From Phycisphaerae bacterium (GTDB taxonomy: Bacteria; Planctomycetota; Phycisphaerae; UBA1845; UTPLA1): 64,000 nucleotides of DNA. The stretch lies in contig JAHBXN010000010.1 of the NCBI GenBank assembly GCA_019636475.1, forward strand, positions 1-64,000, given 5' to 3'. Shown in pieces: positions 1 to 64,000 of the stretch. Each line of letters begins with the position of its first letter. Positions within the stretch are counted from its first letter, which is position 1. The notes under the pieces are model-generated. The model saw only the letters and a program-made list of their open reading frames with translations, ran no database searches and had not been told where the DNA came from. Position numbers and translations under genes: made by a program.

Positions 1-388
1 CACATTTATACGTGTAATAACACGGCAGGATTTGCCATTCAAAGCACTGATAGCACGGACCATCCAACACGCAGGATGGCGGCTCCCGATCCTCGATTGG
101 AAGTGCGAACGACTGATTTGCGCCGACGATCATAAGATACCATGCTGTGCAATTCTCTTCGCCGTGGCAACTGCAAGGATCGCTTGGCATGATTTCTACA
201 AAACAAAGTCGGTCATTGACAACGGGATCATACAGACACGGCGAAGCCGGATCGCAAGGGATGGGAGGGCATGCCTCAAGCCTCGTCACCGGACCGATGC
301 ACCAGAGGAAGCCGATCGAAGCCGCGAACGCGACGCAAGCCAACTGCATTTTTGAGTGCGCACTGGGTCCTCCCGACACACTTGTCAT
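1..388 (-). CDS. Cys-rich secreted protein, C-terminus cut by window edge
   Basis: An open minus-strand frame runs from an ATG at 388 off the left edge without a stop, about 129 residues visible. A good ribosome binding site (GGGAGG, 7 bases before the ATG) supports this start. After a short polar stretch comes a hydrophobic signal-like segment (from MQLACVAF to VTRLEA, about residues 14-39). The mature part then holds about 12 cysteines in 90 residues, many as PC or xC pairs, which suggests a disulfide-bonded extracellular protein. I do not recognise the family. The plus-strand open frames over the same bases are Arg-rich and look like shadows. Function unknown. Confidence 0.6.
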   Translation of the reverse strand, partial: MTSVSGGPSAHSKMQLACVAFAASIGFLWCIGPVTRLEACPPIPCDPASPCLYDPVVNDRLCFVEIMPSDPCSCHGEENCTAWYLMIVGANQSFALPIEDREPPSCVLDGPCYQCFEWQILPCYYTYKC

Positions 389-1041
389 ATTCCTTCCTCC
401 CTATTGTAATTACATTGCAGCCCAAAATCTGATCCGGCACAAGAATCAAATCGCATCAATGCCCGTATGTCCGACCTGAGTCAACAGTACGCTTCAAATT
501 CTGCAACGACAAGAAGGAATGTACCCCCCCCCCCAAGTACAGTCAAGAATTTTTTATCTTTATTTTGCCTCCGCGTCCAATCGTCCGCCCACTCAGCATC
601 GTGCGCCGAATGCACTACAACGGCATGCTGCGATGGTGACATCTTTGGTGAAAACGAAAACACGATCGATTCGCCACGTCATGGCGGCCTGGCGTTTTAT
701 GATTGCCGGTTCAATCATCTCGAACGGATTGACGAAAGAAGATCCGCCAACCAGTTTCCGCGCGCACCGACCAAGCAGCGCATCGCCGAAACTGACAAGA
801 TTCGGTGCACCGGTTTGGGGTGCCAATATCGAAATGGCGGCGGCGCGATCCCTTCGCGACCCCTGGTTGAGTTAAGGAAGACCGAATTCGGGCGTCTCCA
901 TTTTTTGCCGAGCCCGTCACAATACGCTGATTGGATTCAACGTGAAGCGATCCGCTCTGCTGCGTCGCGATCGCTTTTGCCGTGGACCATCAGATGCTAT
1001 AATCCGATGCCTTTGGCGCAACCTCGCTTGGAGACCATGTG
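389..1041. other. intergenic, no supported gene
   Basis: About 650 bases between a leftward and a rightward gene. Open frames exist on both strands but all have Arg/Ser/Pro-rich, patternless composition and no ribosome binding site. The only notable element is a run of 11 C at 524-534 flanked on each side by GTAC or AAGTAC. The 3' part must hold the promoter of the small gene at 1042. Confidence 0.5.
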
Positions 1042-1206
1042 ATGCGAAATCGAATGACCCGACGCCTGATTCAGTTGTCGATTGTCGGATTGCCCTTCAT
1101 GATGGGTGCGAGTTGTGACTCCAACAACTCCAACACAACCCAAGGCGTGCTCGCGATCATTTTCGGTGTGGTGGAGCTCGTTCTAACGATAATCAACGCA
1201 TTTTAA
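1042..1206 (+). CDS. 54-residue lipoprotein-like small membrane protein
   Basis: ATG at 1042 gives a 54-residue protein. It starts with a positive N-terminus (MRNRMTRRLIQ), then a hydrophobic stretch ending GASC followed by DSNNSN, which looks like a non-canonical lipobox with Cys25 as the acylated residue. A second hydrophobic segment (GVLAIIFGVVELVLTII) forms the C-terminus. TGGAGA lies 7-12 bases upstream as a ribosome binding site. No paralog by sequence, but it resembles in size and architecture the small hydrophobic proteins at 33706 and 35650. Function unknown. Confidence 0.55.
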   Translation: MRNRMTRRLIQLSIVGLPFMMGASCDSNNSNTTQGVLAIIFGVVELVLTIINAF

Positions 1207-1262
1207 TCGCGCCCACTCCGGCTGCTGCTGCTGCTGACACGCGGTCTGAGATCACGGCGATT

Positions 1263-2516
1263 TTACGTCGGCCAATCTCGCGGCCCCAAACTGATAAGCA
1301 TACAATCCCCGGCGAGCGGCCAGCGCTGGAGATAGCCGCGAATTGATTCGGGAGTGACGGCATCGATGGCTGCGAGCCGCTCGTCAACGCTGCGCGGCCT
1401 GCCGAAATCGTCGATATCCTGAATCATCTGCATGAGGCGGTAGTAAGGCGCTTCGGCCTCCGTCGCGAGGCCGGTGCGCGAACGGTTCTTGACACGCTGC
1501 ACCTCGTCTTCGGTCACGCCCTCCTTCATGACTTTGTCCAGCTCGCGGCGCATCGCATCGAGGAGCTGCTGGCAGCGGTCCGGCTCGCTGAAACCGAAAG
1601 CGATCATCATGCCGTCATCGCAGTAGTCGAGCCGGCCGGCCGCGACATGCGCCGCGACACCGGCCTGTATGATGTTCCAGAAAAAGCGGGAATTCTGTCC
1701 GCCGAGGATCGAGGCAAGCACATCGCCGTTATCACGGTCTTCGTGCAAGGCCGACGGTCCCGGATACAGCAGACCGATCGCCTGCCGTTGAAAGCGCTCG
1801 GCGACGACCTTGCGAACGCCCGACAGCTCCGCTTTCGGTCGATGACGTGCTGGTCGCGGCGCGCGGACTGGCCACTGGCCGCAGAGCCGGTCCGCCATTT
1901 CTATCACGCTATTCGGCTCTACCGCGCCGGCCACCATCAGCACCATGTTGGCGGGATGATAGCGGTCAAGAAAATAACCGTGCAACTGATCGCGCGTCAG
2001 ACCGCTGACCGATGCAGTTGTGCCGAGCACCGGCCACGAGAGCGGATGCCCGGGGTAAACAGCTTCGTGCATGAGGTCGTAGACCTTGCGTTCGATGGAG
2101 TCCTCCGACATGGCGATCTCTTCGAGGATCACCTTCTTCTCCATCTCGAATTCTTCCGGCGGAACAACCGACTGCATCATGTCGGCCAGCAGTTCAACCT
2201 GCCGCTCGAAATCATCCGTGCGTACCCAGCCGAAATAGACTGTCCGCTCCTTGGATGTATAGGCATTGTAAGTGCTGCCCATGTCGTCGAATTCGTTGGT
2301 AATCTGCTTCCAATCGCGGTGAGCGGTGCCCTTGAAACACATGTGCTCCAGAAAGTGCGAAACCCCGGCCAGGTGTGAATCCTCGTCGCGCGCGCCGGTG
2401 CGCACGAGAAATCCGCCGGCCGCGCTGGAGGCATGCGGCATCGGTTCGATCACGATTTTGAGGCCGTTGGCGAGCGTGTGTTCGACAAATCCATTTGCGC
2501 CGGGCTTCTTTGTCAT
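1263..2516 (-). CDS. M16 (insulinase family) zinc peptidase, active subunit
   Basis: This 417-residue protein has the inverted zinc motif HFLEH (His54, Glu57, His58) and the distal acidic pair in VILEEI around residues 132-133, the spacing expected of M16 peptidases. The family cleaves peptides inside a clam-shell chamber, usually as a dimer of two M16 chains. I place the start at 2516 because ATG there overlaps the stop of the upstream M16 gene as ATGA, which implies translational coupling; an in-frame upstream ATG at 2558 would lie inside the neighbour. The partner gene encodes a catalytically dead paralog, so the pair probably forms an active/inactive heterodimer. Confidence 0.9.
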   Translation of the reverse strand: MTKKPGANGFVEHTLANGLKIVIEPMPHASSAAGGFLVRTGARDEDSHLAGVSHFLEHMCFKGTAHRDWKQITNEFDDMGSTYNAYTSKERTVYFGWVRTDDFERQVELLADMMQSVVPPEEFEMEKKVILEEIAMSEDSIERKVYDLMHEAVYPGHPLSWPVLGTTASVSGLTRDQLHGYFLDRYHPANMVLMVAGAVEPNSVIEMADRLCGQWPVRAPRPARHRPKAELSGVRKVVAERFQRQAIGLLYPGPSALHEDRDNGDVLASILGGQNSRFFWNIIQAGVAAHVAAGRLDYCDDGMMIAFGFSEPDRCQQLLDAMRRELDKVMKEGVTEDEVQRVKNRSRTGLATEAEAPYYRLMQMIQDIDDFGRPRSVDERLAAIDAVTPESIRGYLQRWPLAGDCMLISLGPRDWPT

Positions 2517-3778
2517 GCAAGTGCCTCCATGACGCGGGGACCGAGCGTCTGCACGCAAAGCCGGTCACGCGGGTGTTCCTCAAGATAGCGTCGAATATCC
2601 GCCGTCGTCACCGCTTGAATCTGTGCGGTTTTTTCATCGGCGCCGATGGGACGGCCATGATGGAAAACATCCGCGGACAACTCACCCAGTCGCGCCCGGG
2701 TGATGTCACCGTGCGTCTGCATCTTGGCGATGATTCCGACCTTTGCGCGCTGAAGCTCGGCCTCGGTCAGATCTTCGCCGAGGCGCTCAACTTCCCGTAG
2801 CAGCGTCCTGATGGTCTGATCACATCGCGCGGGCGTGGTCGATGCACCGAGAAATATCAGGCCCGAACCCTTGGGATGGTCGTCCCACGCGCCGACCCAG
2901 TAAACAAGGCCCTGCTTTTCCCGAACCTCGGTGAACAGTCGGGAACTCATCCCGCCGCCGAGCACGCCGAGCATGACGCGCTCAACCGCATAATCGCGAT
3001 GCGTCACTGCGACGCCGGGATAGCACATGAGAATCTGCTGCTGCTCGGTCTCCTTGTGATGATGACGCACGCCGGGATTAAACTCGACCGGCACGCAACC
3101 TCGCCCCGAACTGACATGATCGCCGAAACCGGCGAACAGGCGATCCACATCCGACGCGACTTTCTCGACATCAAATGCGCCGCCGATGGTGAATTGCATT
3201 CGATTGGCCGAAAAATTGCTTCGCCAGAATTCGACGATCGCCTCGCGGTTAATTCGCTCCAGAGACTCGCGCGTGCCCAACTCATGACGACCCAGCAGCC
3301 TGCCGAACGCATGAGGCGAAATCAGGCGGCTGGCCAATTCGGAAGGATCATCCTCGATCGCCGCGAGTTCCTGCAATCCGAGTTCAAGCGCGACATCACA
3401 ATACTCCTGCGGAAACGTCGGCGTGCGCAGCATCTCGGCATGCAACGCGAGCGCTTCAGCCGTGAACTCCGGCAGGCAACTGCAGCGAAACACGATCGAT
3501 TCCCGGCCGACACCGCTGCCGGCCTGGGCACCGATGGCATCAAACGCATCGCTAAGCTGCCGTGCCGTGCGTTTCTCCGTACCCTTGCCGACGGTCTCCT
3601 CGACGATCCGCGCAAGGCCCAGTTGGTCGTCGGGCTCGTCGACCAGGCCGCACAGAAGTCGAATCTGAAAAGAGGTCGTATGCCGGCCCGGCAATGCAAT
3701 CGCGGCGAACTCAGCGCCACAGGCGAGCCGTCGATGGTGAAAAACTTCGTTCGCGCTCATGCAAGGCGTTATAGCCAA
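2513..3778 (-). CDS. M16 family peptidase-like protein, zinc site lost
   Basis: 421 residues with overall M16 layout, including the conserved MSSRLF...VREKQGLVY region that marks the second half of the fold. At the position of the HxxEH motif the sequence is RIVEE (residues 57-61), aligned by the following KGT to HFLEHMCFKGT of the downstream gene: both histidine ligands are gone. It should therefore not hydrolyse peptides itself and is expected to be the substrate-binding or scaffolding half of a heterodimer. A downstream ATG (MSANEVF, 3760) is an alternative start. First gene of the two-gene operon with the active M16 peptidase. Confidence 0.88.
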   Translation of the reverse strand: MAITPCMSANEVFHHRRLACGAEFAAIALPGRHTTSFQIRLLCGLVDEPDDQLGLARIVEETVGKGTEKRTARQLSDAFDAIGAQAGSGVGRESIVFRCSCLPEFTAEALALHAEMLRTPTFPQEYCDVALELGLQELAAIEDDPSELASRLISPHAFGRLLGRHELGTRESLERINREAIVEFWRSNFSANRMQFTIGGAFDVEKVASDVDRLFAGFGDHVSSGRGCVPVEFNPGVRHHHKETEQQQILMCYPGVAVTHRDYAVERVMLGVLGGGMSSRLFTEVREKQGLVYWVGAWDDHPKGSGLIFLGASTTPARCDQTIRTLLREVERLGEDLTEAELQRAKVGIIAKMQTHGDITRARLGELSADVFHHGRPIGADEKTAQIQAVTTADIRRYLEEHPRDRLCVQTLGPRVMEALA

Positions 3779-3836
3779 TTTCAGAGCGGAACGCCAATCG
3801 AGCGGACATAGCGCGACCAGGCGTCTTCAGGCGATG

Positions 3837-4685
3837 TCAATACCCTGGAGCATGCTGCTCCCACGATCGCGTGAACAGGATCGTCGGAGTTTCACCGTCG
3901 GCATGCAGTTCGAAATATCCCGTGCGCGCCGACTTCGCGTTGGTGCTGTTCAGGAATGCGTCGCGTGAGCCACCCAGATCAAGGCGCGCATCATTTGCCC
4001 CCCGATGCGGATAGCTGAAGCGGCCGCCGAAGCCCGCTTTCGCCTCCGCGACGATGGCCCGGCGCACATTCCAGCGCCCGCGCGGTCCGGTGTTGATTCC
4101 GCCTTCCTGCACATAACGCCGCCCGTCGAGCAGCTTGATGAAGCGGCCGTCAAAATGAACGTAGTTGCTGATTAATGGATCGAGTGGTCCACCGGTGTGC
4201 GCGCCTTCGGCCTGATCGTAGGGGACTCCGCTTCCCACGGGGCCGGCGACACTGAACGTGTAGGTCATTTTCCAGCCGCCGACACCGGCATTTGCCGGGA
4301 AGCCGGCGACCGCCGATGGACACCGCCAACTCCCTTGAACGATGTAGGATTCCATGACCACCCCAACGGTTGTCGGATAGGCGGCATCGAACGGGTCCGC
4401 GTTGGGGTCGTTGAGATTGATGTCTTCAAGAAATGGAGCCCGATCGTCCCAGACGAGCGAATAGCTCCAGATACCGGTCCAGATGTTGCGCAGGTTGTTC
4501 ATGCAAACGATGCGCCGTCCACGATCCCGCGCGTTGCTCAGCACGGGCATCAGGATCGAGACAAGGACGCTGATAATCGCAATGACGACCAGCAGCTCGA
4601 TCAGGGTGAATCCGCGCCGCGCGCGCTTGCAAACCTGTCGATTGCATCCACAACTGGCGGCTGACATGTTTGAGTTCTCTCTCAT
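3837..4685 (-). CDS. prepilin-type (type II pseudopilin-like) protein
   Basis: 282 residues with a prepilin leader: a basic start, then RRGFTLIELLVVIAIISVL at about residues 23-41, the site where a prepilin peptidase cleaves after Gly and methylates Phe. The helix is followed by a globular Gly/Asp-rich domain. Planctomycetes carry many copies of such single pseudopilin-like proteins, often annotated DUF1559 or as general secretion proteins, and their individual roles are mostly unknown. The stop is 33 bases upstream of the start of nothing obvious, so the gene appears monocistronic or the last of a unit with the dockerin protein upstream. An alternative start is the Met at 4667. Confidence 0.8.
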   Translation of the reverse strand: MRENSNMSAASCGCNRQVCKRARRGFTLIELLVVIAIISVLVSILMPVLSNARDRGRRIVCMNNLRNIWTGIWSYSLVWDDRAPFLEDINLNDPNADPFDAAYPTTVGVVMESYIVQGSWRCPSAVAGFPANAGVGGWKMTYTFSVAGPVGSGVPYDQAEGAHTGGPLDPLISNYVHFDGRFIKLLDGRRYVQEGGINTGPRGRWNVRRAIVAEAKAGFGGRFSYPHRGANDARLDLGGSRDAFLNSTNAKSARTGYFELHADGETPTILFTRSWEQHAPGY

Positions 4686-4718
4686 ATCTCACCAATCACC
4701 CGGGCATGAAACCCCGGC

Positions 4719-5933
4719 TCAACACCCGCCAAGATAAGTCGTGACGAACGATGCAATGTCTGCGCCGTTCGCTGTCTGATCGCCGTTGAAATCACACCGC
4801 TCGCGATATGCCGCCAGCGCGGCATCAGGGTCGAGCAGGACCGACACGAAGGCGGCGACATCGGCCGAATCGACATTGCCGTCACCGTCGATATCACCCG
4901 GTTCAACGTCTGAAAGCACGATTTCGAGCCGAGCAGGATATGGGTTCTGCCCAGGCACGCCTGTGTTCAGATAAAATTGCGGAAAACCCGTGCCCGCCTG
5001 CATAAACGTCTCGCTCAGAGAAGTCACGATCACAAGAATTCGACCGCGATCGAGCTGATCCTGAAAGTAGCGCCGCACCTCGTCGCAACTCAATGACAGA
5101 TCGATGTCGAATTCCACATCGAACGGCGTCGGCTGATTACCCGGTGTGTAATTGTTGGGGACGCCAACGGCCCACGGGATCGGCGTGAAGCGCGTAACAC
5201 CGAAATCCGTGTTATGAAGCCCCGAAACGTTGTCCTCGCAGTGAAGTTTCTCAAGCGTTCCGGCCTGATAGACGAAGGGGTACGGATTTCTCGCCACGAC
5301 GAACGGTTCCTGATTCCACCCTTCGAAGAATGACGTTTCGGTCCACGTCGCTTCATCGAAAAACTCCCCGTCAGGATTGAAACCCGCGCCGAACAATTCG
5401 AACGGGCGTCCTGCATCCAGATCATCGCTCTCACCATCGGTGTCGCCTGGCTGCCCTCGCGGAATGCCGTCCGCGTTGATCTGGCCGTCGGCATTGACGT
5501 CGTAGGTGTACCATTCGTCCGATGTGGTATCGATTGGCCAATCCGCGTTTGCGAGGTGCTTGAGCGTGATCTTGATCGACTTGATGCGATAGTTCGCGGA
5601 CCCCTGGCCGGTCGGAATCTGAGCATCGGTACGCCAGCCGAAAATCAAAACGCCGTCGCGTTCGTTGAATCGCTGATTTCCGAAAAAGTCCCGATCGCCG
5701 ACCGTGCCGAACGTCGAGCCCACGCTGCGCGTGCCCGGCAGCGGATTGAAAGGGTAATGCCATCGGTCATCCGATGGCGATGCGAACAGAAATCCGGTAT
5801 CGGCCAGTGCCCGTGCCGGCACAATGACCGTCAAGACTGCGAATCCCGCAGCGATGAGTTCGCCGCGCAACTGTCGCCGTGCCGCACTGACCGTCATGTC
5901 GAGTCCATAGTTCACAGTTGCAATTCCCACCAT
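4719..5933 (-). CDS. secreted protein with C-terminal dockerin-like repeats
   Basis: 404 residues. The likely true start is the second Met (5897, MTVSAARRQLRGEL), which gives a standard signal peptide ending at ARALA. The body is acidic and aromatic-rich with no family I recognise; an internal DVNADGQINADG is a first Ca-binding loop. The C-terminus has two dockerin-like loops, GDIDGDGNVDSADVAAF and CDFNGDQTANGADIASF, separated by about 30 residues. In Planctomycetes these tails are common on extracellular proteins and do not imply a cellulosome. Upstream of and co-oriented with the pseudopilin gene, 33 bases apart. Confidence 0.78.
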   Translation of the reverse strand: MVGIATVNYGLDMTVSAARRQLRGELIAAGFAVLTVIVPARALADTGFLFASPSDDRWHYPFNPLPGTRSVGSTFGTVGDRDFFGNQRFNERDGVLIFGWRTDAQIPTGQGSANYRIKSIKITLKHLANADWPIDTTSDEWYTYDVNADGQINADGIPRGQPGDTDGESDDLDAGRPFELFGAGFNPDGEFFDEATWTETSFFEGWNQEPFVVARNPYPFVYQAGTLEKLHCEDNVSGLHNTDFGVTRFTPIPWAVGVPNNYTPGNQPTPFDVEFDIDLSLSCDEVRRYFQDQLDRGRILVIVTSLSETFMQAGTGFPQFYLNTGVPGQNPYPARLEIVLSDVEPGDIDGDGNVDSADVAAFVSVLLDPDAALAAYRERCDFNGDQTANGADIASFVTTYLGGC

Positions 5934-6026
5934 CCAGAAATTCGACTGCCTATTTAAAGGCCCTTGAAGGAACAGTCGGCGCGGCCTCTCAACCAGACCG
6001 CAGCCGACCGCCCCCCAAGGTCCACG

Positions 6027-6731
6027 TCATCCGTTGCGTCGGCGGCGCCTTGTTAGAAGCGCCGCCAAAGCGGTGCAGCACAGAAAGGCGCTCGCCGGTT
6101 CAGGCAGAATGGACACCTGATCGATGTCAAATCGATACGACGGAGTCGTCTGCGCAATGCCGGCCGGTGTGCGGATGCCGATCTGCAAATCCTGCACATC
6201 GCTGAACACGTTGTTGTAGGTCGCGAGATTCGGGAAGCCCTCCAGCACAAGTGTTGAGCTGCCGAACGACAGATTGAATGTGAGTTTGGTCCACGTATTC
6301 GGCTGAACCGGCGTCACGTCGAATGACACCGCACCGGCAGAAAACGGCTTTGCATAGCGGCTGAAAACCTGAACCGGCACAGGCGCATCGTGCCTGAACC
6401 AGAACGAAAAATCCGTCACGCCGTCGGTCAACCAGTTGCCGACGAATGCGCCGCCGCTCGCGCCGAACGAATTGTGACCGCGAAGAATCGATTGATCCGT
6501 GCCCGCGAGATTGTTGGCGAAGCTGAAATTGCCGGAAGCGAAGCTGCTGCCGCCTGGACCGCCATTCGGGCTCCATGCCAACGGCGTCACCTGATCTGCC
6601 ATCCGCCAGTTGGCAGAATCCGCTGTGAAATTTTCAGTGAACGGCACCAGTGCGGCTGAGCTGACTGCGGTCCGCGCCGCCATCGCAAACGCGCACGAAA
6701 TGCCGAAGAATCCGATTCGTTGCAGTGTCAT
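6027..6731 (-). CDS. PEP-CTERM sorted extracellular protein
   Basis: About 234 residues. The N-terminus is a signal peptide (MTLQRIGFFGISCAFAMAA). The middle is a beta-rich domain without a clear family. The C-terminus is a classic PEP-CTERM signal: PEPAS, a short hydrophobic helix, then RRRRRNG, which directs the protein to exosortase processing and surface release. I chose the ATG at 6731 over the GTG at 6740 because the GGAG lies about 11 bases upstream of the ATG and too close to the GTG. No exosortase gene lies in the window. Confidence 0.82.
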   Translation of the reverse strand: MTLQRIGFFGISCAFAMAARTAVSSAALVPFTENFTADSANWRMADQVTPLAWSPNGGPGGSSFASGNFSFANNLAGTDQSILRGHNSFGASGGAFVGNWLTDGVTDFSFWFRHDAPVPVQVFSRYAKPFSAGAVSFDVTPVQPNTWTKLTFNLSFGSSTLVLEGFPNLATYNNVFSDVQDLQIGIRTPAGIAQTTPSYRFDIDQVSILPEPASAFLCCTALAALLTRRRRRNG

Positions 6732-6970
6732 TTCTTTCACATCTCCAATGTAGAGTCCTGACTTGGGTCGTCTGTCGATCGCACGAATGGGCCCGTAAGC
6801 GGCACCAATTGCCCGCCGGACGGTTCAAATGCGCAGCAGGCTTCGTATCTTGGGAAAACAGGCCGGAACAGTCAGCGGGCCGAGCGACTTCACCAACGGG
6901 ATTCACGAGGACAGAGTCCGCGCGGAAATCCCGCGGCGGGCGCCGATCACCGCCAACGGGCCTTCGATAT

Positions 6971-7522
6971 TCAGGCAGGAAAGGGAGGTGCGCGGTGCGA
7001 ACTGCTGGGCGAGAGAAATCGCCGAATGAGTGCGGGCTGATTCGCCGCGGACGCCAGATGATACCGGTTTCGGCCCAATTGAATGACGGGTTGGTGCAGC
7101 AGATTCCACCAACCCTTGGCCATGACCATCAGCGCGGGCAATAACCGCGCAGCAAAGGCAACTGACGCGAAAGTCAGCACGAGGCACATCGTCCATTCCG
7201 TGCCTGTCATGCCGGAAAGTGCGGGTCCCAACGCGCCAACGTGCAACAACGCGATGATGACCAGAAACGTGACGATGCGACGTCTGTCTGTGAGAACCCT
7301 GAACGACCAACCGAAGACGATCTCGATGATGAAGAAGAGATTCGTGGCTCCAATCAGAAACGCGCTGGACCATCTGGACTCATCAAACCAGGCCAACGAG
7401 AACACGCGGAACGTGGCGGGAGCGTGAAGCAGCAGGACCGTCAGCCACACGAGGCGCCAGAGCGTCTTTCGGCTCAGCATGCGGAACAGCGGGGTCGAAT
7501 TGTTCGTTTTGGAATTGAACAT
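6971..7522 (-). CDS. multi-pass membrane protein of unknown function
   Basis: 183 residues with four or five hydrophobic segments: LVWLTVLLLHAPA, FLIGATNLFFIIEIVFGW, IVTFLVIIALLHVGALGPAL and MCLVLTFASVAFAARLLPAL. The tail is Arg/Ser/Pro-rich and probably cytoplasmic. The composition and helix spacing are those of a genuine membrane protein, but I cannot name a family and no good ribosome binding site precedes the ATG. It stands alone between the PEP-CTERM gene and the activase operon. Confidence 0.55.
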   Translation of the reverse strand: MFNSKTNNSTPLFRMLSRKTLWRLVWLTVLLLHAPATFRVFSLAWFDESRWSSAFLIGATNLFFIIEIVFGWSFRVLTDRRRIVTFLVIIALLHVGALGPALSGMTGTEWTMCLVLTFASVAFAARLLPALMVMAKGWWNLLHQPVIQLGRNRYHLASAANQPALIRRFLSPSSSHRAPPFPA

Positions 7523-7903
7523 GCTCGCGCAGACTGCAACGGCAATTCCGATGCCATGGTCGCGAATCCACCAATCACCGGGCGGAAATCAACGGCCCCG
7601 GCTAACAGATGCCATGAATTTAGCGCGCCATCCCTGATCGGTCAACTGGATTCCGGCGGCGCCGATTTTCAAAACGATAATCGCATCGCGCTAACCAGCG
7701 GTATTTCCACAGATTAGTGCGCAAGTTTCCACGGTTCACACGCCAATCGTGAATTCAGGCCCCGGCCCAGCTCGAAATAAGGGAGAATGCGACGGCGGGT
7801 ATCCGGTACGGCTTGCCGGCAAGCCGCACCCTGGAATCTGGCCCCCCCCGCGTTCCCGATTAAGACCCCACTATTAGAAGAGCACCGGCGTGATGCAGAA
7901 TCC
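7523..7903. other. intergenic, contains a perfect palindrome
   Basis: About 380 bases after the stop of the activase gene and before the membrane protein gene. I see no convincing coding frame. It holds the 18-base palindrome at 7809-7826 and a run of 8 C near 7843. Confidence 0.5.
7809..7826. repeat. 18-bp perfect palindrome downstream of the activase gene
   Basis: CGGCTTGCCGGCAAGCCG reads identically on both strands. It sits about 80 bases past the stop codon of the minus-strand activase gene, where an mRNA hairpin could stabilise or help end the transcript. There is no T-run after it on the minus strand, so it is not a classic intrinsic terminator. It could also be a dispersed repeat. Confidence 0.5.
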
Positions 7904-10900
7904 CTACACAGTGACAACGCCCGCCGTCCGGACGCTGCTCGTCGCGGTCATCGACGCCTTCGAATCCATCGGGGTACCCGATCGAAGCGATCGTTCCAAT
8001 TCAGACAGCTTCGCCTCAATTTCCGCCACCTTGCGGCGGCGGCTTATCAGCTTCTCGCGGTGGCGGCTGAGGAAGTAGCCGATCGTCTCGATGCGAATCT
8101 TGATGGATCCGGTCGGCTTGTTTTCGTCGATGTCCTTAAAGCAGAAATAGGGCGTCCCGCTGTTTTCGACAATCTCCTCGATCACCGTATAGATCGGTGC
8201 GTCGTGCCCGCACTTGAAACTGGACAATTCGAGCGCGACCAAATTGGGATGGCGCGCGGCAAATTTGGCCGCCCAGACTTTGCGATTGGTATTCTCGCTG
8301 TAGGCATTCTTCCATGCATCTTCGATGGTCAGGGGACCGGCAAAATCGCCCCGACGAACCTCCTCGCCGAAGAGGCGTTCGAGAAGGTCCGGATCGCGCG
8401 GCAGACAGTCCATCGTAAAGACCGGAATTCCGATCTTCTGGAACTCAGATGGTATCTCATGGCAGACGCCGGGGTCGTTGTGATATGGCCGCGTCAGCAG
8501 CACGACGCCGATCTCGTCGTTGGCTTCGAGCCGGTCGAGCAGGCGTCGCGCGTCGTCACGCTGTTTGCGGTGAAACTCGTCGTAGTAGTCCCAGGCGACG
8601 CGGCAGGCGCGGAGGTTTTCTTCCTCGGAGAGCCCGAGCTTGTCCTGGAACTCGTTGAACATCTGACGCGCAAGAAGGCCCGGTTCCTTGAAATTCACAA
8701 ACGTATTCAGGAATTCAATGCCGGAATCCGCAAAGAGATTGCTTTCTTTGATGAATGCCGCCTTGGTCGCTTCCGGCGTGGCGGTCACTGTCGGACAAGC
8801 GCGGGTATCCTGAATCCCCTCGAGGAAAGTCGGAAGCGAATCTATCATCGGAAAGAAGATGTAATTCAGCGGCTTTTCCCGGTGCTTGTGGTAGATCAGA
8901 TTGTGCACATGGGGGATGCCAATCTTGCTGGGAAAGCATGGATCGATCGCGCCGCGCTTTGCGCCCTCCTTATAGAGTTCCTCGCTGGTGTAGTCGCTCC
9001 AGATCAGGTTGGCTTTGGACAGTCCCAGCGCCTCGAAATACGCCATGAACCACGGCGCCATGGAATACATGTTGAGTGCACGGACCATTCCGATGCGAAT
9101 GTCCCGTCGTCGCTGCATCAAGCCGATCCGCCGCTCGACTTCCTTGCGATGAAGAATGTTCTTCAGGGTGAATCCCGGTTTCTGATCTGCTACGCAAGGC
9201 ACGTTCGTCGGCCGGAATACTTCGGTTGCGAAGATGGCGGAGAAATCCGGGTACTTCTCCTTAACGGCATCGAGACCCTTCTTGATCTCTCGCATGTCGT
9301 TGACATCCTCGACGGTGCCTTTCTCGCAGGTCGCGATAATGAGCCGCTGTTCGTCGACGGCAAGAGGCACCTTCGATTTCGACCTGGATGAAGGCTTCAC
9401 GGGATCTTGGGCTTCCGAAGGTGGTGACTGGCCGGCGACCGGATCGCCGCCGTGCTTGATGCGTGTCGGGTGCCCCTGTTCGGGGCCCTGCTTGATGATC
9501 TGGGAGCTCAGACTGACCCGGACGCCCGTCGCACGCTCCTGATCGCCGCTGTGCCCAGCGCTCTCGCAGTCACCGCCGGTTTTCACGTCGATAAACGTGC
9601 GAAGGCACTTGTTTTTGCAGAAATAGCAACGCGTGTTTTCATTTCGCGTGGTGCGGAATTCGATCTGCTGTACACGGTCGAGCCCGATGAAACTCGTCCG
9701 GCGTCCCGCCTCAAAATAGAGCCGGTGGGCTTCAACCGCGCAGCCGATCGCGCCGGCCTCGCCGCAGAACTTGTGCACGCGAACATCCGGCTCGATGCCG
9801 GTGCCCTTGAATCGGCTCTTGATGAAATCAACCTGGGACTTGACGGCCGCGAGGTTGTGCTGAGTTCCGCCCTGGAGGATGAACTTCGTCCCCAGCTTGG
9901 CGAGGTTGGGAATCTGCGAGACATAGAGCCAGATGTTTTTCGGCAACACATCGCACAGGCCCGCCATGATTTCCTGCGGCGCCCAGCCCTGCCGCTGGAA
10001 GTCGACGATATCGCTCTGCATGAAGACGGCGCATCCGTAGCCGAAGGATGGCATGGCCTCGGCACTAAAGGCGATATCAGCGAATTCCTCGACCTTGAAG
10101 CCGAAGCCCTGCGCCGTGGATTGGAGGAAATAGCCGTTGCCTGCTGAGCACTGCGTATTGAGCTTGAAATCCTTGACCTGATTGTTTTTGAGGATGATGA
10201 GCTTGATGTCCTGCCCGCCGACGTCAACGATCACGTCCGTGCCGGGATAGAAATGCAGCCCGGCCTGAGTGTGGGCCACCGTTTCAACCAACGCGACATC
10301 CGCCTTGATGACATCCTTGAGAATATCTTTCGCGTAGCCAGTGGTTCCGACCCCCAGGATTTCGAGGGTGCAACCCTGCTCCTCAATTTGTCGCTGCAAC
10401 CCGGAGAAGATGTCCATCATGTCTTCGATCGGGTTGCCTTTTGAGAGCTGATAGTGCTTTGCGACGACGTTCTTCTCCTCATCCATCAGCACGCCCTTGG
10501 TGCTGGTGGAGCCGCCGTCGATCCCCACAAAAGCGCGAACCCGGGTGCCCGGTGCGAACGACCGTGCCGACCACGCTTCTTTCGAATACTGCCGTTTGAA
10601 GGATTCCAACTCGTCGCGGTCCTTCCAGAGGCCGCGGCCGCCCGCCGCTTTCTTTTCCTCCAGCCGGCCGACGTTGATATACCACTCCAGCTCCGCCAGC
10701 CCGCGGAAGACGCCCTGATTCGGCTCTTCCTCAAGTTCGATCTTGGCGAACTCAACCGCGCCGATGGCAGCGAAGTACTGTGCGTTGTCCGGAACGATGA
10801 TCAACTCGTCGATCGGCTTGTCGGGCACTTCGACCTTGCGTTCTTTCCAGACGATGGGAATGTTGTGACGCCAGCAATCCCGCATTCCCTTGATGTAGCA

Positions 10901-11851
10901 ATTCGGTCCACCAAGCAGCAGGACCTGCGGGCGAAGCGTGTGCCCGCGTGTCAGGACCGCCAGATTCTGCTGGATGATGCTTTCGAAGAGCGACGCCATC
11001 AGTTCATCCGGCGGTACGCCCTGCTTCTGAAGGCCGTTGATGTCCGTTTCGGCGAAGACGCCGCACTTGCCGGCGACGGGATGCAGCTTCAGGCCGACGT
11101 ATCCCATGTTGCAGAGCTCGGCCGCGGGGATTTTCAGCTTCGCATTGATTTTATCGATGACCGCGCCGGTGCCGCCGGCGCACTTGTCGTTCATCGAGGG
11201 GATCTTCTTTTTCTTGCCGGTTTCCTCATCCGGTTTGAAAATGATGATCTTCGCGTCCTGGCCGCCAAGTTCCACGACGCTTTGCACATCGGGGTACATC
11301 TTCTCGACAGCCAGTGACACGGCATTGACTTCCTGAACGAAACGCGCACCAATGCGCCGCCCGATCGACGAGCCTCCCGAGCCGGTCATGAAAATGCGGA
11401 ATGCGTTGCGAGGCACGTCGGGGAACTGCTCCTCGACGATGCGGAGCATTTCGAGGCATTTTTCCGGTTGCTTGGTGTCGTGCCGCTGGTAATCGCTCGC
11501 GAGTATCTGATCGGTGACGGGATCAATCACGACGTATTTCACCGTCGTGCTGCCGACATCCAGGCCGATCAACAGCCCTTTGGGATACGTGGCCGTGGGA
11601 ACAAACGGAAGCTCCTCGATCGTCGGCCTGGTCTTTTCAGCTTTGACCAGACCGACGTTCAGTTGCACGAAGCCCTGCACGGCATCCTTCGGCTCACCGC
11701 TCTTAGTGCCACACGATCCGGAGGAGCACCCGCCGCCGGACGACCCGCTGTCGGCCGACCTGGCGATCGGCAGCGACTTGGACGATCCCGGGGTCGAACA
11801 ACCACCGCCCGTCGCGCCGCCTTTGTCAGAATCAAGATGATGAGATGCCAT
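7904..11851 (-). CDS. 2-hydroxyacyl-CoA dehydratase activase, double BadF/BcrA ATPase with DUF2229
   Basis: 1315 residues. Residues 1-60 are a low-complexity Ser/Gly leader with Cys clusters (GGGCS, GGGCSSGSCG). Two ASKHA-fold activase domains follow, with GLDVGSTTVKY at 96-106 and GIDGGSTSTKG at 443-453; each has a cluster-binding Cys (CAGGTG at 224, CSAGNG at 568). A CYFCKNKC motif near 730 and a low-complexity linker precede a C-terminal DUF2229/HgdB-like region ending with ELSSFKCGHDAP. Family members use ATP to push an electron from a [4Fe-4S] cluster into a dehydratase. Here the substrate is unknown. Last gene of an operon with 12769-14553, its likely partner. Confidence 0.88.
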   Translation of the reverse strand: MASHHLDSDKGGATGGGCSTPGSSKSLPIARSADSGSSGGGCSSGSCGTKSGEPKDAVQGFVQLNVGLVKAEKTRPTIEELPFVPTATYPKGLLIGLDVGSTTVKYVVIDPVTDQILASDYQRHDTKQPEKCLEMLRIVEEQFPDVPRNAFRIFMTGSGGSSIGRRIGARFVQEVNAVSLAVEKMYPDVQSVVELGGQDAKIIIFKPDEETGKKKKIPSMNDKCAGGTGAVIDKINAKLKIPAAELCNMGYVGLKLHPVAGKCGVFAETDINGLQKQGVPPDELMASLFESIIQQNLAVLTRGHTLRPQVLLLGGPNCYIKGMRDCWRHNIPIVWKERKVEVPDKPIDELIIVPDNAQYFAAIGAVEFAKIELEEEPNQGVFRGLAELEWYINVGRLEEKKAAGGRGLWKDRDELESFKRQYSKEAWSARSFAPGTRVRAFVGIDGGSTSTKGVLMDEEKNVVAKHYQLSKGNPIEDMMDIFSGLQRQIEEQGCTLEILGVGTTGYAKDILKDVIKADVALVETVAHTQAGLHFYPGTDVIVDVGGQDIKLIILKNNQVKDFKLNTQCSAGNGYFLQSTAQGFGFKVEEFADIAFSAEAMPSFGYGCAVFMQSDIVDFQRQGWAPQEIMAGLCDVLPKNIWLYVSQIPNLAKLGTKFILQGGTQHNLAAVKSQVDFIKSRFKGTGIEPDVRVHKFCGEAGAIGCAVEAHRLYFEAGRRTSFIGLDRVQQIEFRTTRNENTRCYFCKNKCLRTFIDVKTGGDCESAGHSGDQERATGVRVSLSSQIIKQGPEQGHPTRIKHGGDPVAGQSPPSEAQDPVKPSSRSKSKVPLAVDEQRLIIATCEKGTVEDVNDMREIKKGLDAVKEKYPDFSAIFATEVFRPTNVPCVADQKPGFTLKNILHRKEVERRIGLMQRRRDIRIGMVRALNMYSMAPWFMAYFEALGLSKANLIWSDYTSEELYKEGAKRGAIDPCFPSKIGIPHVHNLIYHKHREKPLNYIFFPMIDSLPTFLEGIQDTRACPTVTATPEATKAAFIKESNLFADSGIEFLNTFVNFKEPGLLARQMFNEFQDKLGLSEEENLRACRVAWDYYDEFHRKQRDDARRLLDRLEANDEIGVVLLTRPYHNDPGVCHEIPSEFQKIGIPVFTMDCLPRDPDLLERLFGEEVRRGDFAGPLTIEDAWKNAYSENTNRKVWAAKFAARHPNLVALELSSFKCGHDAPIYTVIEEIVENSGTPYFCFKDIDENKPTGSIKIRIETIGYFLSRHREKLISRRRKVAEIEAKLSELERSLRSGTPMDSKASMTATSSVRTAGVVTV

Positions 11852-11941
11852 CGGATTGCTCCGTTTGTGCCAGTTGGTTGTTACTTTCGCGCTCTCGTCG
11901 TGCCTGCTGCCTCAAGTCCGCCGCGAAGCGTGCGCCCCACT

Positions 11942-11964
11942 CCCTCTCCCTCGAAGGGAGAGGG
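11942..11964. repeat. perfect 10-bp inverted repeat CCCTCTCCCT/AGGGAGAGGG
   Basis: A 10-base perfect stem with a CGA loop lies in the 210-base gap between the lipoprotein gene and the activase gene, both on the minus strand. No T-run follows on either strand. It may be an mRNA processing or attenuation hairpin that sets the activase level, or a dispersed REP-like element. Confidence 0.55.
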
Positions 11965-12061
11965 AAGTTCACGGCTTCTCCGCGACGAAACACTTCTCCA
12001 TCCCCATAATTGTCTGGCTGACTCTCTCAGCCCTTCGGGACGGTAGAGTTTACCGAGATCC

Positions 12062-12757
12062 TCAGCGTCCAATGCCAATCGGCTGAAAGACTTTGTCAAA
12101 GGATATCATTGTTGGTGCCAAGGCGGCGTCGCTAATCGCCTGGGGAATTAGTTTCGTCTCACCGATTTCATACAGGGCGTCGTTTTCGCCTTTCGTCAAG
12201 ACAGTTTTCCCCTGGACAAAAAAGTTAGGGCTCTGCCCCGCCGGCTTGCCGTACCGGACGACCCTGCCCGTCGAGAGATTGAGACATCCGATCGGCGTCA
12301 GCGACTTACAGGCGGCAAAAAAGACACGGTCGCCGACGATCACCAGGTTGTCGTGAATTCCGCACCCGTACAATGACAAATCTCCGAATATGTCAAACCT
12401 GTCGCGACGACGATCAAAGACGAATAGGGCCGGCTTGTGACCCTCGCCCCCGCTGTTGGCGGCCAGAGCTACCACATCGCCATTTGAAAAGGCGGGATGA
12501 GAACTACTTCTAAACTCACCCTGACAAAAGTCCACTAGATTTCCCGCCTCGTTTCGCGCGACAAGTATAAACGGCCCGAAATTGCCGTCATTTGTACGCA
12601 TCAATTCAACCGTTCTTTCGCCCAGAGGTGCCCTCGCGACGACGATGTAACCCTCGGAGAATCGTCGCAATCTCGCATCGGCGTCTTCGCCCGGATGGCA
12701 GGCGACCACACCGCACGTAAGCAAACATCCAAGGGTCAATGCAACGCCGCGCGACAC
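12062..12757 (-). CDS. predicted lipoprotein, unknown function
   Basis: 231 residues. The N-terminus MSRGVALTLGCLLTCGVVAC ends in a plausible lipobox (VVAC, Cys20). The rest is rich in beta-type repeats such as NLVIVGDRVFFAACKSL and PALFVFDRRRDRFDIFG, suggesting a small beta-propeller-like sensor or binding protein. I recognise no family. It starts 11 bases after the stop of the dehydratase-type gene upstream and precedes the activase gene by about 210 bases, so it is embedded in that operon although its exported location does not match a cytoplasmic radical enzyme. Confidence 0.65.
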   Translation of the reverse strand: MSRGVALTLGCLLTCGVVACHPGEDADARLRRFSEGYIVVARAPLGERTVELMRTNDGNFGPFILVARNEAGNLVDFCQGEFRSSSHPAFSNGDVVALAANSGGEGHKPALFVFDRRRDRFDIFGDLSLYGCGIHDNLVIVGDRVFFAACKSLTPIGCLNLSTGRVVRYGKPAGQSPNFFVQGKTVLTKGENDALYEIGETKLIPQAISDAALAPTMISFDKVFQPIGIGR

Positions 12758-12768
12758 TTTGTTTCCCT

Positions 12769-14553
12769 CTACACCCCGGCCACCTTCATCTTTCGACCGA
12801 CATAGATCACAAAGTTGGACGCCTTCCCAATGACTCCCTTGTTGTGCGGAATGTGCAGTAGCGGACGGCGCAGATCGCGGTTCTCCGGTCGCGCGACAAA
12901 TTCGCGAATCTGGTCAATTGTGTAACCCGTTGACTCGACCGCCTGCTTGAATTCCTCTTTGCTCTTGTTCTTCGCCTCTCCGAGCGCCATCTGCACGCGC
13001 GAGTGGGCGTTGATGTCGCCTTCGCCGCTGGTCTCGATCGGCAGATAGATGATGTCCTTGAAGTGTGATGTCACGGCCGCCTGCGCGCCGTCCGACTGCG
13101 TCGAAGGCATGCAGCCGAAGGGCTTGAGCGAGAGGACCATGTGGGCCATGTCCTTCGAGGAATAGTAGATGTTCTTCGCGACTTCGAGATGGCCTTCGCC
13201 GCCGCCGGAGCGTGAGTGGTAATATGGGTGCCCCATGCGTGTCAACTCAAGCTGCGGCGCCAATTCATGGGCGGTACCCCCGACGGCCTCGCGCAACCGG
13301 TTGTATTCGCGAATGATGATCTTCTCGGCCAGATTCAATGTGAAGAGCTTCTTGCGATGACTGAATTCGGCGGCCAGCCGCTCACCGACAGCCCACGCGG
13401 GAATCGTGCTGCCATCTTCGCGCATGGCCTTGCGATCGCCCGCCTTCAACCCAGCCTGATGAAGCATGTAGCAGATCCAGGTCGCGACCGGCTCGACGAG
13501 GACCTCGGCTCCCTGTTCCTCCAGAAACGGGAACATGTTGAAATTGCCGTCGCCTTCGGTGGTCTGCGCCCAGAACTCGCCGGTGATCTTCACGATCGGC
13601 CGATTGCGGGTGAAGTCGACCTCGATCTCCTCGTTGATCATTTTGCGGCACTGCTCAAAAACCTCCGCATAGTATGTGCCCTTGAGCTGATCGAGGAACT
13701 TGCCGGCGTCCTCGCCGTCTTTCACTGCGGGAACCATTTTGGACAAAATCGCCGCCAGAGCGCCTCCGTTTATCTCGTCGTAGTTCTTCTTGCGGAGTGC
13801 TTCCTGGCACAGCGCGACGCACCGCTCGAAGACGCGATTCGTCTGGCCCGAAACGATTTCATAGGGACGAATCTGATACGCCACTTCATTGAGAATGTCT
13901 CCCATGAAGACGGCGTTGAGCAGCGAGAGGAAGAAATTAAGATTGAAATCCAGGCCGGCCTCGACCGTGTCCTGATTCAAACCGCCCTGTTGCTGGAAGA
14001 GCAAGACGCGAAATCCGTCGAAACCGCTATTGCGCAGCGCAAGGCGATACTCCGCCTCGTACATGCCGAAGCGACAAGGGCCACACGCGCCGGCCGTAAT
14101 GAAAACGTGGTCGTTGAGTATGTCCTCAACCGAAATGTGCTGGTCGTCCCGCATTCGCTTGAGGTGATTAACGAGCGCGCCGACGGTGAAGTAGGTCGGG
14201 TTGCATTGACCGTTGTTGCCGTATTCCTTGCCCGCCTGAAAATCAGCCTTGCGCGGAGTCGGAATCAGGTCGACCTTGTAACCAAGTCCTTCAAGTCCTG
14301 CTTTGACGAGATTGTCGTGCCGCATCGTCAGGCCGCCAACCCAGATAGTCGTCGTCCCCCGCTCCTGCCTTGTGAATGGACGCTCAACCGGCCGTTTGAA
14401 GTGCCGAACGTCGCAGACAGTCAGGCCGGCTTCTTTCATCATTCGCTCCCGCTCCGCGGCAAGCGTCTGCTCGATCGAGTCACTCAGAAGCGGCAGAGGC
14501 ACGCCTGAAGCGCGGCTTTCGACGTTGGATGCACTCGTTGCGGTCGTGGACAT
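12769..14553 (-). CDS. 2-hydroxyacyl-CoA dehydratase-like (HgdB/DUF2229-type) protein
   Basis: 594 residues. Recognisable features are NNGQCNPTYF near residue 115, TAGACGPCRFGMYEAEYR near 155, and the Gln/Asn-rich FQQQGGLNQD near 190, typical of the component that follows the activases in large fused homologs (about 1400-1500 residues in anaerobes). Cysteines in GQC and GACGPC are probable cluster ligands. In this genome the fusion is split into two proteins. It is the first gene of the minus-strand operon, with a likely promoter in the divergent gap upstream. The reaction cannot be deduced from sequence alone. Confidence 0.82.
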   Translation of the reverse strand: MSTTATSASNVESRASGVPLPLLSDSIEQTLAAERERMMKEAGLTVCDVRHFKRPVERPFTRQERGTTTIWVGGLTMRHDNLVKAGLEGLGYKVDLIPTPRKADFQAGKEYGNNGQCNPTYFTVGALVNHLKRMRDDQHISVEDILNDHVFITAGACGPCRFGMYEAEYRLALRNSGFDGFRVLLFQQQGGLNQDTVEAGLDFNLNFFLSLLNAVFMGDILNEVAYQIRPYEIVSGQTNRVFERCVALCQEALRKKNYDEINGGALAAILSKMVPAVKDGEDAGKFLDQLKGTYYAEVFEQCRKMINEEIEVDFTRNRPIVKITGEFWAQTTEGDGNFNMFPFLEEQGAEVLVEPVATWICYMLHQAGLKAGDRKAMREDGSTIPAWAVGERLAAEFSHRKKLFTLNLAEKIIIREYNRLREAVGGTAHELAPQLELTRMGHPYYHSRSGGGEGHLEVAKNIYYSSKDMAHMVLSLKPFGCMPSTQSDGAQAAVTSHFKDIIYLPIETSGEGDINAHSRVQMALGEAKNKSKEEFKQAVESTGYTIDQIREFVARPENRDLRRPLLHIPHNKGVIGKASNFVIYVGRKMKVAGV

Positions 14554-14924
14554 AGTTCACCTCGTTAGGGCTTACTAGCTATCGGCAAAGGATCGCACAT
14601 GAGTTGTCGCGGTTTCGGCGCTAATTGAATCGCCTTGTCGATCATAAGTCGAGAGAAAAATTAAAGTAATGATTTCCGGCGCAGTTTGCCTCGGGGCCCG
14701 ATTGCCGTAAACGTCGGAGTTAGCGAACACTAACAACGCCGCCGATTGCGAAAATTCACGCGATCCGGTTCGTATTTTTTTTGCGCCGCCTAACCATCAC
14801 CAGACCGCCTGTGTCTGAAGTTCAGCCGGCTCGATGCGCGACGCATCCCCGTCGCGTGGCATGATTCGACGACGCGAACACCTAGCCGGCCGCTAGAATG
14901 CAAAGAAAAATGGAGGCATCCGCG
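14554..14924. other. divergent intergenic region
   Basis: About 370 bases between the leftward dehydratase operon and the rightward TPR gene, so it must carry both promoters. It is visibly more AT-rich around 14640-14680. A small inverted repeat, GTTAG-6 bases-CTAAC, sits at 14719-14734 and could be a regulator site. A run of 8 T occurs near 14777. No coding frame supported. Confidence 0.45.
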
Positions 14925-16154
14925 ATGACTCGGCATTTCGTCGGTACGTTGGCGATGGGGGTCAGTCTGCTTTCTCTGAGTGTCACGGCTGCGCAGCAAT
15001 CGACGTCGCGACTTGAGCGCGAAATTGAAAAATCGCGGCCGCGAGCCGAATCCGGCGATGAGACACGCCGTCAAGCCCAGAACGAAAACGCCGCCGTCAA
15101 TCGAACTCCGACGCATCCTTACGGTGATCGATACCTCAAAATGCCTCAAGGCTATTACACGATCGCTCCCGATCGACACCGTCCCGACAATTGGAGCCCC
15201 CGTCTTCGTCCCCAGTTTGACTACGGCCCGCGCGCCCTTGGATCGCGCTCGCAAGAAATACCCAGCTACCGCTATCGGGAAATTCAGAACAGCGGCCGTT
15301 ACCGCTATGGTTATTTTGGAGCATCGTGGGCAAGCGATTGCTATGGCTGCGGCAGCCCATTTTGCACGGCAGGGTCGGCTGAACTTGGAAACGCCTACAT
15401 TCAAGGCGCATACGACGCGGACCACGAATACATGGACTACATCGCGGCCGAGCGCGCCGGGCGACTCCTGGACGCCAATCGGCTGGGTGTGAGCCAAGGC
15501 ATTGAGCATTTTCGTGCGGGGCGCTACGAGCGGGCTGCGATCGAGTGGCTTGGCGCCTCGGAGCGAAACCAAGGCGATGCCGCATCGCGCGTCCACGCGG
15601 GACACGCGTTGTTTGCGATCGGCCGATATGATGAGGCGGTGAAGCTGCTAGCACGGGCATTCGAGCTCGCGCCGTATCTGACCGAGTCCTATTTCGACGT
15701 CCGCACGGAATATCGCAATCCCATTGATTTTCCCACTCACCTGGCGACTTTGAAGGCCTATGTGGCAAGGCACCCGCACAGTGCATCAGCGGTGACACTC
15801 CTTGCCTACGTGACGGCTTACACCGATGGCCCGGCCGCGGCATCGGTTTATATTGAGCGTGCGAACAGATTGAATCCGGGTGACTTCTTCGTGCAGCGCC
15901 TTCTTAAGATATCACGGTTGGTGACGCCGATGCCCGGTGTCGTGCGCACAGCCCCCGATCAACTCGAGCCAACGGATGCTGGGAGAATGGACGGCGCCGA
16001 CATGAACGAGCAGATGCCGGGGCCGGCTGGTGACAACGATGCTGAATTCGGGCCCGCACCGAGCCCGAATAATTCGAAGCCCGGGCTTTCCCGACAACTC
16101 AAGCAGCCGGCCGTGAGGATCCAGAAGGCCGTGGCCCGATCGGCTCACGACTAG
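14925..16154 (+). CDS. secreted TPR-containing protein
   Basis: 409 residues from the ATG at 14925, chosen because GGAGG lies 8 bases upstream and because MTRHFVGTLAMGVSLL...VTAAQQ then forms a clean signal peptide. Residues about 50-150 are Tyr/Arg-rich and probably disordered. From about 190 a TPR-like array begins (GIEHFRAGRYERAAIEWLGA, GHALFAIGRYDEAVKLLARAFEL). The tail is Pro/Asp-rich. TPRs mediate protein contacts, so this is likely a periplasmic or surface scaffold. Partner unknown; the gene is monocistronic and convergent with pckA. Confidence 0.75.
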   Translation: MTRHFVGTLAMGVSLLSLSVTAAQQSTSRLEREIEKSRPRAESGDETRRQAQNENAAVNRTPTHPYGDRYLKMPQGYYTIAPDRHRPDNWSPRLRPQFDYGPRALGSRSQEIPSYRYREIQNSGRYRYGYFGASWASDCYGCGSPFCTAGSAELGNAYIQGAYDADHEYMDYIAAERAGRLLDANRLGVSQGIEHFRAGRYERAAIEWLGASERNQGDAASRVHAGHALFAIGRYDEAVKLLARAFELAPYLTESYFDVRTEYRNPIDFPTHLATLKAYVARHPHSASAVTLLAYVTAYTDGPAAASVYIERANRLNPGDFFVQRLLKISRLVTPMPGVVRTAPDQLEPTDAGRMDGADMNEQMPGPAGDNDAEFGPAPSPNNSKPGLSRQLKQPAVRIQKAVARSAHD

Positions 16155-16211
16155 CCACGAGTAGGAATTCGGTCTGGGAAGATGGAACGCCGTTAACCTG
16201 ATCGCTTCCCA

Positions 16212-17795
16212 CTATTTGGGTCCGGCGGCCTTCACATCCGCCGTCGCATTTGGGAATTTTTCAAAATTATTCGCAAAGAGCGCGGCGAGTTCTTTTGCCT
16301 TGGCATCGTAGGCTGCCGCATTCGGCCATGTCTTGCGAGGCTGAAGCAATTCCGGGGAAACACCCGTCACTTTACTGGGGACATGCAGGCCGAAGACGGG
16401 ATCCGGTGTCGTTTCCACATCCTTCAAATCGCCGTTGAGTGCGGCCGTGACCATCGCGCGGGTCGATGGCAGGTCGATCCGTTTACCGACGCCAAACGGG
16501 CCGCCGCACCAACCAGTATTAATGAGATAGCAGCGTGAATCGTGCCGCTTGATCTTGTCGGCCAGCAACCGAGCGTAAACCATCGGATCGAGCGGCAGAA
16601 ACGGCGCGCCGAAGCAGGTGCTGAATGTGGCCTGCGGCTCGCTACCGACACCGGCCTCCGTCCCCGCAAGCTTCGCGGTATAGCCGCTCAGGAAATGGAA
16701 CATTGCCTGTTCCGGCGAAAGCCGGGAAATCGGCGGAAGCACGCCGAATGCATCGCACGTCAGGAAGATAACGGCAGTCGGGTGCGAATCGGCCCGTCCT
16801 TCAAGAATGGCATTATCGATGAACTCAACCGGATAGGCCGCTCTCGTATTCTCGGTGTACCGGTCGCTGTCATAGTTTGCAGTGCGGGTGACGGAATCCA
16901 CGTCCACGTTTTCAAGGACGGAACCAAATCGAATGGCGCGATAAATCTGTGGCTCGCGCTGCTCCGAAAGCCGGATGCACTTGGCGTAGCAGCCTCCCTC
17001 AAAGTTGAACACGCCGCGATCTGACCAGCCGTGTTCGTCGTCTCCAATGAGGCGACGCGCCGGGTCGGCGCTCAGCGTCGTCTTTCCGGTGCCGGACAAG
17101 CCAAAGAACAAGGCCACATCGCCCTTCGATCCGACATTCGCGGAACAGTGCATCGGGAAGACGCCCTTTTCCGGAAGCAGATAATTCATCACCGTGAAGA
17201 GCGATTTCTTGATCTCACCGGCGTAGTGTGAGCCGCCGATCAGGATGATCTTTCGCGAAAAATCGGCGGCAATGAAGGCCTCGCTGCTGGTGCCGTGTGT
17301 CTTCGGATCCGAGAGGCAATCCGGTGCGCCGAGCACGACAAACTCCGGCTGCGTCTTCGCCATCTGCTCGGCTGTCGGCCGCCGGAACAGTTGTCGCGCG
17401 AACAGGGCGTGCCACGCCTTGGTGGTCACAACTCGCAGAGGCAGCCCATAATGCTCATCCGCGCCCACGAGCGCATCGACCACGAACAAGTCGCGGAGAG
17501 ACATGTGATCGGTCATCAGCTTGTGCAGTTTGTCAAAGGACGCGAAGTCCAGTGGCTGATTGACTTTGCCCCAGGCGACCTTCTTCTCAGTGGCGGCGTC
17601 TTTCACAATGAACTTGTCGTTCGGAGAACGACCGGTCCGCTTGCCTGTCAGCGCGCACAACGCTCCGGTTGCCGTCAATCGGGATTCGTGACGATTCACT
17701 GACCGCTCGACCAGCGCTGCTACCGAATCGTTCCAGTAGACGTGGCCGGTTGGCTGAAGCCCGTGAAGCTCGATACCGTGTACGTTCTTGATCAC
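16212..17795 (-). CDS. pckA: phosphoenolpyruvate carboxykinase (ATP)
   Basis: 527 residues, the normal length of ATP-dependent PEP carboxykinase. The P-loop GLSGTGKTTLSADP near residue 240 and the upstream TGKRTGRSPNDKF phosphate/substrate region are characteristic, as is NWRGG-like WCGGPFGVGKRI near the C-terminus. The enzyme converts oxaloacetate and ATP to PEP and CO2 and is the entry point to gluconeogenesis from acids and fats. That fits the acyl-CoA genes 2-5 kb away. A GAGGACAG lies just before the ATG. Monocistronic. Confidence 0.96.
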   Translation of the reverse strand: MIKNVHGIELHGLQPTGHVYWNDSVAALVERSVNRHESRLTATGALCALTGKRTGRSPNDKFIVKDAATEKKVAWGKVNQPLDFASFDKLHKLMTDHMSLRDLFVVDALVGADEHYGLPLRVVTTKAWHALFARQLFRRPTAEQMAKTQPEFVVLGAPDCLSDPKTHGTSSEAFIAADFSRKIILIGGSHYAGEIKKSLFTVMNYLLPEKGVFPMHCSANVGSKGDVALFFGLSGTGKTTLSADPARRLIGDDEHGWSDRGVFNFEGGCYAKCIRLSEQREPQIYRAIRFGSVLENVDVDSVTRTANYDSDRYTENTRAAYPVEFIDNAILEGRADSHPTAVIFLTCDAFGVLPPISRLSPEQAMFHFLSGYTAKLAGTEAGVGSEPQATFSTCFGAPFLPLDPMVYARLLADKIKRHDSRCYLINTGWCGGPFGVGKRIDLPSTRAMVTAALNGDLKDVETTPDPVFGLHVPSKVTGVSPELLQPRKTWPNAAAYDAKAKELAALFANNFEKFPNATADVKAAGPK

Positions 17796-18066
17796 AGTCT
17801 GTCCTCATACGGCTGGCCGCCCGCTGCCAATGGTTGCCCCGGCACCCCAGGACGGCGGTAAACGACGTATTGTCGCAATCGCGGACCGATTCGGCAAGCG
17901 GCGCTTGGGGGGCCGCGGCGGTCGATTCCAGCCCGTCGGGCGCTTGGAGGCCCTGATCGCCAGATCATTGCAATTTCCTGTCCTCGACCATCGTTACGCA
18001 GATAGTCAGAGACGCCTGGTAACCCACCAGGCTTATCCCAGCACCGGATTAATGGAGCGTGGATTG

Positions 18067-19278
18067 ATGCGTCGATTCTACTTCCCGACCCTGACGGGCC
18101 TGATGCTGGCCAGCGGACTGCCAAACGGTGCGCTCGGTTCGGATTGCACGCGTACGTCGGTCAGTCTGGTTCCGTTGAACGAACTTGGAACGGGCATGTA
18201 TCTCGGGCAATACCAGGGCGGCTTGTACCTGGACGGCCTGAATGAGCCGCCGGTCGATCATGCAATGGAAGGGCGCGCCCGGGCATTCGCAATTGAACCG
18301 CTCGACAGCAGCGGCCGGCCGAGCCCTTCCGGACGATATGTCCTGCTTTCGATCGGCATGTCAAATACCACCCAGGAATTCTGCTCAGCAGGCGGCGCGG
18401 AGCCGTGCGACCCCTGGACCTTCATGGGCCAATCAGCGGCTCATCCCGCGGTGGCGACCGTCGGATTGAAGGTTGTCAACGGCGCGCTGGGTGCGCAACC
18501 CGTGGCAAATTGGGACTCCCCCACCGATGCCAATTACGACCGCGTGCGGGATCAAGTCCTGACTCCACGCGGCCTGTCCGAGGCACAAGTGCAGATTGTC
18601 TGGATCAAGCAAGCCATTCCGGGACCAACCGTGTCCTTGCCATCGCCTGCCGCAAATGCGCATAGCTTGATGGCCGGTCTCGGCAACCTGGTTCGCTCCG
18701 CGAAAATTCGGTATCCGAATCTCCGAATGGCGTTTCTGTCTTCTCGAATCTACGCGGGCTATGCGACGACGGCGCTGAACCCGGAGCCGTACGCATACGA
18801 ATCGGCGTTTGGAGTCAAGTGGCTCATCGAATCGCAAATCATGCAGATGAGAGGAGGCGGGATCGATCCGATCGCCGGTAATCTGAACTATGCCACCGGC
18901 GCGGCCCCGTGGCTTGCATGGGGACCGTACCTCTGGGCCGACGGGCTGACACCTCGCGATGATGGATTGGTGTGGACCTGCGCCGATATGCAGTCAGACG
19001 GAACGCATCCTTCGCAATCCGGGGAACAGAAGGTCGGTGAACTGCTGCTCCAGTTCATGCTGGACTCACCGTTTACGCGGCCCTGGTTCACGTCCTGCCA
19101 GACGACCGATCCGGACGGGGACGGCATTGTGGACCTGAATGATATTCCCATCTTTGTCGATGTGTTGTCAGGGACTGAAACCGAGCAGATGCGCCGACTC
19201 GGCTCTGATCGCAATTGCGACGGCCGGGTGGACGGCACAGATATTGCAGCATTTGCAGAGCAGTTGATCGGACACTAA
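18067..19278 (+). CDS. secreted SGNH-like hydrolase with dockerin-like tail
   Basis: 403 residues from the ATG at 18067 (GGAG 9 bases upstream); the open frame extends further but without a start signal. The N-terminus MRRFYFPTLTGLMLASGL ends in a signal cleavage region. IGMSNTTQE near residue 100 could be the SGNH block I serine, and SDGTHPSQSGEQK near residue 310 is a good match to the block V Asp-x-x-His. The C-terminus has a dockerin-like pair, DPDGDGIVDLNDIPIF and DRNCDGRVDGTDIAAF. Probable extracellular esterase or carbohydrate deacetylase; substrate not deducible. Assignment to SGNH is from motif memory. Confidence 0.65.
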   Translation: MRRFYFPTLTGLMLASGLPNGALGSDCTRTSVSLVPLNELGTGMYLGQYQGGLYLDGLNEPPVDHAMEGRARAFAIEPLDSSGRPSPSGRYVLLSIGMSNTTQEFCSAGGAEPCDPWTFMGQSAAHPAVATVGLKVVNGALGAQPVANWDSPTDANYDRVRDQVLTPRGLSEAQVQIVWIKQAIPGPTVSLPSPAANAHSLMAGLGNLVRSAKIRYPNLRMAFLSSRIYAGYATTALNPEPYAYESAFGVKWLIESQIMQMRGGGIDPIAGNLNYATGAAPWLAWGPYLWADGLTPRDDGLVWTCADMQSDGTHPSQSGEQKVGELLLQFMLDSPFTRPWFTSCQTTDPDGDGIVDLNDIPIFVDVLSGTETEQMRRLGSDRNCDGRVDGTDIAAFAEQLIGH

Positions 19279-19393
19279 GGCAGCCTTCATGTCGATCTCG
19301 TTGAAGGCCGCGCGGTCCGTCGGAATTGTCAGGCGGCCGGCGAGGGAGCGCGAATTCCCCGGCTCGGCCGGTCCGCAGGCCCGCCTGAACCAA

Positions 19394-21007
19394 TCAGCCC
19401 AACTGCCCGGTGTCGTATCGACCCAGCGCATCTTCCAAGGCCCGCATCATCTCCCCGACGGTGCAATAGGACTTTGCGCCGTCAATCAGGGCGGGCATGA
19501 CATTTCGCCCGGCCCGGGCCTCGGCGGTGATCGCCTTCAACGCAGATGCGACCGCGGCGGACGAACGCTCGGCCTTGACACGCTTCAGACTCGCGACGAC
19601 CGCCTGCTCGACATCGTTACCGATTTTCAGTAGCTCAATCGGTGGTTCGTCTTCATGGGCGAAGTCTGTGACGCCGACCAGCTTCTTGTCGCCTCGCTCG
19701 ACCGCAAGACCGTATTTGTAAGCGGCATCCTCGATTTCGCGGCGGATGTAACCTTCCTCGACGGCAGCGATCATCCCGCCCATCTGATCGATATGATCAA
19801 TGTAGCCGAGTCCCTCAGCCTCCAGTTCGCTTGTAAGCGACTCGATAAAATAGCTGCCGCCGAGCGGATCCGCCACACTCGTGACGCCGGTCTCATACGC
19901 CAGGACCTGCTGCGTCCGCAATGCCAGCGTGACGGCATCTTCGGTCGGAAGGCAAAGCGTCTCATCCATGCTGTTGGTGTGAAGAGACTGACAGCCTCCA
20001 AGCACCGCCGCCATCGCCTGATAAGCGACGCGCATGAGATTCACATAGGGCTGTTTCGAGTACAGGCTGCAGCCGGCGGTTTGAGCGTGAAATCGCAACC
20101 ACATTGATCGCTCGTTCCTGGCGCCGCATCGATCTCGCATGAAGTGCGCCCACATTCGCCGGGCCGCGCGAAACTTCGCGATTTCTTCGAAAAACTCGTT
20201 GTGCGCGTTGAAGAAGAAGCTGATTCGCGGGGCAAAATCATCCACATCAATGCCGCGCTTGATGCTCTCCTCGACGTAGTGCAGGCCGTCGCCAAGCGTA
20301 AACGCCAGCTCCTGGCCCGCGGTGCTGCCTCGCTCGCGAATGTGATAGCCGCTGACGGAGACCGGGTTGTATTGCGGCATTTCTTTGGCGCAGAACTCGA
20401 TGGTATCAAGGACGAGGCCGACGCTCTCCGCCGGCGGAAAGTAGACTTCATTCTGGGCGTGAAATTCCTTAAGGATGTCGTTCTGGCAGGTGCCGCGAAG
20501 ACTCGCGCGCGACACACCCTGCTTGTCGGCCGTGGCGATGTAAAATGCCATGAGGATGGCAGCCGGCGCGTTAATCGTCTTGGAAACGCTCACATTGCCG
20601 AGATTGATCCCGTCGAAGATCGTCTCGACGTCCGCCAGCGTGGACACAGAGACGCCGCATCGCCCGACCTCCCCGAGCGAGAGCGGATCATCCGCGTCCC
20701 GCCCCATGAGCGTGGGCAGATCAAACGCGGTCGACAGGCCTGTCTGCCCACGAGAGAGAAGGAACTTAAACCGCTCATTGGTCTGCCGGGCGGATCCGAA
20801 ACCAGCAAACTGTCGCATTGTCCACAGCCGCTTGCGGTACATCTCCTTGTGGACGCCGCGTGTGAACGGGAACTCGCCGGGATTTCCCAGATCGCGGTCG
20901 TAATCGACGTCAGCCACGTCCTCCGGGCCGTAGGTCGTTTTGACGGGAAAGCCGGAAATCGTCGTATTGGGTCCGATGTCTCGTGTCTGCGGCACGATTT
21001 GTTCCAT
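19394..21007 (-). CDS. B12-dependent acyl-CoA mutase large subunit, isobutyryl-CoA mutase-like
   Basis: 537 residues from the ATG at 21007 (GGAG 9 bases upstream); a GTG at 21037 is less likely. The sequence aligns throughout with the TIM-barrel domain of methylmalonyl-CoA mutase (GLSTAFDLPTLMG, VSGYHIRERGSTA, GGCQSLHTNSMDE). It lacks the C-terminal cobalamin domain, so a separate B12-binding subunit must be encoded elsewhere. Two key positions differ from methylmalonyl-CoA mutase: Phe67 in RQFAGF (Tyr89 in that enzyme) and Gln185 in KEFHAQN (Arg207), 118 residues apart in both. This Phe/Gln pair is the isobutyryl-CoA mutase signature. Last gene of an operon with hydratase and dehydrogenase. 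Confidence 0.88.
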   Translation of the reverse strand: MEQIVPQTRDIGPNTTISGFPVKTTYGPEDVADVDYDRDLGNPGEFPFTRGVHKEMYRKRLWTMRQFAGFGSARQTNERFKFLLSRGQTGLSTAFDLPTLMGRDADDPLSLGEVGRCGVSVSTLADVETIFDGINLGNVSVSKTINAPAAILMAFYIATADKQGVSRASLRGTCQNDILKEFHAQNEVYFPPAESVGLVLDTIEFCAKEMPQYNPVSVSGYHIRERGSTAGQELAFTLGDGLHYVEESIKRGIDVDDFAPRISFFFNAHNEFFEEIAKFRAARRMWAHFMRDRCGARNERSMWLRFHAQTAGCSLYSKQPYVNLMRVAYQAMAAVLGGCQSLHTNSMDETLCLPTEDAVTLALRTQQVLAYETGVTSVADPLGGSYFIESLTSELEAEGLGYIDHIDQMGGMIAAVEEGYIRREIEDAAYKYGLAVERGDKKLVGVTDFAHEDEPPIELLKIGNDVEQAVVASLKRVKAERSSAAVASALKAITAEARAGRNVMPALIDGAKSYCTVGEMMRALEDALGRYDTGQLG

Positions 21008-21123
21008 CACGGGCACTCCGAGGGTGGTTTGTCGCACTGGGGCACGTCAACCGACATTCTAAGGCATTCCGTCGACTGGACACAACGCCGACCCGAATCA
21101 GACCGGCTGCCGCCAGAGAATCT

Positions 21124-21903
21124 TCATTCCCACGCCGGTTGTCGCTTCTCGACAAAGGCCCGCAGACCCTCCCGCCCTTCACCGCTGATGAACGCCTCTC
21201 CGAACGCCTCCGCTTCACTCATCATGCTGCGTTCGAGCCAATGCTGTTCTGTTGCGCACACGACGCGTTTCGCGAGCCGTACCGCGCCGGGACCGTTTGC
21301 AAGAATTCGTCTGGCCATGGCATCCACCACGGTCATCAAGTCGTCGCCGGGGACGACCTCGTTCACGAGTTCGGCCTCCGCCGCCACATCGCCCGGCAGC
21401 GCCTCGCCGACGAAAATCATTCGTCTCGCTTTGGCGGGCCCCATGAGCGCGAATGCGCGCTGTGTGCCTCCCCATCCCGGGATCAGCCCGAGCTTCACCT
21501 CGGGAAAGCCGATGGTCGCCTCGCGAGCCATCACGCGAAGATCGCACGCCAGCGCCAGTTCACAGCCTCCGCCGAGCGCCGGGCCGTTGATCGCCGCGAT
21601 CGTCACGGCCTGTTCGTACCGCGCGAGGGTATTCATGAATCGCTGGCCACGCTGAGCAAATGCCTTTCCTGCGTCGCCTGGCGCCCGGTCCATCTCGCGA
21701 ATATCCGCGCCGGCAAGAAAGGTCTTGCCGGCACCGGTGAAGATCAGGACGCGCACTTCCGGATGGTTGTTGCGGATGTCGTCGAGGCGGCACTCCATCG
21801 CCGCCATGACGGGTGTCGACATCAGATTAATCCCATCGTCAGTGGAAAACGTGATGCGTCCGATCGGCCCGTCCTGGTGATACAGAACTTCCGTTGTGCC
21901 CAT
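21124..21903 (-). CDS. enoyl-CoA hydratase/isomerase family protein
   Basis: 259 residues, normal length for a crotonase. The oxyanion and catalytic regions are clear: FLAGADIREMD, NGPALGGGCELALACD with one catalytic Glu, and FPEVKLGLIPGWGGTQR with the second Glu. The enzyme adds water across a 2,3-enoyl-CoA. GGAGG lies 9 bases before the ATG. It sits 211 bases after 3-hydroxyacyl-CoA dehydrogenase and 116 bases before the mutase, all on the minus strand, so it likely feeds that dehydrogenase in acyl-CoA oxidation or its reverse. Confidence 0.93.
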   Translation of the reverse strand: MGTTEVLYHQDGPIGRITFSTDDGINLMSTPVMAAMECRLDDIRNNHPEVRVLIFTGAGKTFLAGADIREMDRAPGDAGKAFAQRGQRFMNTLARYEQAVTIAAINGPALGGGCELALACDLRVMAREATIGFPEVKLGLIPGWGGTQRAFALMGPAKARRMIFVGEALPGDVAAEAELVNEVVPGDDLMTVVDAMARRILANGPGAVRLAKRVVCATEQHWLERSMMSEAEAFGEAFISGEGREGLRAFVEKRQPAWE

Positions 21904-22114
21904 TGGCCCGTGCCTCCCGAGTCAGGTATAAGCGCAGATTGGAAGTGCGCGACCCGAACCGGCTGAGCGCAGCCGCGCACCCGATACGTCCTAGTGTAAC
22001 GAATCGCGCGGCCCCGTGTCACGCATAAAACACGGCGTTGACGAGACGCGGCGCTTCGAATCAACAAGGCGCTGCGGCGGCTGCCTTCGAATGTTCAACT
22101 ACAACGGGCGCGGC

Positions 22115-22975
22115 TCATGCGGTGTACTTGTGGAAGCCCCATCCCGATTTGCGCCCGCAACGTCCGGCATCCACGAGCTTCCGAAGCAGCGGACACGGGC
22201 GGAACTTAGGATCGCCCAGGTCTCGATGAAGCACTTCAAGGATATTGAGACAGACATCCACTCCAATGAAATCCGCGAGCGTGAGGGGACCCATCGGAAA
22301 GTTACACCCCTGCTTCATGATCTCATCGATGTTTACTGCATCCGCGACGCCTTCCATCAGTGCGAACGCCGCTTCGTTGATCATCGGCATCAGGACGCGA
22401 TTGCTCACGAAGCCCGGCATATCGTTGCATCGCAACGGGTTCTTTCCCATCCGCTTCGCCAGGGATTCCACGGCCTCAATGGTCGCGTCGTCCGTCTGGA
22501 TGCCCCGAATCACCTCGACCAGCGACATCAGCGGAACAGGATTGAAGAAGTGCATGCCGATGAACCTGTTCGCGCGATTCGTGGCAGCCGCGAGCTTTGT
22601 GATGCTGATGCTGCTCGTATTGCTCGCAAGAATTGCATCAGGCTGCAATCTCGACTGCACATCCTGATACAGCGCGACCTTCGCATCGTAGCTCTCATAG
22701 ATGGCCTCGATCACGATGCCGACCTTTGGCCAGTCCGCTTCGTCCAGCTTCGCGCACATTTTGAGGTTGGAGCGTGCGGCGCTCGCTTTGTCCGCATCGA
22801 GCTTCCCCTTCTCCACGAGCTTGGAGAGACTTTTTTCGATATCCGCCTTCGCGCCGGCCAACTGCTCCGCCCGGGCGTCGTAAACCCACGTCGTCAATCC
22901 GGCCGTCGCCGCCACCTGCGCGATGCCACGACCCATTGTGCCTGAGCCGATGATAAAGGCTGCGTCGATTTTCAT
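22115..22975 (-). CDS. 3-hydroxyacyl-CoA (3-hydroxybutyryl-CoA) dehydrogenase
   Basis: 286 residues, single-domain length. The Rossmann motif IIGSGTMGRGIAQVAA is at the N-terminus; HFFNPVPLM with the catalytic His lies near residue 140; NRVLMPMINEAAF and the C-terminal GWGFHKY are also family-typical. It oxidises (S)-3-hydroxyacyl-CoA to 3-oxoacyl-CoA with NAD, or reverses this. AAGGAA precedes the ATG by 7 bases. First gene of the minus-strand acyl-CoA operon. Confidence 0.94.
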   Translation of the reverse strand: MKIDAAFIIGSGTMGRGIAQVAATAGLTTWVYDARAEQLAGAKADIEKSLSKLVEKGKLDADKASAARSNLKMCAKLDEADWPKVGIVIEAIYESYDAKVALYQDVQSRLQPDAILASNTSSISITKLAAATNRANRFIGMHFFNPVPLMSLVEVIRGIQTDDATIEAVESLAKRMGKNPLRCNDMPGFVSNRVLMPMINEAAFALMEGVADAVNIDEIMKQGCNFPMGPLTLADFIGVDVCLNILEVLHRDLGDPKFRPCPLLRKLVDAGRCGRKSGWGFHKYTA

Positions 22976-24228
22976 GATCTGATTCCTTGATCGAGTCGTT
23001 TCGTTTTCAATCCAATGCCCCTGACGAGCGCCGGCCTTCTCACAAACCCGCCAACACGGCGGCCGCGCGGAAGCGTCCGAGAGGCATCATCTTCCGGCGC
23101 AGCCAAGGAAACCGCAATCTCCGACGATCGGTGAGGTCGTCATTGCAGTCATCGCCTCGGCCCGTGGAGACGCGGCGGCGATGCCCGACTCTGACGCGAT
23201 CGACGATGCGTCAGCCTCTGATCCTGCTCCCCTCTACAATCCGCCGCGGAATTTTGCAGTGCGAACTGAAACAATGCTCCGAAAAGAAATGTCGGCCGAT
23301 CCGAATCGGAAGATGGAGCGGCACAGGATGGACCCTCTTGCTTGATAAGAACGGGGAAATGTTGGAGTTTCCGCACTGCTTGCGGCGAATTCAGCGGCGG
23401 CTGCGCACTCACCGGTCACGGGTGACATACTCCACGAACAAACGAATCGATTCAGGTGGGGCGAACTGCCGAGACCTTTCGAGGGAATCACATAAGTTTG
23501 AAATTGCGCACTCAATCGAGGTGCTTCAGTCGATTGTGATGCAATCCTTCGATTGCCGCATGATTTACGTTAAGCCACGCGCTTCAAGGGGAAAGCCTCC
23601 ATCGCGATGCCTTGGGGATTGGCCGCGGCATAGCCCTCAACGCATCGTGGTGAGTTCTGTTGCGACCTAACGCCATCACGCCCTCGGCATCATCACCGAG
23701 TCGCCGTGTGCCGACAGCTTTCTGCGCGAGAAATCGCACACGAAGTTGCACATTCACGATTGCCTTTGCCGACCGAGATCCATTATCATCAGTGTCTCTC
23801 GGCTCCCAGGGCATCGGCGAGCTTAGGTAGCTTCGGCGATGCGACGGCCCAAGAAGGATCCGGGCAGTTCTCTTCATTGAAGTTGCTCGATCGACGGCCG
23901 GAGCCCGCCGCCCACCTCCGAAACTACCCCGTAAGAAACAACTATCGACAAATTCGTCGATTCCCTTCGAGCCTTGCGCGAGCGCAGTGCCATGATTAAG
24001 GCATCGCTGAGCAGGTCCGACGTAATTCCCTTCGACGCGAACATCAGGACCGACGGGCGCCGTTACCGGCGTGCTTTCATCAATTCCAAACGGCCGAGTT
24101 TTCTGTGGACGCGGATGCAGTACGCGCCGGCCGAATTCTGCCACAGAGAAAGGATCGCGAATTGGGCATCTCTTTGGGGGACCATCGTGATGCATCAGTG
24201 AATCCCAGTCTTGTCAGGAGGAATCAAC
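22976..24228. other. 1.25 kb region without a supported gene
   Basis: Several open frames of 70-230 codons on both strands cover the region, but all are rich in Arg, Ser and Pro, have no ribosome binding sites and show no motif I recognise. The base composition is somewhat lower in GC than the flanks. It may be a decayed gene or a long regulatory region for the BNR-repeat gene whose ribosome binding site (AGGAGG at 24216-24221) is at its right end. Confidence 0.45.
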
Positions 24229-26811
24229 ATGTGCTCGAACACTTTGGAAAGGTATGTGAAGACGAGCAATACCTTGCGAAACTTCTGGTGGCTGTGCCTC
24301 GTCTTGCCCGTTGGGTTGGCGTGGGCCAACTCTGTCGTCGCGCAGTCGCTCACCAGACCGGACCCCGCGGACGATCGCCCGGCAATGCAGGTGGATCCGA
24401 CGCCCGCTGCCGTGAACACGACACCGGAGCGACCCGAGCCCGGCGGCCGACGTGGTCCGATGAGCAGCGCTTCCGATGAAACACAGATGCTCATTGGCGA
24501 TCTCACAGAGAGACCGCGATCGGGCTGGCTCAGTGACGTTCTCGTGGGAGATCCCACATTCGATGAAGTCGAGCCGGCAATGTGCAAGTCGCCGGAGGGT
24601 GTACTGTTCATTGCCGTCGAACAGTACGGTGCGACCTACGACGGCTGGGTGCGGGTCTACCGCTCCAATGATGGCGGTCAGACCTGGGCATGGTTGATAA
24701 GTTTCAGGACCGGCACGGAATCCAGAAATCCGTCGATCACCTATGCCAAGCGCGCGTCCGGAGAGAAATGGGTCTTTCTTGCATACGCAGCGACGATGTC
24801 CGACTCTTCGAAGCAGATCATCGTGATTCGATTCGACCCAAGCAACCCCTCAGGCACCTGGACGCCGGTGACTGCGGCAACGGGGATCACAGGGACACCG
24901 GACATCTACCCCCGCATCTGCACGGATACTCTCATCTACGACGTGTTCTACGTCTATGTCACCTACAGCGTGAACGCCGTCGACTACTACGCCGTCAAGT
25001 TCACGCGCAGCCTCGACTACGGCCTGACCTATTCGGCGCCGCAGGATATCACGGGCGGCGCGGAATCTTCGTCGTTCATGAGCCGCCCCGACATCGCATA
25101 CGGCAGCGCGGGCCTTTTCGTCGCTTTCGAGAAAGCCGGCTGGACGGGAAGCGCCTGGAAGACCCAGGTCTGGGTGACGCGCAGCACCAATTACGGCGGC
25201 ACCTGGAGCGCCCCCATCCAGCTGACCACGGCCGAGGACGGCGCCTGGCATCCATCGGTTGCCGCGGCCGTCGGCGTTTCGACGGTGATGATCGCCTTCA
25301 CGCAGCCGTTCGCATCGCAGACCGACATCTTCTGCGCCTACTCGACCAATGGCGGGACGTCCTTCAGTTCCGGCGGTCCGCTGCCACGAACCTTCGACGA
25401 TGAGAAGACGGTGGCATTGTCCGTCAGCGACAGCGGCGGTCTCTACCACGCCGCGTTCTGGCGTGCGTACAACATCGAATACACCTCCACCGATGCAACC
25501 TCACCGCTTCCCTGGGCCCCGGTGGCGCTCGTCAACGAGGCCAACTGGGCGAGTTCGGCCTACAGCCGTCCCGCGATCTGCATCAACCCGACCAAGCCGA
25601 AAGCTCAGGAGGCATGCGTCGCGTGGACCGACTACCGCGGATCGTTCTACGACGTGTACTTCGATGCGGAGTTCCGCGACGGCGCTTGCTGCTTCCCCGA
25701 CGAGTCCTGCTCGGTGATGAATCAGACCGATTGCATTGGCGCGGGTGGAGTCTGGCAGGGCTCGGGCATCGCATGCGAATCGGGCCTGTGTCTCATCGAT
25801 CCCTGCGACACGGATTCCATGGCGCCCACCGCGCACCTGACCCTGGGGGATTTCCAGTGCGTCCCGGCAGCCGGCATCACGCCGATCGTCGCAACCACAA
25901 CCGATCCGGAGGGAAATCTGGATACCTGGATGCTCGAGGAACGAGGGATGGGGGCCTCCCCGTGGAACCTGGTTGCCATGGGGCACACCCCGATTGTCAA
26001 CGGCGTCCTGCTGAACTGGGTCCCCGCCGCACCCGGCTATCGCATGCTGCGACTCACGGCGCTCGACGCCTGCGGGCACACTTCGACCGACGTGCACCTG
26101 ATGTACGCGGATCAGGGGCCACAGACCGTTCTCAACTATCCCGCCGCGGGCGCGATCCTCGGCGGATCGGCCGTGTGCATCGACGGCCTGGTCTCGCACG
26201 GCGTCTGCGCGCTGAGCTGGCTGCTTGAATACCGGCCGGGCGCCGGAGCGTGGACGACCCTGGCAAACGGAACCAGCGCGGTGCTCAACCTGCCGCTGGG
26301 GCAATGGAACACCACGGCTCTCGCCGACGGATCCTACTCGATTCGGCTCTCCGCCACGTCGATCGGCGGCGCGAATTCCCGAACGGTGGGCGTCACGGTG
26401 GACAACACGCCCCCCGTCGCGGTCATCAGTTCGCCGGTTTCCTGCACCTTCGTCGACGGCGTGGTCCCGATCGTCGGCACGGCGAACGACGCCAATCTCC
26501 TGGGCTGGCAGTTGTATTACGCCGGCGGCGATGCCCACGGCTGGATTCTGATCAACAGCGGCACGACGCCCGTCATCAACGGCGTGCTGGCCAACTGGAA
26601 CGCGGCGGCCCTGGCACCCTGCGCCTATGCCCTGCGGCTGGTCGTCACGGACAAATCGGTCCTCGACTGCAACTCGGCCCTGCATAACCAGCGCGAGTAT
26701 GTCACCCTCGTGGCTGTCGGCGTGGGCGGCGATTGCGACATGAACGGCGACGGCTTCGCCAACGGAATGGACGTCCAGCCGTTTGTGAACTGCCTGCTGA
26801 CCGGGCCGTGA
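24229..26811 (+). CDS. large secreted sialidase-like (BNR/Asp-box) surface protein
   Basis: 860 residues from the ATG at 24229, which has AGGAGG 7 bases upstream; the upstream TTG is not needed. A signal peptide ends near VVAQS (about residue 40). Asp-box motifs of the form SxDxGxTW recur: RSNDGGQTW, RSTNYGGTW and STNGGTSF, spread over residues 140-390, so a sialidase-type beta-propeller is likely. Residues about 510-850 resemble Ig-like modules (PPVAVISSPVSC). The end GDCDMNGDGFANGMDVQPF is a single dockerin-like loop. The catalytic Arg triad of true sialidases was not identified, so hydrolase activity is uncertain. GC at third positions rises sharply about 600 bases into the gene. Confidence 0.78.
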   Translation: MCSNTLERYVKTSNTLRNFWWLCLVLPVGLAWANSVVAQSLTRPDPADDRPAMQVDPTPAAVNTTPERPEPGGRRGPMSSASDETQMLIGDLTERPRSGWLSDVLVGDPTFDEVEPAMCKSPEGVLFIAVEQYGATYDGWVRVYRSNDGGQTWAWLISFRTGTESRNPSITYAKRASGEKWVFLAYAATMSDSSKQIIVIRFDPSNPSGTWTPVTAATGITGTPDIYPRICTDTLIYDVFYVYVTYSVNAVDYYAVKFTRSLDYGLTYSAPQDITGGAESSSFMSRPDIAYGSAGLFVAFEKAGWTGSAWKTQVWVTRSTNYGGTWSAPIQLTTAEDGAWHPSVAAAVGVSTVMIAFTQPFASQTDIFCAYSTNGGTSFSSGGPLPRTFDDEKTVALSVSDSGGLYHAAFWRAYNIEYTSTDATSPLPWAPVALVNEANWASSAYSRPAICINPTKPKAQEACVAWTDYRGSFYDVYFDAEFRDGACCFPDESCSVMNQTDCIGAGGVWQGSGIACESGLCLIDPCDTDSMAPTAHLTLGDFQCVPAAGITPIVATTTDPEGNLDTWMLEERGMGASPWNLVAMGHTPIVNGVLLNWVPAAPGYRMLRLTALDACGHTSTDVHLMYADQGPQTVLNYPAAGAILGGSAVCIDGLVSHGVCALSWLLEYRPGAGAWTTLANGTSAVLNLPLGQWNTTALADGSYSIRLSATSIGGANSRTVGVTVDNTPPVAVISSPVSCTFVDGVVPIVGTANDANLLGWQLYYAGGDAHGWILINSGTTPVINGVLANWNAAALAPCAYALRLVVTDKSVLDCNSALHNQREYVTLVAVGVGGDCDMNGDGFANGMDVQPFVNCLLTGP

Positions 26812-26867
26812 CACCCACGGCCGCGCGGGACGGGCAGACTCGGACCGCGGACCGGACGATGAAATAT

Positions 26868-26907
26868 GAGGAACGGCGCGGCGACGAATCGAACCGCACC
26901 GTTCCTC
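26868..26907 (+). terminator. 9-bp inverted repeat after the BNR gene, possible terminator
   Basis: GAGGAACGG at 26868-26876 pairs perfectly with CCGTTCCTC at 26899-26907 across a 22-base GC-rich loop. It begins 57 bases after the stop codon. No T-run follows, so this is a weak call. Confidence 0.35.
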
Positions 26908-26945
26908 AATGGCGGGAAGCGGGAGCGGCCGCCCGCGCCCCCGAC

Positions 26946-26974
26946 TTTCGCAAAAGAGGGCCGCGCCGGCGCGG
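26946..26974. repeat. GC-rich dispersed motif, left copy
   Basis: TTCGCAAAAGAGGGCCGCGC plus CGGCGCGG. A second copy at 29640-29669 matches at 25 of 28 bases. The two copies bracket the methyltransferase relic and the restriction-modification genes. A shortened third copy of the A-rich half is at 29828-29841. Confidence 0.65.
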
Positions 26975-27104
26975 GAATGGCCCCGCGCGCCGGAAATGTG
27001 TCGCCCTTCGCGCGGAATCCGTACGCATTTACCGCGAATGAGGCGGCATCCACGCCAAATCTCAACGACTCCGCTCCGAATCTCACGAACGCCGCGCCAA
27101 AAAT

Positions 27105-27129
27105 CACAGTTTTCGTGACGAAAACTGTG
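27105..27129. repeat. perfect 11-bp inverted repeat
   Basis: CACAGTTTTCG at 27105-27115 and CGAAAACTGTG at 27119-27129 with a TGA loop. It is AT-richer than its surroundings and lies 70 bases before the relic methyltransferase. It could be a binding site for a dimeric regulator, a transcription end, or an element terminus. Confidence 0.6.
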
Positions 27130-27198
27130 TTATTCGCGCCGGGGCGTGAATCCGCTTCGCATTGAATCGGCGGGGGGCTGACAGTATGCTCCCGCAGG

Positions 27199-27416
27199 AT
27201 GGGAAAGAAGAAAGTCCGGGCAAAGACCACCAAGAATTCGGCGGCGGCTCGTCCCGGTCGGGCCTCGTCGCTGATCGACACGCGAGCACGCAGGCCTACA
27301 TCGACTACATGCGGCCGCGCTGCGTGGAACTGGCGCGGGTGCTGAAGAAGACCGGCTCGTTCTATTACCACTGCGATTGGCACGCCAGCCACTCTCGCAC
27401 AAGAATGGTGGCTTGA
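27199..27416 (+). pseudogene. N-terminal relic of a DNA methyltransferase, internal deletion and frameshift
   Basis: From the ATG at 27199 the frame reads MGKKKVRAKTTKNSAAARP and on to SSLIDTR, which fits the start of a family of DNA methylases of the N4/N6 type. Near 27285 the recognisable protein jumps to another frame: RHASTQAYIDYMRPRCVEL followed by KKTGSFYYHCDWHASH, which is the conserved segment after the catalytic DPPY motif in the same family. The segment carrying DPPY, about 45-50 codons by memory of homologs, is missing. The homology stops at HASH, and the stop codon overlaps the start of the next gene as TGATG. It cannot make an active enzyme. Confidence 0.72.
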
Positions 27417-28231
27417 TGGTTACTGACGCAAGTACACTCAACCCCGACGAGCGCTATCTAGCTCTCATCCGCAACGCTCTGCGCGTCTGCCTCAACTACA
27501 AGCCCGCCTTCGGACATGGCAAGGGCGACGGCATCTCCCTCGATCGCTTCCAACAAATATATAGAGAGGATGAGTTTTATTCGTGGTTCGGGCTGGATTC
27601 GCCGTTGGTCTACTCTGCGCATAAGGCCGCCGGGGGGATGACCTCGGTGTACCGACAGATCGGACTGAGTTGCCAACTGGTCTTTCAGAACATCCTGCAA
27701 GACACGCTGGGCCTCTCCACCATGGATGCCACATGGTCGTACAAGGTCAAAGCGAAGGGAGCAAAGGCGCGAACGCTCGCCTTGGACGGCCGTATCCCGC
27801 TCGACAAGATCGCCGACGCTCGGGCCCGCATGCGGGCGGGATCATGGCTTGCCGAGGCGACCGAGAGCGTCGGGCTCAAAGGCAAGAACGCAATCGGGCT
27901 GGAGGGCTGCGTCTTTGAAGTCCGGCAGGGGTACAAGAGCAACGATGCGAAGCGCCAGAACGCTGACGTCTCTAACGCTGCCAACGCCTTTGCTCATCGC
28001 TACCTGCCCGTGATGGTCCTTCTGTCGGTACAAATTCCCGACAACTTGGCCGAGCGATATCAGCGGGCGCACTGGCTCATCCTGCGCGGGACTGTCGGTG
28101 GCACAATGACCGATTCGACTTACGTCTTCTGCCGCGACGTGCTGGGCTATGACTTAGCCGGGTTCTTTCGTCGCAACTCCGCCGCGATCAAGTCCGAGAC
28201 GCTGGCCGTGTTCGAGGGGTTACTCAAATGA
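27416..28231 (+). CDS. probable type II restriction endonuclease
   Basis: 271 residues from the ATG at 27416, with GGTGG upstream; a TTG at 27377 is an alternative. I cannot name the enzyme. Its place directly upstream of, and overlapping (ATGA at 28228) with, a DNA methyltransferase is the main evidence. The segment GLEGCVFEVRQGYKSNDAKR at residues 161-180 has a Glu168-x5-Lys174 pair that could be the nuclease centre, followed by a mixed strand-helix pattern. The length is typical for type II enzymes. Codon use looks less GC-rich than that of the flanking genes, which fits transfer. Confidence 0.6.
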   Translation: MVTDASTLNPDERYLALIRNALRVCLNYKPAFGHGKGDGISLDRFQQIYREDEFYSWFGLDSPLVYSAHKAAGGMTSVYRQIGLSCQLVFQNILQDTLGLSTMDATWSYKVKAKGAKARTLALDGRIPLDKIADARARMRAGSWLAEATESVGLKGKNAIGLEGCVFEVRQGYKSNDAKRQNADVSNAANAFAHRYLPVMVLLSVQIPDNLAERYQRAHWLILRGTVGGTMTDSTYVFCRDVLGYDLAGFFRRNSAAIKSETLAVFEGLLK

Positions 28232-29517
28232 ACACGGACCTATTTGGCCATCCCATCGCCAACCGCGCGCCCGCACACGGCCTCGGTCTTCGTGACCATC
28301 TGACCTTTCGCGGCAATGTCGCACTGGGGCGGCACGGCTGGCTTCGTCTGACCCCCGCGTACTCGCTCCATCTTGTACGCGAGCTACTCAAACAATCCGG
28401 CCCGGATGAGTTCGTCCTTGATCCCTTCTCCGGCACCGGCACCACGCCGCTCGCCTGCGCTTCGCTTGGCATCCGCTGCCACGCGGCTGACATCAACCCG
28501 TTCCTCGTCTGGCTCGGCAATCTCAAGCTGACACGATTCGACGACAGCGTGGTCCGCGCCATGAAATCGGCGGCCTCACGAATCGCCGACAAGGCCCGCG
28601 AGCGAGGCACTCACTCTTGGAAGCCCGACCTTCACCAGATCGAGAAGTGGTGGGATGCTCCCACGCTGCACGCGCTGGCCGCCTTGTGTGACGCGATCCG
28701 CAACCCGACGCGCGACCGGGTTGACAACGTCGGCGATCTCTTGCGAGTCGCGTTCTGCCGCGTGATGATCCAGAATGCCAATGTCTCCTTCGGACACCAG
28801 TCCATGTCCTTCAAGAAGAAGGACGACGAAGCGGAACTTGTCACTGAGACTCCAACGCGGACGGCCAATCGCATCGCCGACGCCTTCGTGGTCGCAGCTA
28901 ACGAAATCGCCGACAGTGTGGGCATCGAGCCACCAACCGCCGATTGCCGTGTGTTCCTAGGCGATTCGCGCCACCTCCCCGCAGTTCTCCCCACGAGCGA
29001 AGATCGGTATACCGCCGTCATCACATCGCCGCCCTATCCCAACCGTATGTCCTACATTCGCGAGCTTCGTCCGTACATGTACTGGCTTGGCTATCTCTCC
29101 GACGGCCGCGCCGCCGGTGAGCTCGATTGGAAGGCCATCGGCGGCACATGGGGCTGCGCTACGAGCCTGCTTAACACCTGGACCCCCAACGGTCACGGCA
29201 ACATCCCATTCCCGCATTTCGATCGCATCATCCGCGAGATCAGCCGGAGCCACAGGCTACTTGGCCGCTACGTCCACAAGTACTTCGAGGACATCAAATG
29301 CCACATGGTGGGCCTGCGCGAAGTGCTTGCTCCCGGCGCTCGCTGCCACTACATCGTCGGCAACTCCAAGTTCTACGACACTTTGCTTCCGGTAGAGGGC
29401 ATCTACGCAGCGATGTTCGAGGATGCCGGTTTCGTGGATGTGAGCGTTGAAACGATCCGCAAGCGCACATCGAAGAGGGAATTATACGAGTTTGTCGTCC
29501 ACGCCTTCGCGCCGTGA
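28228..29517 (+). CDS. DNA methyltransferase, SPPY type (N4-cytosine or N6-adenine)
   Basis: 429 residues. The SAM-binding motif DPFSGTGTT is at 65-73 and the catalytic SPPY at 267-270, followed by PNRMSYIRELRPYMYW. Motif I first and motif IV 200 residues later suggests the alpha-type order with the target-recognition region in between. SPPY is more often found in N4-cytosine enzymes. The gene overlaps the presumed endonuclease by 4 bases, and its stop is directly followed by the C-terminal relic of another methyltransferase. Confidence 0.85.
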   Translation: MNTDLFGHPIANRAPAHGLGLRDHLTFRGNVALGRHGWLRLTPAYSLHLVRELLKQSGPDEFVLDPFSGTGTTPLACASLGIRCHAADINPFLVWLGNLKLTRFDDSVVRAMKSAASRIADKARERGTHSWKPDLHQIEKWWDAPTLHALAALCDAIRNPTRDRVDNVGDLLRVAFCRVMIQNANVSFGHQSMSFKKKDDEAELVTETPTRTANRIADAFVVAANEIADSVGIEPPTADCRVFLGDSRHLPAVLPTSEDRYTAVITSPPYPNRMSYIRELRPYMYWLGYLSDGRAAGELDWKAIGGTWGCATSLLNTWTPNGHGNIPFPHFDRIIREISRSHRLLGRYVHKYFEDIKCHMVGLREVLAPGARCHYIVGNSKFYDTLLPVEGIYAAMFEDAGFVDVSVETIRKRTSKRELYEFVVHAFAP

Positions 29518-29640
29518 ATGTCTATCGAGTTCGAGAACGGGGCGGTCATCGCCCTCGACGGCATTCCCAACAAGATGCAGGTCGACGACATGGAAATCGA
29601 CGGCCGCATCTTTCCCGTCGGCACCAAGCCCGCCGACGCC
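29518..29640 (+). pseudogene. C-terminal relic of the same methyltransferase
   Basis: Forty-one codons beginning directly after the stop of the methyltransferase gene read MSIEFENGAVIALDGIPNKM and then DMEIDGRIFPVGTKPADA. This matches, from memory, the C-terminal restriction-nuclease-like tail of the DNA methylase family seen in the left relic (FENWxV...GxPNK...DMGIDGR.(Y/F)PVGTKP). The conserved Trp has become Gly and the Gly of DMGID has become Glu. After TKPADA the family similarity ends at the copy of the GC-rich motif. Left and right relics would together be the two ends of one interrupted gene. Confidence 0.65.
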
Positions 29641-29669
29641 GTCACAAAAAAGGGCCGCGCCGGCGCGGC
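29640..29669. repeat. GC-rich dispersed motif, right copy
   Basis: CACAAAAAAGGGCCGCGC plus CGGCGCGG, 25 of 28 matches to the copy at 26946-26974. It directly follows the C-terminal relic. The spacing suggests that recombination between such copies shaped this locus. Confidence 0.6.
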
Positions 29670-30076
29670 ACGACGGCCGAGCCGCTCTCGACGACCGCGG
29701 CAAAGGTCGAAACGGCCGCGGCAAAGGTCGAAACGGCCGCGGCAAAGGTCGAAACGGCCGCGGCAAAGGTCGAAACGGCCGCGGCGCAGCGCCACGTCCC
29801 CCTGTTCGACCGCCGATGGACGCGACCTTCGCAAAAAAGGGATTTTTTGCCGCGAATTTTCTGTCATTCGCCGCCGTTGCGGCAACAATTGCCGCGCTTC
29901 AGACGGGAAGCGGCGCAAACAAGCCACGAAATGCGGCAAACACAGTCTCGTCCGGCGCGTTTCTCATGAGAAGCGCGGCAAAAGCAGGAATAAATGCAGC
30001 GCCCGCGCCCCGCGCCGAAGCGCCGCGGCCCGTTGCCGCCGTGCCGCGTCGACGCGCCCAAGCCCCGCCGCCCCGC
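29670..30076. other. repeat-rich non-coding region
   Basis: About 400 bases holding the 21-bp tandem repeat, a third copy of the A-rich motif at 29828-29841, and small perfect hairpins: GCAAAAAA/TTTTTTGC at 29831-29850 and GCGGCAA/TTGCCGC at about 29877-29894. A long plus-strand frame crosses it but is mostly Pro/Arg/Ala and antisense to the real gene at 30407. I see no supported gene. Confidence 0.55.
29696..29779. repeat. four perfect tandem copies of a 21-bp unit
   Basis: The unit CGCGGCAAAGGTCGAAACGGC occurs four times without mismatch at 29696, 29717, 29738 and 29759, then a fifth partial copy. A 21-base period keeps any reading frame open; in one plus frame it reads AAAKVET repeats, in another RSKRPRQ. 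No spacers, so it is not a CRISPR array. Tandem copy number of such repeats is usually unstable. Confidence 0.85.
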
Positions 30077-30343
30077 TCACCGCGAATCGGCCAGCCAGTC
30101 CTTCAGGTGACGGGCCAGCAGCTCCGGCCGACGCTCCTTCAGAATGCGCGCCGCCAACGCCTCCTCGACCTTCAGATTCCGCATCGCCTGCTCAACCCGC
30201 TTCCAGAGCTGGTCCCGCTTCCGGTCGGTCTGCGCCAGGAACAGCTCCGACGCCAGCTCCGACAGCTTCGACAGCATGATCCCGTCCCGGTGGTCGTAAT
30301 AACGCTCGATGATCCGCTTCTGATGCGGCGTGAAATCCGGCAT
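30077..30343 (-). CDS. small conserved-type hypothetical protein
   Basis: 88 residues from the ATG at 30343, preceded by GGAGG at 6 bases. The protein is all-helical and charged: TPHQKRIIERYYDHRDGIM, then KLSELASELFLAQTDRKRDQ and KRVEQAMRNLKV. I recall close matches annotated as hypothetical in Planctomycetes. Function unknown. It lies 63 bases downstream of the PIN/TRAM gene, co-oriented, so the two may share a transcript. Confidence 0.75.
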   Translation of the reverse strand: MPDFTPHQKRIIERYYDHRDGIMLSKLSELASELFLAQTDRKRDQLWKRVEQAMRNLKVEEALAARILKERRPELLARHLKDWLADSR

Positions 30344-30406
30344 GAAACCCCTCCGCAACGTTCCCGGCGGCCGGCCGGACATCCGCCCGGCACACGCCCG
30401 ATTCCC

Positions 30407-31501
30407 CTAACCCCGCGATCCCCCGCCGGCCGGACGACGCCCCCCGCGAGAGGGCTGCGGCGCACCTTCCAGGCGGGCGAAGATCATCCGCCCCGCCGAG
30501 GTCTGGAGCACGCTCGTGACATCGACGGACACCACCTCGCCGATCCGCTCCCGCCCGCCCTCGACGACGATCATCGTCCCGTCGTCGAGATAGCCGACGC
30601 CCTGCCCGGCCTCCTCGCCGGGCTTGATGATCTTGACGCTCATGCTCTCCCCCGGCAGGGCGATCGGCTTGAGGGCGTTGGCCAGGTCGTTGATGTTGAT
30701 GATGTCAATATTCCGCAACTGGCCGATCTTGTTCAGATTGTAGTCGTTCGTCGCCACCCGGCCGTTGAGCTGCGCCGCCAGCGCCAGCAGCTTCAGGTCG
30801 ACCGATTCGCCCGCCTCGGCCTTCGACAGCGTCGGCTCCAGGATCTCGATGTCAACATGCTCCTTCATCTGAAGCTTGTTCAGCACGTCCAGCCCGCGCC
30901 GCCCGCGGACGCGCTTGAGTTTGTCATTCGAGTCCGCCACGGCCTGAAGCTCGTGCAGCACGAATCGCGGGACCACCAGCTTCGTGTCGATGATGCCGGT
31001 GTCGCAGATCTCCGCGATCCGGCCGTCGATGATGACGGAGGTGTCCAGGATGATCGGCCGGCCGCCCTTGACCTGCCGGGCGAATTCAACATAGGGGATG
31101 ACGAACCGGATGTCGTCCTTGGTCTGAAGCACGAAGCTGACGCAGTAGTAGCAGACGATGATGCCCAGCAGAACCTTCGTGACCGCGAGGATCGGATGCT
31201 CCACGCCGCCGACCGGCAGATACTCGGCCGGCAGAAACGCGTAGGACATCGCATTCAGCACGAAATTCAGCCCGTAGGAAATCACCAGCCCGACGATCAA
31301 CCCGAAGAACAGGCCGGACAACGCCTGGAGGCTTTTGCGGGGAATCAGCACCTCCACCGCCACGACGCACACGGCGAGAATCAAGACGCCGACGATCAGG
31401 ATCGTACGCGAATCGGGAAGCAGGTTTCCCTTCTCCACGTAACTCATGCCAACAGCCATGACCGCGAGAATCAGGAAGAGGCGTAGAAAATGTTGAAGCA
31501 T
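30407..31501 (-). CDS. membrane-anchored PIN/TRAM domain protein (YacL-like)
   Basis: 364 residues. Four hydrophobic helices occupy residues 1-130. A PIN nuclease-type domain follows with acidic residues in ILDTSVIIDGRIAE, VADSNDKLKRVRGRRGLD and ATNDYNLNKI. A TRAM-type beta domain (YLDDGTMIVVEGGRERIGE) and a basic Gly/Arg tail complete the layout known from Bacillus YacL. Its RNA or DNA substrate is unsettled. The gene is divergent from the TPR metalloprotease. Confidence 0.88.
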   Translation of the reverse strand: MLQHFLRLFLILAVMAVGMSYVEKGNLLPDSRTILIVGVLILAVCVVAVEVLIPRKSLQALSGLFFGLIVGLVISYGLNFVLNAMSYAFLPAEYLPVGGVEHPILAVTKVLLGIIVCYYCVSFVLQTKDDIRFVIPYVEFARQVKGGRPIILDTSVIIDGRIAEICDTGIIDTKLVVPRFVLHELQAVADSNDKLKRVRGRRGLDVLNKLQMKEHVDIEILEPTLSKAEAGESVDLKLLALAAQLNGRVATNDYNLNKIGQLRNIDIININDLANALKPIALPGESMSVKIIKPGEEAGQGVGYLDDGTMIVVEGGRERIGEVVSVDVTSVLQTSAGRMIFARLEGAPQPSRGGRRPAGGGSRG

Positions 31502-31811
31502 GAAGTATGGCTCCGCGAAGCGACGGGACGTTGGAATAGGAAGTGGAACCTCGACGGCTGTCCCGCCCGGCGATCCGAGAAAACGGCTCGGACCCGGGAA
31601 GAATGGAATCGATCCGGCAGCGCGCGATGAACGGATCGCGGGAGAATCGGATTCGAGATGAACCGGACAGGCCGCATCACGGACGGACTATACCATTGAA
31701 TCCCCTTCGCCTACAGCCGCGTGCCCGTCGCCTTCGGTCTCGCCCCCCCTCCAATCCGGAAACGGGTACAATGGCCGCAAGTCGGCCTCCGGCCGGCGGG
31801 CGAGGGGCGTC
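31502..31811. other. divergent intergenic region
   Basis: About 310 bases between divergent genes. Rich in GC and without a supported frame. It must hold promoters for both neighbours; no clear -35/-10 pair was recognised. Confidence 0.4.
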
Positions 31812-33587
31812 ATGAAATCCCGGCTTGATGACAGCCGTGCGAATGCAGCGGGCACGCGCCGCGCAGTTCCGGCCGCGCCGCGTGGCTCGATCGCCACGAA
31901 GGCGATGCTCATGGGCATGATCGTGCTGTCCATTCCCGGCGCGCTCGATATCCCGTTGAAACGGTCCGCTCAGGCTGAACCGCGGGCCGTCGCCGCCGCA
32001 CTATCCGCCGCCGAGGATCTGCGTCAAACAGCGGCCCGACTGATCGCCGAGGAAAAAATCGACGCGGCGCTTGAGGCCGCTCAGCGCGCGCTTCAGGCCA
32101 ACCCCGCGGACGATCGAGTCCGTGAGGAGTTCGTCGCCCTACACCTGGCGCTTGCACGACGACTTGTCGCCGACGAGCGGTTCGCGCTGGCGGAAAAAAC
32201 GCTCGAGGCGGCCGAGCGGGCTCAACCCTCCGACCCTGAGCCTCGTGATCTGCTTCACCGCATCGCCGCGGGTCGCGCCGCCGCGCCCGTGCGCGTGGAG
32301 ACGGCTCGAAAATGGCTCGCGCTCGAATGGTATGAGCCGGCGTTTGTCACGTTTCGACAGGCAGTGGCTCTCGTACCCAGCCACCGCCGGGAATGGCTTT
32401 CGAGTTTTTACCAGGCGTCCATCGGTGCGGGCGATGACGAATACATCACCAAGAACTTTCACACAGCCGCATTCCACTATGACGCGGCCCTGAAACTCGG
32501 GGATGAACTCGGCCTGGCACCGACAGCCGCCCTGCTCGATCGCTGGCTTCAATGCCTCGCGCACGCCCTGGCCCGCGACATCGATCGCACGATCTATCCG
32601 CCGGAATTCTGGAAACTCTCGCTGCAACGAGCCGCGACCGTCGGCGGCACATCGCCCGGGTCAGACAGAATGCTCGCCGTGCTGAGGGGACTGGCTTATG
32701 AAAACCTTGGCGAGCCGGGACGAGCCGCCAATGAATACGCCCGTTTCCTGGGACGCCCCGCGACCGAATCGGCGGCCGCCGCGCAGGACCTGCGGAACCA
32801 GGTGATGGCATCGCTGCGACAGCGATATGACATCGATTCCTGCGGACGGCGGCGCGGATTCTGGCAACACGCCGACCCAGGCGAGCCACGCGTGCTTCCG
32901 AGCGATCGGTTCCGAATCCATCATCGCAATGAACGAGTGGCCGAACTCGTCGCGGAAGCGGTTCGGTTCCACTTCGCCCGAATTGCGGATCTGCTGTCGC
33001 TTGATATCGGAGAGATTCCATGGCAGGCGCCGTGCGACATTTTCATTCATGTCGACGCGCGATCATTCCGCGAAGCCCTCGGCCACGGAAGGGACGTGCG
33101 GGCGGCCAGCGTGATCGATTCGAGCGGACGACGCCTCGTGCGGCATGAAATACACCTGTACCAGCAGGATCCGATGATGCTGTCGGCGTCGCTTTCGCAC
33201 GAGTTGGCGCATCTGATGATCGCCGCTCGAAACGAATATCGCCCGATGCCCGCCGTCATCAGTGAGGGGCTCGCGCTTCACGTGGAGCCGAAATGTCGAC
33301 GGCGACAATTTGCGAGGCTGTTCCATGATCTTCCACGTCCGCGAAAGCTCGGGCTTCTTCTGAACATCAGCCAGACTCACCCGCCGGAAGCGGAATTCTA
33401 CTGTGAAGCCTACCAGTTCGTGGATGTTCTGGCATCGCGGGGCGGACTGGGCCGCGTGCTGGAGATTAACGACAAAGAGGCCAGCCTGGCGCAGCTCACC
33501 CGGCTCTTCCAGTTTGCCTCGTCCGCCGATTTGGAAGCTGCCTATCTCGCGAATTGGCCCGGCGTTAAAAGCGAGCAACCCCGTTAA
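31812..33587 (+). CDS. TPR protein with HExxH metallopeptidase motif
   Basis: 591 residues. A basic start is followed by a hydrophobic segment at about 38-55 (AMLMGMIVLSIPGALDI), so it is membrane-anchored or exported. Residues about 60-330 look like TPR helices (AARLIAEEKIDAALEAAQRAL). The C-terminal domain has LSHELAHLMIA, an HExxH zinc motif, with ISEGLALHVEP downstream supplying a third Glu ligand, the gluzincin arrangement. Such TPR-peptidase hybrids recur in Planctomycetes with unknown substrates. Monocistronic, divergent from the PIN/TRAM gene. Confidence 0.75.
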   Translation: MKSRLDDSRANAAGTRRAVPAAPRGSIATKAMLMGMIVLSIPGALDIPLKRSAQAEPRAVAAALSAAEDLRQTAARLIAEEKIDAALEAAQRALQANPADDRVREEFVALHLALARRLVADERFALAEKTLEAAERAQPSDPEPRDLLHRIAAGRAAAPVRVETARKWLALEWYEPAFVTFRQAVALVPSHRREWLSSFYQASIGAGDDEYITKNFHTAAFHYDAALKLGDELGLAPTAALLDRWLQCLAHALARDIDRTIYPPEFWKLSLQRAATVGGTSPGSDRMLAVLRGLAYENLGEPGRAANEYARFLGRPATESAAAAQDLRNQVMASLRQRYDIDSCGRRRGFWQHADPGEPRVLPSDRFRIHHRNERVAELVAEAVRFHFARIADLLSLDIGEIPWQAPCDIFIHVDARSFREALGHGRDVRAASVIDSSGRRLVRHEIHLYQQDPMMLSASLSHELAHLMIAARNEYRPMPAVISEGLALHVEPKCRRRQFARLFHDLPRPRKLGLLLNISQTHPPEAEFYCEAYQFVDVLASRGGLGRVLEINDKEASLAQLTRLFQFASSADLEAAYLANWPGVKSEQPR

Positions 33588-33705
33588 GCCTGCCGCCGGT
33601 GTTCTGCGGCGCTCCCCGAGTCTCTGGTCATTATTCCGTGATCGTGATATATTTTAGATATGCAGGAAACTCAAAAAACTCTCGCATCGTAGAGGAGAAA
33701 TTGCA

Positions 33706-33852
33706 ATGTTTGGACTACTTCCAGGACTTGGCGGCGGTGGAATATTCGGCCTGCTGCCGGTCTACGCTATCTTCTTTGTCATTAACCTGGTTTTGCAGCT
33801 CTTATTTGGAAACCTGGGAGACATCTTCACTCCCCCGGACAACCTCAACTAA
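33706..33852 (+). CDS. 48-residue hydrophobic protein, stand-alone unit
   Basis: ATG at 33706, preceded by GAGGAG 7-8 bases upstream, gives 48 residues: a Gly-rich start (MFGLLPGLGGGGIFGLLP), one long hydrophobic helix (VYAIFFVINLVLQLLFG), then a polar tail with Pro-Pro. An intrinsic terminator begins 37 bases after the stop. The complete transcription unit argues for a real gene. It is the same length as the protein at 35650 with a comparable helix, but I see no clear sequence identity. Possibly a small membrane peptide that modulates a larger complex, or a toxin-like peptide; nothing in the sequence decides. Confidence 0.75.
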   Translation: MFGLLPGLGGGGIFGLLPVYAIFFVINLVLQLLFGNLGDIFTPPDNLN

Positions 33853-33889
33853 CGTCGGCGACTCCAACCGATCGCCCAAGAACACTGCA

Positions 33890-33928
33890 CGCCCGGTCGA
33901 CCGAAGGACGGTCGTCTGGGCGTTTTTT
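33890..33928 (+). terminator. intrinsic terminator
   Basis: A 14-bp stem (33890-33903 with 33909-33922, one GT pair and one TT mismatch) with an AAGGA loop is followed by six T. It serves the small gene at 33706 and faces the 3' end of moeA. Confidence 0.9.
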
Positions 33929-33974
33929 CTTGGCATTGCTGAATGAGAAAAGCCGGTGAAGATCCGATGGTGCG

Positions 33975-35240
33975 TTATGGATCGGTCGAGATAAAAATGA
34001 CATTTACATGGCACCCTACCGCTGCAGCCTCCGTCGGATTCTCACGAACGATGAGGGCGTTCGCCAGCGCCTGGCCGAACGGATCGCCGGAACCGCCCCA
34101 GCCACATGGGTCTGCAACCATGCCTCTCTGATCATCATTCCAGACACGGGCGGGGACAAACGCAGGCCGTGCGTCGCGTGTCGCCTTCATTTCGCGATTC
34201 AGCGAAGCTCGCCAACGATGCGGCGGCAGTACCGCGTGCCCCATCAGGCCCCTCACCGCCATTCGAACAAACAGCCATGAGCAAACATACGCGCTCACCG
34301 GATTTCCCGGCAGCCCGAACACATGCTGGCCATCTGGGCCTACCCCGTAGGCGATCGGCTTGCCCGGTCGAACCTGCACCCCGTGGAACTTCCACTCGAC
34401 GCCCAGATCCGTGAAAACTTCCGGAACCAGATCGAGCGTTCCCATCGACATTCCGCCCGAAGCGACGGCAATCGGATGCCGGAGCGCCATTGAAAGACGC
34501 TCTCGCAGTTCCTGCGGATCATCCCGCGCAACGCCGCAGTCGTGCAACTGTGCTCCGAACTGTCGCATCAACGCTCCGAGCATCGGCCCGTTGCTCTCGA
34601 AGATCTGTCCCGGGCCGCGCGGCGTTCCCGGCGGGACCAGCTCATTTCCTGTTGTGACGACGCCGACCGTGACTTCAGGATAGACGCGCACGCTTGTCAG
34701 GCCGTTCGCCGCCATGACGGCAATCTGTGGCGCTTCGATCTTCAGCGGCGGTGCCAGGACGATGTCGCGCTGCCGAACATGAGCGCCCCGACGCGAAACA
34801 TTCATGCCGGTGGTTGCCGCTACACCGATCGTCACGCTCGACCCGTCGCTCGATATTTGCGCGTCTTCAATCCGCACCACCGCGTCCGTTCCGGGTGGAA
34901 GCGGCGCGCCGGTATTGATCCGAACCGCCGACCCGGCCGTGATCTGCTGCGTAACCGACCCGCCCGCCGCCGCCAGGCCCGCAATCGTCAGTCGCGCGTT
35001 GCAAACCGCGCAATCGACCGAACGAACGGCGAAGCCGTCCATCATCGATTTGTCGAACGGCGGAAAATCGTCATTCGCCACAATCGGCTCGGCAAGCACC
35101 CGGCCAAACGCCTGACGCACGTCGACTTCACAGGTGGGCAGCGGGCGCACGATCCGCGCGATCTGCTCCCATGCTTCCTCCAGATCGATCAGCCTGTGCG
35201 GCTGCTTGCCCCAATCCTTTTTTGATCCACTGTCGGACAT
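33975..35240 (-). CDS. moeA: molybdopterin molybdenumtransferase
   Basis: 421 residues from the ATG at 35240 (AGGGAA upstream). MoeA inserts molybdate into adenylated molybdopterin. DKSMMDGFAVRS near residue 60, NTGAPLPPGTDAVVRIED near 100, the central VGVVTTGNELVPPGTPRG, and GLPGNPVSAYVC near 300 are all typical. The length is right. No other molybdenum cofactor gene or molybdoenzyme lies in the window, so the consumer is elsewhere in the genome. Monocistronic, convergent with the small gene at 33706. Confidence 0.94.
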   Translation of the reverse strand: MSDSGSKKDWGKQPHRLIDLEEAWEQIARIVRPLPTCEVDVRQAFGRVLAEPIVANDDFPPFDKSMMDGFAVRSVDCAVCNARLTIAGLAAAGGSVTQQITAGSAVRINTGAPLPPGTDAVVRIEDAQISSDGSSVTIGVAATTGMNVSRRGAHVRQRDIVLAPPLKIEAPQIAVMAANGLTSVRVYPEVTVGVVTTGNELVPPGTPRGPGQIFESNGPMLGALMRQFGAQLHDCGVARDDPQELRERLSMALRHPIAVASGGMSMGTLDLVPEVFTDLGVEWKFHGVQVRPGKPIAYGVGPDGQHVFGLPGNPVSAYVCSWLFVRMAVRGLMGHAVLPPHRWRASLNREMKATRDARPAFVPARVWNDDQRGMVADPCGWGGSGDPFGQALANALIVRENPTEAAAVGCHVNVIFISTDP

Positions 35241-35649
35241 ACATTCCCTGCAAACGGCGCGACGCAAAGACGCTTGAGAGTTTATCGTCGGTCGATCGAG
35301 AAGGCCGAAAAAGCGGCTCGCATCGCATATTTCGGGATATTCTGAGTTACTTTGTGGGCAGCGTCAGAACCAGCCAGATCGACACGCGCGCCCCGGCGGG
35401 TTAATATCTGGCCCGCAAGAGCCTTATCGTCGCCTCGCGGTATACGGAAAAGGCAAACCCTGGCATATTCGGACCGCTCCTCTTTACAAATCCGGCAATT
35501 TCAGCCGATAGAGAGTTAGACACATCGGCAAGGTGATTCAAAACGTGGTTCAATGATTTCAGCTTCGCGATGCTGTCTCTGCCGAGTGAAATGTGCTCGT
35601 TTGAGCGCGGTCGCCCCAGCGGGGGCCTATTCGTCAAGGAGTCATCGAA
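35241..35649. other. divergent intergenic region
   Basis: About 410 bases between moeA and the small gene at 35650. A 78-codon minus-strand frame at 35401-35637 has acceptable composition but no ribosome binding site, so I do not call it. AAGGAG at 35637-35642 is the ribosome binding site of the next gene. Confidence 0.4.
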
Positions 35650-35796
35650 ATGGATCTGATTTGCTACGCCGCAACGCCGTTCATTGATCTGGTTCAGAAC
35701 TTGCTCAACGTGCTGTGGACTGTGTTCTACTTCTTCAACGTCTCGGCGCCGGATGTCCGCTCTGCCTTGAACGGCGTCTTCGGCTGCACCGTCTGA
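35650..35796 (+). CDS. 48-residue hydrophobic protein, stand-alone unit
   Basis: ATG at 35650 with AAGGAG 8 bases upstream gives 48 residues: MDLICYAATPFIDLVQ, then a hydrophobic aromatic helix (NLLNVLWTVFYFFNV), then a polar tail with a Cys at residue 46 and another at 5. A strong intrinsic terminator starts 43 bases after the stop. Like the gene at 33706 it is a complete one-gene unit encoding exactly 48 residues. The two genes lie 1.8 kb apart on either side of moeA. Function unknown. Confidence 0.72.
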   Translation: MDLICYAATPFIDLVQNLLNVLWTVFYFFNVSAPDVRSALNGVFGCTV

Positions 35797-35839
35797 CCCC
35801 CTGAGGTCTACTCAGGTTTCGCATCGCATCCTGAAATGT

Positions 35840-35883
35840 GGCCCGTGCGAATGGGATTTCCGTCCCATCCACGGGCCTTCTTT
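35840..35883 (+). terminator. intrinsic terminator
   Basis: GGCCCGTG (35840-35847) pairs with CACGGGCC (35870-35877), and an inner ATGGGA pairs with TCCCAT, with a TTTCCG loop; TTCTTT follows. It ends the small gene at 35650. Confidence 0.88.
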
Positions 35884-36219
35884 ATTTTCTCTGCGCCGTC
35901 CCCACCATCAGCCCGCAGAGGGATGGACTTTCGATAGGCATCCATTCTTCTTCGCGCCGCGTCCATGCGCCGATGTTTTCCGTCCATGAAGCGGAACACC
36001 ACGTCCCTGCGCCGGACTGCTCCGTCCACGGAGCGCTGCCGCCAGGCCGTCGGCCGCCGAATCCCGTCCGTTGGTCGGGGGAGGGATATCTATCAACGGG
36101 GGTCATCCCGGGCATTCCGAGTCGAGCGAAGATGCCGGTACTGGTATAATTGAGACGGAACGCCTGAAACCTCTACGCCAACAGTCATAATTGGCTGTCA
36201 TTACGAAGCGAGGTGTTGC
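35884..36219. other. intergenic region
   Basis: About 335 bases between the terminator and the HAF-repeat gene. No supported gene. CGTCCATG recurs at about 35964 and 35981. GAGGTG at 36210 is the ribosome binding site of the next gene. Confidence 0.4.
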
Positions 36220-37299
36220 ATGGCCAAAATTGCAATGGTTGTGCTGCTTGGGCTGCCGACCCTTTGTTTCGCGCAGAGCTATGACATCAGTCTACTGGGC
36301 GGTGGCGAAACAAGGTTCCGCCCACAGCGAATCGGCCCCGGTGGACAAATCGCTGGCCGTGCCAACGTCGGGTTCGGACTCCAGCAGGCAGCCGTCTGGG
36401 ACGATGGCTCGGTGTCTATTCTGGATGCTCCGAGCTCGTGGGCATTCGATCTGAACTCCCAGGGTCTGGCTGTCGGGAGTCTGTCGCTTGTGGGTTCGGG
36501 AGATCAGGCGACGGTATGGACGTCCGCAAGATACTCGCTTGGCGTGTCGGGCTGGGCGCGCGCAATCAATGAGAACGACGTCATCGTAGGTATGACCTGG
36601 TCGCCAGTGAATGGTCACTCGATGCCCACGCGATGGACGCCATCGGGTGGCGATTGGGTGATGGAGAGCCTGAGCGCTGGGGGGCATGTGGGTGGAGCGT
36701 GGGACATTGCCGAAAATGGCACAATTGTCGGGGTGGCATCTACATCCGAATGGCCGTACAGCCCACTTCCCGCAGTCTGGGCGAACGGGAATCTCACATG
36801 GCTTGACACACTGGGAAGCGATGTGGGCGTGGCCCTGCGCGTGAACGAAGTGGGCGGCAGCGCTGGCTGGGTCGAGTCGCCGACGCTGGGTTATGGTTTT
36901 TCACGAGCGTTTCAATGGCAGAACAGCGCTGCCACCGACTTGGGCGTCTTCGGGACCGACGAAAGTTCGGCAGCACTCGCGATCAACAATCATGGGGACG
37001 TGGTGGGCTGGTCCGGGGAGGGCTACGGAGCGGGAGATGGCACGTCGATCGATCAGCGGGCAACGCTCTGGTCGAACGGCGCAGCGATGGACCTGAACTC
37101 CTTGATTCCGCCGGGCTCGGGATGGCATCTCTCAGTTGCAACGGACATTGACGACAACGGACGGATTTGCGGTCGCGGATTTTACAATGGAATCCTCAAC
37201 GGATTCGTATTAACGCCTGTCCCAGAACCTTCAACGCTCCTGCTCGTTGTAACTGCGATTGGATTGCTTCGGTCGCGTCGCCGAACTCGCCAATGGTGA
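36220..37299 (+). CDS. HAF-repeat protein with PEP-CTERM anchor
   Basis: 359 residues. A signal peptide (MAKIAMVVLLGLPTLCFAQ) is followed by repeated blocks of the type AxxINENDVIVGMTW, AWDIAENGTIVGVAS and ALAINNHGDVVGWSG, each about 45 residues apart, which is the extracellular HAF-repeat pattern and probably a beta-propeller. The C-terminus PVPEPSTLLLVV...RSRRRTR is a complete PEP-CTERM sorting signal. GAGGTG precedes the ATG. Surface protein, role unknown. Confidence 0.85.
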   Translation: MAKIAMVVLLGLPTLCFAQSYDISLLGGGETRFRPQRIGPGGQIAGRANVGFGLQQAAVWDDGSVSILDAPSSWAFDLNSQGLAVGSLSLVGSGDQATVWTSARYSLGVSGWARAINENDVIVGMTWSPVNGHSMPTRWTPSGGDWVMESLSAGGHVGGAWDIAENGTIVGVASTSEWPYSPLPAVWANGNLTWLDTLGSDVGVALRVNEVGGSAGWVESPTLGYGFSRAFQWQNSAATDLGVFGTDESSAALAINNHGDVVGWSGEGYGAGDGTSIDQRATLWSNGAAMDLNSLIPPGSGWHLSVATDIDDNGRICGRGFYNGILNGFVLTPVPEPSTLLLVVTAIGLLRSRRRTRQW

Positions 37300-37578
37300 G
37301 TTCACAAACCTCGGCCGCGCTTTTCTGCCAAAATACCGTGAGGGGGCCGCGAAGCAGACCCGGTTGAACAACGTTATTTCGTGGTTTTCTGAAACGGCAC
37401 GCGGGTTATGCGGTCGCCCGCCTTTACGCCGAACTGGTTGTCTGGCGGGGCTGTGCCGTCCGGTCCGGCCAGTGACGCCCTACTATAAGAATCTTCGAAT
37501 TCTCTAACCTCATAATGCGGTTCCGGTGTAATAATTTCGCGTTAGAACTCGGAGATATCGCAAAGGAAAGGTTAGACG

Positions 37579-38130
37579 ATGCCAACATCTCAGCCAGCAG
37601 ACCTGATCGGGATTCCGTTCGATTCAAATCTGTTGTCGGCGATAATCGGAGGATTGCTGGCTGGAGGTTTTTCAATCCTCGGCATGATCGTAACTCAAGG
37701 TTCCGAACGAAAGAGGCTCATCGTCGCCGAAACGACTCGGTTTCGGGCCGAGACAATGATCGAACTGTTCAAGCGTTTGGAACGCGAAAGGCTTGCACTC
37801 TCCCAACTCGCGACCTCAGCGGATATCAATGAAATCAAAGCACTTTATGAAGCGAATCAGTCGCTGAGAGAATACTATCTCGGGTGCCGTCTATGCGTCC
37901 CTTTAAAACACACGGAGCTTCTTGATTCAGTGGTGGAGAAACTGTTTAAATTCAATGAAGTCTTGACTTTCTACCATAAAGCTCTCGTCAAGGGTGATCA
38001 TGCATCCATGAGCAGCATTGACAAACGATATCAGGATGCTCGGGACTCGATGGAACCGGGCGGTGATCTACACTCGGAGTTGGAACAAGTCAGAAACAAA
38101 TTTCGCGCCACCTTGTTTCAAGAAAAATGA
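37579..38130 (+). CDS. membrane-anchored coiled-coil protein, unknown function
   Basis: 183 residues with one N-terminal hydrophobic segment (LLSAIIGGLLAGGFSILGMIV) and a long charged helical remainder (ERKRLIVAETTRFRAETMIE). AAAGGAAAGG lies before the ATG. The coding sequence is noticeably richer in A and T than its neighbours, which hints at transfer. No family recognised. It sits between the PEP-CTERM gene and the arsenic operon without overlapping either. Confidence 0.65.
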   Translation: MPTSQPADLIGIPFDSNLLSAIIGGLLAGGFSILGMIVTQGSERKRLIVAETTRFRAETMIELFKRLERERLALSQLATSADINEIKALYEANQSLREYYLGCRLCVPLKHTELLDSVVEKLFKFNEVLTFYHKALVKGDHASMSSIDKRYQDARDSMEPGGDLHSELEQVRNKFRATLFQEK

Positions 38131-38164
38131 TGGCATCCCGCTATAGCTTCGGGGAAAAAACCTT

Positions 38165-38200
38165 GTCGCGCATGCGACACTGGTAGCTTGCCCACCAGTG
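38165..38200. repeat. two adjoining hairpins after the coiled-coil gene
   Basis: GTCGC-GCAT-GCGAC at 38165-38178 and CACTGGT-9 bases-ACCAGTG at 38178-38200. They lie 35 bases after the stop and may end transcription, although no T-run follows. Confidence 0.4.
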
Positions 38201-38399
38201 GCGCACGGCGTACTGTTGCCCCGAGTTGTCGAGAGATCAAGTCCCACGGCAAGTACGTCGAAGGGCTTTCTCATTGATAAGCAAGCACTTATGTCCATCA
38301 AGTGCCAATTCTAAGGCATAGATCACTTACCAAAACGGCCAGCCTAAGAGAGGTGACTCCCGAGAGAATTTGAACTTCTGCGCAATTTCCGTGGCATAA

Positions 38400-38437
38400 A
38401 GCCCGCGATTGACGCCGACCTCGTCGCGGGCTAATAT
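38400..38437 (+). promoter_or_regulatory. ars promoter with overlapping inverted-repeat operator
   Basis: TTGACG at 38409-38414 and TAATAT at 38432-38437 are separated by exactly 17 bases, a near-consensus sigma-70 promoter. AGCCCGCGA (38400-38408) and TCGCGGGCT (38424-38432) form a perfect 9-bp inverted repeat spanning the -35 and spacer. ArsR-type repressors bind such sites at their own promoters. Transcription would begin near 38444, at or next to the arsR ATG at 38445, so the message may be leaderless. Confidence 0.7.
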
Positions 38438-38444
38438 ATGCACA

Positions 38445-38831
38445 ATGACGCAAGTAAGCAAACGTCGGTGTCCAGCCACCCCCAAGCAAGCCGCAGCGTG
38501 CTGCAGGCCAGTGGACGAACTGCTGGACACGGCGATGTTCAAGGCGTTTTCCGACCCCACCCGCGTTTCGCTTCTCGCGTGCATCGCCAAGTGCGGGCGG
38601 GGCTGCTCCGTGGGTGAGATGGCAGAGTGCTGCACCGTGGACTTCTCCGTGGTGTCCCGGCACCTCGCATTGCTGGCTCGCTCCGGCGTGCTGGAAGCCA
38701 AGAAGGAAGGGCGGACGGTCTTCTACCGCGTCCGCTACGCCGAACTGTGCCGGTCCCTCCGCTCGCTCGCAGATGCGTTGGAGGAGTGCTGCCCGGAAAA
38801 GGGAGGGTCGTGCAATGGCAAGTGCCGCTAA
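38445..38831 (+). CDS. arsR: ArsR-family arsenic-responsive repressor
   Basis: 128 residues from the ATG at 38445. A winged-helix region is clear: MFKAFSDPTRVSLLACIAKC, then VDFSVVSRHLALLARSGVLE as the recognition helix, and GRTVFYRV as the wing. Many cysteines (CCRP, CIAKCGRGC, AECC, EECCPEKGGSC) could bind As(III). In the family, arsenite binding releases the operator. The palindrome at 38400 is its probable site. First gene of the ars operon; it overlaps arsC by 17 bases. Confidence 0.88.
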   Translation: MTQVSKRRCPATPKQAAACCRPVDELLDTAMFKAFSDPTRVSLLACIAKCGRGCSVGEMAECCTVDFSVVSRHLALLARSGVLEAKKEGRTVFYRVRYAELCRSLRSLADALEECCPEKGGSCNGKCR

Positions 38832-39297
38832 GCGCCTCCGCGTGCTGTTCCTGTGTACCGGCAACTCGTGCCGAAGTCAGATGGCGGAAGGGTGGGCCCG
38901 GTCGCTCTGTTCGGATTCCATCGAACCGTACTCCGCCGGGATCGATCCGCACGGGATAAACCGGTTAGCGGTGCGAGCAATGGCCGAAGTCGGGATCGAC
39001 CTCTCGGCCCACACCAGCAAGAGACCCGAGGAACTCGGCGTCGAATTCGATTACGTAATCACCGTGTGCGATTCGGCTCACGAGGCCTGCCCGCTATTCC
39101 CGGCCCGCACGCGGGTTATCCATATGGGCTTCGATGATCCACCGCGGTTGGCCGAGCGTGCAAAAAACGATGATGAGGCCATGCCGCACTATCGGCGCGT
39201 GCGCGACGAAATACGCCGATTTGTCGAATCACTTCCCGATGTGCTCACCGCGAAGTACGCGGGAGCAGCACACGAGAGAGGAGACCAGTTGCGATGA
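38815..39297 (+). CDS. arsC: arsenate reductase, thioredoxin-type (low-MW phosphatase fold)
   Basis: 160 residues from the ATG at 38815; the frame stays open further upstream inside arsR, but the N-terminus RVLFLCTGNSCRSQMAEGW with the CX5R loop must be close to the start. FDDPP in the C-terminal half supplies the Asp general acid. It reduces arsenate to arsenite, using the catalytic Cys and a thiol relay. It overlaps arsM by ATGA at 39294. Confidence 0.9.
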   Translation: MASAAKRLRVLFLCTGNSCRSQMAEGWARSLCSDSIEPYSAGIDPHGINRLAVRAMAEVGIDLSAHTSKRPEELGVEFDYVITVCDSAHEACPLFPARTRVIHMGFDDPPRLAERAKNDDEAMPHYRRVRDEIRRFVESLPDVLTAKYAGAAHERGDQLR

Positions 39298-40178
39298 CCG
39301 ATTCAAACAAGCCGTGTTGTTCCGACTCGTGTTGCGGAGGAGCGTCAGTGCTCGCCGCCGACAACGCCGAAGCTGTGCGCGACCAGGTTCGGGACGGCTA
39401 TTCCAAAATCGCGCAGGGCAGATCCGGAGGAGGTTGTTGCGGTCCGGCGACATTTACGCCCGACGAGTTGGCACAAGCCATCGGCTATTCGCAGCAGGAT
39501 CTTGCGGTGACGCCCGAGGCGGCCAACATGGGGCTTTCCTGCGGAAACCCTACGGCGCTCGCATCGCTTCGACCAGGCGAAGTCGTGCTCGACCTTGGCG
39601 CTGGCGGCGGATTCGATTGCTTCGTCGCCGGCCCGAAGGTCGGCGCGTCCGGCCGTGTGATCGGCGTGGACATGACGCCGGACATGCTCGCAAAGGCCCG
39701 CCGCAATGTGGCTCTCTATCGGGATCGGTCCGGCTTGAACAATGTTGAATTCCGATTGGGCGAGATTGAGAATCTGCCCGTCGCCGACGGAAGCGTCGAC
39801 GTGGTTATCAGCAACTGCGTCCTGAATCTCTCACCTAACAAGGCACGGGTCTGGCAGGAAATCGCGCGAGTCCTCAAGCCCGGTGGACGTGTGGCGGTTT
39901 CCGACCTTGCGTTGCTTCAGCCACTGCCCGATGCGATTCGTCGCGACGTCGAGGCACTCATTGGCTGCATCGCAGGAGCGATTCTTATTGAGGAGACACG
40001 CCAGCAGATGCAATCCGCCGGTTTGACGCGGATTGTTCTCACACCGAAGCCACAATACATGGAGTCGATGTCGTCATGGCAGGACCCGCTGTACGAACGC
40101 ATTATTCGCCAACTTCCGGCAGCGACAAAGCCGGGCGACTTCATCACAAGCCTGGACATCGCGGCGGTTAAGCCTTGA
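39294..40178 (+). CDS. arsM: arsenite S-adenosylmethionine methyltransferase
   Basis: 294 residues. A Cys-rich N-terminus (PCCSDSCCGG, GGGCCG) precedes a class I methyltransferase with VVLDLGAGGGFDCF and GVDMTPDMLAKAR. Cysteines in NMGLSCGNP, VISNCVLNLS and ALIGCIAG sit at the places of the three conserved ArsM cysteines. The enzyme makes methylated arsenicals from arsenite. It starts in an ATGA overlap with arsC and ends 10 bases before the efflux gene. Confidence 0.93.
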   Translation: MTDSNKPCCSDSCCGGASVLAADNAEAVRDQVRDGYSKIAQGRSGGGCCGPATFTPDELAQAIGYSQQDLAVTPEAANMGLSCGNPTALASLRPGEVVLDLGAGGGFDCFVAGPKVGASGRVIGVDMTPDMLAKARRNVALYRDRSGLNNVEFRLGEIENLPVADGSVDVVISNCVLNLSPNKARVWQEIARVLKPGGRVAVSDLALLQPLPDAIRRDVEALIGCIAGAILIEETRQQMQSAGLTRIVLTPKPQYMESMSSWQDPLYERIIRQLPAATKPGDFITSLDIAAVKP

Positions 40179-40187
40179 GGTCCTTCC

Positions 40188-41342
40188 ATGAGCAATCCAA
40201 CTGATGTGCGCCGACTGAACCTATTTGAGCGATATCTGACGATTTGGGTCGCAGTCTGCATGGTTGTGGGCATCGCCATCGGCAAACTCTTGCCCGGCCT
40301 AACCGATGCGCTACGCCGCCTGCAATTCGGCGGCGGCAGCCAGATCAATGTCCCGATCGCCGTGCTCATCTGGCTGATGATTTACCCAATGATGCTGAAG
40401 GTCGATTTCGCATCGGTCCTGGGTGTTGGCAAGCGGCCGAAGGGATTACTCATCACGTGCTTCATCAACTGGATGGTGAAACCGTTCAGCATGGCGCTTA
40501 TCGGCTATTTGTTCTTCAAGCATTTCTTCCTTCCTTGGATCGGAGCCGAACTCGCTGACCAGTACATCGCCGGAGTGATCATTCTCGCGGCCGCACCCTG
40601 CACCGCGATGGTCTTTGTCTGGAGCTATTTGACGCGTGGCGACGCGGCATACACACTCGTCCAGGTGTCCATGAACGACCTGCTCATGCTTGTGCTATTC
40701 GCGCCGATCGTGACGTTTCTCGTGAACGGCGCATCCACGTTGACGGTTCCATTCATGGTCCTGCTGTACGCTGTCATCTGCTTCATCGTGATTCCGCTCG
40801 TCGCCGGGGCCATGACGCGCCGCACGCTGATTCGGCATCGCGGCGTCGAGTGGTTTGAGAAGTCGTTCCTGCCGCGGTTCCACCCCGTCGCGGTCTTGGC
40901 GCTGCTCGCGACGCTGGTGCTGATTTTCGCCTTTCAAGCCGACAACATTACGACGCGATTCTTCCACGTCTTATTGATCGCGGTTCCGATTCTCATTCAG
41001 GTGTATTTCAATTCGTCGCTCGCCTACGCCCTGATGAAGCTGTTCCGCGTTCCGCACAGTGTCGCCGCCCCGGGCGCCTTGATCGGCGCGAGCAACTTTT
41101 TCGAGCTGGCGGTTGCAACGGCCATCGCGCTGTACGGCCCGGAGTCCGGCGCAGCGTTGGCGACAGTCGTGGGCGTGCTCGTCGAGGTTCCCGTGATGCT
41201 CAGCGTGTGCGCCTTCTGCAACCGGACGCGCGGATGGTTCGACGCAGCGTCGGCGGCGGAATGTCCGGTGCCCGCCCCAGGATGTTGCGCGAATTGGGTT
41301 GCATTTACTGGCCACGCAACGGAAGCTCAGATAGGATCGTGA
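40188..41342 (+). CDS. acr3: arsenite efflux permease, ACR3 family
   Basis: 384 residues and about ten hydrophobic helices. Family marks include MIYPMMLKVDF, the AAPCTAMVFVWSYLTRGD motif with the key Cys, and SMNDLLML. ACR3 exports As(OH)3 by proton antiport. Its C-terminal tail after FCNRTRGWF carries an unusual CPVPAPGCC. Last gene of the ars operon, which thus combines reduction, methylation and efflux. Confidence 0.93.
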   Translation: MSNPTDVRRLNLFERYLTIWVAVCMVVGIAIGKLLPGLTDALRRLQFGGGSQINVPIAVLIWLMIYPMMLKVDFASVLGVGKRPKGLLITCFINWMVKPFSMALIGYLFFKHFFLPWIGAELADQYIAGVIILAAAPCTAMVFVWSYLTRGDAAYTLVQVSMNDLLMLVLFAPIVTFLVNGASTLTVPFMVLLYAVICFIVIPLVAGAMTRRTLIRHRGVEWFEKSFLPRFHPVAVLALLATLVLIFAFQADNITTRFFHVLLIAVPILIQVYFNSSLAYALMKLFRVPHSVAAPGALIGASNFFELAVATAIALYGPESGAALATVVGVLVEVPVMLSVCAFCNRTRGWFDAASAAECPVPAPGCCANWVAFTGHATEAQIGS

Positions 41343-41535
41343 TGCGCTATCGTTCTGGTTTGTGTGAGCATGACCTTCCCCTGGGTTTAGTCCACCCGTT
41401 ATGTTAGTCCAGCACCGTTCGAAGCACGCGTCGTGGGCGGGCGGAGCGCGGTGAGGGTACCGAGCGGAGCCTGCCCAAGGTGCGGCGATTGCGTGCGAGT
41501 GCCGCGCCGGCCTTACGATGCGTTAGAATGCAGGC

Positions 41536-41826
41536 ATGAGTGCGGCCGCGATCATCATGGGCCGGCAGAGGGAGATCGTTCGTCGATTTCGTGACGCGGG
41601 TGCGACCGATCCACATTCAGCTCGATCGCTGCGGGAACTCGGGATGCGGACCCACTGGATATTCCGTCACATGGCGTGCAAGGGTGTATTCGTGGCCGTC
41701 CAGCCCGACCGCTGGTACCTTGATCTTGAAGCACTCGCGGCGTTTCAGCGTCACCAGTGGCGACGGTTCTTGATTTTCATTGGTGTTGGTGCGCTGGGGC
41801 TTGTCGTTCGGCTGCTATTCCGATGA
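41536..41826 (+). CDS. small protein, helix-turn-helix-like start and C-terminal membrane helix
   Basis: 96 residues. The first part (GRQREIVRRFRDAGATDPHS, then SLRELGMRTHWIFRHMACKG) looks like a small DNA- or protein-binding helical domain. FLIFIGVGALGLVVRLLF is a C-terminal membrane helix. A weak ribosome binding site (GCAGG) precedes the ATG. I recall similar hypothetical proteins but no function. Located between the ars and lipid operons. Confidence 0.55.
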   Translation: MSAAAIIMGRQREIVRRFRDAGATDPHSARSLRELGMRTHWIFRHMACKGVFVAVQPDRWYLDLEALAAFQRHQWRRFLIFIGVGALGLVVRLLFR

Positions 41827-42405
41827 ACGCCGCCCCGTCATGAACCTAGGCAATCGCGCCGCTTCCCACCTTGATCTTGAGCCCCGCAAGTGCCGAGCAG
41901 CAATCTCGGGTGTCTATCGTCAACGCCGGCGGCCCGGCGAGCGATTCAACCTTTTTCGAGTGCTTGCGGACTCGTGTCTTACGACGGCGTCTGCACTCGC
42001 TTTGTTCCCGGATTCGGTGGCGCCCACGGACGACGCTTCCGCCCTGCTATTCGCGGGAGTCCTTTTGCGACCGATTGGATGGAGTGGGCCCTGCATGATT
42101 TATCACTCGCAATCCAAATCAAGTCAACCGGTCTCCTGAATTCAATTCGTGCCAGGACCTCGCCTCGCATAAACTTAAGATATTATTATATAATGAATTA
42201 TAACAATAAACGCCACGCGGCGGACTGAAGGTCTTTGCTATCGGCTCTGTTGATGAACGAATTTTCGGTCAATTCTGTTGCCGCAGCGGATTCATTGCGC
42301 TACTCTTATTGCGACGATTGACGTCGGAAGAATCCGGCGAGTCGTTGGAGTTGATCGGCAGTTTTCTGGTTCGCCGATCGCGGAATCCTGACTGGACGCT
42401 TCAAC
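41827..42405. other. intergenic region with an AT-rich island
   Basis: About 580 bases upstream of the lipid operon without a supported gene. Bases 42171-42211 are almost pure A/T (TTAAGATATTATTATATAAT and on), striking in this GC-rich DNA. A TATAAT is present at 42189 but no matching -35 was found. Confidence 0.5.
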
Positions 42406-43686
42406 ATGCGTATTGCGATTATCGGTTCGGGCATATCGGGATTGATCGTCGCTCGCCTGTTGAACGACGAGCACGAGATCACGGTTTTCGAGGCCGACAA
42501 CCGAGTCGGCGGCCACACTCATACCGTTCGGGTGGCCGAAGGAAACCGCGGGCTTGATGTTGACACCGGGTTCATTGTTTTCAATGAGGACGCCTATCCC
42601 AACTTCACCCGCCTGCTCTCGATACTCGGTGTCCAGAGTCAACCCAGCGATATGAGTTTCAGCGTTTCATGCCGGAAAACCGGGCTAGAATGGGCCGGCA
42701 CGAACCTGAACACCCTGTTCGCCCAACGACGCAATCTGCTTCGACCGCGATTTCATCGCATGTTGCGGGACGTAATGCGCTTCAACCGAACCGCGTCAGC
42801 CGCTGCCCGCAATGGCCACGCCGAATCGTCGCTACTGGACTATCTCAGGTCAGCCGATTATTCGCCGGAGTTTCTAGAACATTACCTAATCCCAATGGGG
42901 GCGGCGGTGTGGTCCGCTGAACCGACGGAATTCGGTCGAATCCCGCTGAGGTTTTTCGTTCAGTTCTTTGAGAACCACGGCATGATGTCGGGTTTTCAAC
43001 GGCCGACCTGGCGAGTGATTCGCGGCGGCTCGATTCGGTATGTTGAGCGTCTGATCGCCCCGTTCGAAGACCGGATCCGAACGAACTGCCCCGTCTTGGG
43101 CCTGCGTCGCCGGCCGGAGCATGTCGAATTGACGACGCCGACGGGTGTCGAGAAGTTTGATCAGGTGGTCATCGCATCGCACAGCGATCAGGCCCTGCGG
43201 ATGCTGAGGGATGCATCTCCCGCGGAGCGCGAGATACTGGGTGCGATTCGCTTTCAACGCAACGAAACCGTCCTGCATACCGACGCATGCGTCATGCCCA
43301 ATCTGCGACGGGTCTGGTCGAGTTGGAATTATCGCATTCCAAGTGGCGGGCGAGATGCTGTCGACGTCTCCTACCATATGAACCGGCTGCAAGGACTCGA
43401 CGCACAGTGCGACTATCTTGTCAGTCTGAATTCGACGCAGGACATCGACCCGCGACGGGTGATCAAGTCGATCGAATATCACCATCCCATCTTCGACGGC
43501 AGAAGTGTTTCGGCGCAGCGGCGCCACAGCGAGATCAGCGGGACGCGTCGAACGCACTACTGCGGCGCCTATTGGGGCTACGGTTTTCACGAAGACGGCG
43601 TTCGAAGTGGCCTGACAGTTGCAAGTTGGTTTGGCAAAAGCCTTGATTCATTGAAGGGGCAGCACGCCACATGGGTCGCAGCGTGA
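42406..43686 (+). CDS. FAD-dependent oxidoreductase (flavin amine oxidase-like) of a lipid cluster
   Basis: 426 residues. GSGISG at 7-12 and the acidic end of strand 2 ([15 protein letters not shown]) form the FAD-binding Rossmann motif. [13 protein letters not shown] and [14 protein letters not shown] are typical of the flavoproteins that accompany DUF1365 and cyclopropane synthase genes. They are suspected to desaturate or oxidise fatty acyl chains in membrane lipids. First gene of a six-gene operon; it overlaps the next frame by 16 bases. Confidence 0.85.
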
Positions 43687-44660
43687 GAAGCGCGGTGAGA
43701 GCGTGCGGCCGGTTCCGCAGCGATGATGCAGGCCTATTCCTAGACGAATGTCGGGCACGGGGAAGAGCGGTGTTGGCCAGTTGCATCTATGAAGGTCGTG
43801 TTCATCATCAGCGGCACGCGCCGGTGCGGCACACATTTCACTACAAACTATTCATGATGTACCTCGACCTGTCGGAACTTCCGACCTTGTTTCGCCGTCG
43901 CTGGCTGTGGTCGATCGAGGGCCGGGCATTGGCCCGATTCCGGCGGTCCGATCACCTGAAGGGCGTGGCGGGCGGTGCGGAGACGCCGTTGGACGAAGCG
44001 GCCCGGGTGCTCGTGAACGAGCGTCTGGGCTTTCGGCCGAGCGGTCCGATTCGACTGCTTACTCACCTGGAGTATTTTCGATATCGCATCAATCCGGTGA
44101 GTTTCTATTTTTGCTTTGACCCGGCGGGTGAGCAATTGGAGGCGATCATCGCCGAGATCAACAATACGCCCTGGGGCGAGCAGCATTGCTATGTTCTGGA
44201 CGCCCGAGCGGCGGCGGACAAGCCCGGCATTCTGCGATTTCGTTTCGGCAAGGAATTTCACATTTCGCCTTTCATGGGGATGCAGTTGGACTACGACTGG
44301 CAATTTCGCGTTGCGGGCCGGACCCTGAACATTCGAATGTTAAACCGCGAAAATGGGCATCGCATTTTCGACGCGAACCTGGCGATGGATCGACGCGAAA
44401 TCTCGACTGCATCGCTCGCCTCGGTTCTGGCGAGGCATCCGCTGATGACGTTTAAGGTCGTGGCGGGGATCTACTGGCAGGCGTTTCGCCTCTGGCTGAG
44501 GCGATGTCCGTTCCACCCTCACCCCGGGAGGAACACCGTTTCGCCTGGTGACGCGACTTCGACATTACTGAGCGAGGGTCGTCCTGATTGCGCGACCGCT
44601 CGGAGCGAATCCGCGCGCATAAAATCCACTGGGGCGATTCTGGGTTCGACATCATGCTGA
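43671..44660 (+). CDS. DUF1365 family protein
   Basis: 329 residues as drawn. The family core begins at [20 protein letters not shown] and includes [16 protein letters not shown] and [14 protein letters not shown]. The N-terminal 33 residues are extra: a GTG at 43770, with GGGGAAGAG upstream, is a credible alternative start. The C-terminal 40 residues after FHPHPGRN are also beyond the usual family end and overlap the next gene. DUF1365 proteins nearly always travel with the flavoprotein and CFA synthase, and their reaction is not established. Confidence 0.85.
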
Positions 44661-45955
44661 CAAGAAGCCAAGCGACAATTGGAGAGATCAAGCGGGAGAC
44701 GCAAGGCCCGGCGTTTCTGGATCGTCTCGCGCGAACGATCGTGACCACCGCATTCTCCCGAATTCAGCGCGGTCGTCTTACGGTGGCCACCGATGGCGAA
44801 ATCGAGAGCTTCGGCTCGACGACCGGCGACTGCCAACTCGATGTGACGCTGCGAATTCGAGACTCGCGTGCGTGGCGTGCGATCGCATTTGGCGGAACGG
44901 TCGGCGCGGGCGAATCCTACGGGCGCGGATGGTGGTCGGCGAGCGATCTAATCGAACTCATTCGGGTCATCATCGACAACGAAGCTGCCATGATGGCGCT
45001 GGACTCAGGCTGGGGCCGGATCATGTCGCCGATCAACCGGCTTCGTCATTGGCTGTCGCGAAACACGCGTGCGGGCAGCCGTCGCAACATCGCGGCGCAC
45101 TACGATATCGGCAACGATTTCTACCGGCTGTGGCTCGACGAAACGATGGCGTACTCCTCGGGCGTATTCGAGCGACCAGAGAGTACGCTCTCCGAAGCCT
45201 CGGTCGCGAAGTTTGATCGGATCTGCCGAAAGCTCCGGCTCTCACCGGCCGACCGGGTCATCGAGATCGGCACCGGTTGGGGCGGATTCGCAATCCATGC
45301 GGCAAGAGAGTACGGCTGCCACGTGACGACCAGCACGATCTCCAGGGCGCAGTATCAGTCGGCATGCGAGCGCGTGACAGCCGCCGGATTGACCGATCGG
45401 GTGACAGTACTCAGCAAAGACTATCGCGATCTCGAGGGCGTTTTCGACAAGCTTGTATCGATCGAGATGATTGAAGCCATCGGCTGGCAGCAATTTGACA
45501 CCTTCTTCGGCAAGTGTGCGTCACTGCTCGCGCCGCAGGGCGAAGCGTGCATTCAAGCGATCGTGATCGGAGACCGCCACTACGAAGCAGCAAAGCGCGA
45601 CGTTGACTTCATCAAACGCCATATCTTTCCCGGCAGTTGCATTCCGTCGATCGGCGCCTTGGCGCGCTCAATCGCCACGTCCAGCGATCTGACGATGAGC
45701 CACCTCGAACAATTCGGAACCCACTACGCACGCACGCTGCGGTGCTGGAGAGACCGGTTAAACGCCCACTCGGACGAGGCCCGGCGGCTGGGACTGTCTG
45801 AAGAGTTTCTGCGTCTGTGGGAGTTTTACCTTTGTTACTGCGAAGGCGGTTTCGCGGAGCGCCGGCTCGATGTGGTGCAGATGCTTCTTAAGAAACCGCG
45901 TAATACGACGCCCGCGCTGCTGCCGGCGCTCGAGCAGGACGCCTGGCGGCCATGA
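44654..45955 (+). CDS. cyclopropane-fatty-acyl-phospholipid synthase family protein (1)
   Basis: 433 residues from the ATG at 44654 (an upstream TTG is less likely). The N-terminal domain ([17 protein letters not shown]) and [23 protein letters not shown] are hallmarks of CFA synthases; [16 protein letters not shown] binds [12 protein letters not shown] supplies the catalytic Glu. The enzyme transfers a methyl(ene) group from SAM to an unsaturated lipid acyl chain. It overlaps DUF1365 by 7 bases. Confidence 0.92.
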
Positions 45956-45989
45956 ACCGCGAGCGTTCCACACGGCGATCAAGGCGACC

Positions 45990-46559
45990 ATGCAACGAAT
46001 GATCATAAATATCCTGTTGTTTCAGGCGACGTGGTTTGCCGCAATCTTTGGGGCGGCGCAGGGGCACGCATGGCCTGGCCCCTTGTTCGCGACGATCACT
46101 CTGGTCATACACCTTCTGATGAGGACACATAGGGCGGTCGAAGCGCGACTCGTGCTGAGCTGCGCATTGATCGGGTTTGTAGTGGATTGTCTCTGGGCAC
46201 GCCTGGGTATCTTGAGCTTCGCGGCAGAGATGCCGCGTTCGTGGCCCTGCCCGCTGTGGATGCTTTCAATCTGGATCGGATTTGCCACGACGCTCAACGG
46301 CGGCCTTGCTCGACTTCAACGCAGGTTTCTTCTGGCCGCCGTGATCGGCGGAGTCAGCGGCCCGATCGCCTATTCAGCGGCCGAGTCGATTGGCGCGATT
46401 TTGATTCATGGCTCGCGCGTGCCGGCGCTTTGTCTCATCGGCGGAGGCTATGCAGTCCTGCTGCCGATCATGCTTCGCCTCGCATCGGCCTGCGTAAAGC
46501 GACGCGGGGCCGTGGGAAACGCCTGCGTTATCGCATCGACGGCGGAGGCTCGAGCCTGA
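45990..46559 (+). CDS. DUF2878-like membrane protein
   Basis: 189 residues from the ATG at 45990 (AAGG upstream); the open frame reaches back into the CFA gene but without membrane protein character. Five to six hydrophobic helices, with NILLFQATWFAAIFGAAQG at the start and WPCPLWMLSIWIGFATTLN in the middle, the usual DUF2878 marks. Its position between CFA and DUF1295 genes supports the assignment. Function unknown, probably a lipid-linked membrane protein. Confidence 0.75.
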   Translation: MQRMIINILLFQATWFAAIFGAAQGHAWPGPLFATITLVIHLLMRTHRAVEARLVLSCALIGFVVDCLWARLGILSFAAEMPRSWPCPLWMLSIWIGFATTLNGGLARLQRRFLLAAVIGGVSGPIAYSAAESIGAILIHGSRVPALCLIGGGYAVLLPIMLRLASACVKRRGAVGNACVIASTAEARA

Positions 46560-46560
46560 A

Positions 46561-47349
46561 ATGGACGCGATACGGCTATTAATCTTTGCGGCCGCGATCA
46601 TGAGCCTCATCATGCTCATGCTCTGGGCCTTGCAGCAGCGAACGCAGAACGCCGGGCCGGTCGATCTTGCATGGTCGGCAGGCATCGGGCTGGTGACGCT
46701 GTTTTACGCTGCATTCTCGCCTGGATTCGCCGGACGACGCGCGCTGGTGGCTGCCATGACCGGAATCTGGTCCATGCGGCTCAGTATCCATCTTTGGCGA
46801 CGCATCCGCCGAGAGCCGGAGGATGGTCGCTATCAAGCGATTCGCGAGGAAAAAGGCGTGCGTGCGGCATCCTGGTTCTTCTGGTTCTATCAGTTTCAGG
46901 CGGTGCTGGTGATTCTCTTTTCAGTGCCTCCGCTCATTGCGATGCGCGCCGCGCCGGCACACCTGACGGCATTGGACTTTCTCGGAGCGCTGATCGCAGT
47001 CATTGCGATCGTCGGAGAGTCCGTCGCCGATCTGCAACTGAGCGCGTTTCGCGCTCGGCCGGAAAATCGCAATCGCACCTGTCGTGAAGGGCTCTGGCGA
47101 TACTCGCGGCATCCGAACTATTTTTTCGAGTGGATCCACTGGTTCGCCTATATCGCCGTCGGCGCAACCGCATCCTTCGGCTGGCTGACTCTGGCGGGTC
47201 CGATCCTGATGCTGTTTTTCCTGTTCAAGATCACCGGAATTCCACCGACTGAAGCTCGCGCGCTGGCATCGCGAGGAAACGACTACCGTGAGTATCAAAG
47301 GACGACCAGCGTTTTCTTCCCGTGGATTCCGAAGGAGACATCTCCATGA
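46561..47349 (+). CDS. DUF1295 (steroid 5-alpha-reductase-like) membrane protein
   Basis: 262 residues, multi-pass. [12 protein letters not shown] near the start and [20 protein letters not shown] near the end are the family hallmarks; the second resembles the C-terminal motif of steroid reductases and isoprenylcysteine methyltransferases. A role in reducing or modifying a fatty acyl or isoprenoid chain is inferred. It begins 1 base after the DUF2878 stop and ends in an ATGA overlap. Confidence 0.88.
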
Positions 47350-48512
47350 ACGCAGACGCCCCGATCTCGACCCAATCCCGCGTCTCGATGCGCTCGACGC
47401 GCGAAGCCGAGCGTGACCCGTCGATCGCTTCCGTGCGACCCGCGGCCCGAGAGCGGGCAGCCGGCGACCTGATGTCGCGACTGCTCGATCTGGCGGAACG
47501 AGGCTGGATTCCGGAATCGCTTATTCGCGCCGGCATTCGCAGGCTGCTCTCGGAGGGCCTGAGAGAGCGAGCGGATGGCGGACCGGACGCCATGCAGGAC
47601 CGGCTCTCGGAACTGCTGGACTCCCTGCGCACGGGACCGATCGCGATCGAGACCCGCGCCGCGAACGAGCAGCACTACGAGCTTCCTCCGGAATTCTTCG
47701 GGATATGCCTTGGCAGGCATCGCAAGTACAGCGGTTGCTATTGGCCTCGAGGAATCAGCACACTCGATGAGGCCGAGGAGGCATCACTCCGAGTCACCTG
47801 CGACCACGCCGACCTTCACGACGGCCAGCGGATTCTGGAACTGGGCTGTGGCTGGGGTTCGCTTTCGCTCTGGATGGCCGCGCGATACCCGAATTCCGAA
47901 CTGGTGGCTGTTTCGAATTCCGCACCGCAGCGATCTTTCATTCAATCGCAGTGCGAGCGTCGCGGCATCACGAATCTTCTGGTCATCACGGCAGACATGA
48001 ACGTCTTTCAGCCGCAGGGGCAGTTTGATCGCGTCGTCTCCGTCGAGATGTTCGAGCATATGCGAAACCACGAACGCTTGATGTCGCGCATCTCCGATTG
48101 GCTCAGGCCGGGGGGGAAACTGTTCGTCCATATCTTCGCCCACGGCCGAACGGCATACCTCTTTGAAGATCGCGGTCCGTCCGATTGGATGTCGCGCCAT
48201 TTCTTTACCGGCGGAATCATGCCCTCGGACGACATGCTGCTGCACTTTCAGCGGGACCTGAAACTGGAGCGGCGGTGGCGGCAGGACGGCACTCACTATG
48301 CCCGCACCGCCGAAGCCTGGCTCCAAAATCTGGACGCGGGCGAAGCTGAAGCGTTTCGCCTCCTGGAGGGAGTGTACGGCAGAGAGCATGCCCGCCGATG
48401 GCTGATGCGCTGGCGGATTTTCTACATGGCCTGTGCCGAGCTGTTCGGCTATCGAGGCGGCACGGAATGGTGGGTCTCGCACTATCGCTTCGTGAAACCC
48501 ACGTCCGATTGA
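47346..48512 (+). CDS. cyclopropane-fatty-acyl-phospholipid synthase-like methyltransferase (2)
   Basis: 388 residues from the ATG at 47346 in an ATGA overlap with the DUF1295 gene. It differs from the first CFA gene: [20 protein letters not shown] replaces the AHYD motif, then [16 protein letters not shown], and the catalytic region [13 protein letters not shown]. This subtype is related to the fatty acid methylases acting on vaccenate in Rhodobacter-type furan fatty acid synthesis and to plant N-methyltransferases. Having two divergent enzymes in one operon suggests sequential methylations. Confidence 0.87.
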
Positions 48513-48967
48513 GGTTGGGAATTCTCGGGACTTGACTGGCGGGAACCGTAAAAAAGGACGAGCGTTCCTGACGCACCGTGCGCCGGGAGACGCTCGCCTC
48601 ATGGGATAGGGTGTCGCGGAAATATCGTGAATGAGCGGTTCACGACGGGGATTGCAACAGGAATTTCGACGGGTACCGCACCGACGCGAAGCCGCCCATG
48701 AACGGCTCCTGTTCTCGCGGAGTCGCCGATCGTGCCGGCCCGGCCGGCTTGCAACAGCCGCCGAAGGCTCGATCGATCGTTCCTGATACTTCGCCCCAAC
48801 ACCAATCGCAGAATCGACCCACTCATGGATCGAATCACCAGCCCCTGGACTCGCCGCCCGCCGCGGCCTGATCCGACGTGCGGATCGAGCCGGGCGATCA
48901 GTTCGCCTCGTCTCACCAGAAGACGGACTGCGCGCCAAAACGGCTACTATTGAATTTTGGACGGGAA
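48513..48967. other. intergenic between convergent genes
   Basis: About 455 bases with no supported gene. A minus-strand frame (48599-48916) has Arg/Val-rich composition but no ribosome binding site. CGAGCGT near 48561 and ACGCTCG near 48592 could form a stem closing the lipid operon; no T-run. Confidence 0.4.
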
Positions 48968-49669
48968 TTACTCGGGTTTTCGTATCAGCACGGCCTGATT
49001 CACATAGAGCGGACCGAGGGTTCGTCCTAGACGATCGAGGCGACGGAGGAGCGGTTGTGTGCCGCCGATCACGAAAGGAAATAGATGTATGCCTGTTGAT
49101 ATCTCGCAGGCGCCGCCGAATTCGCGGACCCATCGTCGAAGTTCGAACCAGCCCGGCCAGTTCTCTAATCCCTGGTAGGGTCGGAGACCCAGCAGGCCGG
49201 CAATCGTACACGACCAGCGCCATGTCCAATTCGGGCTGGTAATCACGGCCAGACCGCCCGGACGACAGACGCGGATTATTTGGCCGACGGCGGCTCGGGG
49301 ATCCGGGGTGTGCTCAATGCACTCCGACGAGATGACGACATCAAAGGCGCCCGAAGCGAATGGCAGGCGTGTGACATCTCCGCAGGCGGACGACGTCGTA
49401 CATCGCTGCCGCGTACGCCGTAGAAGCATCGGCCCGATGTCGAGACTGGTAACGCGTGCGCCGCGGCGGTCTGCCCACTCGCTGAATCGGCCCGTCCCGC
49501 AACCCGCGTCAAGGAGGCGAAGACCGGTCAGATCAATCCCGCCCAGTAACTCCTCGAACACCACTTCCAGTCGACGGGCGACGTCGTACTCGTTCATGAG
49601 GTCGTCAAACGAGTCCGCGATCGTGTCGTAGAACCGCGATTTCTGTTTTGTCGTTGCGGCACTGCTCAT
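48968..49669 (-). CDS. class I SAM-dependent methyltransferase
   Basis: 233 residues. LLDAGCGTGRFSEWA is motif I, DIGPMLLRRTRQRC follows, and FDVVISSECIEHTPDP then VCRPGGLAVITSPN are motifs of ubiquinone/lipid-type methyltransferases. It is translated in ATGA overlap after a glycosyltransferase, so its substrate may be a polyprenyl- or glycan-linked intermediate made by that enzyme. Exact reaction unknown. Confidence 0.88.
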   Translation of the reverse strand: MSSAATTKQKSRFYDTIADSFDDLMNEYDVARRLEVVFEELLGGIDLTGLRLLDAGCGTGRFSEWADRRGARVTSLDIGPMLLRRTRQRCTTSSACGDVTRLPFASGAFDVVISSECIEHTPDPRAAVGQIIRVCRPGGLAVITSPNWTWRWSCTIAGLLGLRPYQGLENWPGWFELRRWVREFGGACEISTGIHLFPFVIGGTQPLLRRLDRLGRTLGPLYVNQAVLIRKPE

Positions 49670-50919
49670 GTCGTTTGGGTGGCGTAGCTGGCCTCTTCCA
49701 GTCGCATCGTGCGAATGCGCGACTCGATGTTTGTCAGCGATTGATCAGGGTTCTGCAAATCGGTCTCAGCCGCGCCAATCCGAGCGGTGATGAGATTCAC
49801 CGCATCGTGCCGTCGAAGAACCGGCGCCGGCCTGATGGAACCGAACTCCGTTTCATTTCCATGCGGCGCAGTCGTATCGATCGATGCAACGCCTGCGCAC
49901 GCGCGGCCTGCCGCTCCGCACGATTCGGCAATTACAAAGGACGGGCGGCCCAGATTCGCAGTGAACAACCGCCCAAGATACTCACCCAGCAGACCGATGC
50001 AGACGAGTTGAACGCCGCTTAGCAGCGCAATCAATCCGGCGATGGACGCCCAACCGGACACGGCCCGCGGACTGAAAATTCCGATGTAGGCAATGTAGCA
50101 GAGATATACGAACGACAAACCCGCGAATCCCATTCCAACGAACGTGGCCAGCCGCAGCGGCGCGATTGAGAAGCTCATCAACCCGTGAATTGCCAGCGAG
50201 ATCATTCGAATCAGCGAGTACTTCGATTCGCCGCTGATTCGCGGATTCGTTTCATAAGAAATCCTGATCGAATCGCAACCGAGCCAAGCCACCAATCCGC
50301 GCAGAAAGGGAACGTGCGATCCATCGCGCGTGATGATGTCCACGACGCCGCGGTCGAGCAGGCGAAAATCCGAGGAAGCCTGCGGCATCGGCACATCAGA
50401 CAGTGCCGAGAAGATTCGACCGAACAGACGCGATGTCGTGCGCTTGAAAAATGAGGCCCCGTCTTTGTCTGACCGCACCATTTCGACAACCCGTGCGCCG
50501 TCGCGCCATTTCTCAAGCATTGCGGGAATGAGCCGGGGTGGATGTTGTCCGTCCGCATCCATCGTGATGACAGCGCGACCGCGTGCGACCTTCAGGCCGG
50601 CGATCAGGGCCGCCTGATGACCGAATCGTCGCGTCAGACGGATGCCCTGCCACGCGGAGTGTCTTTTCACGGCCGCCTGAATCTCGCGCCACGTGTTGTC
50701 GGTGCTTCCGTCATCAACAATTACGACTTCGTAGAAGTGGCCGCGCAGGGCGGTTTCGATCTGCTGGATCAGTATCGGCAGGACCGCCTGCTCGTTTAGC
50801 GCGGGGATTACGATGGAAAACGCGGGCGTCGGCGAAAGACCATCCGAACGCAGATTGACCGACGGACCCAAGGCGTGGCTACGAAGCAATGACTCGGAGA
50901 AATCCCGGAAAGCGGCCAT
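49666..50919 (-). CDS. glycosyltransferase family 2, membrane-bound
   Basis: 417 residues. FSIVIPALNEQ, VVIVDDGSTDNTW and ITMDADGQHPP form the GT-A nucleotide-sugar site. Two C-terminal membrane helices (LATFVGMGFAGLSFVYLCY; LIALLSGVQLVCIGLLGEYLGR) resemble those of GtrB/DPM1-like enzymes that charge polyprenyl phosphate with a sugar. The C-terminal 90 residues are a polar extension not usual in the family. First gene of a two-gene unit with the methyltransferase. Confidence 0.9.
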   Translation of the reverse strand: MAAFRDFSESLLRSHALGPSVNLRSDGLSPTPAFSIVIPALNEQAVLPILIQQIETALRGHFYEVVIVDDGSTDNTWREIQAAVKRHSAWQGIRLTRRFGHQAALIAGLKVARGRAVITMDADGQHPPRLIPAMLEKWRDGARVVEMVRSDKDGASFFKRTTSRLFGRIFSALSDVPMPQASSDFRLLDRGVVDIITRDGSHVPFLRGLVAWLGCDSIRISYETNPRISGESKYSLIRMISLAIHGLMSFSIAPLRLATFVGMGFAGLSFVYLCYIAYIGIFSPRAVSGWASIAGLIALLSGVQLVCIGLLGEYLGRLFTANLGRPSFVIAESCGAAGRACAGVASIDTTAPHGNETEFGSIRPAPVLRRHDAVNLITARIGAAETDLQNPDQSLTNIESRIRTMRLEEASYATQTT

Positions 50920-51386
50920 AACACACCCTCTAACGGCAGCCTGGATCGCCGTCGCGCCGGCAGCAAACGGATCACCGGTCGGATTGGCCGACGCATTGAA
51001 GCGCCCCAGACTGACACAGCTTTATCGACCGCGTGCCGTTCGCCTGTTTGAAGGGAACCCACCATTCGGTCAATCCGGGAAGTGACGCGCAGAGATTGCG
51101 CATCGACCCGGCAGAGCAAAGAAACGACATCCCGAAACCCTTGCGGCCGGTCCTGCCGGGGCAGATGCAAGCATGGCCGGCACGCCTGCGTGCATCGCGG
51201 TCGCGCGTTTCCAGGTCAAACCAACACCGCAGCAGTCTGGATTTCAAGCATTTTTCACGCTTCTGCAAATCGTTCGCGCGGCGCAGTGGATGCTCACGAT
51301 GTCGTCGGCGCTGACCGAAGATCCTTTCAGCCCAATGGTTTCCGCTGAGGATTATTCGCCTGATCCTTGCGCTGGATCGACAAGGT
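50920..51386. other. divergent intergenic region
   Basis: About 470 bases between the leftward glycosyltransferase and the rightward histidine kinase. No supported gene; several Arg-rich open frames are noise. Confidence 0.4.
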
Positions 51387-53924
51387 ATGAAGCCAACAGC
51401 ACCATCCGCCGTTGCGCCCTCTTCGAGCCAATCAGATGATTTGGTGCAGTCACGGCGCGGCTCGCGCTCACATACACAGTTCAAACCGACGGACAGCGTC
51501 GGCGGAGCCATTCAACCTGCCGGTCGTGGGATGCAGGTGCACGAGAACACCGAACGCCTCCGCGCGATTGTTGAGACTGCCGTCGACGGCATCATCACGA
51601 TCGACTCCGAGGGTGTGGTCGAGACCATGAACCCCGCAGCCGAACGCATGTTCGGATTCACCGGTGACGAATTGATCGGACGCAACATCACGGAGCTGAT
51701 GCCCGAGCCCTACCGGAGCAAACACGATTCGTATCTGCAGCGTTACCTGACGACGGGTGAGCGACGCATCATCGGCATCGGGCGCGAAGTGCTCGGCCTT
51801 CGGCGCGATGGCAGCACTTTTCCGATGGAGCTTGCTGTCAGCGAGATGCACTTGAATGGCCGTCGGATGTTTACAGGTATCGTTCGTGATATTACGGAGC
51901 GCCGCGCCGCGGAAGAGAAGCTCCGGCGACTATCCGCCCTACTGGACGACTCGAATGACGCCATCAAGTTGCTCGATCTGAGTGGAAACATCACAGCCTG
52001 GAACTCCGGGGCCGAACGGCTCTATGGATATACCGAGTCAGTCGCGCTGAAGATGAATATCCGCGAGCTCCTGCCGCATGACCGCAGTTCGGAAATCTCG
52101 GAGGCGATCGAGCGTTTGAAGCGTGGAGAGCGGATTCCTCCGTTCGAGACAAACCGCGTCGCGGCGAACGGCCACGTGCTCGACATTCAATGCACGCTGA
52201 CATTGCTGAAAGGCCGAGGAGGCCAACCAGACACCATTGTCGTCACGGACCGTAACATTACCGAGCGAAAACAACACGAGGCAGCACTGCGCGGAAGCGA
52301 AGCCAAGACGCGTGCGATCGTCGAGGCAGCCGTTGATGCGATCATCACCATTGACGCCAGCGGCCTGATCGAATCGGCGAATCGAGCGGCCGAACGACTC
52401 TTCGGGTACGACGCGGCAGATCTGATCGGCCACAACGTGAGCATGCTGATGCCTTCGCCATATCGGGAGGAACACGACTGCTATATCCGGCGATATCTTC
52501 GCACCGGGGTCAAAAAGATCATCGGTCTGGGACGGGAAGTGTACGGACGCCGGCGGAACGGGACAACATTTCCGATGGAACTTGCAATCAGCGAACTGCG
52601 TGTCGATGATCGCATCATGTTCACGGGAATCGTGCGCGACATTTCCGAACGAAAGCAGTTTGAACAGGAACTCACCGAACGGACGGCCGTCGTCGCGGAA
52701 ACCAATCGCATCCTTCAGGAGGCGAATTCAAGAGCTGAAGAGGCGACCGCGGCCAAGAGCGCATTTCTCGCCAATATGAGCCACGAGATCCGAACGCCGA
52801 TGACCGCGATTCTCGGATTTGCTGAGCGGCTGCAGGACGGCGAACTCAACGAAGCGGAAAGAAATTCGGCCATAGAGACGATTCGACGCAACGGCGAGCA
52901 CCTCCTGCAGATCATCAACGACATCCTGGATATCTCCAAGATCGAAGCGGGCAAGATGAAAGTCGAGCATATTCGATGCTCCCCGATCGAGATCGTCCAA
53001 GATGTTATCTCGCTGATGAAAGTCCGTGCGGATGCCAAGGGTCTCGCACTCGAAGTCGAATGCGCCGGCGCCGTGCCTGAGACCATTGAAAGCGATCCAA
53101 CGCGCCTGAGGCAGATCCTGGTCAACCTGGTCGGCAATGCCATTAAGTTCACGCAGAAGGGTTCGATCCGAATCGAATGCAGACTCCTGGAAAACGACGA
53201 AGGACCCAAGATGCAGTTCATGGTTGCGGACACGGGAATCGGCATGTCGCCTCTTGAGATTGAGCGGATATTCATGCCGTTTTCGCAGGCCGACCCCTCG
53301 ACCACGCGGAAGTTCGGCGGTACGGGACTGGGACTTATGGTCAGCCACCGTTTCGCGCAAATGCTTGGCGGCACGATCACTGTCGATAGCAAACCGGAAG
53401 AAGGCAGCCGATTCTGCGTTGTTGTCTCCGCCGGGCGGCTTGATGGCGTCAGGATGGCACACGACTGGCATCGAACGAATTTATCGGCCGAGAATGTGCC
53501 CACCCGGCCCGATGCGGATTCCGAGCCGCTGGACTGCCATATCCTCCTGGCAGAGGACGGCATGGACAACCAACGATTGATTGAGCACATTCTGACCAGG
53601 TCGGGCGCGACGGTTCAGGTCGTCGAAAACGGCCGAATGGCGATTGACGCCGTTATGGCGACACTGAAGGCATCCGGTCGCTCCGCCGCGGAGCGGAAAT
53701 TCGACCTCATTCTGCTTGACATGCAGATGCCCGAGATGGATGGCTACGAGGCCGCCATCAACTTGCGCAAGATCGGCTTTGTTAATCCGATCATCGCGCT
53801 GACGGCGCATGCGATGTCCGGCGACCGCGAGAAGTGCCTTGCCGCGGGCTGCGACGAATATGCCACCAAGCCGATCAATCGAAAAGCGCTGCTGAACCTG
53901 ATACGCTCGCGAATCAGAAAGTAG
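51387..53924 (+). CDS. hybrid sensor histidine kinase with three PAS domains, two FixL-like
   Basis: 845 residues, no membrane segment, so cytoplasmic. PAS1 (about 55-175) has RSKHDSYLQRY...IIGIGREVLG: His113, Arg119 and Arg133 match the spacing of the FixL proximal heme His and its two Arg. PAS2 (about 183-295) lacks these. PAS3 (about 305-425) has EEHDCYIRRY...IIGLGREVYG with His363, Arg369 and Arg383. The kinase core follows: ANMSHEIRTPMTAILGF (His466), the N box LVNLVGNAIKFT, and GGTGLGL. A receiver with LLDMQMPEMDG closes the chain. It may sense oxygen or another ligand. No response-regulator gene is adjacent. Confidence 0.9.
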   Translation: MKPTAPSAVAPSSSQSDDLVQSRRGSRSHTQFKPTDSVGGAIQPAGRGMQVHENTERLRAIVETAVDGIITIDSEGVVETMNPAAERMFGFTGDELIGRNITELMPEPYRSKHDSYLQRYLTTGERRIIGIGREVLGLRRDGSTFPMELAVSEMHLNGRRMFTGIVRDITERRAAEEKLRRLSALLDDSNDAIKLLDLSGNITAWNSGAERLYGYTESVALKMNIRELLPHDRSSEISEAIERLKRGERIPPFETNRVAANGHVLDIQCTLTLLKGRGGQPDTIVVTDRNITERKQHEAALRGSEAKTRAIVEAAVDAIITIDASGLIESANRAAERLFGYDAADLIGHNVSMLMPSPYREEHDCYIRRYLRTGVKKIIGLGREVYGRRRNGTTFPMELAISELRVDDRIMFTGIVRDISERKQFEQELTERTAVVAETNRILQEANSRAEEATAAKSAFLANMSHEIRTPMTAILGFAERLQDGELNEAERNSAIETIRRNGEHLLQIINDILDISKIEAGKMKVEHIRCSPIEIVQDVISLMKVRADAKGLALEVECAGAVPETIESDPTRLRQILVNLVGNAIKFTQKGSIRIECRLLENDEGPKMQFMVADTGIGMSPLEIERIFMPFSQADPSTTRKFGGTGLGLMVSHRFAQMLGGTITVDSKPEEGSRFCVVVSAGRLDGVRMAHDWHRTNLSAENVPTRPDADSEPLDCHILLAEDGMDNQRLIEHILTRSGATVQVVENGRMAIDAVMATLKASGRSAAERKFDLILLDMQMPEMDGYEAAINLRKIGFVNPIIALTAHAMSGDREKCLAAGCDEYATKPINRKALLNLIRSRIRK

Positions 53925-54127
53925 GCGGCATCCTTCCCAGCGCTCCGGCCGTTGGCATTCGCGCCGAAGCGGCGCCGGACAACGCGCTCCACATGCGCGC
54001 ATGGGATCTGAACCACCCGCTGCGCATGACAGCGAACACAGCCTGCCGGCGAGCGGCAGCAACTTTCGCTTGACAAACGCAATCAAAGAAACTCCGAAGC
54101 CGTGTGGGCAGACGGAAGTGAGCGGAA

Positions 54128-54198
54128 CTGGCCCCCAAGGATTCGAACCTTGACAAACAGATCCAGAGTCTGTCGTGCTACCGTTACACTAGGGGCCA
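54128..54198 (-). tRNA. tRNA-Gln (CTG anticodon)
   Basis: Read on the minus strand, a perfect 7-bp acceptor stem (TGGCCCC/GGGGCCA), the D-arm TAGTGTAACGGTAGCA, an anticodon stem ACAGA/TCTGT with loop CTCTGGA (anticodon CTG), and the T-arm AAGGTTCGAATCCTT. The discriminator base is G at 54128. CCA is not encoded. Standard, complete tRNA. Confidence 0.95.
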
Positions 54199-54390
54199 AG
54201 TGTCGGAATGATCATACTACGCAGACTCGAAATCATGTCAAGTATCGAGCAGCAGCCATCAATTCGCGTCAGGGCGCCTGTGCTTTTCAGTCGTGTGGAA
54301 TGATGAATGCGAGGATCTTCCCGGAGACTGCCTGGCGACGATTTGCGGGCGAGACTGAAACGTTGGAGGGGTTTCGCAGGCGCTGCGGCC

Positions 54391-54906
54391 TCAGCGCCTG
54401 CGCAGCCGACGATGCAGGCCGGCACCGAGAAACGCAGCGGAAACGACGGCGAGCGGGACCAAGCTTCCAAGCCCGCAGATCGTCGGTGGCAGCGTGGGAA
54501 CCAATCCGACGACTGTGCTGTCGGCATATCCCCCCACCAGAGTCACCCGACCAAGATGCACGGTCCGCTCGCAATCAAAGGGCGGCAAGATGCGGTAAGT
54601 AAACTCCGTTGTGCCGTTGAATCCGTACTGCGGGGTGAAAACGAATTCGAGCGGCGAGCCGCCGGTGGGCTGCAACGTGCCACCGAGCGGATAGGTGAAG
54701 ACGGTGACCTGCCCTACTCCGAGGTTCTTCACGTTCAGATGAAACACAGACGGTCGACCGGGCGTCACGACGACAACCTGGTCGGTACTCTCGGGACAGG
54801 CAATCGTCTGCGCCTCACCGGATTGCGGCGCGGCGCCAACCATCCGGATGACGCAGGACAGCGCTGCACACGACAACGCGATGTTGAGTGCGGATGATTT
54901 CAACAT
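54391..54906 (-). CDS. secreted protein with Ig/cadherin-like domain and C-terminal anchor
   Basis: 171 residues from the ATG at 54906. A signal peptide (MLKSSALNIALSCAALSC) is followed by a domain with FVFTPQYGFNGTTEFTYRI, typical of bacterial cadherin-like repeats. The C-terminus CGLGSLVPLAVVSAAFLG then HRRLRRR is a hydrophobic helix plus Arg cluster, like a sorting signal of the PEP-CTERM/MYXO-CTERM kind but without PEP. Role unknown. Lies 190 bases from the tRNA. Confidence 0.68.
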   Translation of the reverse strand: MLKSSALNIALSCAALSCVIRMVGAAPQSGEAQTIACPESTDQVVVVTPGRPSVFHLNVKNLGVGQVTVFTYPLGGTLQPTGGSPLEFVFTPQYGFNGTTEFTYRILPPFDCERTVHLGRVTLVGGYADSTVVGLVPTLPPTICGLGSLVPLAVVSAAFLGAGLHRRLRRR

Positions 54907-55135
54907 GGCTTCCCTCACCTGCCACAATGCGAACACACGAGCGCCGCAATGACCGGCGCGAACCAACGGCGATTTTCATGAGTCTCGCAAAATCGGGAAC
55001 GTCCCGTGCCCGCGCGGTTGGCGGGTCGAGCGCATTCACCTGACTATATGCAGACGATTAGGCGAAGTAATTGGAATCTGGGAAATGCAAACCGTCGCCG
55101 CGCCGCTTATCGGATCTCGAATGAAATGCCCTGAA

Positions 55136-55801
55136 TTAAAGCGGGTTATCGGGAGGTGCGCCGGCATCGCTCGCCCCACGGTCCGCGTCGACCTCCGCTG
55201 TCGGACCAGCCGGAGAGACTGATCGATATTGAAGGGCGAGCGGTCCGAGCATTTTTTGATAGTACTCCAGCTCCGCGGGGCCGGCGGGAGACGCATCCTT
55301 CCGGATGACCCAGGTTCCGGCCCAGCGATCGTGAAACGCCTGCCGCCGCTGATCTGTCAGGCACGTCAGGTAGGCCGCCCCGAACAGCGAACACGCAGGT
55401 ACAGCAAGGAGAAAACGTCGTCCGATCGGTCGCAGGTCCGGTGTGACCCCGAATTCATTGACCAACCGCAAGCCCAACAGCCGATAGCCGACTGTTCCGC
55501 CGTCGCTGCGTCTTAACAGGATGTGATAAGCGAGGAACGGGACGGCAGCCGCGATGGTGGTTTGCAGGCGAAACTGCTTCATATAGGAAGTAATCCGCGC
55601 CTGCTTCGCAGCCTGCTCCTCGTGAGTGGCCGCCGGCATTTCAAGAACGGCTCTCGGAACGATCATGATCTGGACGAGCGACAGCACGATCATCAGCAGG
55701 AGAAACACCACAAACAGATCAATCAGGAATGCACCAACTCTGCGGGGGACCGACGCGTAGTCTGTATCGAGGAAAAACACCGGCTTCTGAATCGCTTGCA
55801 T
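55136..55801 (-). CDS. RDD-family membrane protein
   Basis: 221 residues from the ATG at 55801; the frame stays open further but is then antisense to the next gene. ASVPRRVGAFLIDLFVVFLL carries the Arg and Asp of the RDD domain; LRRSDGGTVGYRLLGLRLVNE and RRQAFHDRWAGTWVI are the other conserved segments. Two to three membrane helices. The C-terminal 40 residues are acidic and Pro-rich. RDD proteins are mostly uncharacterised, some are ion transporters. Confidence 0.85.
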   Translation of the reverse strand: MQAIQKPVFFLDTDYASVPRRVGAFLIDLFVVFLLLMIVLSLVQIMIVPRAVLEMPAATHEEQAAKQARITSYMKQFRLQTTIAAAVPFLAYHILLRRSDGGTVGYRLLGLRLVNEFGVTPDLRPIGRRFLLAVPACSLFGAAYLTCLTDQRRQAFHDRWAGTWVIRKDASPAGPAELEYYQKMLGPLALQYRSVSPAGPTAEVDADRGASDAGAPPDNPL

Positions 55802-55963
55802 GCGGCCAACGTATCGCCGGGCGCAGAGAATTGCAAAGCCCGTCGCACGTCTGGCATGATGTGTTGGAAACCCGCTCGGCAGCTCGATAAAATGCCGTAG
55901 GTGACTGATGAAACCCCCTGATGTCGCCCAGACCAACCGGCCCGATCCTGAAGAGGACCCTTC

Positions 55964-56899
55964 GTGAGACGGCGCACACTGACCTTCATATTTTCGATTG
56001 CCTTGCTTGTTCTGTTTTGGAACACGTCCACCGCCATCGCCTGGGGCCCGGGCACACACGTCAAGCTGGCGGCGGACCTGCTGGCGAATCTTGAACTGTT
56101 GCCCGCGGGGGTGGCCGCACTGCTCGCGGCCCATCGGCGCGCGTTTACATACGGGAACGTGGCGACCGATACGGTGCTCGCAAAAAAATTGAGCAAGGTC
56201 AAACAGGTGTGTCACCGATGGGCGACAGGCTTCGGCCTGCTCGAATCAGCGGAATCGGACGAGGGCCGTGCGTTCGCGTGGGGATATCTTGCCCATCTAG
56301 CGGCCGACACGGTCGCGCACAACAAATTTCTTCCGCGTCAGCTTGCGGTTGCGCGAAGCACGATCGGCTTCGGTCATTTCTACTGGGAAGTACGAGCGGA
56401 CTCGCTTGTTACGCGGCCGCAGTGGGATGGATTGAGACTTCTGCTGAGGTCCAGTTACCCAGAGCCAGAGCGGTTATTGCGGGCGCATCTGACGGCGACG
56501 ATGCTGTCTTTCGGGACCAATCGTCTCATCTTCAAGCAAATGAACATGCTGGCCAGTGAGCAGGCATGGCGACGTTCGGTTGATTTCTGGGCGAGACTGA
56601 GCCGATTTTCGCTCGATCAAGCCGTCATCCACGATTATCACCACGAGTCGATTCATCGGATTATTGATGTGCTTACACTGGGAAAGTCATCCGTACTGCT
56701 TCATGAAGACCCGAACGGCAACGCGGCGCTGGCCTATGCCCGGGCACAGCGGCGGCAGATCTTCCAGATGAAGCGAGCCAAATTGCCGGACGCCACCGTG
56801 ATCCGAGAGGCTGCGGCGGGCCATGCCCCGCGCCCGAATCGCGCGATTCAGATCCGTTCCGCCGATGCGCGCCAGCGTATCGACCTCGGCGAGCGATGA
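55964..56899 (+). CDS. zinc-dependent phospholipase C-like protein
   Basis: 311 residues starting at GTG 55964 (GAGG upstream). A signal peptide ends at AIAWGPGTHVKLA, where Trp and His right at the mature N-terminus are zinc ligands in this family. Further His/Asp are in AWGYLAHLAADTVAHNKFL and FWARL...HDYHH. Family members hydrolyse phospholipids, but many bacterial homologs of this type are uncharacterised. Divergent from the RDD gene. Confidence 0.72.
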   Translation: MRRRTLTFIFSIALLVLFWNTSTAIAWGPGTHVKLAADLLANLELLPAGVAALLAAHRRAFTYGNVATDTVLAKKLSKVKQVCHRWATGFGLLESAESDEGRAFAWGYLAHLAADTVAHNKFLPRQLAVARSTIGFGHFYWEVRADSLVTRPQWDGLRLLLRSSYPEPERLLRAHLTATMLSFGTNRLIFKQMNMLASEQAWRRSVDFWARLSRFSLDQAVIHDYHHESIHRIIDVLTLGKSSVLLHEDPNGNAALAYARAQRRQIFQMKRAKLPDATVIREAAAGHAPRPNRAIQIRSADARQRIDLGER

Positions 56900-56990
56900 C
56901 GCGTCCGCAACACAGATTTCGAAATCAGGGATTCAGGGCTTGAGACAGTCAGGTCCTGGCGGGTGTCGCCGGCTTGGCATGTACGGCGCA

Positions 56991-57566
56991 TCACTTCTCG
57001 TCTTCGTCATCATCGACGATCAGATCGTCCTCGTCGAGTTCCTCGAGTTCATCGAGCGCCCCGCTGCCCTCCTCTGACAGATCGATATCGCTTAGATCGT
57101 CGATATCCAAATCATCGAGGTCGAGATCCTCCAGATCTTCGAGCGCGGCATCCGCCGGCGATGCACCCACTTCCGTCGCCGCGTCCGATGTGGCCTTCTT
57201 TCCGGTGGCGGCCTGCGGCCTGGTTTGGGCCGCCGTGGGACGGACGGCATCGATTCCGATCTTTGCCGGTTCGCCGTCGATCTGAACCACAAATGTGATG
57301 GAACCGACTCGAATCCGATCGCCGGGCGCGAGCGTGACATCGTCGTCCACGCGCTCGCCATTCACGAAGGTGCCGTTGCTACTTCCCAGATCACGAATGG
57401 TTGCCGCCTTGCCGTTCAGGGTGAGTTCGCAGTGTGCGCGGGAGACATCGCTCAACGGGATGCGCAAGTCGGCATCCGGTTTTCGGCCGATAACTGTTGC
57501 CTTTTTTTCCAGGGTGAAATCCTTGCGTTCGCCCGATTTACCAAACGTCACCAGGGCAACCGTCAT
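56991..57566 (-). CDS. FHA-domain protein with extremely acidic C-terminal tail
   Basis: 191 residues from the ATG at 57566. The FHA domain occupies about 1-95: VIGRKPDADLRIPLSDVSRA then RDLGSSNGTFVNGERV, with the Arg, Ser and Asn used for phosphothreonine binding. A Thr/Ala linker follows. The last 55 residues are nearly all Asp, Glu and Leu in EDLD/DDLDIDDL-type repeats. The gene is divergent from hemW by about 150 bases. It should bind phosphorylated proteins; the tail may mimic nucleic acid or bind metal or basic partners. Confidence 0.88.
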   Translation of the reverse strand: MTVALVTFGKSGERKDFTLEKKATVIGRKPDADLRIPLSDVSRAHCELTLNGKAATIRDLGSSNGTFVNGERVDDDVTLAPGDRIRVGSITFVVQIDGEPAKIGIDAVRPTAAQTRPQAATGKKATSDAATEVGASPADAALEDLEDLDLDDLDIDDLSDIDLSEEGSGALDELEELDEDDLIVDDDEDEK

Positions 57567-57713
57567 AACACGTTCTCGCTGCGCAGGTCGAATCGACACG
57601 GGAAGAAGCTCCCTTTCCCCCAGAACTTCCAATCTAACGGGACGCGGGCGGCGGTTCAAGGCAAAGGGCCGCCAAGGTGCATCAAATACACGAACCGCGA
57701 TAGGATAACAACA

Positions 57714-58994
57714 ATGTCGGACGTAATTCAAGAATCTGCACACCCGGAAAAGGAATCCATTGGCTGGTACATCCACCTGCCTTTCTGCCGAACAAAATGC
57801 GGCTACTGCGATTTCTATTCCATCCCGACGATCGAGCACCTCATCAGCGATCTGGTCGGGGCAATCAAAACCGAAATGGCCGCGCGGGACCCCGTACGCC
57901 CCGTGGAGTCGATTTTCGTCGGTGGCGGAACGCCAACCGAGCTGCCGGGGGATGCGCTCGGCGAACTGCTCTCCGCGATCCGCGCGCGTGCGGGTCAACC
58001 GGAGGAATGGACCGTCGAGGCCAATCCATCCAGTGTGACTGAACTGAAGCTCGACACGCTGCTAGCACGCGGTGTGAATCGGATCTCATTCGGCGCACAG
58101 TCTTTTCATCCGGACGATCTGAGAGTGCTTGAACGGCTGCATGATCCCACGCAGATCGGCGAATCAGTGCGAGCGGCGCGCGAATCGGGCTTTGCAAACA
58201 TCAACCTGGACCTGATCTACGGCATACCGGGACAATCGGTGGGCCGATGGCGCGACACGCTGCGACGGGCAATCGATCTCGATGCCGAGCATCTGTCATG
58301 TTACGACCTCATGTATGAAGAGGGCACGGCACTGACGCGACAGCTTCGCGCAGGCCGACTCCGACCGGCCGATGAAAGTCTCGAAGCCGACATGTTCGCC
58401 CTGACGATCGACGAACTTTCAGCGTCGGGCTTTGCGCAGTACGAAATCAGCAATTTTGCCAAGCCCGGGCGTGAGTGCCGTTCAAACGTCATCTACTGGG
58501 AAAATCGCGAGTACCTCGGCGTCGGTCCATCCGCGGTCAGCTATCTGGATGGTCGCCGGCGGAAGAACGCTGCGGACGTGCGGCGATATTGCGACTGGGC
58601 CGGCGCATTCCGCGCGGGATCAGCTGATGACGAGGCGATCGTGATCGAATCCGAATCGCTCTCGCCCCGTGCACGCGCCTGCGAAACCGCGGTCCAGATG
58701 CTGCGTTTGACGCGTGGAATTGACATCGCCGCGTTCCGACGACGATCGGGCATGGATCCCCTTGTCCTGTTCGCCGAGCCAATCAAGCAATTCGCCGCGA
58801 TGGGGCTTCTCATTGCGGACGCGAAGTCGATCCGACTCACGCGACAGGGCCTCTTCGTCGCAAACCGGATCATGCTGGAGTTTCTGCTGCCGGAAGAGGG
58901 AGAATGGCCCGAGGGCAAGCATCGCGGTGCAATCACCGACTTGCCGAACGCTCGATTCGGCAGCCGAATCAGTCTTCCGATCCTCGGCGGCTGA
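57714..58994 (+). CDS. hemW: radical SAM heme chaperone HemW
   Basis: 426 residues from the ATG at 57714; the frame is open upstream but lies over the FHA gene. CRTKCGYCDF at about residues 25-34 is the radical SAM CxxxCxxC with Phe, not Cys, in the fourth place, which separates HemW from coproporphyrinogen oxidase HemN. FVGGGTPTELP and NRISFGAQSFHPDDLRVLER agree. HemW binds heme and hands it to proteins, for example respiratory enzymes. Confidence 0.92.
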   Translation: MSDVIQESAHPEKESIGWYIHLPFCRTKCGYCDFYSIPTIEHLISDLVGAIKTEMAARDPVRPVESIFVGGGTPTELPGDALGELLSAIRARAGQPEEWTVEANPSSVTELKLDTLLARGVNRISFGAQSFHPDDLRVLERLHDPTQIGESVRAARESGFANINLDLIYGIPGQSVGRWRDTLRRAIDLDAEHLSCYDLMYEEGTALTRQLRAGRLRPADESLEADMFALTIDELSASGFAQYEISNFAKPGRECRSNVIYWENREYLGVGPSAVSYLDGRRRKNAADVRRYCDWAGAFRAGSADDEAIVIESESLSPRARACETAVQMLRLTRGIDIAAFRRRSGMDPLVLFAEPIKQFAAMGLLIADAKSIRLTRQGLFVANRIMLEFLLPEEGEWPEGKHRGAITDLPNARFGSRISLPILGG

Positions 58995-59049
58995 AATCCG
59001 CAATCTGACCCGCCGTACGGCCTCATTGCGGAAATAAGACGCCCGTCCA

Positions 59050-60447
59050 TCAACCCGCTTTGAGCGCCATCTGAACGACTTCGCGGTCGGGTACGAATGC
59101 ACTGCGCGTGTAATTCACTCGCCAGACGAGTCCGTCGGACGCGGTGTATTCGGTTCCGTGCGGTAAATCGCAGCCGGACTGGAAAATCCGCTCGGCGATC
59201 AGATCGACGGTGGATCGGGCCGCCGCTTCATTCGCGCTGGGTGCGATGACCTGCACATCGGGCAGGCCGAAGGCATGGAGTCCGACGGAATCAAAGAGCA
59301 GCATTCCCTCGTTTTCGCCGGCCAGGGCGAACCCGCGAATGTGGGCGCAGGTTCGCCACATCGCATGGACCGGTGATCGCGAATACTCCAGCAGACCCGC
59401 AAGCTGTTCGACTGGTGTCAACATCCTTGCATCGGGCCAGAATGCCGCCATGACCGGTGCAAACTCGGTGAGCGCTGCATGCGCGAAATGGTGCAGCCGA
59501 ACAATGGTGTCACGCGGCGTGCCGTAGTCGTAGCGCGACGTCAACACAACGCGCGCGGCATGATTTCGCACGCGATCGGAGAATTCCGCCGGGTGCTCGA
59601 AATGAACAAGCGTCTCCTCGATCGCCGATGACTCGCGCGACCCTTTCTCGATCTGATACTCCATGACCGCATCGCCGACGCGAATACGCATCGGCTCGTC
59701 CCCCGCTTCTTCGTCGGCCGAGGCATCTCGCCGGCCGCTACGCCGGAGCGACGCGACGAACACGCTCGGCGGAATGCGGCATTCGTCGCTAAAGAGCACT
59801 TCCGTCCGCAGCGAAAGCGGACGCATCGGAGTTTGATCCGGCTCCACGCCTTCTGTGAAAATCGTCCCGGCTGCCAAAGATCCATTCGCGGGATCGGTCG
59901 AGCCGTCCGGGCCGGCTGAATCAACGGAATCCGTCGGCATGTCCGGTTGGTCGTTCTGCTGGATGAACACCTTGCCGACGCCCAGCGCGTCATGCCCTTC
60001 CGTCGATGGCACGCCGCCCGCTCGTGCTCTGGCGCGCACAGCCGCGATCTCCCCCGCTTCGGGCGTCCAACTCGCCTCGAGAAACGCGCTTTCGTCCGGC
60101 TGTTCGCGGGCGGGTCTTAGCGCGGCCGATGGACGCCCAGGCTGATTCCCAGGACCGTCACCCGCGAACCGTCCCTTTACCGGCGGCTTTTCGGAATCTC
60201 GCCCAACCTTGGTGCGGCCATTGCCCATTTTCTGAGCCATCCAGGCGATCGCTTCGACGGCAGCGCCGACAAACAGGCAGACGCGGCCGGTGCTGTTTTG
60301 GTGAGTGAACCACCATGCCGCGCCAACGAGTCCCAGCGAAACAACATGAAACGGCACAAACCGCATGGCGCGCGAAGGAGCATTGAGCAGGCCCACAAGC
60401 GATCCAGCCAGCGTCAGCGTTCCCAAAATGACAAATACGATCAGCAC
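59050..60447 (-). CDS. membrane protein with a DUF4261-like C-terminal domain
   Basis: 465 residues. Two N-terminal hydrophobic helices (MLIVFVILGTLTLAGSLVG; VVSLGLVGAAWWF) and a long disordered linker (about 75-215) precede a globular C-terminal domain of about 230 residues. PVHAMWRTCAHIRGF, LLFDSVGLHAFGLPDVQVI and CDLPHGTEYTASDGLVWRV resemble DUF4261 as I remember it. Function unknown. It is 21 bases from the thioesterase gene, on the same strand and downstream of it. Confidence 0.62.
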   Translation of the reverse strand: MLIVFVILGTLTLAGSLVGLLNAPSRAMRFVPFHVVSLGLVGAAWWFTHQNSTGRVCLFVGAAVEAIAWMAQKMGNGRTKVGRDSEKPPVKGRFAGDGPGNQPGRPSAALRPAREQPDESAFLEASWTPEAGEIAAVRARARAGGVPSTEGHDALGVGKVFIQQNDQPDMPTDSVDSAGPDGSTDPANGSLAAGTIFTEGVEPDQTPMRPLSLRTEVLFSDECRIPPSVFVASLRRSGRRDASADEEAGDEPMRIRVGDAVMEYQIEKGSRESSAIEETLVHFEHPAEFSDRVRNHAARVVLTSRYDYGTPRDTIVRLHHFAHAALTEFAPVMAAFWPDARMLTPVEQLAGLLEYSRSPVHAMWRTCAHIRGFALAGENEGMLLFDSVGLHAFGLPDVQVIAPSANEAAARSTVDLIAERIFQSGCDLPHGTEYTASDGLVWRVNYTRSAFVPDREVVQMALKAG

Positions 60448-60468
60448 TGGACAAAAGAATCCGAAACT

Positions 60469-60882
60469 CTAACCGCGCCGCTCCGCCTCGATGTAGATTT
60501 CATCGGGAATCGGAATCAGTGATCCCGTTCGATCGATGCAGGCCAGGGTCGATGCTGCCTCACACAGCAGCAGGCCGTCGCGCTTCAGCGCGTAAGAATG
60601 ATCGATGCGAGCGCGCGTCATTCGTTCGATGCGGGTCGTCAGCACCAGATCATCGTCGTAATGCGCGGGGGCACGAAACCGGCATTCCACCTTGGCCACC
60701 GCAAACAGAACCCCGCGCGCTTCCAGATCGCGGTAACGGAAACCGGCGAGGCGCAGCAGTTCCGTTCGGCCCATCTCGAAGTACTCGAAGTATTTGGAAT
60801 GATGTAAATAGCCCATCGGGTCGGTCTCGGCGTACCGAACCCGAATCCGCAAATCACAGGCCAGCGGCTTCTCGTCGCTCAT
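60469..60882 (-). CDS. acyl-CoA thioesterase, YbgC/4HBT family
   Basis: 137 residues. RYAETDPMGYLHHSKYFEYF contains the catalytic Asp and the conserved helix of hot-dog thioesterases, and LRLAGFRYRDLEARG and KVECRFRAPAHYDDDL follow. It cleaves acyl-CoA or acyl-ACP thioesters; YbgC homologs act on short chains or in the Tol-Pal context. Here the neighbours are a membrane protein and cell-wall recycling genes, and Tol-Pal genes are not visible. Confidence 0.9.
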   Translation of the reverse strand: MSDEKPLACDLRIRVRYAETDPMGYLHHSKYFEYFEMGRTELLRLAGFRYRDLEARGVLFAVAKVECRFRAPAHYDDDLVLTTRIERMTRARIDHSYALKRDGLLLCEAASTLACIDRTGSLIPIPDEIYIEAERRG

Positions 60883-60960
60883 GCCCTAATTGTCCGGACG
60901 ATCAATCGGGACGCAAGGGACACCGCCGTTTTATCCGGGCGTCGGCATCTCTGACTGGCC

Positions 60961-61860
60961 TTACGCTTCCAACGCAGTACGCAGATGACCGCCGTGGCGA
61001 GCCAGTCTTCGCTCAGCTTCCGCTCGCTTCACCCCGAGTCGCGCCATCAGAATCGCCGTTTTCGCGCTGCCATTCGCCGCCTTCAGCAACCGTCCGGCCT
61101 CGTCGCGTGGAACGTCAGCGGCGGTCATGACCACCCGTGTAGCCCGATCGACAAGTTTTCGGCACGCCCGGCTGTTGAGGTCCACCATCAAATTTCCATA
61201 GACCTTTCCCAATCGCACCATGCTCAACGTCGTGATCATATTCAGCGTCAATTTGGTGGCTGTTCCTGCCTTGAGGCGGGTGGATCCGGTAAGAACCTCG
61301 GGACCGGTCACGACACGAATGTCCACATCGGCCGATGCCTTCACCTGCGCACGGGGGACGCAGGCAAAGAAAATCGTCCGAGCCCGGTGGCGTTTCGCCT
61401 CGGCGAGCGCTCCGTGGACATATGGCGTCGTGCCGCCCGTTGCGATTCCCATCACGACATCGCGGGGACCCACCTTGTGCTTGCGCAGTTCGACGCCGGC
61501 GGACTTCGGATCGTCCTCCGCGCCTTCGACAGCCCGCCAGAGCGCTTTCCTGCCGCCCGCAATGATGCCGCGCACCATTTTCGGATCCGAGCGAAATGTT
61601 GGCGGGCATTCTGACGCGTCGAGCACGCCGAGGCGTCCGCTCGTTCCCGCGCCGACATAAAACAGACGCCCGCCCTGCTGCCATGACATCGAGACGAGGT
61701 GAATCGCCTTGATGATGTCCGTACGCGCCTTCGCGACGGCCAGCGGCACCGAACGATCCTCGGAATTCATGACATCAAAGGCCGCGCCGATCGAAAGCGA
61801 ATCGAGCGAATGCGAGCCTTTGTTACGCTGCTCCGTCAGAAGATGTCCCCGATCCTTCAC
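60961..61860 (-). CDS. murQ: N-acetylmuramic acid 6-phosphate etherase
   Basis: 299 residues, normal length. The SIS-domain motif GAGTSGRLGVLDASECPPTF with catalytic Glu84 is diagnostic, and VEGAEDD near 111-117 holds the second Glu; ATGGTTPYVHGAL binds the sugar phosphate. MurQ removes lactate from MurNAc-6-P. It overlaps anmK by ATGA, so kinase and etherase for muropeptide recycling are translated together. Confidence 0.95.
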   Translation of the reverse strand: MKDRGHLLTEQRNKGSHSLDSLSIGAAFDVMNSEDRSVPLAVAKARTDIIKAIHLVSMSWQQGGRLFYVGAGTSGRLGVLDASECPPTFRSDPKMVRGIIAGGRKALWRAVEGAEDDPKSAGVELRKHKVGPRDVVMGIATGGTTPYVHGALAEAKRHRARTIFFACVPRAQVKASADVDIRVVTGPEVLTGSTRLKAGTATKLTLNMITTLSMVRLGKVYGNLMVDLNSRACRKLVDRATRVVMTAADVPRDEAGRLLKAANGSAKTAILMARLGVKRAEAERRLARHGGHLRTALEA

Positions 61861-63332
61861 AATGAACTCCCATCAATGTCATTCATCCTTGAATGACGAA
61901 GATCACAGATCTGCCCGAGCACCACCGGCCGCCTCGCCCCAGTCACCTGTGGCAGGTTCGCCGGAATCCGATCGACACAAGCCACCGCGAGCATCGCGAA
62001 TGACACACCCTCTTTGGCCTGTGTGGAGATGCCGAATTCGTCCATGGGTCTGATCCGCAATTCATCCGCAATGCCAAAGCGCCGAGCGCATTCGCTGATT
62101 GCCGACATCAGCGTCGCATTCATGGCACCACCGCCACAAACGATCACTTCATCGATTTTTGACCCGCGCGACTGGACGGCAATTCCCGTTCTTCGAATGG
62201 CCGGTTTCTCGGCGGTAGCCCTTGCGCCGGAGCTGCGGACAATTCCCTTCGAGGCAGTGCGAGCGGCCGCCGTACGTAGCCGATGCGTCGTTGCCCTTTG
62301 CGCCGCATAGGCTCGAACGATACACTCGGCGGTGAACCATGTCGCCGTCGCAATCCAGTCTTCTGCACCGGCCTTGATCCGAGCATGCCGCTTCAAAAGA
62401 GCGGCTGTGAATGCGACGCCGAACTCCTCGCGTCCGCAACTCTTCGGCGGCCTGCGAAGCAGGAAAGGATGGCCAAGCAGGTCAGCAAGCACCGCCGGCA
62501 GGACCTTTCCACGCCCGGCCATCGCTCCATTACGATCGAAGGTCTTTTGCCCGCCGGTGAAGTGAGTGACCAGAGCATCAATCACCATGTTTCCCGGACC
62601 GCAATCATAGGCGATAACGTCGGCCGAACCGCACGCCGCAGGCAGCCATGTCAGATTGGCGATCCCCCCGATGTTTTGAATGATTCGATTCCGTTGCCGG
62701 TCACCAAAGAGCACGAAATCGGTCCAGGGAACCAGAGGCGCGCCCTGTCCGCCGACCGCCATATCCGAGTGCCGAAAATCTGACACGACGGGCGCCATGG
62801 TGGCTGACGCGATCAACGTCGGATCGCCGATCTGGAGGGTTCCGGTCTGTCGTCCAGATGCAGATGATTCTTTCAACTTCGAAAGCAAAGCCGGTCGCGC
62901 CCTGCCGGCGCTTCGGCGATGAGGCGGTTTGACGGGTCGGCCCGGCGGCAAATGACAGATCGTCTGTCCGTGAGATCCAACCAGATCGATGCGTTTCAGC
63001 CCGAACCGACCCATCGCCCGGCGCGCGGCATGTGCAAAGGCTTGCCCGACTGCCGCATGGAGCCGACAGATATCCTCGGTCCGCGCCTGCGCCGGAGCCA
63101 TGGCAGCCAACAGACTTTGGCGGAGCGATGGTGAATATCCGACCGCTTCATGCCCAATGACGCGGACTTTCATATTGATTCCGCGTCCGGATATCTCACA
63201 GGCGACTGCATCCACGCCGTCGGCGCTTGTCCCGCTGTTGAGTCCCAGAACAATCCGAGCCCGCTTTCCGCTGCGTCCCAAAGTGAGGCCCTCGCCGCAT
63301 CGTCGAGTGAACCACACCATCGGTTTTGCCAC
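61857..63332 (-). CDS. anmK: anhydro-N-acetylmuramic acid kinase with two insertions
   Basis: 491 residues, clearly above the usual 370 or so. LGLNSGTSADGVDAVACEI, GSHGQTICHLPPG, VVSDFRHSDMAVGGQGAPLV, FDRNGAMA and VIVCGGGAMNATLM are the kinase motifs. Two Arg/Ser/Ala-rich inserts, at about 133-160 and 350-395, account for the extra length and probably loop out of the fold. The enzyme phosphorylates anhydroMurNAc with ring opening, giving the substrate of MurQ. First gene of the anmK-murQ unit. Confidence 0.9.
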   Translation of the reverse strand: MAKPMVWFTRRCGEGLTLGRSGKRARIVLGLNSGTSADGVDAVACEISGRGINMKVRVIGHEAVGYSPSLRQSLLAAMAPAQARTEDICRLHAAVGQAFAHAARRAMGRFGLKRIDLVGSHGQTICHLPPGRPVKPPHRRSAGRARPALLSKLKESSASGRQTGTLQIGDPTLIASATMAPVVSDFRHSDMAVGGQGAPLVPWTDFVLFGDRQRNRIIQNIGGIANLTWLPAACGSADVIAYDCGPGNMVIDALVTHFTGGQKTFDRNGAMAGRGKVLPAVLADLLGHPFLLRRPPKSCGREEFGVAFTAALLKRHARIKAGAEDWIATATWFTAECIVRAYAAQRATTHRLRTAAARTASKGIVRSSGARATAEKPAIRRTGIAVQSRGSKIDEVIVCGGGAMNATLMSAISECARRFGIADELRIRPMDEFGISTQAKEGVSFAMLAVACVDRIPANLPQVTGARRPVVLGQICDLRHSRMNDIDGSSL

Positions 63333-63493
63333 TCACGACGATTCCACGCCATTCTGCACGCCCTCTGCGTGCGTCGCAAACGGTCGTGGTCCGCGTCGGG
63401 AACTCCACCCTTAAGCATGCACCAACTCCGACCCGATGAATTCCAGCCGGGACGCGCCCCAGCGCCGCCCCGCGCGGGAAGCGGGAAGAAGCA

Positions 63494-64000
63494 ATGACGC
63501 CGAATTATCCTGAACCGATGAGGGTTCGGTCCGCGCCGCCAGACGTTGCGCAGGCGTTTCCGACCGGCCTGTTTGACAACGCATGGCTCAGCCGGGCCGA
63601 TGGCAGACCGGCCGCGGACTTACTTCGCGATCCCTATCCGCACGGCGGACGCCACTGGCTGCCATTTGACCGCTGCTCGTCGTCACAGGTCGAAACGCTG
63701 CTGGGATTGATGGGGGCGTTGCACGCGTACGATCCTCATACGTCACAGCACTCGATTCAGGTCGAGGCGTTCGCGACGCGCCTGGCGACGATGTTGCGAG
63801 TCAACGAATCGGAGCGGCATCTCATACGCATTGCGGCGGTTCTGCACGACATCGGAAAGATCGCCGTGCCGATCCAGATTCTTGCCAAGCCGGCGAAACT
63901 GACCTCCGAAGAGTTCGATATCGTCAAGCGTCACCCCGGCGTGGCCGCCCGCATTCTTGAGCCCATTTCCTTCCTCAAGCCGGTTGTGCCACTTGTTCGG
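63494..64000 (+). CDS. HD-GYP-type phosphohydrolase domain protein, cut by window edge
   Basis: The ATG at 63494 (GAAG upstream) opens a frame without a stop to the right edge, 169 codons visible. After a variable N-terminus comes LHAYDPHTSQHSIQVEAFA, then IAAVLHDIGKIAVPIQIL and IVKRHPGVAARILEPI. HDIGK and the trailing H-P-x(2)-A pattern fit HD-GYP cyclic-di-GMP phosphodiesterases or related signalling hydrolases. The GYP part would lie beyond the window. Divergent from anmK by about 160 bases. Confidence 0.82.
   Translation, partial: MTPNYPEPMRVRSAPPDVAQAFPTGLFDNAWLSRADGRPAADLLRDPYPHGGRHWLPFDRCSSSQVETLLGLMGALHAYDPHTSQHSIQVEAFATRLATMLRVNESERHLIRIAAVLHDIGKIAVPIQILAKPAKLTSEEFDIVKRHPGVAARILEPISFLKPVVPLVR

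Follow-up and report, generated by a model that had tools for sequence, protein, structure and literature searches.

Dimethylated furan fatty acids are lipids thought to be reactive with singlet oxygen. The pathway for furan fatty acids was established by genetics in Rhodobacter sphaeroides and Rhodopseudomonas palustris. It starts with the methylation of cis-vaccenate by UfaM, whose product is desaturated by UfaD; UfaO (a DUF1365 protein) forms the furan ring with an O2-derived oxygen, and FufM (RPA0924) puts a second methyl on the ring (PMC7380195). As UfaM, UfaD and UfaO were sufficient and FufM was active alone in vitro (PMC7380195), two further families encoded in the operon described here, DUF2878 and DUF1295, are dispensable for the published pathway. 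A deletion of RPA0923 is listed in that study, its main-text mentions being in the strain and plasmid tables, without a phenotype (PMC7380195). In R. sphaeroides, singlet oxygen destroys furan fatty acids, and the response to singlet oxygen needs them (PMC6852236). The singlet-oxygen response of Chlamydomonas includes two CFA-like genes along with a DUF1365 gene and a DUF1295 gene (PMC4067076). In Pseudomonas, ufaM clusters are controlled by LitR-type MerR proteins (PMC9758184), while in the blue-light responses of Vibrio a MerR-like protein acts beside ChrR (PMC5241685).

Gene content and orthology to the R. palustris enzymes

The window, a 64,000-nucleotide stretch of DNA from a Phycisphaerae bacterium of the Planctomycetota, lies on contig C10 of a genome of 4.4 Mb (18 contigs, 95% complete). 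PSCyt1, tried as a marker of that phylum, is absent from this genome, while 5 of 20 relatives and 0 of 14 control genomes have it, which leaves the phylum assignment plausible. Profile searches of the window found six open frames on the same (+) strand at 42406-48512, encoding in order Amino_oxidase, DUF1365, CMAS, DUF2878, DUF1295 and a second CMAS-like protein (Table 1), in agreement with the six tightly packed genes of an initial annotation. With spacings that hinge on the chosen start codons, those of genes 2, 3 and 6 being uncertain, genes 1 and 2 overlap by 16 nt if gene 2 starts at its first ATG, genes 2 and 3 overlap by 7 nt (gene 3 start ATG 44654), 34 nt separate genes 3 and 4 (gene 4 start ATG 45990), 1 nt separates genes 4 and 5, and genes 5 and 6 overlap by 4 nt as ATGA (gene 6 start ATG 47346). 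Since homology in gene 2 begins near residue 39, its translation may really begin further downstream (e.g. GTG 43770); alternative starts for gene 6 are GTG 47322 and ATG 47472. The only domain matches of gene 1 are Amino_oxidase, NAD_binding_8 and DAO. Genes 3 and 6, 29% identical to each other, are the only CMAS genes above the Pfam cut-off in this genome, where DUF2878 is single-copy. Five hydrophobic segments were found in gene 4 by a crude hydropathy scan.

Table 1. Features of the operon, in window coordinates
Feature	Coordinates	Strand	Predicted role	Basis and remarks
Gene 1, ufaD	42406..43686	+	Predicted FAD-dependent desaturase of methylated acyl chain	PF01593 Amino_oxidase, E 6e-23
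Gene 2, ufaO	43671..44660	+	Predicted furan-ring-forming oxygenase	DUF1365 PF07103, E 4e-82; start may be later
Gene 3, ufaM	44654..45955	+	Predicted SAM-dependent acyl C-methyltransferase	CMAS PF02353, E 4e-82
Gene 4, DUF2878	45990..46559	+	Small membrane protein, mostly after ufaM	PF11086, E 7e-36
Gene 5, DUF1295	46561..47349	+	Membrane protein, steroid-5-alpha-reductase-like, partner of fufM	PF06966, E 3e-69; weaker PF02544
Gene 6, fufM	47346..48512	+	Predicted SAM-dependent furan-ring C-methyltransferase	CMAS-like, E 2e-39
Probable promoter region	42151..42405	+		Position and base composition only

Downstream of the operon lies a methyltransferase/glycosyltransferase pair on the opposite strand. 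Just upstream, at 38409-41342, is an arsenic cassette with an ArsR/SmtB regulator, an arsenate-reductase-like frame, an arsenite methyltransferase (PRK11873) and an ACR3 efflux protein, the latter two both over cut-off.

Rhodopseudomonas reference genomes were located with the LH2 alpha peptide of R. palustris (an exact match to PDB chain 7zcu_A) and were searched with gene 6 and DUF1365. The R. palustris sequences compared come from strain XCP and from the DSM 123 deposit, function having been shown in CGA009. XCP encodes three CMAS-like genes. The one next to its single DUF1365 gene is ufaM, which shares 28% identity with gene 6. Another, 31% identical to gene 6, was taken as the RPA3082 type. 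The remaining gene is 50% identical to gene 6, 27% identical to XCP UfaM, and directly 3' of a DUF1295 gene. By elimination, low identity to UfaM and position, it was assigned as fufM and its DUF1295 neighbour as RPA0923; RPA0924 is likewise only 26% identical to R. sphaeroides UfaM (PMC7380195). Against the R. palustris proteins, gene 1 is 45% identical to UfaD, gene 2 a modest 34% to UfaO (the sole DUF1365 of that genome), gene 3 38% to UfaM, gene 6 49-50% to FufM, and gene 5 38% to a DUF1295 protein that, like gene 5, directly precedes fufM. Based on these identities and the tree below, orthologues of UfaM, UfaD, UfaO and FufM are all present in the operon, which bears out the earlier suggestion of an operon for lipid modification of the furan-fatty-acid type. 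The gene set, its orthology and the active-site signatures are direct observations.

Active-site residues, phylogeny and predicted product

The initial annotation described both methyltransferases as CFA-type. If one or both were ordinary cyclopropane synthases, the operon would yield cyclopropane chains and the redox genes beside them would be unrelated; this reading is favoured by the CMAS PF02353 matches of both genes and by annotation pipelines, which label genes of this sort CFA synthase. The proton whose removal closes the ring in CFA synthase is taken up by a bicarbonate bound by Glu239, His266 and Tyr317 (PMC11387697). Gene 3 keeps Glu239 and Tyr317, but Gln replaces the bicarbonate ligand His266 and Ala replaces His240. 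A240/Q266 is found in all 42 UfaM rows of the alignment (gene 3, 36 homologues from the phylum, 3 proteobacterial and 2 Rhodopseudomonas sequences), as against His240/His266 in all four CFA-type rows (three solved CFA synthases and the RPA3082-type gene). MmaA4, the maker of hydroxymycolates, also has Gln266, a residue that would suit catalysis in which the cation gives up a proton of the chain rather than closing a ring. A maximum-likelihood tree places gene 3 with Rhodopseudomonas UfaM in the UfaM clade (99/95) and gene 6 with Rhodopseudomonas FufM in the FufM clade (97/92), both outside the CFA branch, which holds the RPA3082-type gene; neither gene reaches an NCBIfam CFA equivalog cut-off. 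The residues and the tree identify the pair as UfaM and FufM, cyclopropane synthase identity was rejected for both, and a cyclopropane product is very unlikely. Gene 6 could also be read as a coclaurine-type N-methyltransferase with a small amine or a lipid headgroup as its substrate, leaving a monomethyl furan lipid and an unrelated methylation, as coclaurine N-methyltransferase is its top match among solved structures (E 6e-69). That match agrees with FufM itself being 37.9% identical to the plant protein AT4G33110, LIME1 (Omata et al., PMC10940516). The signature of gene 6, E239/H240/H266/F268/Y317, is found in 46 of 46 FufM rows, whereas plant N-methyltransferases have E at 266 and F or P at 317 and form only a sister group to the FufM clade. 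Given these differences, the closeness of gene 6 to R. palustris FufM and the shared DUF1295 neighbour, the N-methyltransferase assignment is very unlikely.

A further alternative is a saturated chain with a methyl branch, as in 10-methylstearate; gene 3 would then methylate the chain, DUF1295 or gene 1 would reduce the remaining double bond and DUF1365 would do something else. The UfaM product is indeed a methyl-branched monoene, and DUF1295, which resembles C=C reductases, is encoded between the two methyltransferases. However, orthologues of UfaO and UfaD are adjacent and conserved, and across rearranged gene orders DUF1295 tracks fufM, not ufaM. In 10-methylstearate synthesis (TmsAB/BfaAB), the reductase partner is of another FAD family; gene 1 is an Amino_oxidase protein. 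Such a product is highly improbable.

Dimethylated furan fatty acid is thus the preferred product, and the operon very probably encodes the complete pathway to it from a cis-monoenoic phospholipid chain. Since all four R. palustris enzymes have orthologues here, a product of the same class is predicted, with possible differences confined to chain length or ring position; the suggestion that the missing sigma/ChrR pair points to a different product is not supported. Under this scenario, UfaM would methylate the double bond and shift it, UfaD would make a methylated conjugated diene, UfaO would insert an O2-derived oxygen and close the furan ring, and FufM would add the second ring methyl. DUF2878 and DUF1295 would be membrane accessory proteins travelling with ufaM and fufM, respectively. 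We infer these activities and the product from homology, along with a possible part for the lipid in quenching singlet oxygen or serving as its target in the membrane; by analogy, its role here may be protective or signalling.

The monoene is probably supplied by an unlinked fatty acid desaturase, two of which are encoded in this genome. One of them (L237 6893-7873, G000:C16) resembles, by eye, desaturases of the furan clusters of relatives and is a candidate monoene source. A desaturase gene lies within or beside 18 of 40 clusters from the phylum; among the loci read, it is directly upstream of ufaD in L049, L050, L056 and L057, and likewise on an Acinetobacter plasmid. As the substrate chain sets the ring position, a delta-9 monoene instead of vaccenate would shift the ring, relative to 9D5, by two carbons towards the carboxyl end.

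The role of DUF1295 is more speculative. The family has an invariant RHPNY motif and a weaker match to Steroid_dh (PF02544). Given these features, its tie to fufM rather than the ufa genes and its induction in Chlamydomonas (PMC4067076), DUF1295 might be a steroid-5-alpha-reductase-like enzyme that uses NAD(P)H to reduce the electrophilic ene-dione formed when a dimethyl furan lipid reacts with singlet oxygen, a reading we regard as unlikely. If true, the operon would both make the lipid and dispose of its spent form. DUF1295 could equally be a SAM-dependent ICMT-like enzyme, as a PDB search with it gave a weak ICMT match only (4a2n); a PDB search with DUF1365 gave no significant relatives.

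Distribution and control

A fufM-type gene, taken as a homologue of gene 6 with E below 1e-40, is present in 99 of the 392 genomes sampled from the phylum (46-61% identical). Forty loci were fetched, chosen through gene 6 and, for nine of them, through DUF2878, and their flanks were searched with named queries. All five core genes (UfaD, UfaO, UfaM, DUF1295 and FufM) are together in 32 of them, and ten have the exact six-gene order of the window, all from its own family, order or class. The gene set is therefore non-random. The gene orders across loci point to a pair of sub-modules: one is ufaD-ufaO-ufaM, in which ufaM is often followed by DUF2878, and the other joins DUF1295 and fufM. In L060, L061, L067, L077 and L080, DUF1295 sits after fufM and is of a divergent second type, scoring 107-129 bits against the DUF1295 of the window (most others about 220-300). 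A locus from the same order (L052) has UfaD-UfaO-UfaM-DUF2878 without DUF1295 or FufM in a 20-kb stretch and may make the monomethyl furan only. Related sets are also found on proteobacterial plasmids of Cupriavidus, where the set is split over several transcripts, Acinetobacter, and Burkholderia and Rhizobium, where ECF and anti-sigma genes are present. Given this distribution across the phylum and proteobacterial plasmids, the operon is ordinary for the phylum and belongs to a known pathway.

That no sigma/ChrR pair is linked to the operon, as the initial annotation had noted, holds: no sigma or anti-sigma gene flanks it. ChrR is absent from this genome altogether, at 95% completeness, with no Cupin_7 and no TIGR02451 match, and at the curated TIGR02451 cut-off it was found in 0 of the 392 phylum genomes. 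The ECF11 motif TGATC-N17-19-CGTA, thought worth seeking upstream of 42406, was not found there. Neither a sigma-70 consensus nor TGTACA/TGTATA sites were found upstream of the operon; one relative has one such site. The most AT-rich 60-mer of the window in an AT scan, at 42151-42215, is just upstream of the operon, and the repeats there are two short two-copy direct families, with no inverted pairs.

Control of the operon is not by ChrR. As no ChrR above the curated cut-off occurs in the phylum genomes sampled, the Acinetobacter plasmid cluster lacks the pair and the Pseudomonas clusters are under LitR-type MerR proteins, the lack of a linked ECF/ChrR pair is not special to the window. Three clusters from the same order or family as the window have an ECF gene at most 1.2 kb away. 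In one locus of the same family (L054, 2357-3509), an ECF sigma gene is followed by a Cupin_7 (ChrR-type) protein, 4-5 kb from the furan cluster; the phylum may thus not be entirely devoid of ChrR-like pairs. A MerR-like protein with B12-binding similarity (LitR/CarH-like) is linked to 7 of the 40 phylum clusters. This genome encodes one B12-binding MerR homologue (G000:C7:40784-41554; 34% identity, E 5e-45), unlinked to the operon, and we tentatively regard it as the best candidate regulator. A large PAS hybrid histidine kinase is encoded at 51387-53924, its best NCBIfam match, below cut-off, being the oxygen sensor FixL; no evidence tying it to control of the operon was found.

Comparison with described systems

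Dimethyl furan fatty acids are predicted here in a phylum for which a full-text literature search found no paper pairing it with furan fatty acids. The pathway itself is already known; here it is encoded in one operon in a genome without ChrR, to which the pathway is evidently not bound. The conserved two-module gene set also puts two families without an assigned function, DUF1295 and DUF2878, in a defined setting, and bacteria bearing the operon may be a source of food-web furan fatty acids.

In R. palustris, RPA2569-2571 (ufaM, ufaO and ufaD) and RPA0923-0924 (DUF1295 and fufM) encode the same four enzymes and the same DUF1295-fufM pair as the window, in two loci rather than a single operon. 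DUF2878, part of the operon here, does not appear next to the R. palustris genes examined, and control by ChrR is not available in this genome. R. sphaeroides ufaM (RSP2144) and RSP1087-1091 have UfaM, UfaD and UfaO in common with the window; they belong to the ECF11 sigma-E/ChrR regulon and give the monomethyl furan form (PMC7380195), whereas the window adds FufM and has neither ChrR nor the ECF11 motif. The Pseudomonas ufaM cluster under LitR (PplR/PmlR) has no ChrR requirement and uses a MerR-type light regulator (PMC9758184), but in the window no MerR gene is linked, the homologue being on contig C7. The Acinetobacter piscicola plasmid (NZ_CP048660, L007) has UfaD-UfaO-UfaM-DUF1295-FufM in the order of the window with no ECF/ChrR annotated alongside; unlike in the window, a desaturase is linked to the cluster, as is a sensor kinase, and DUF2878 is missing from it.
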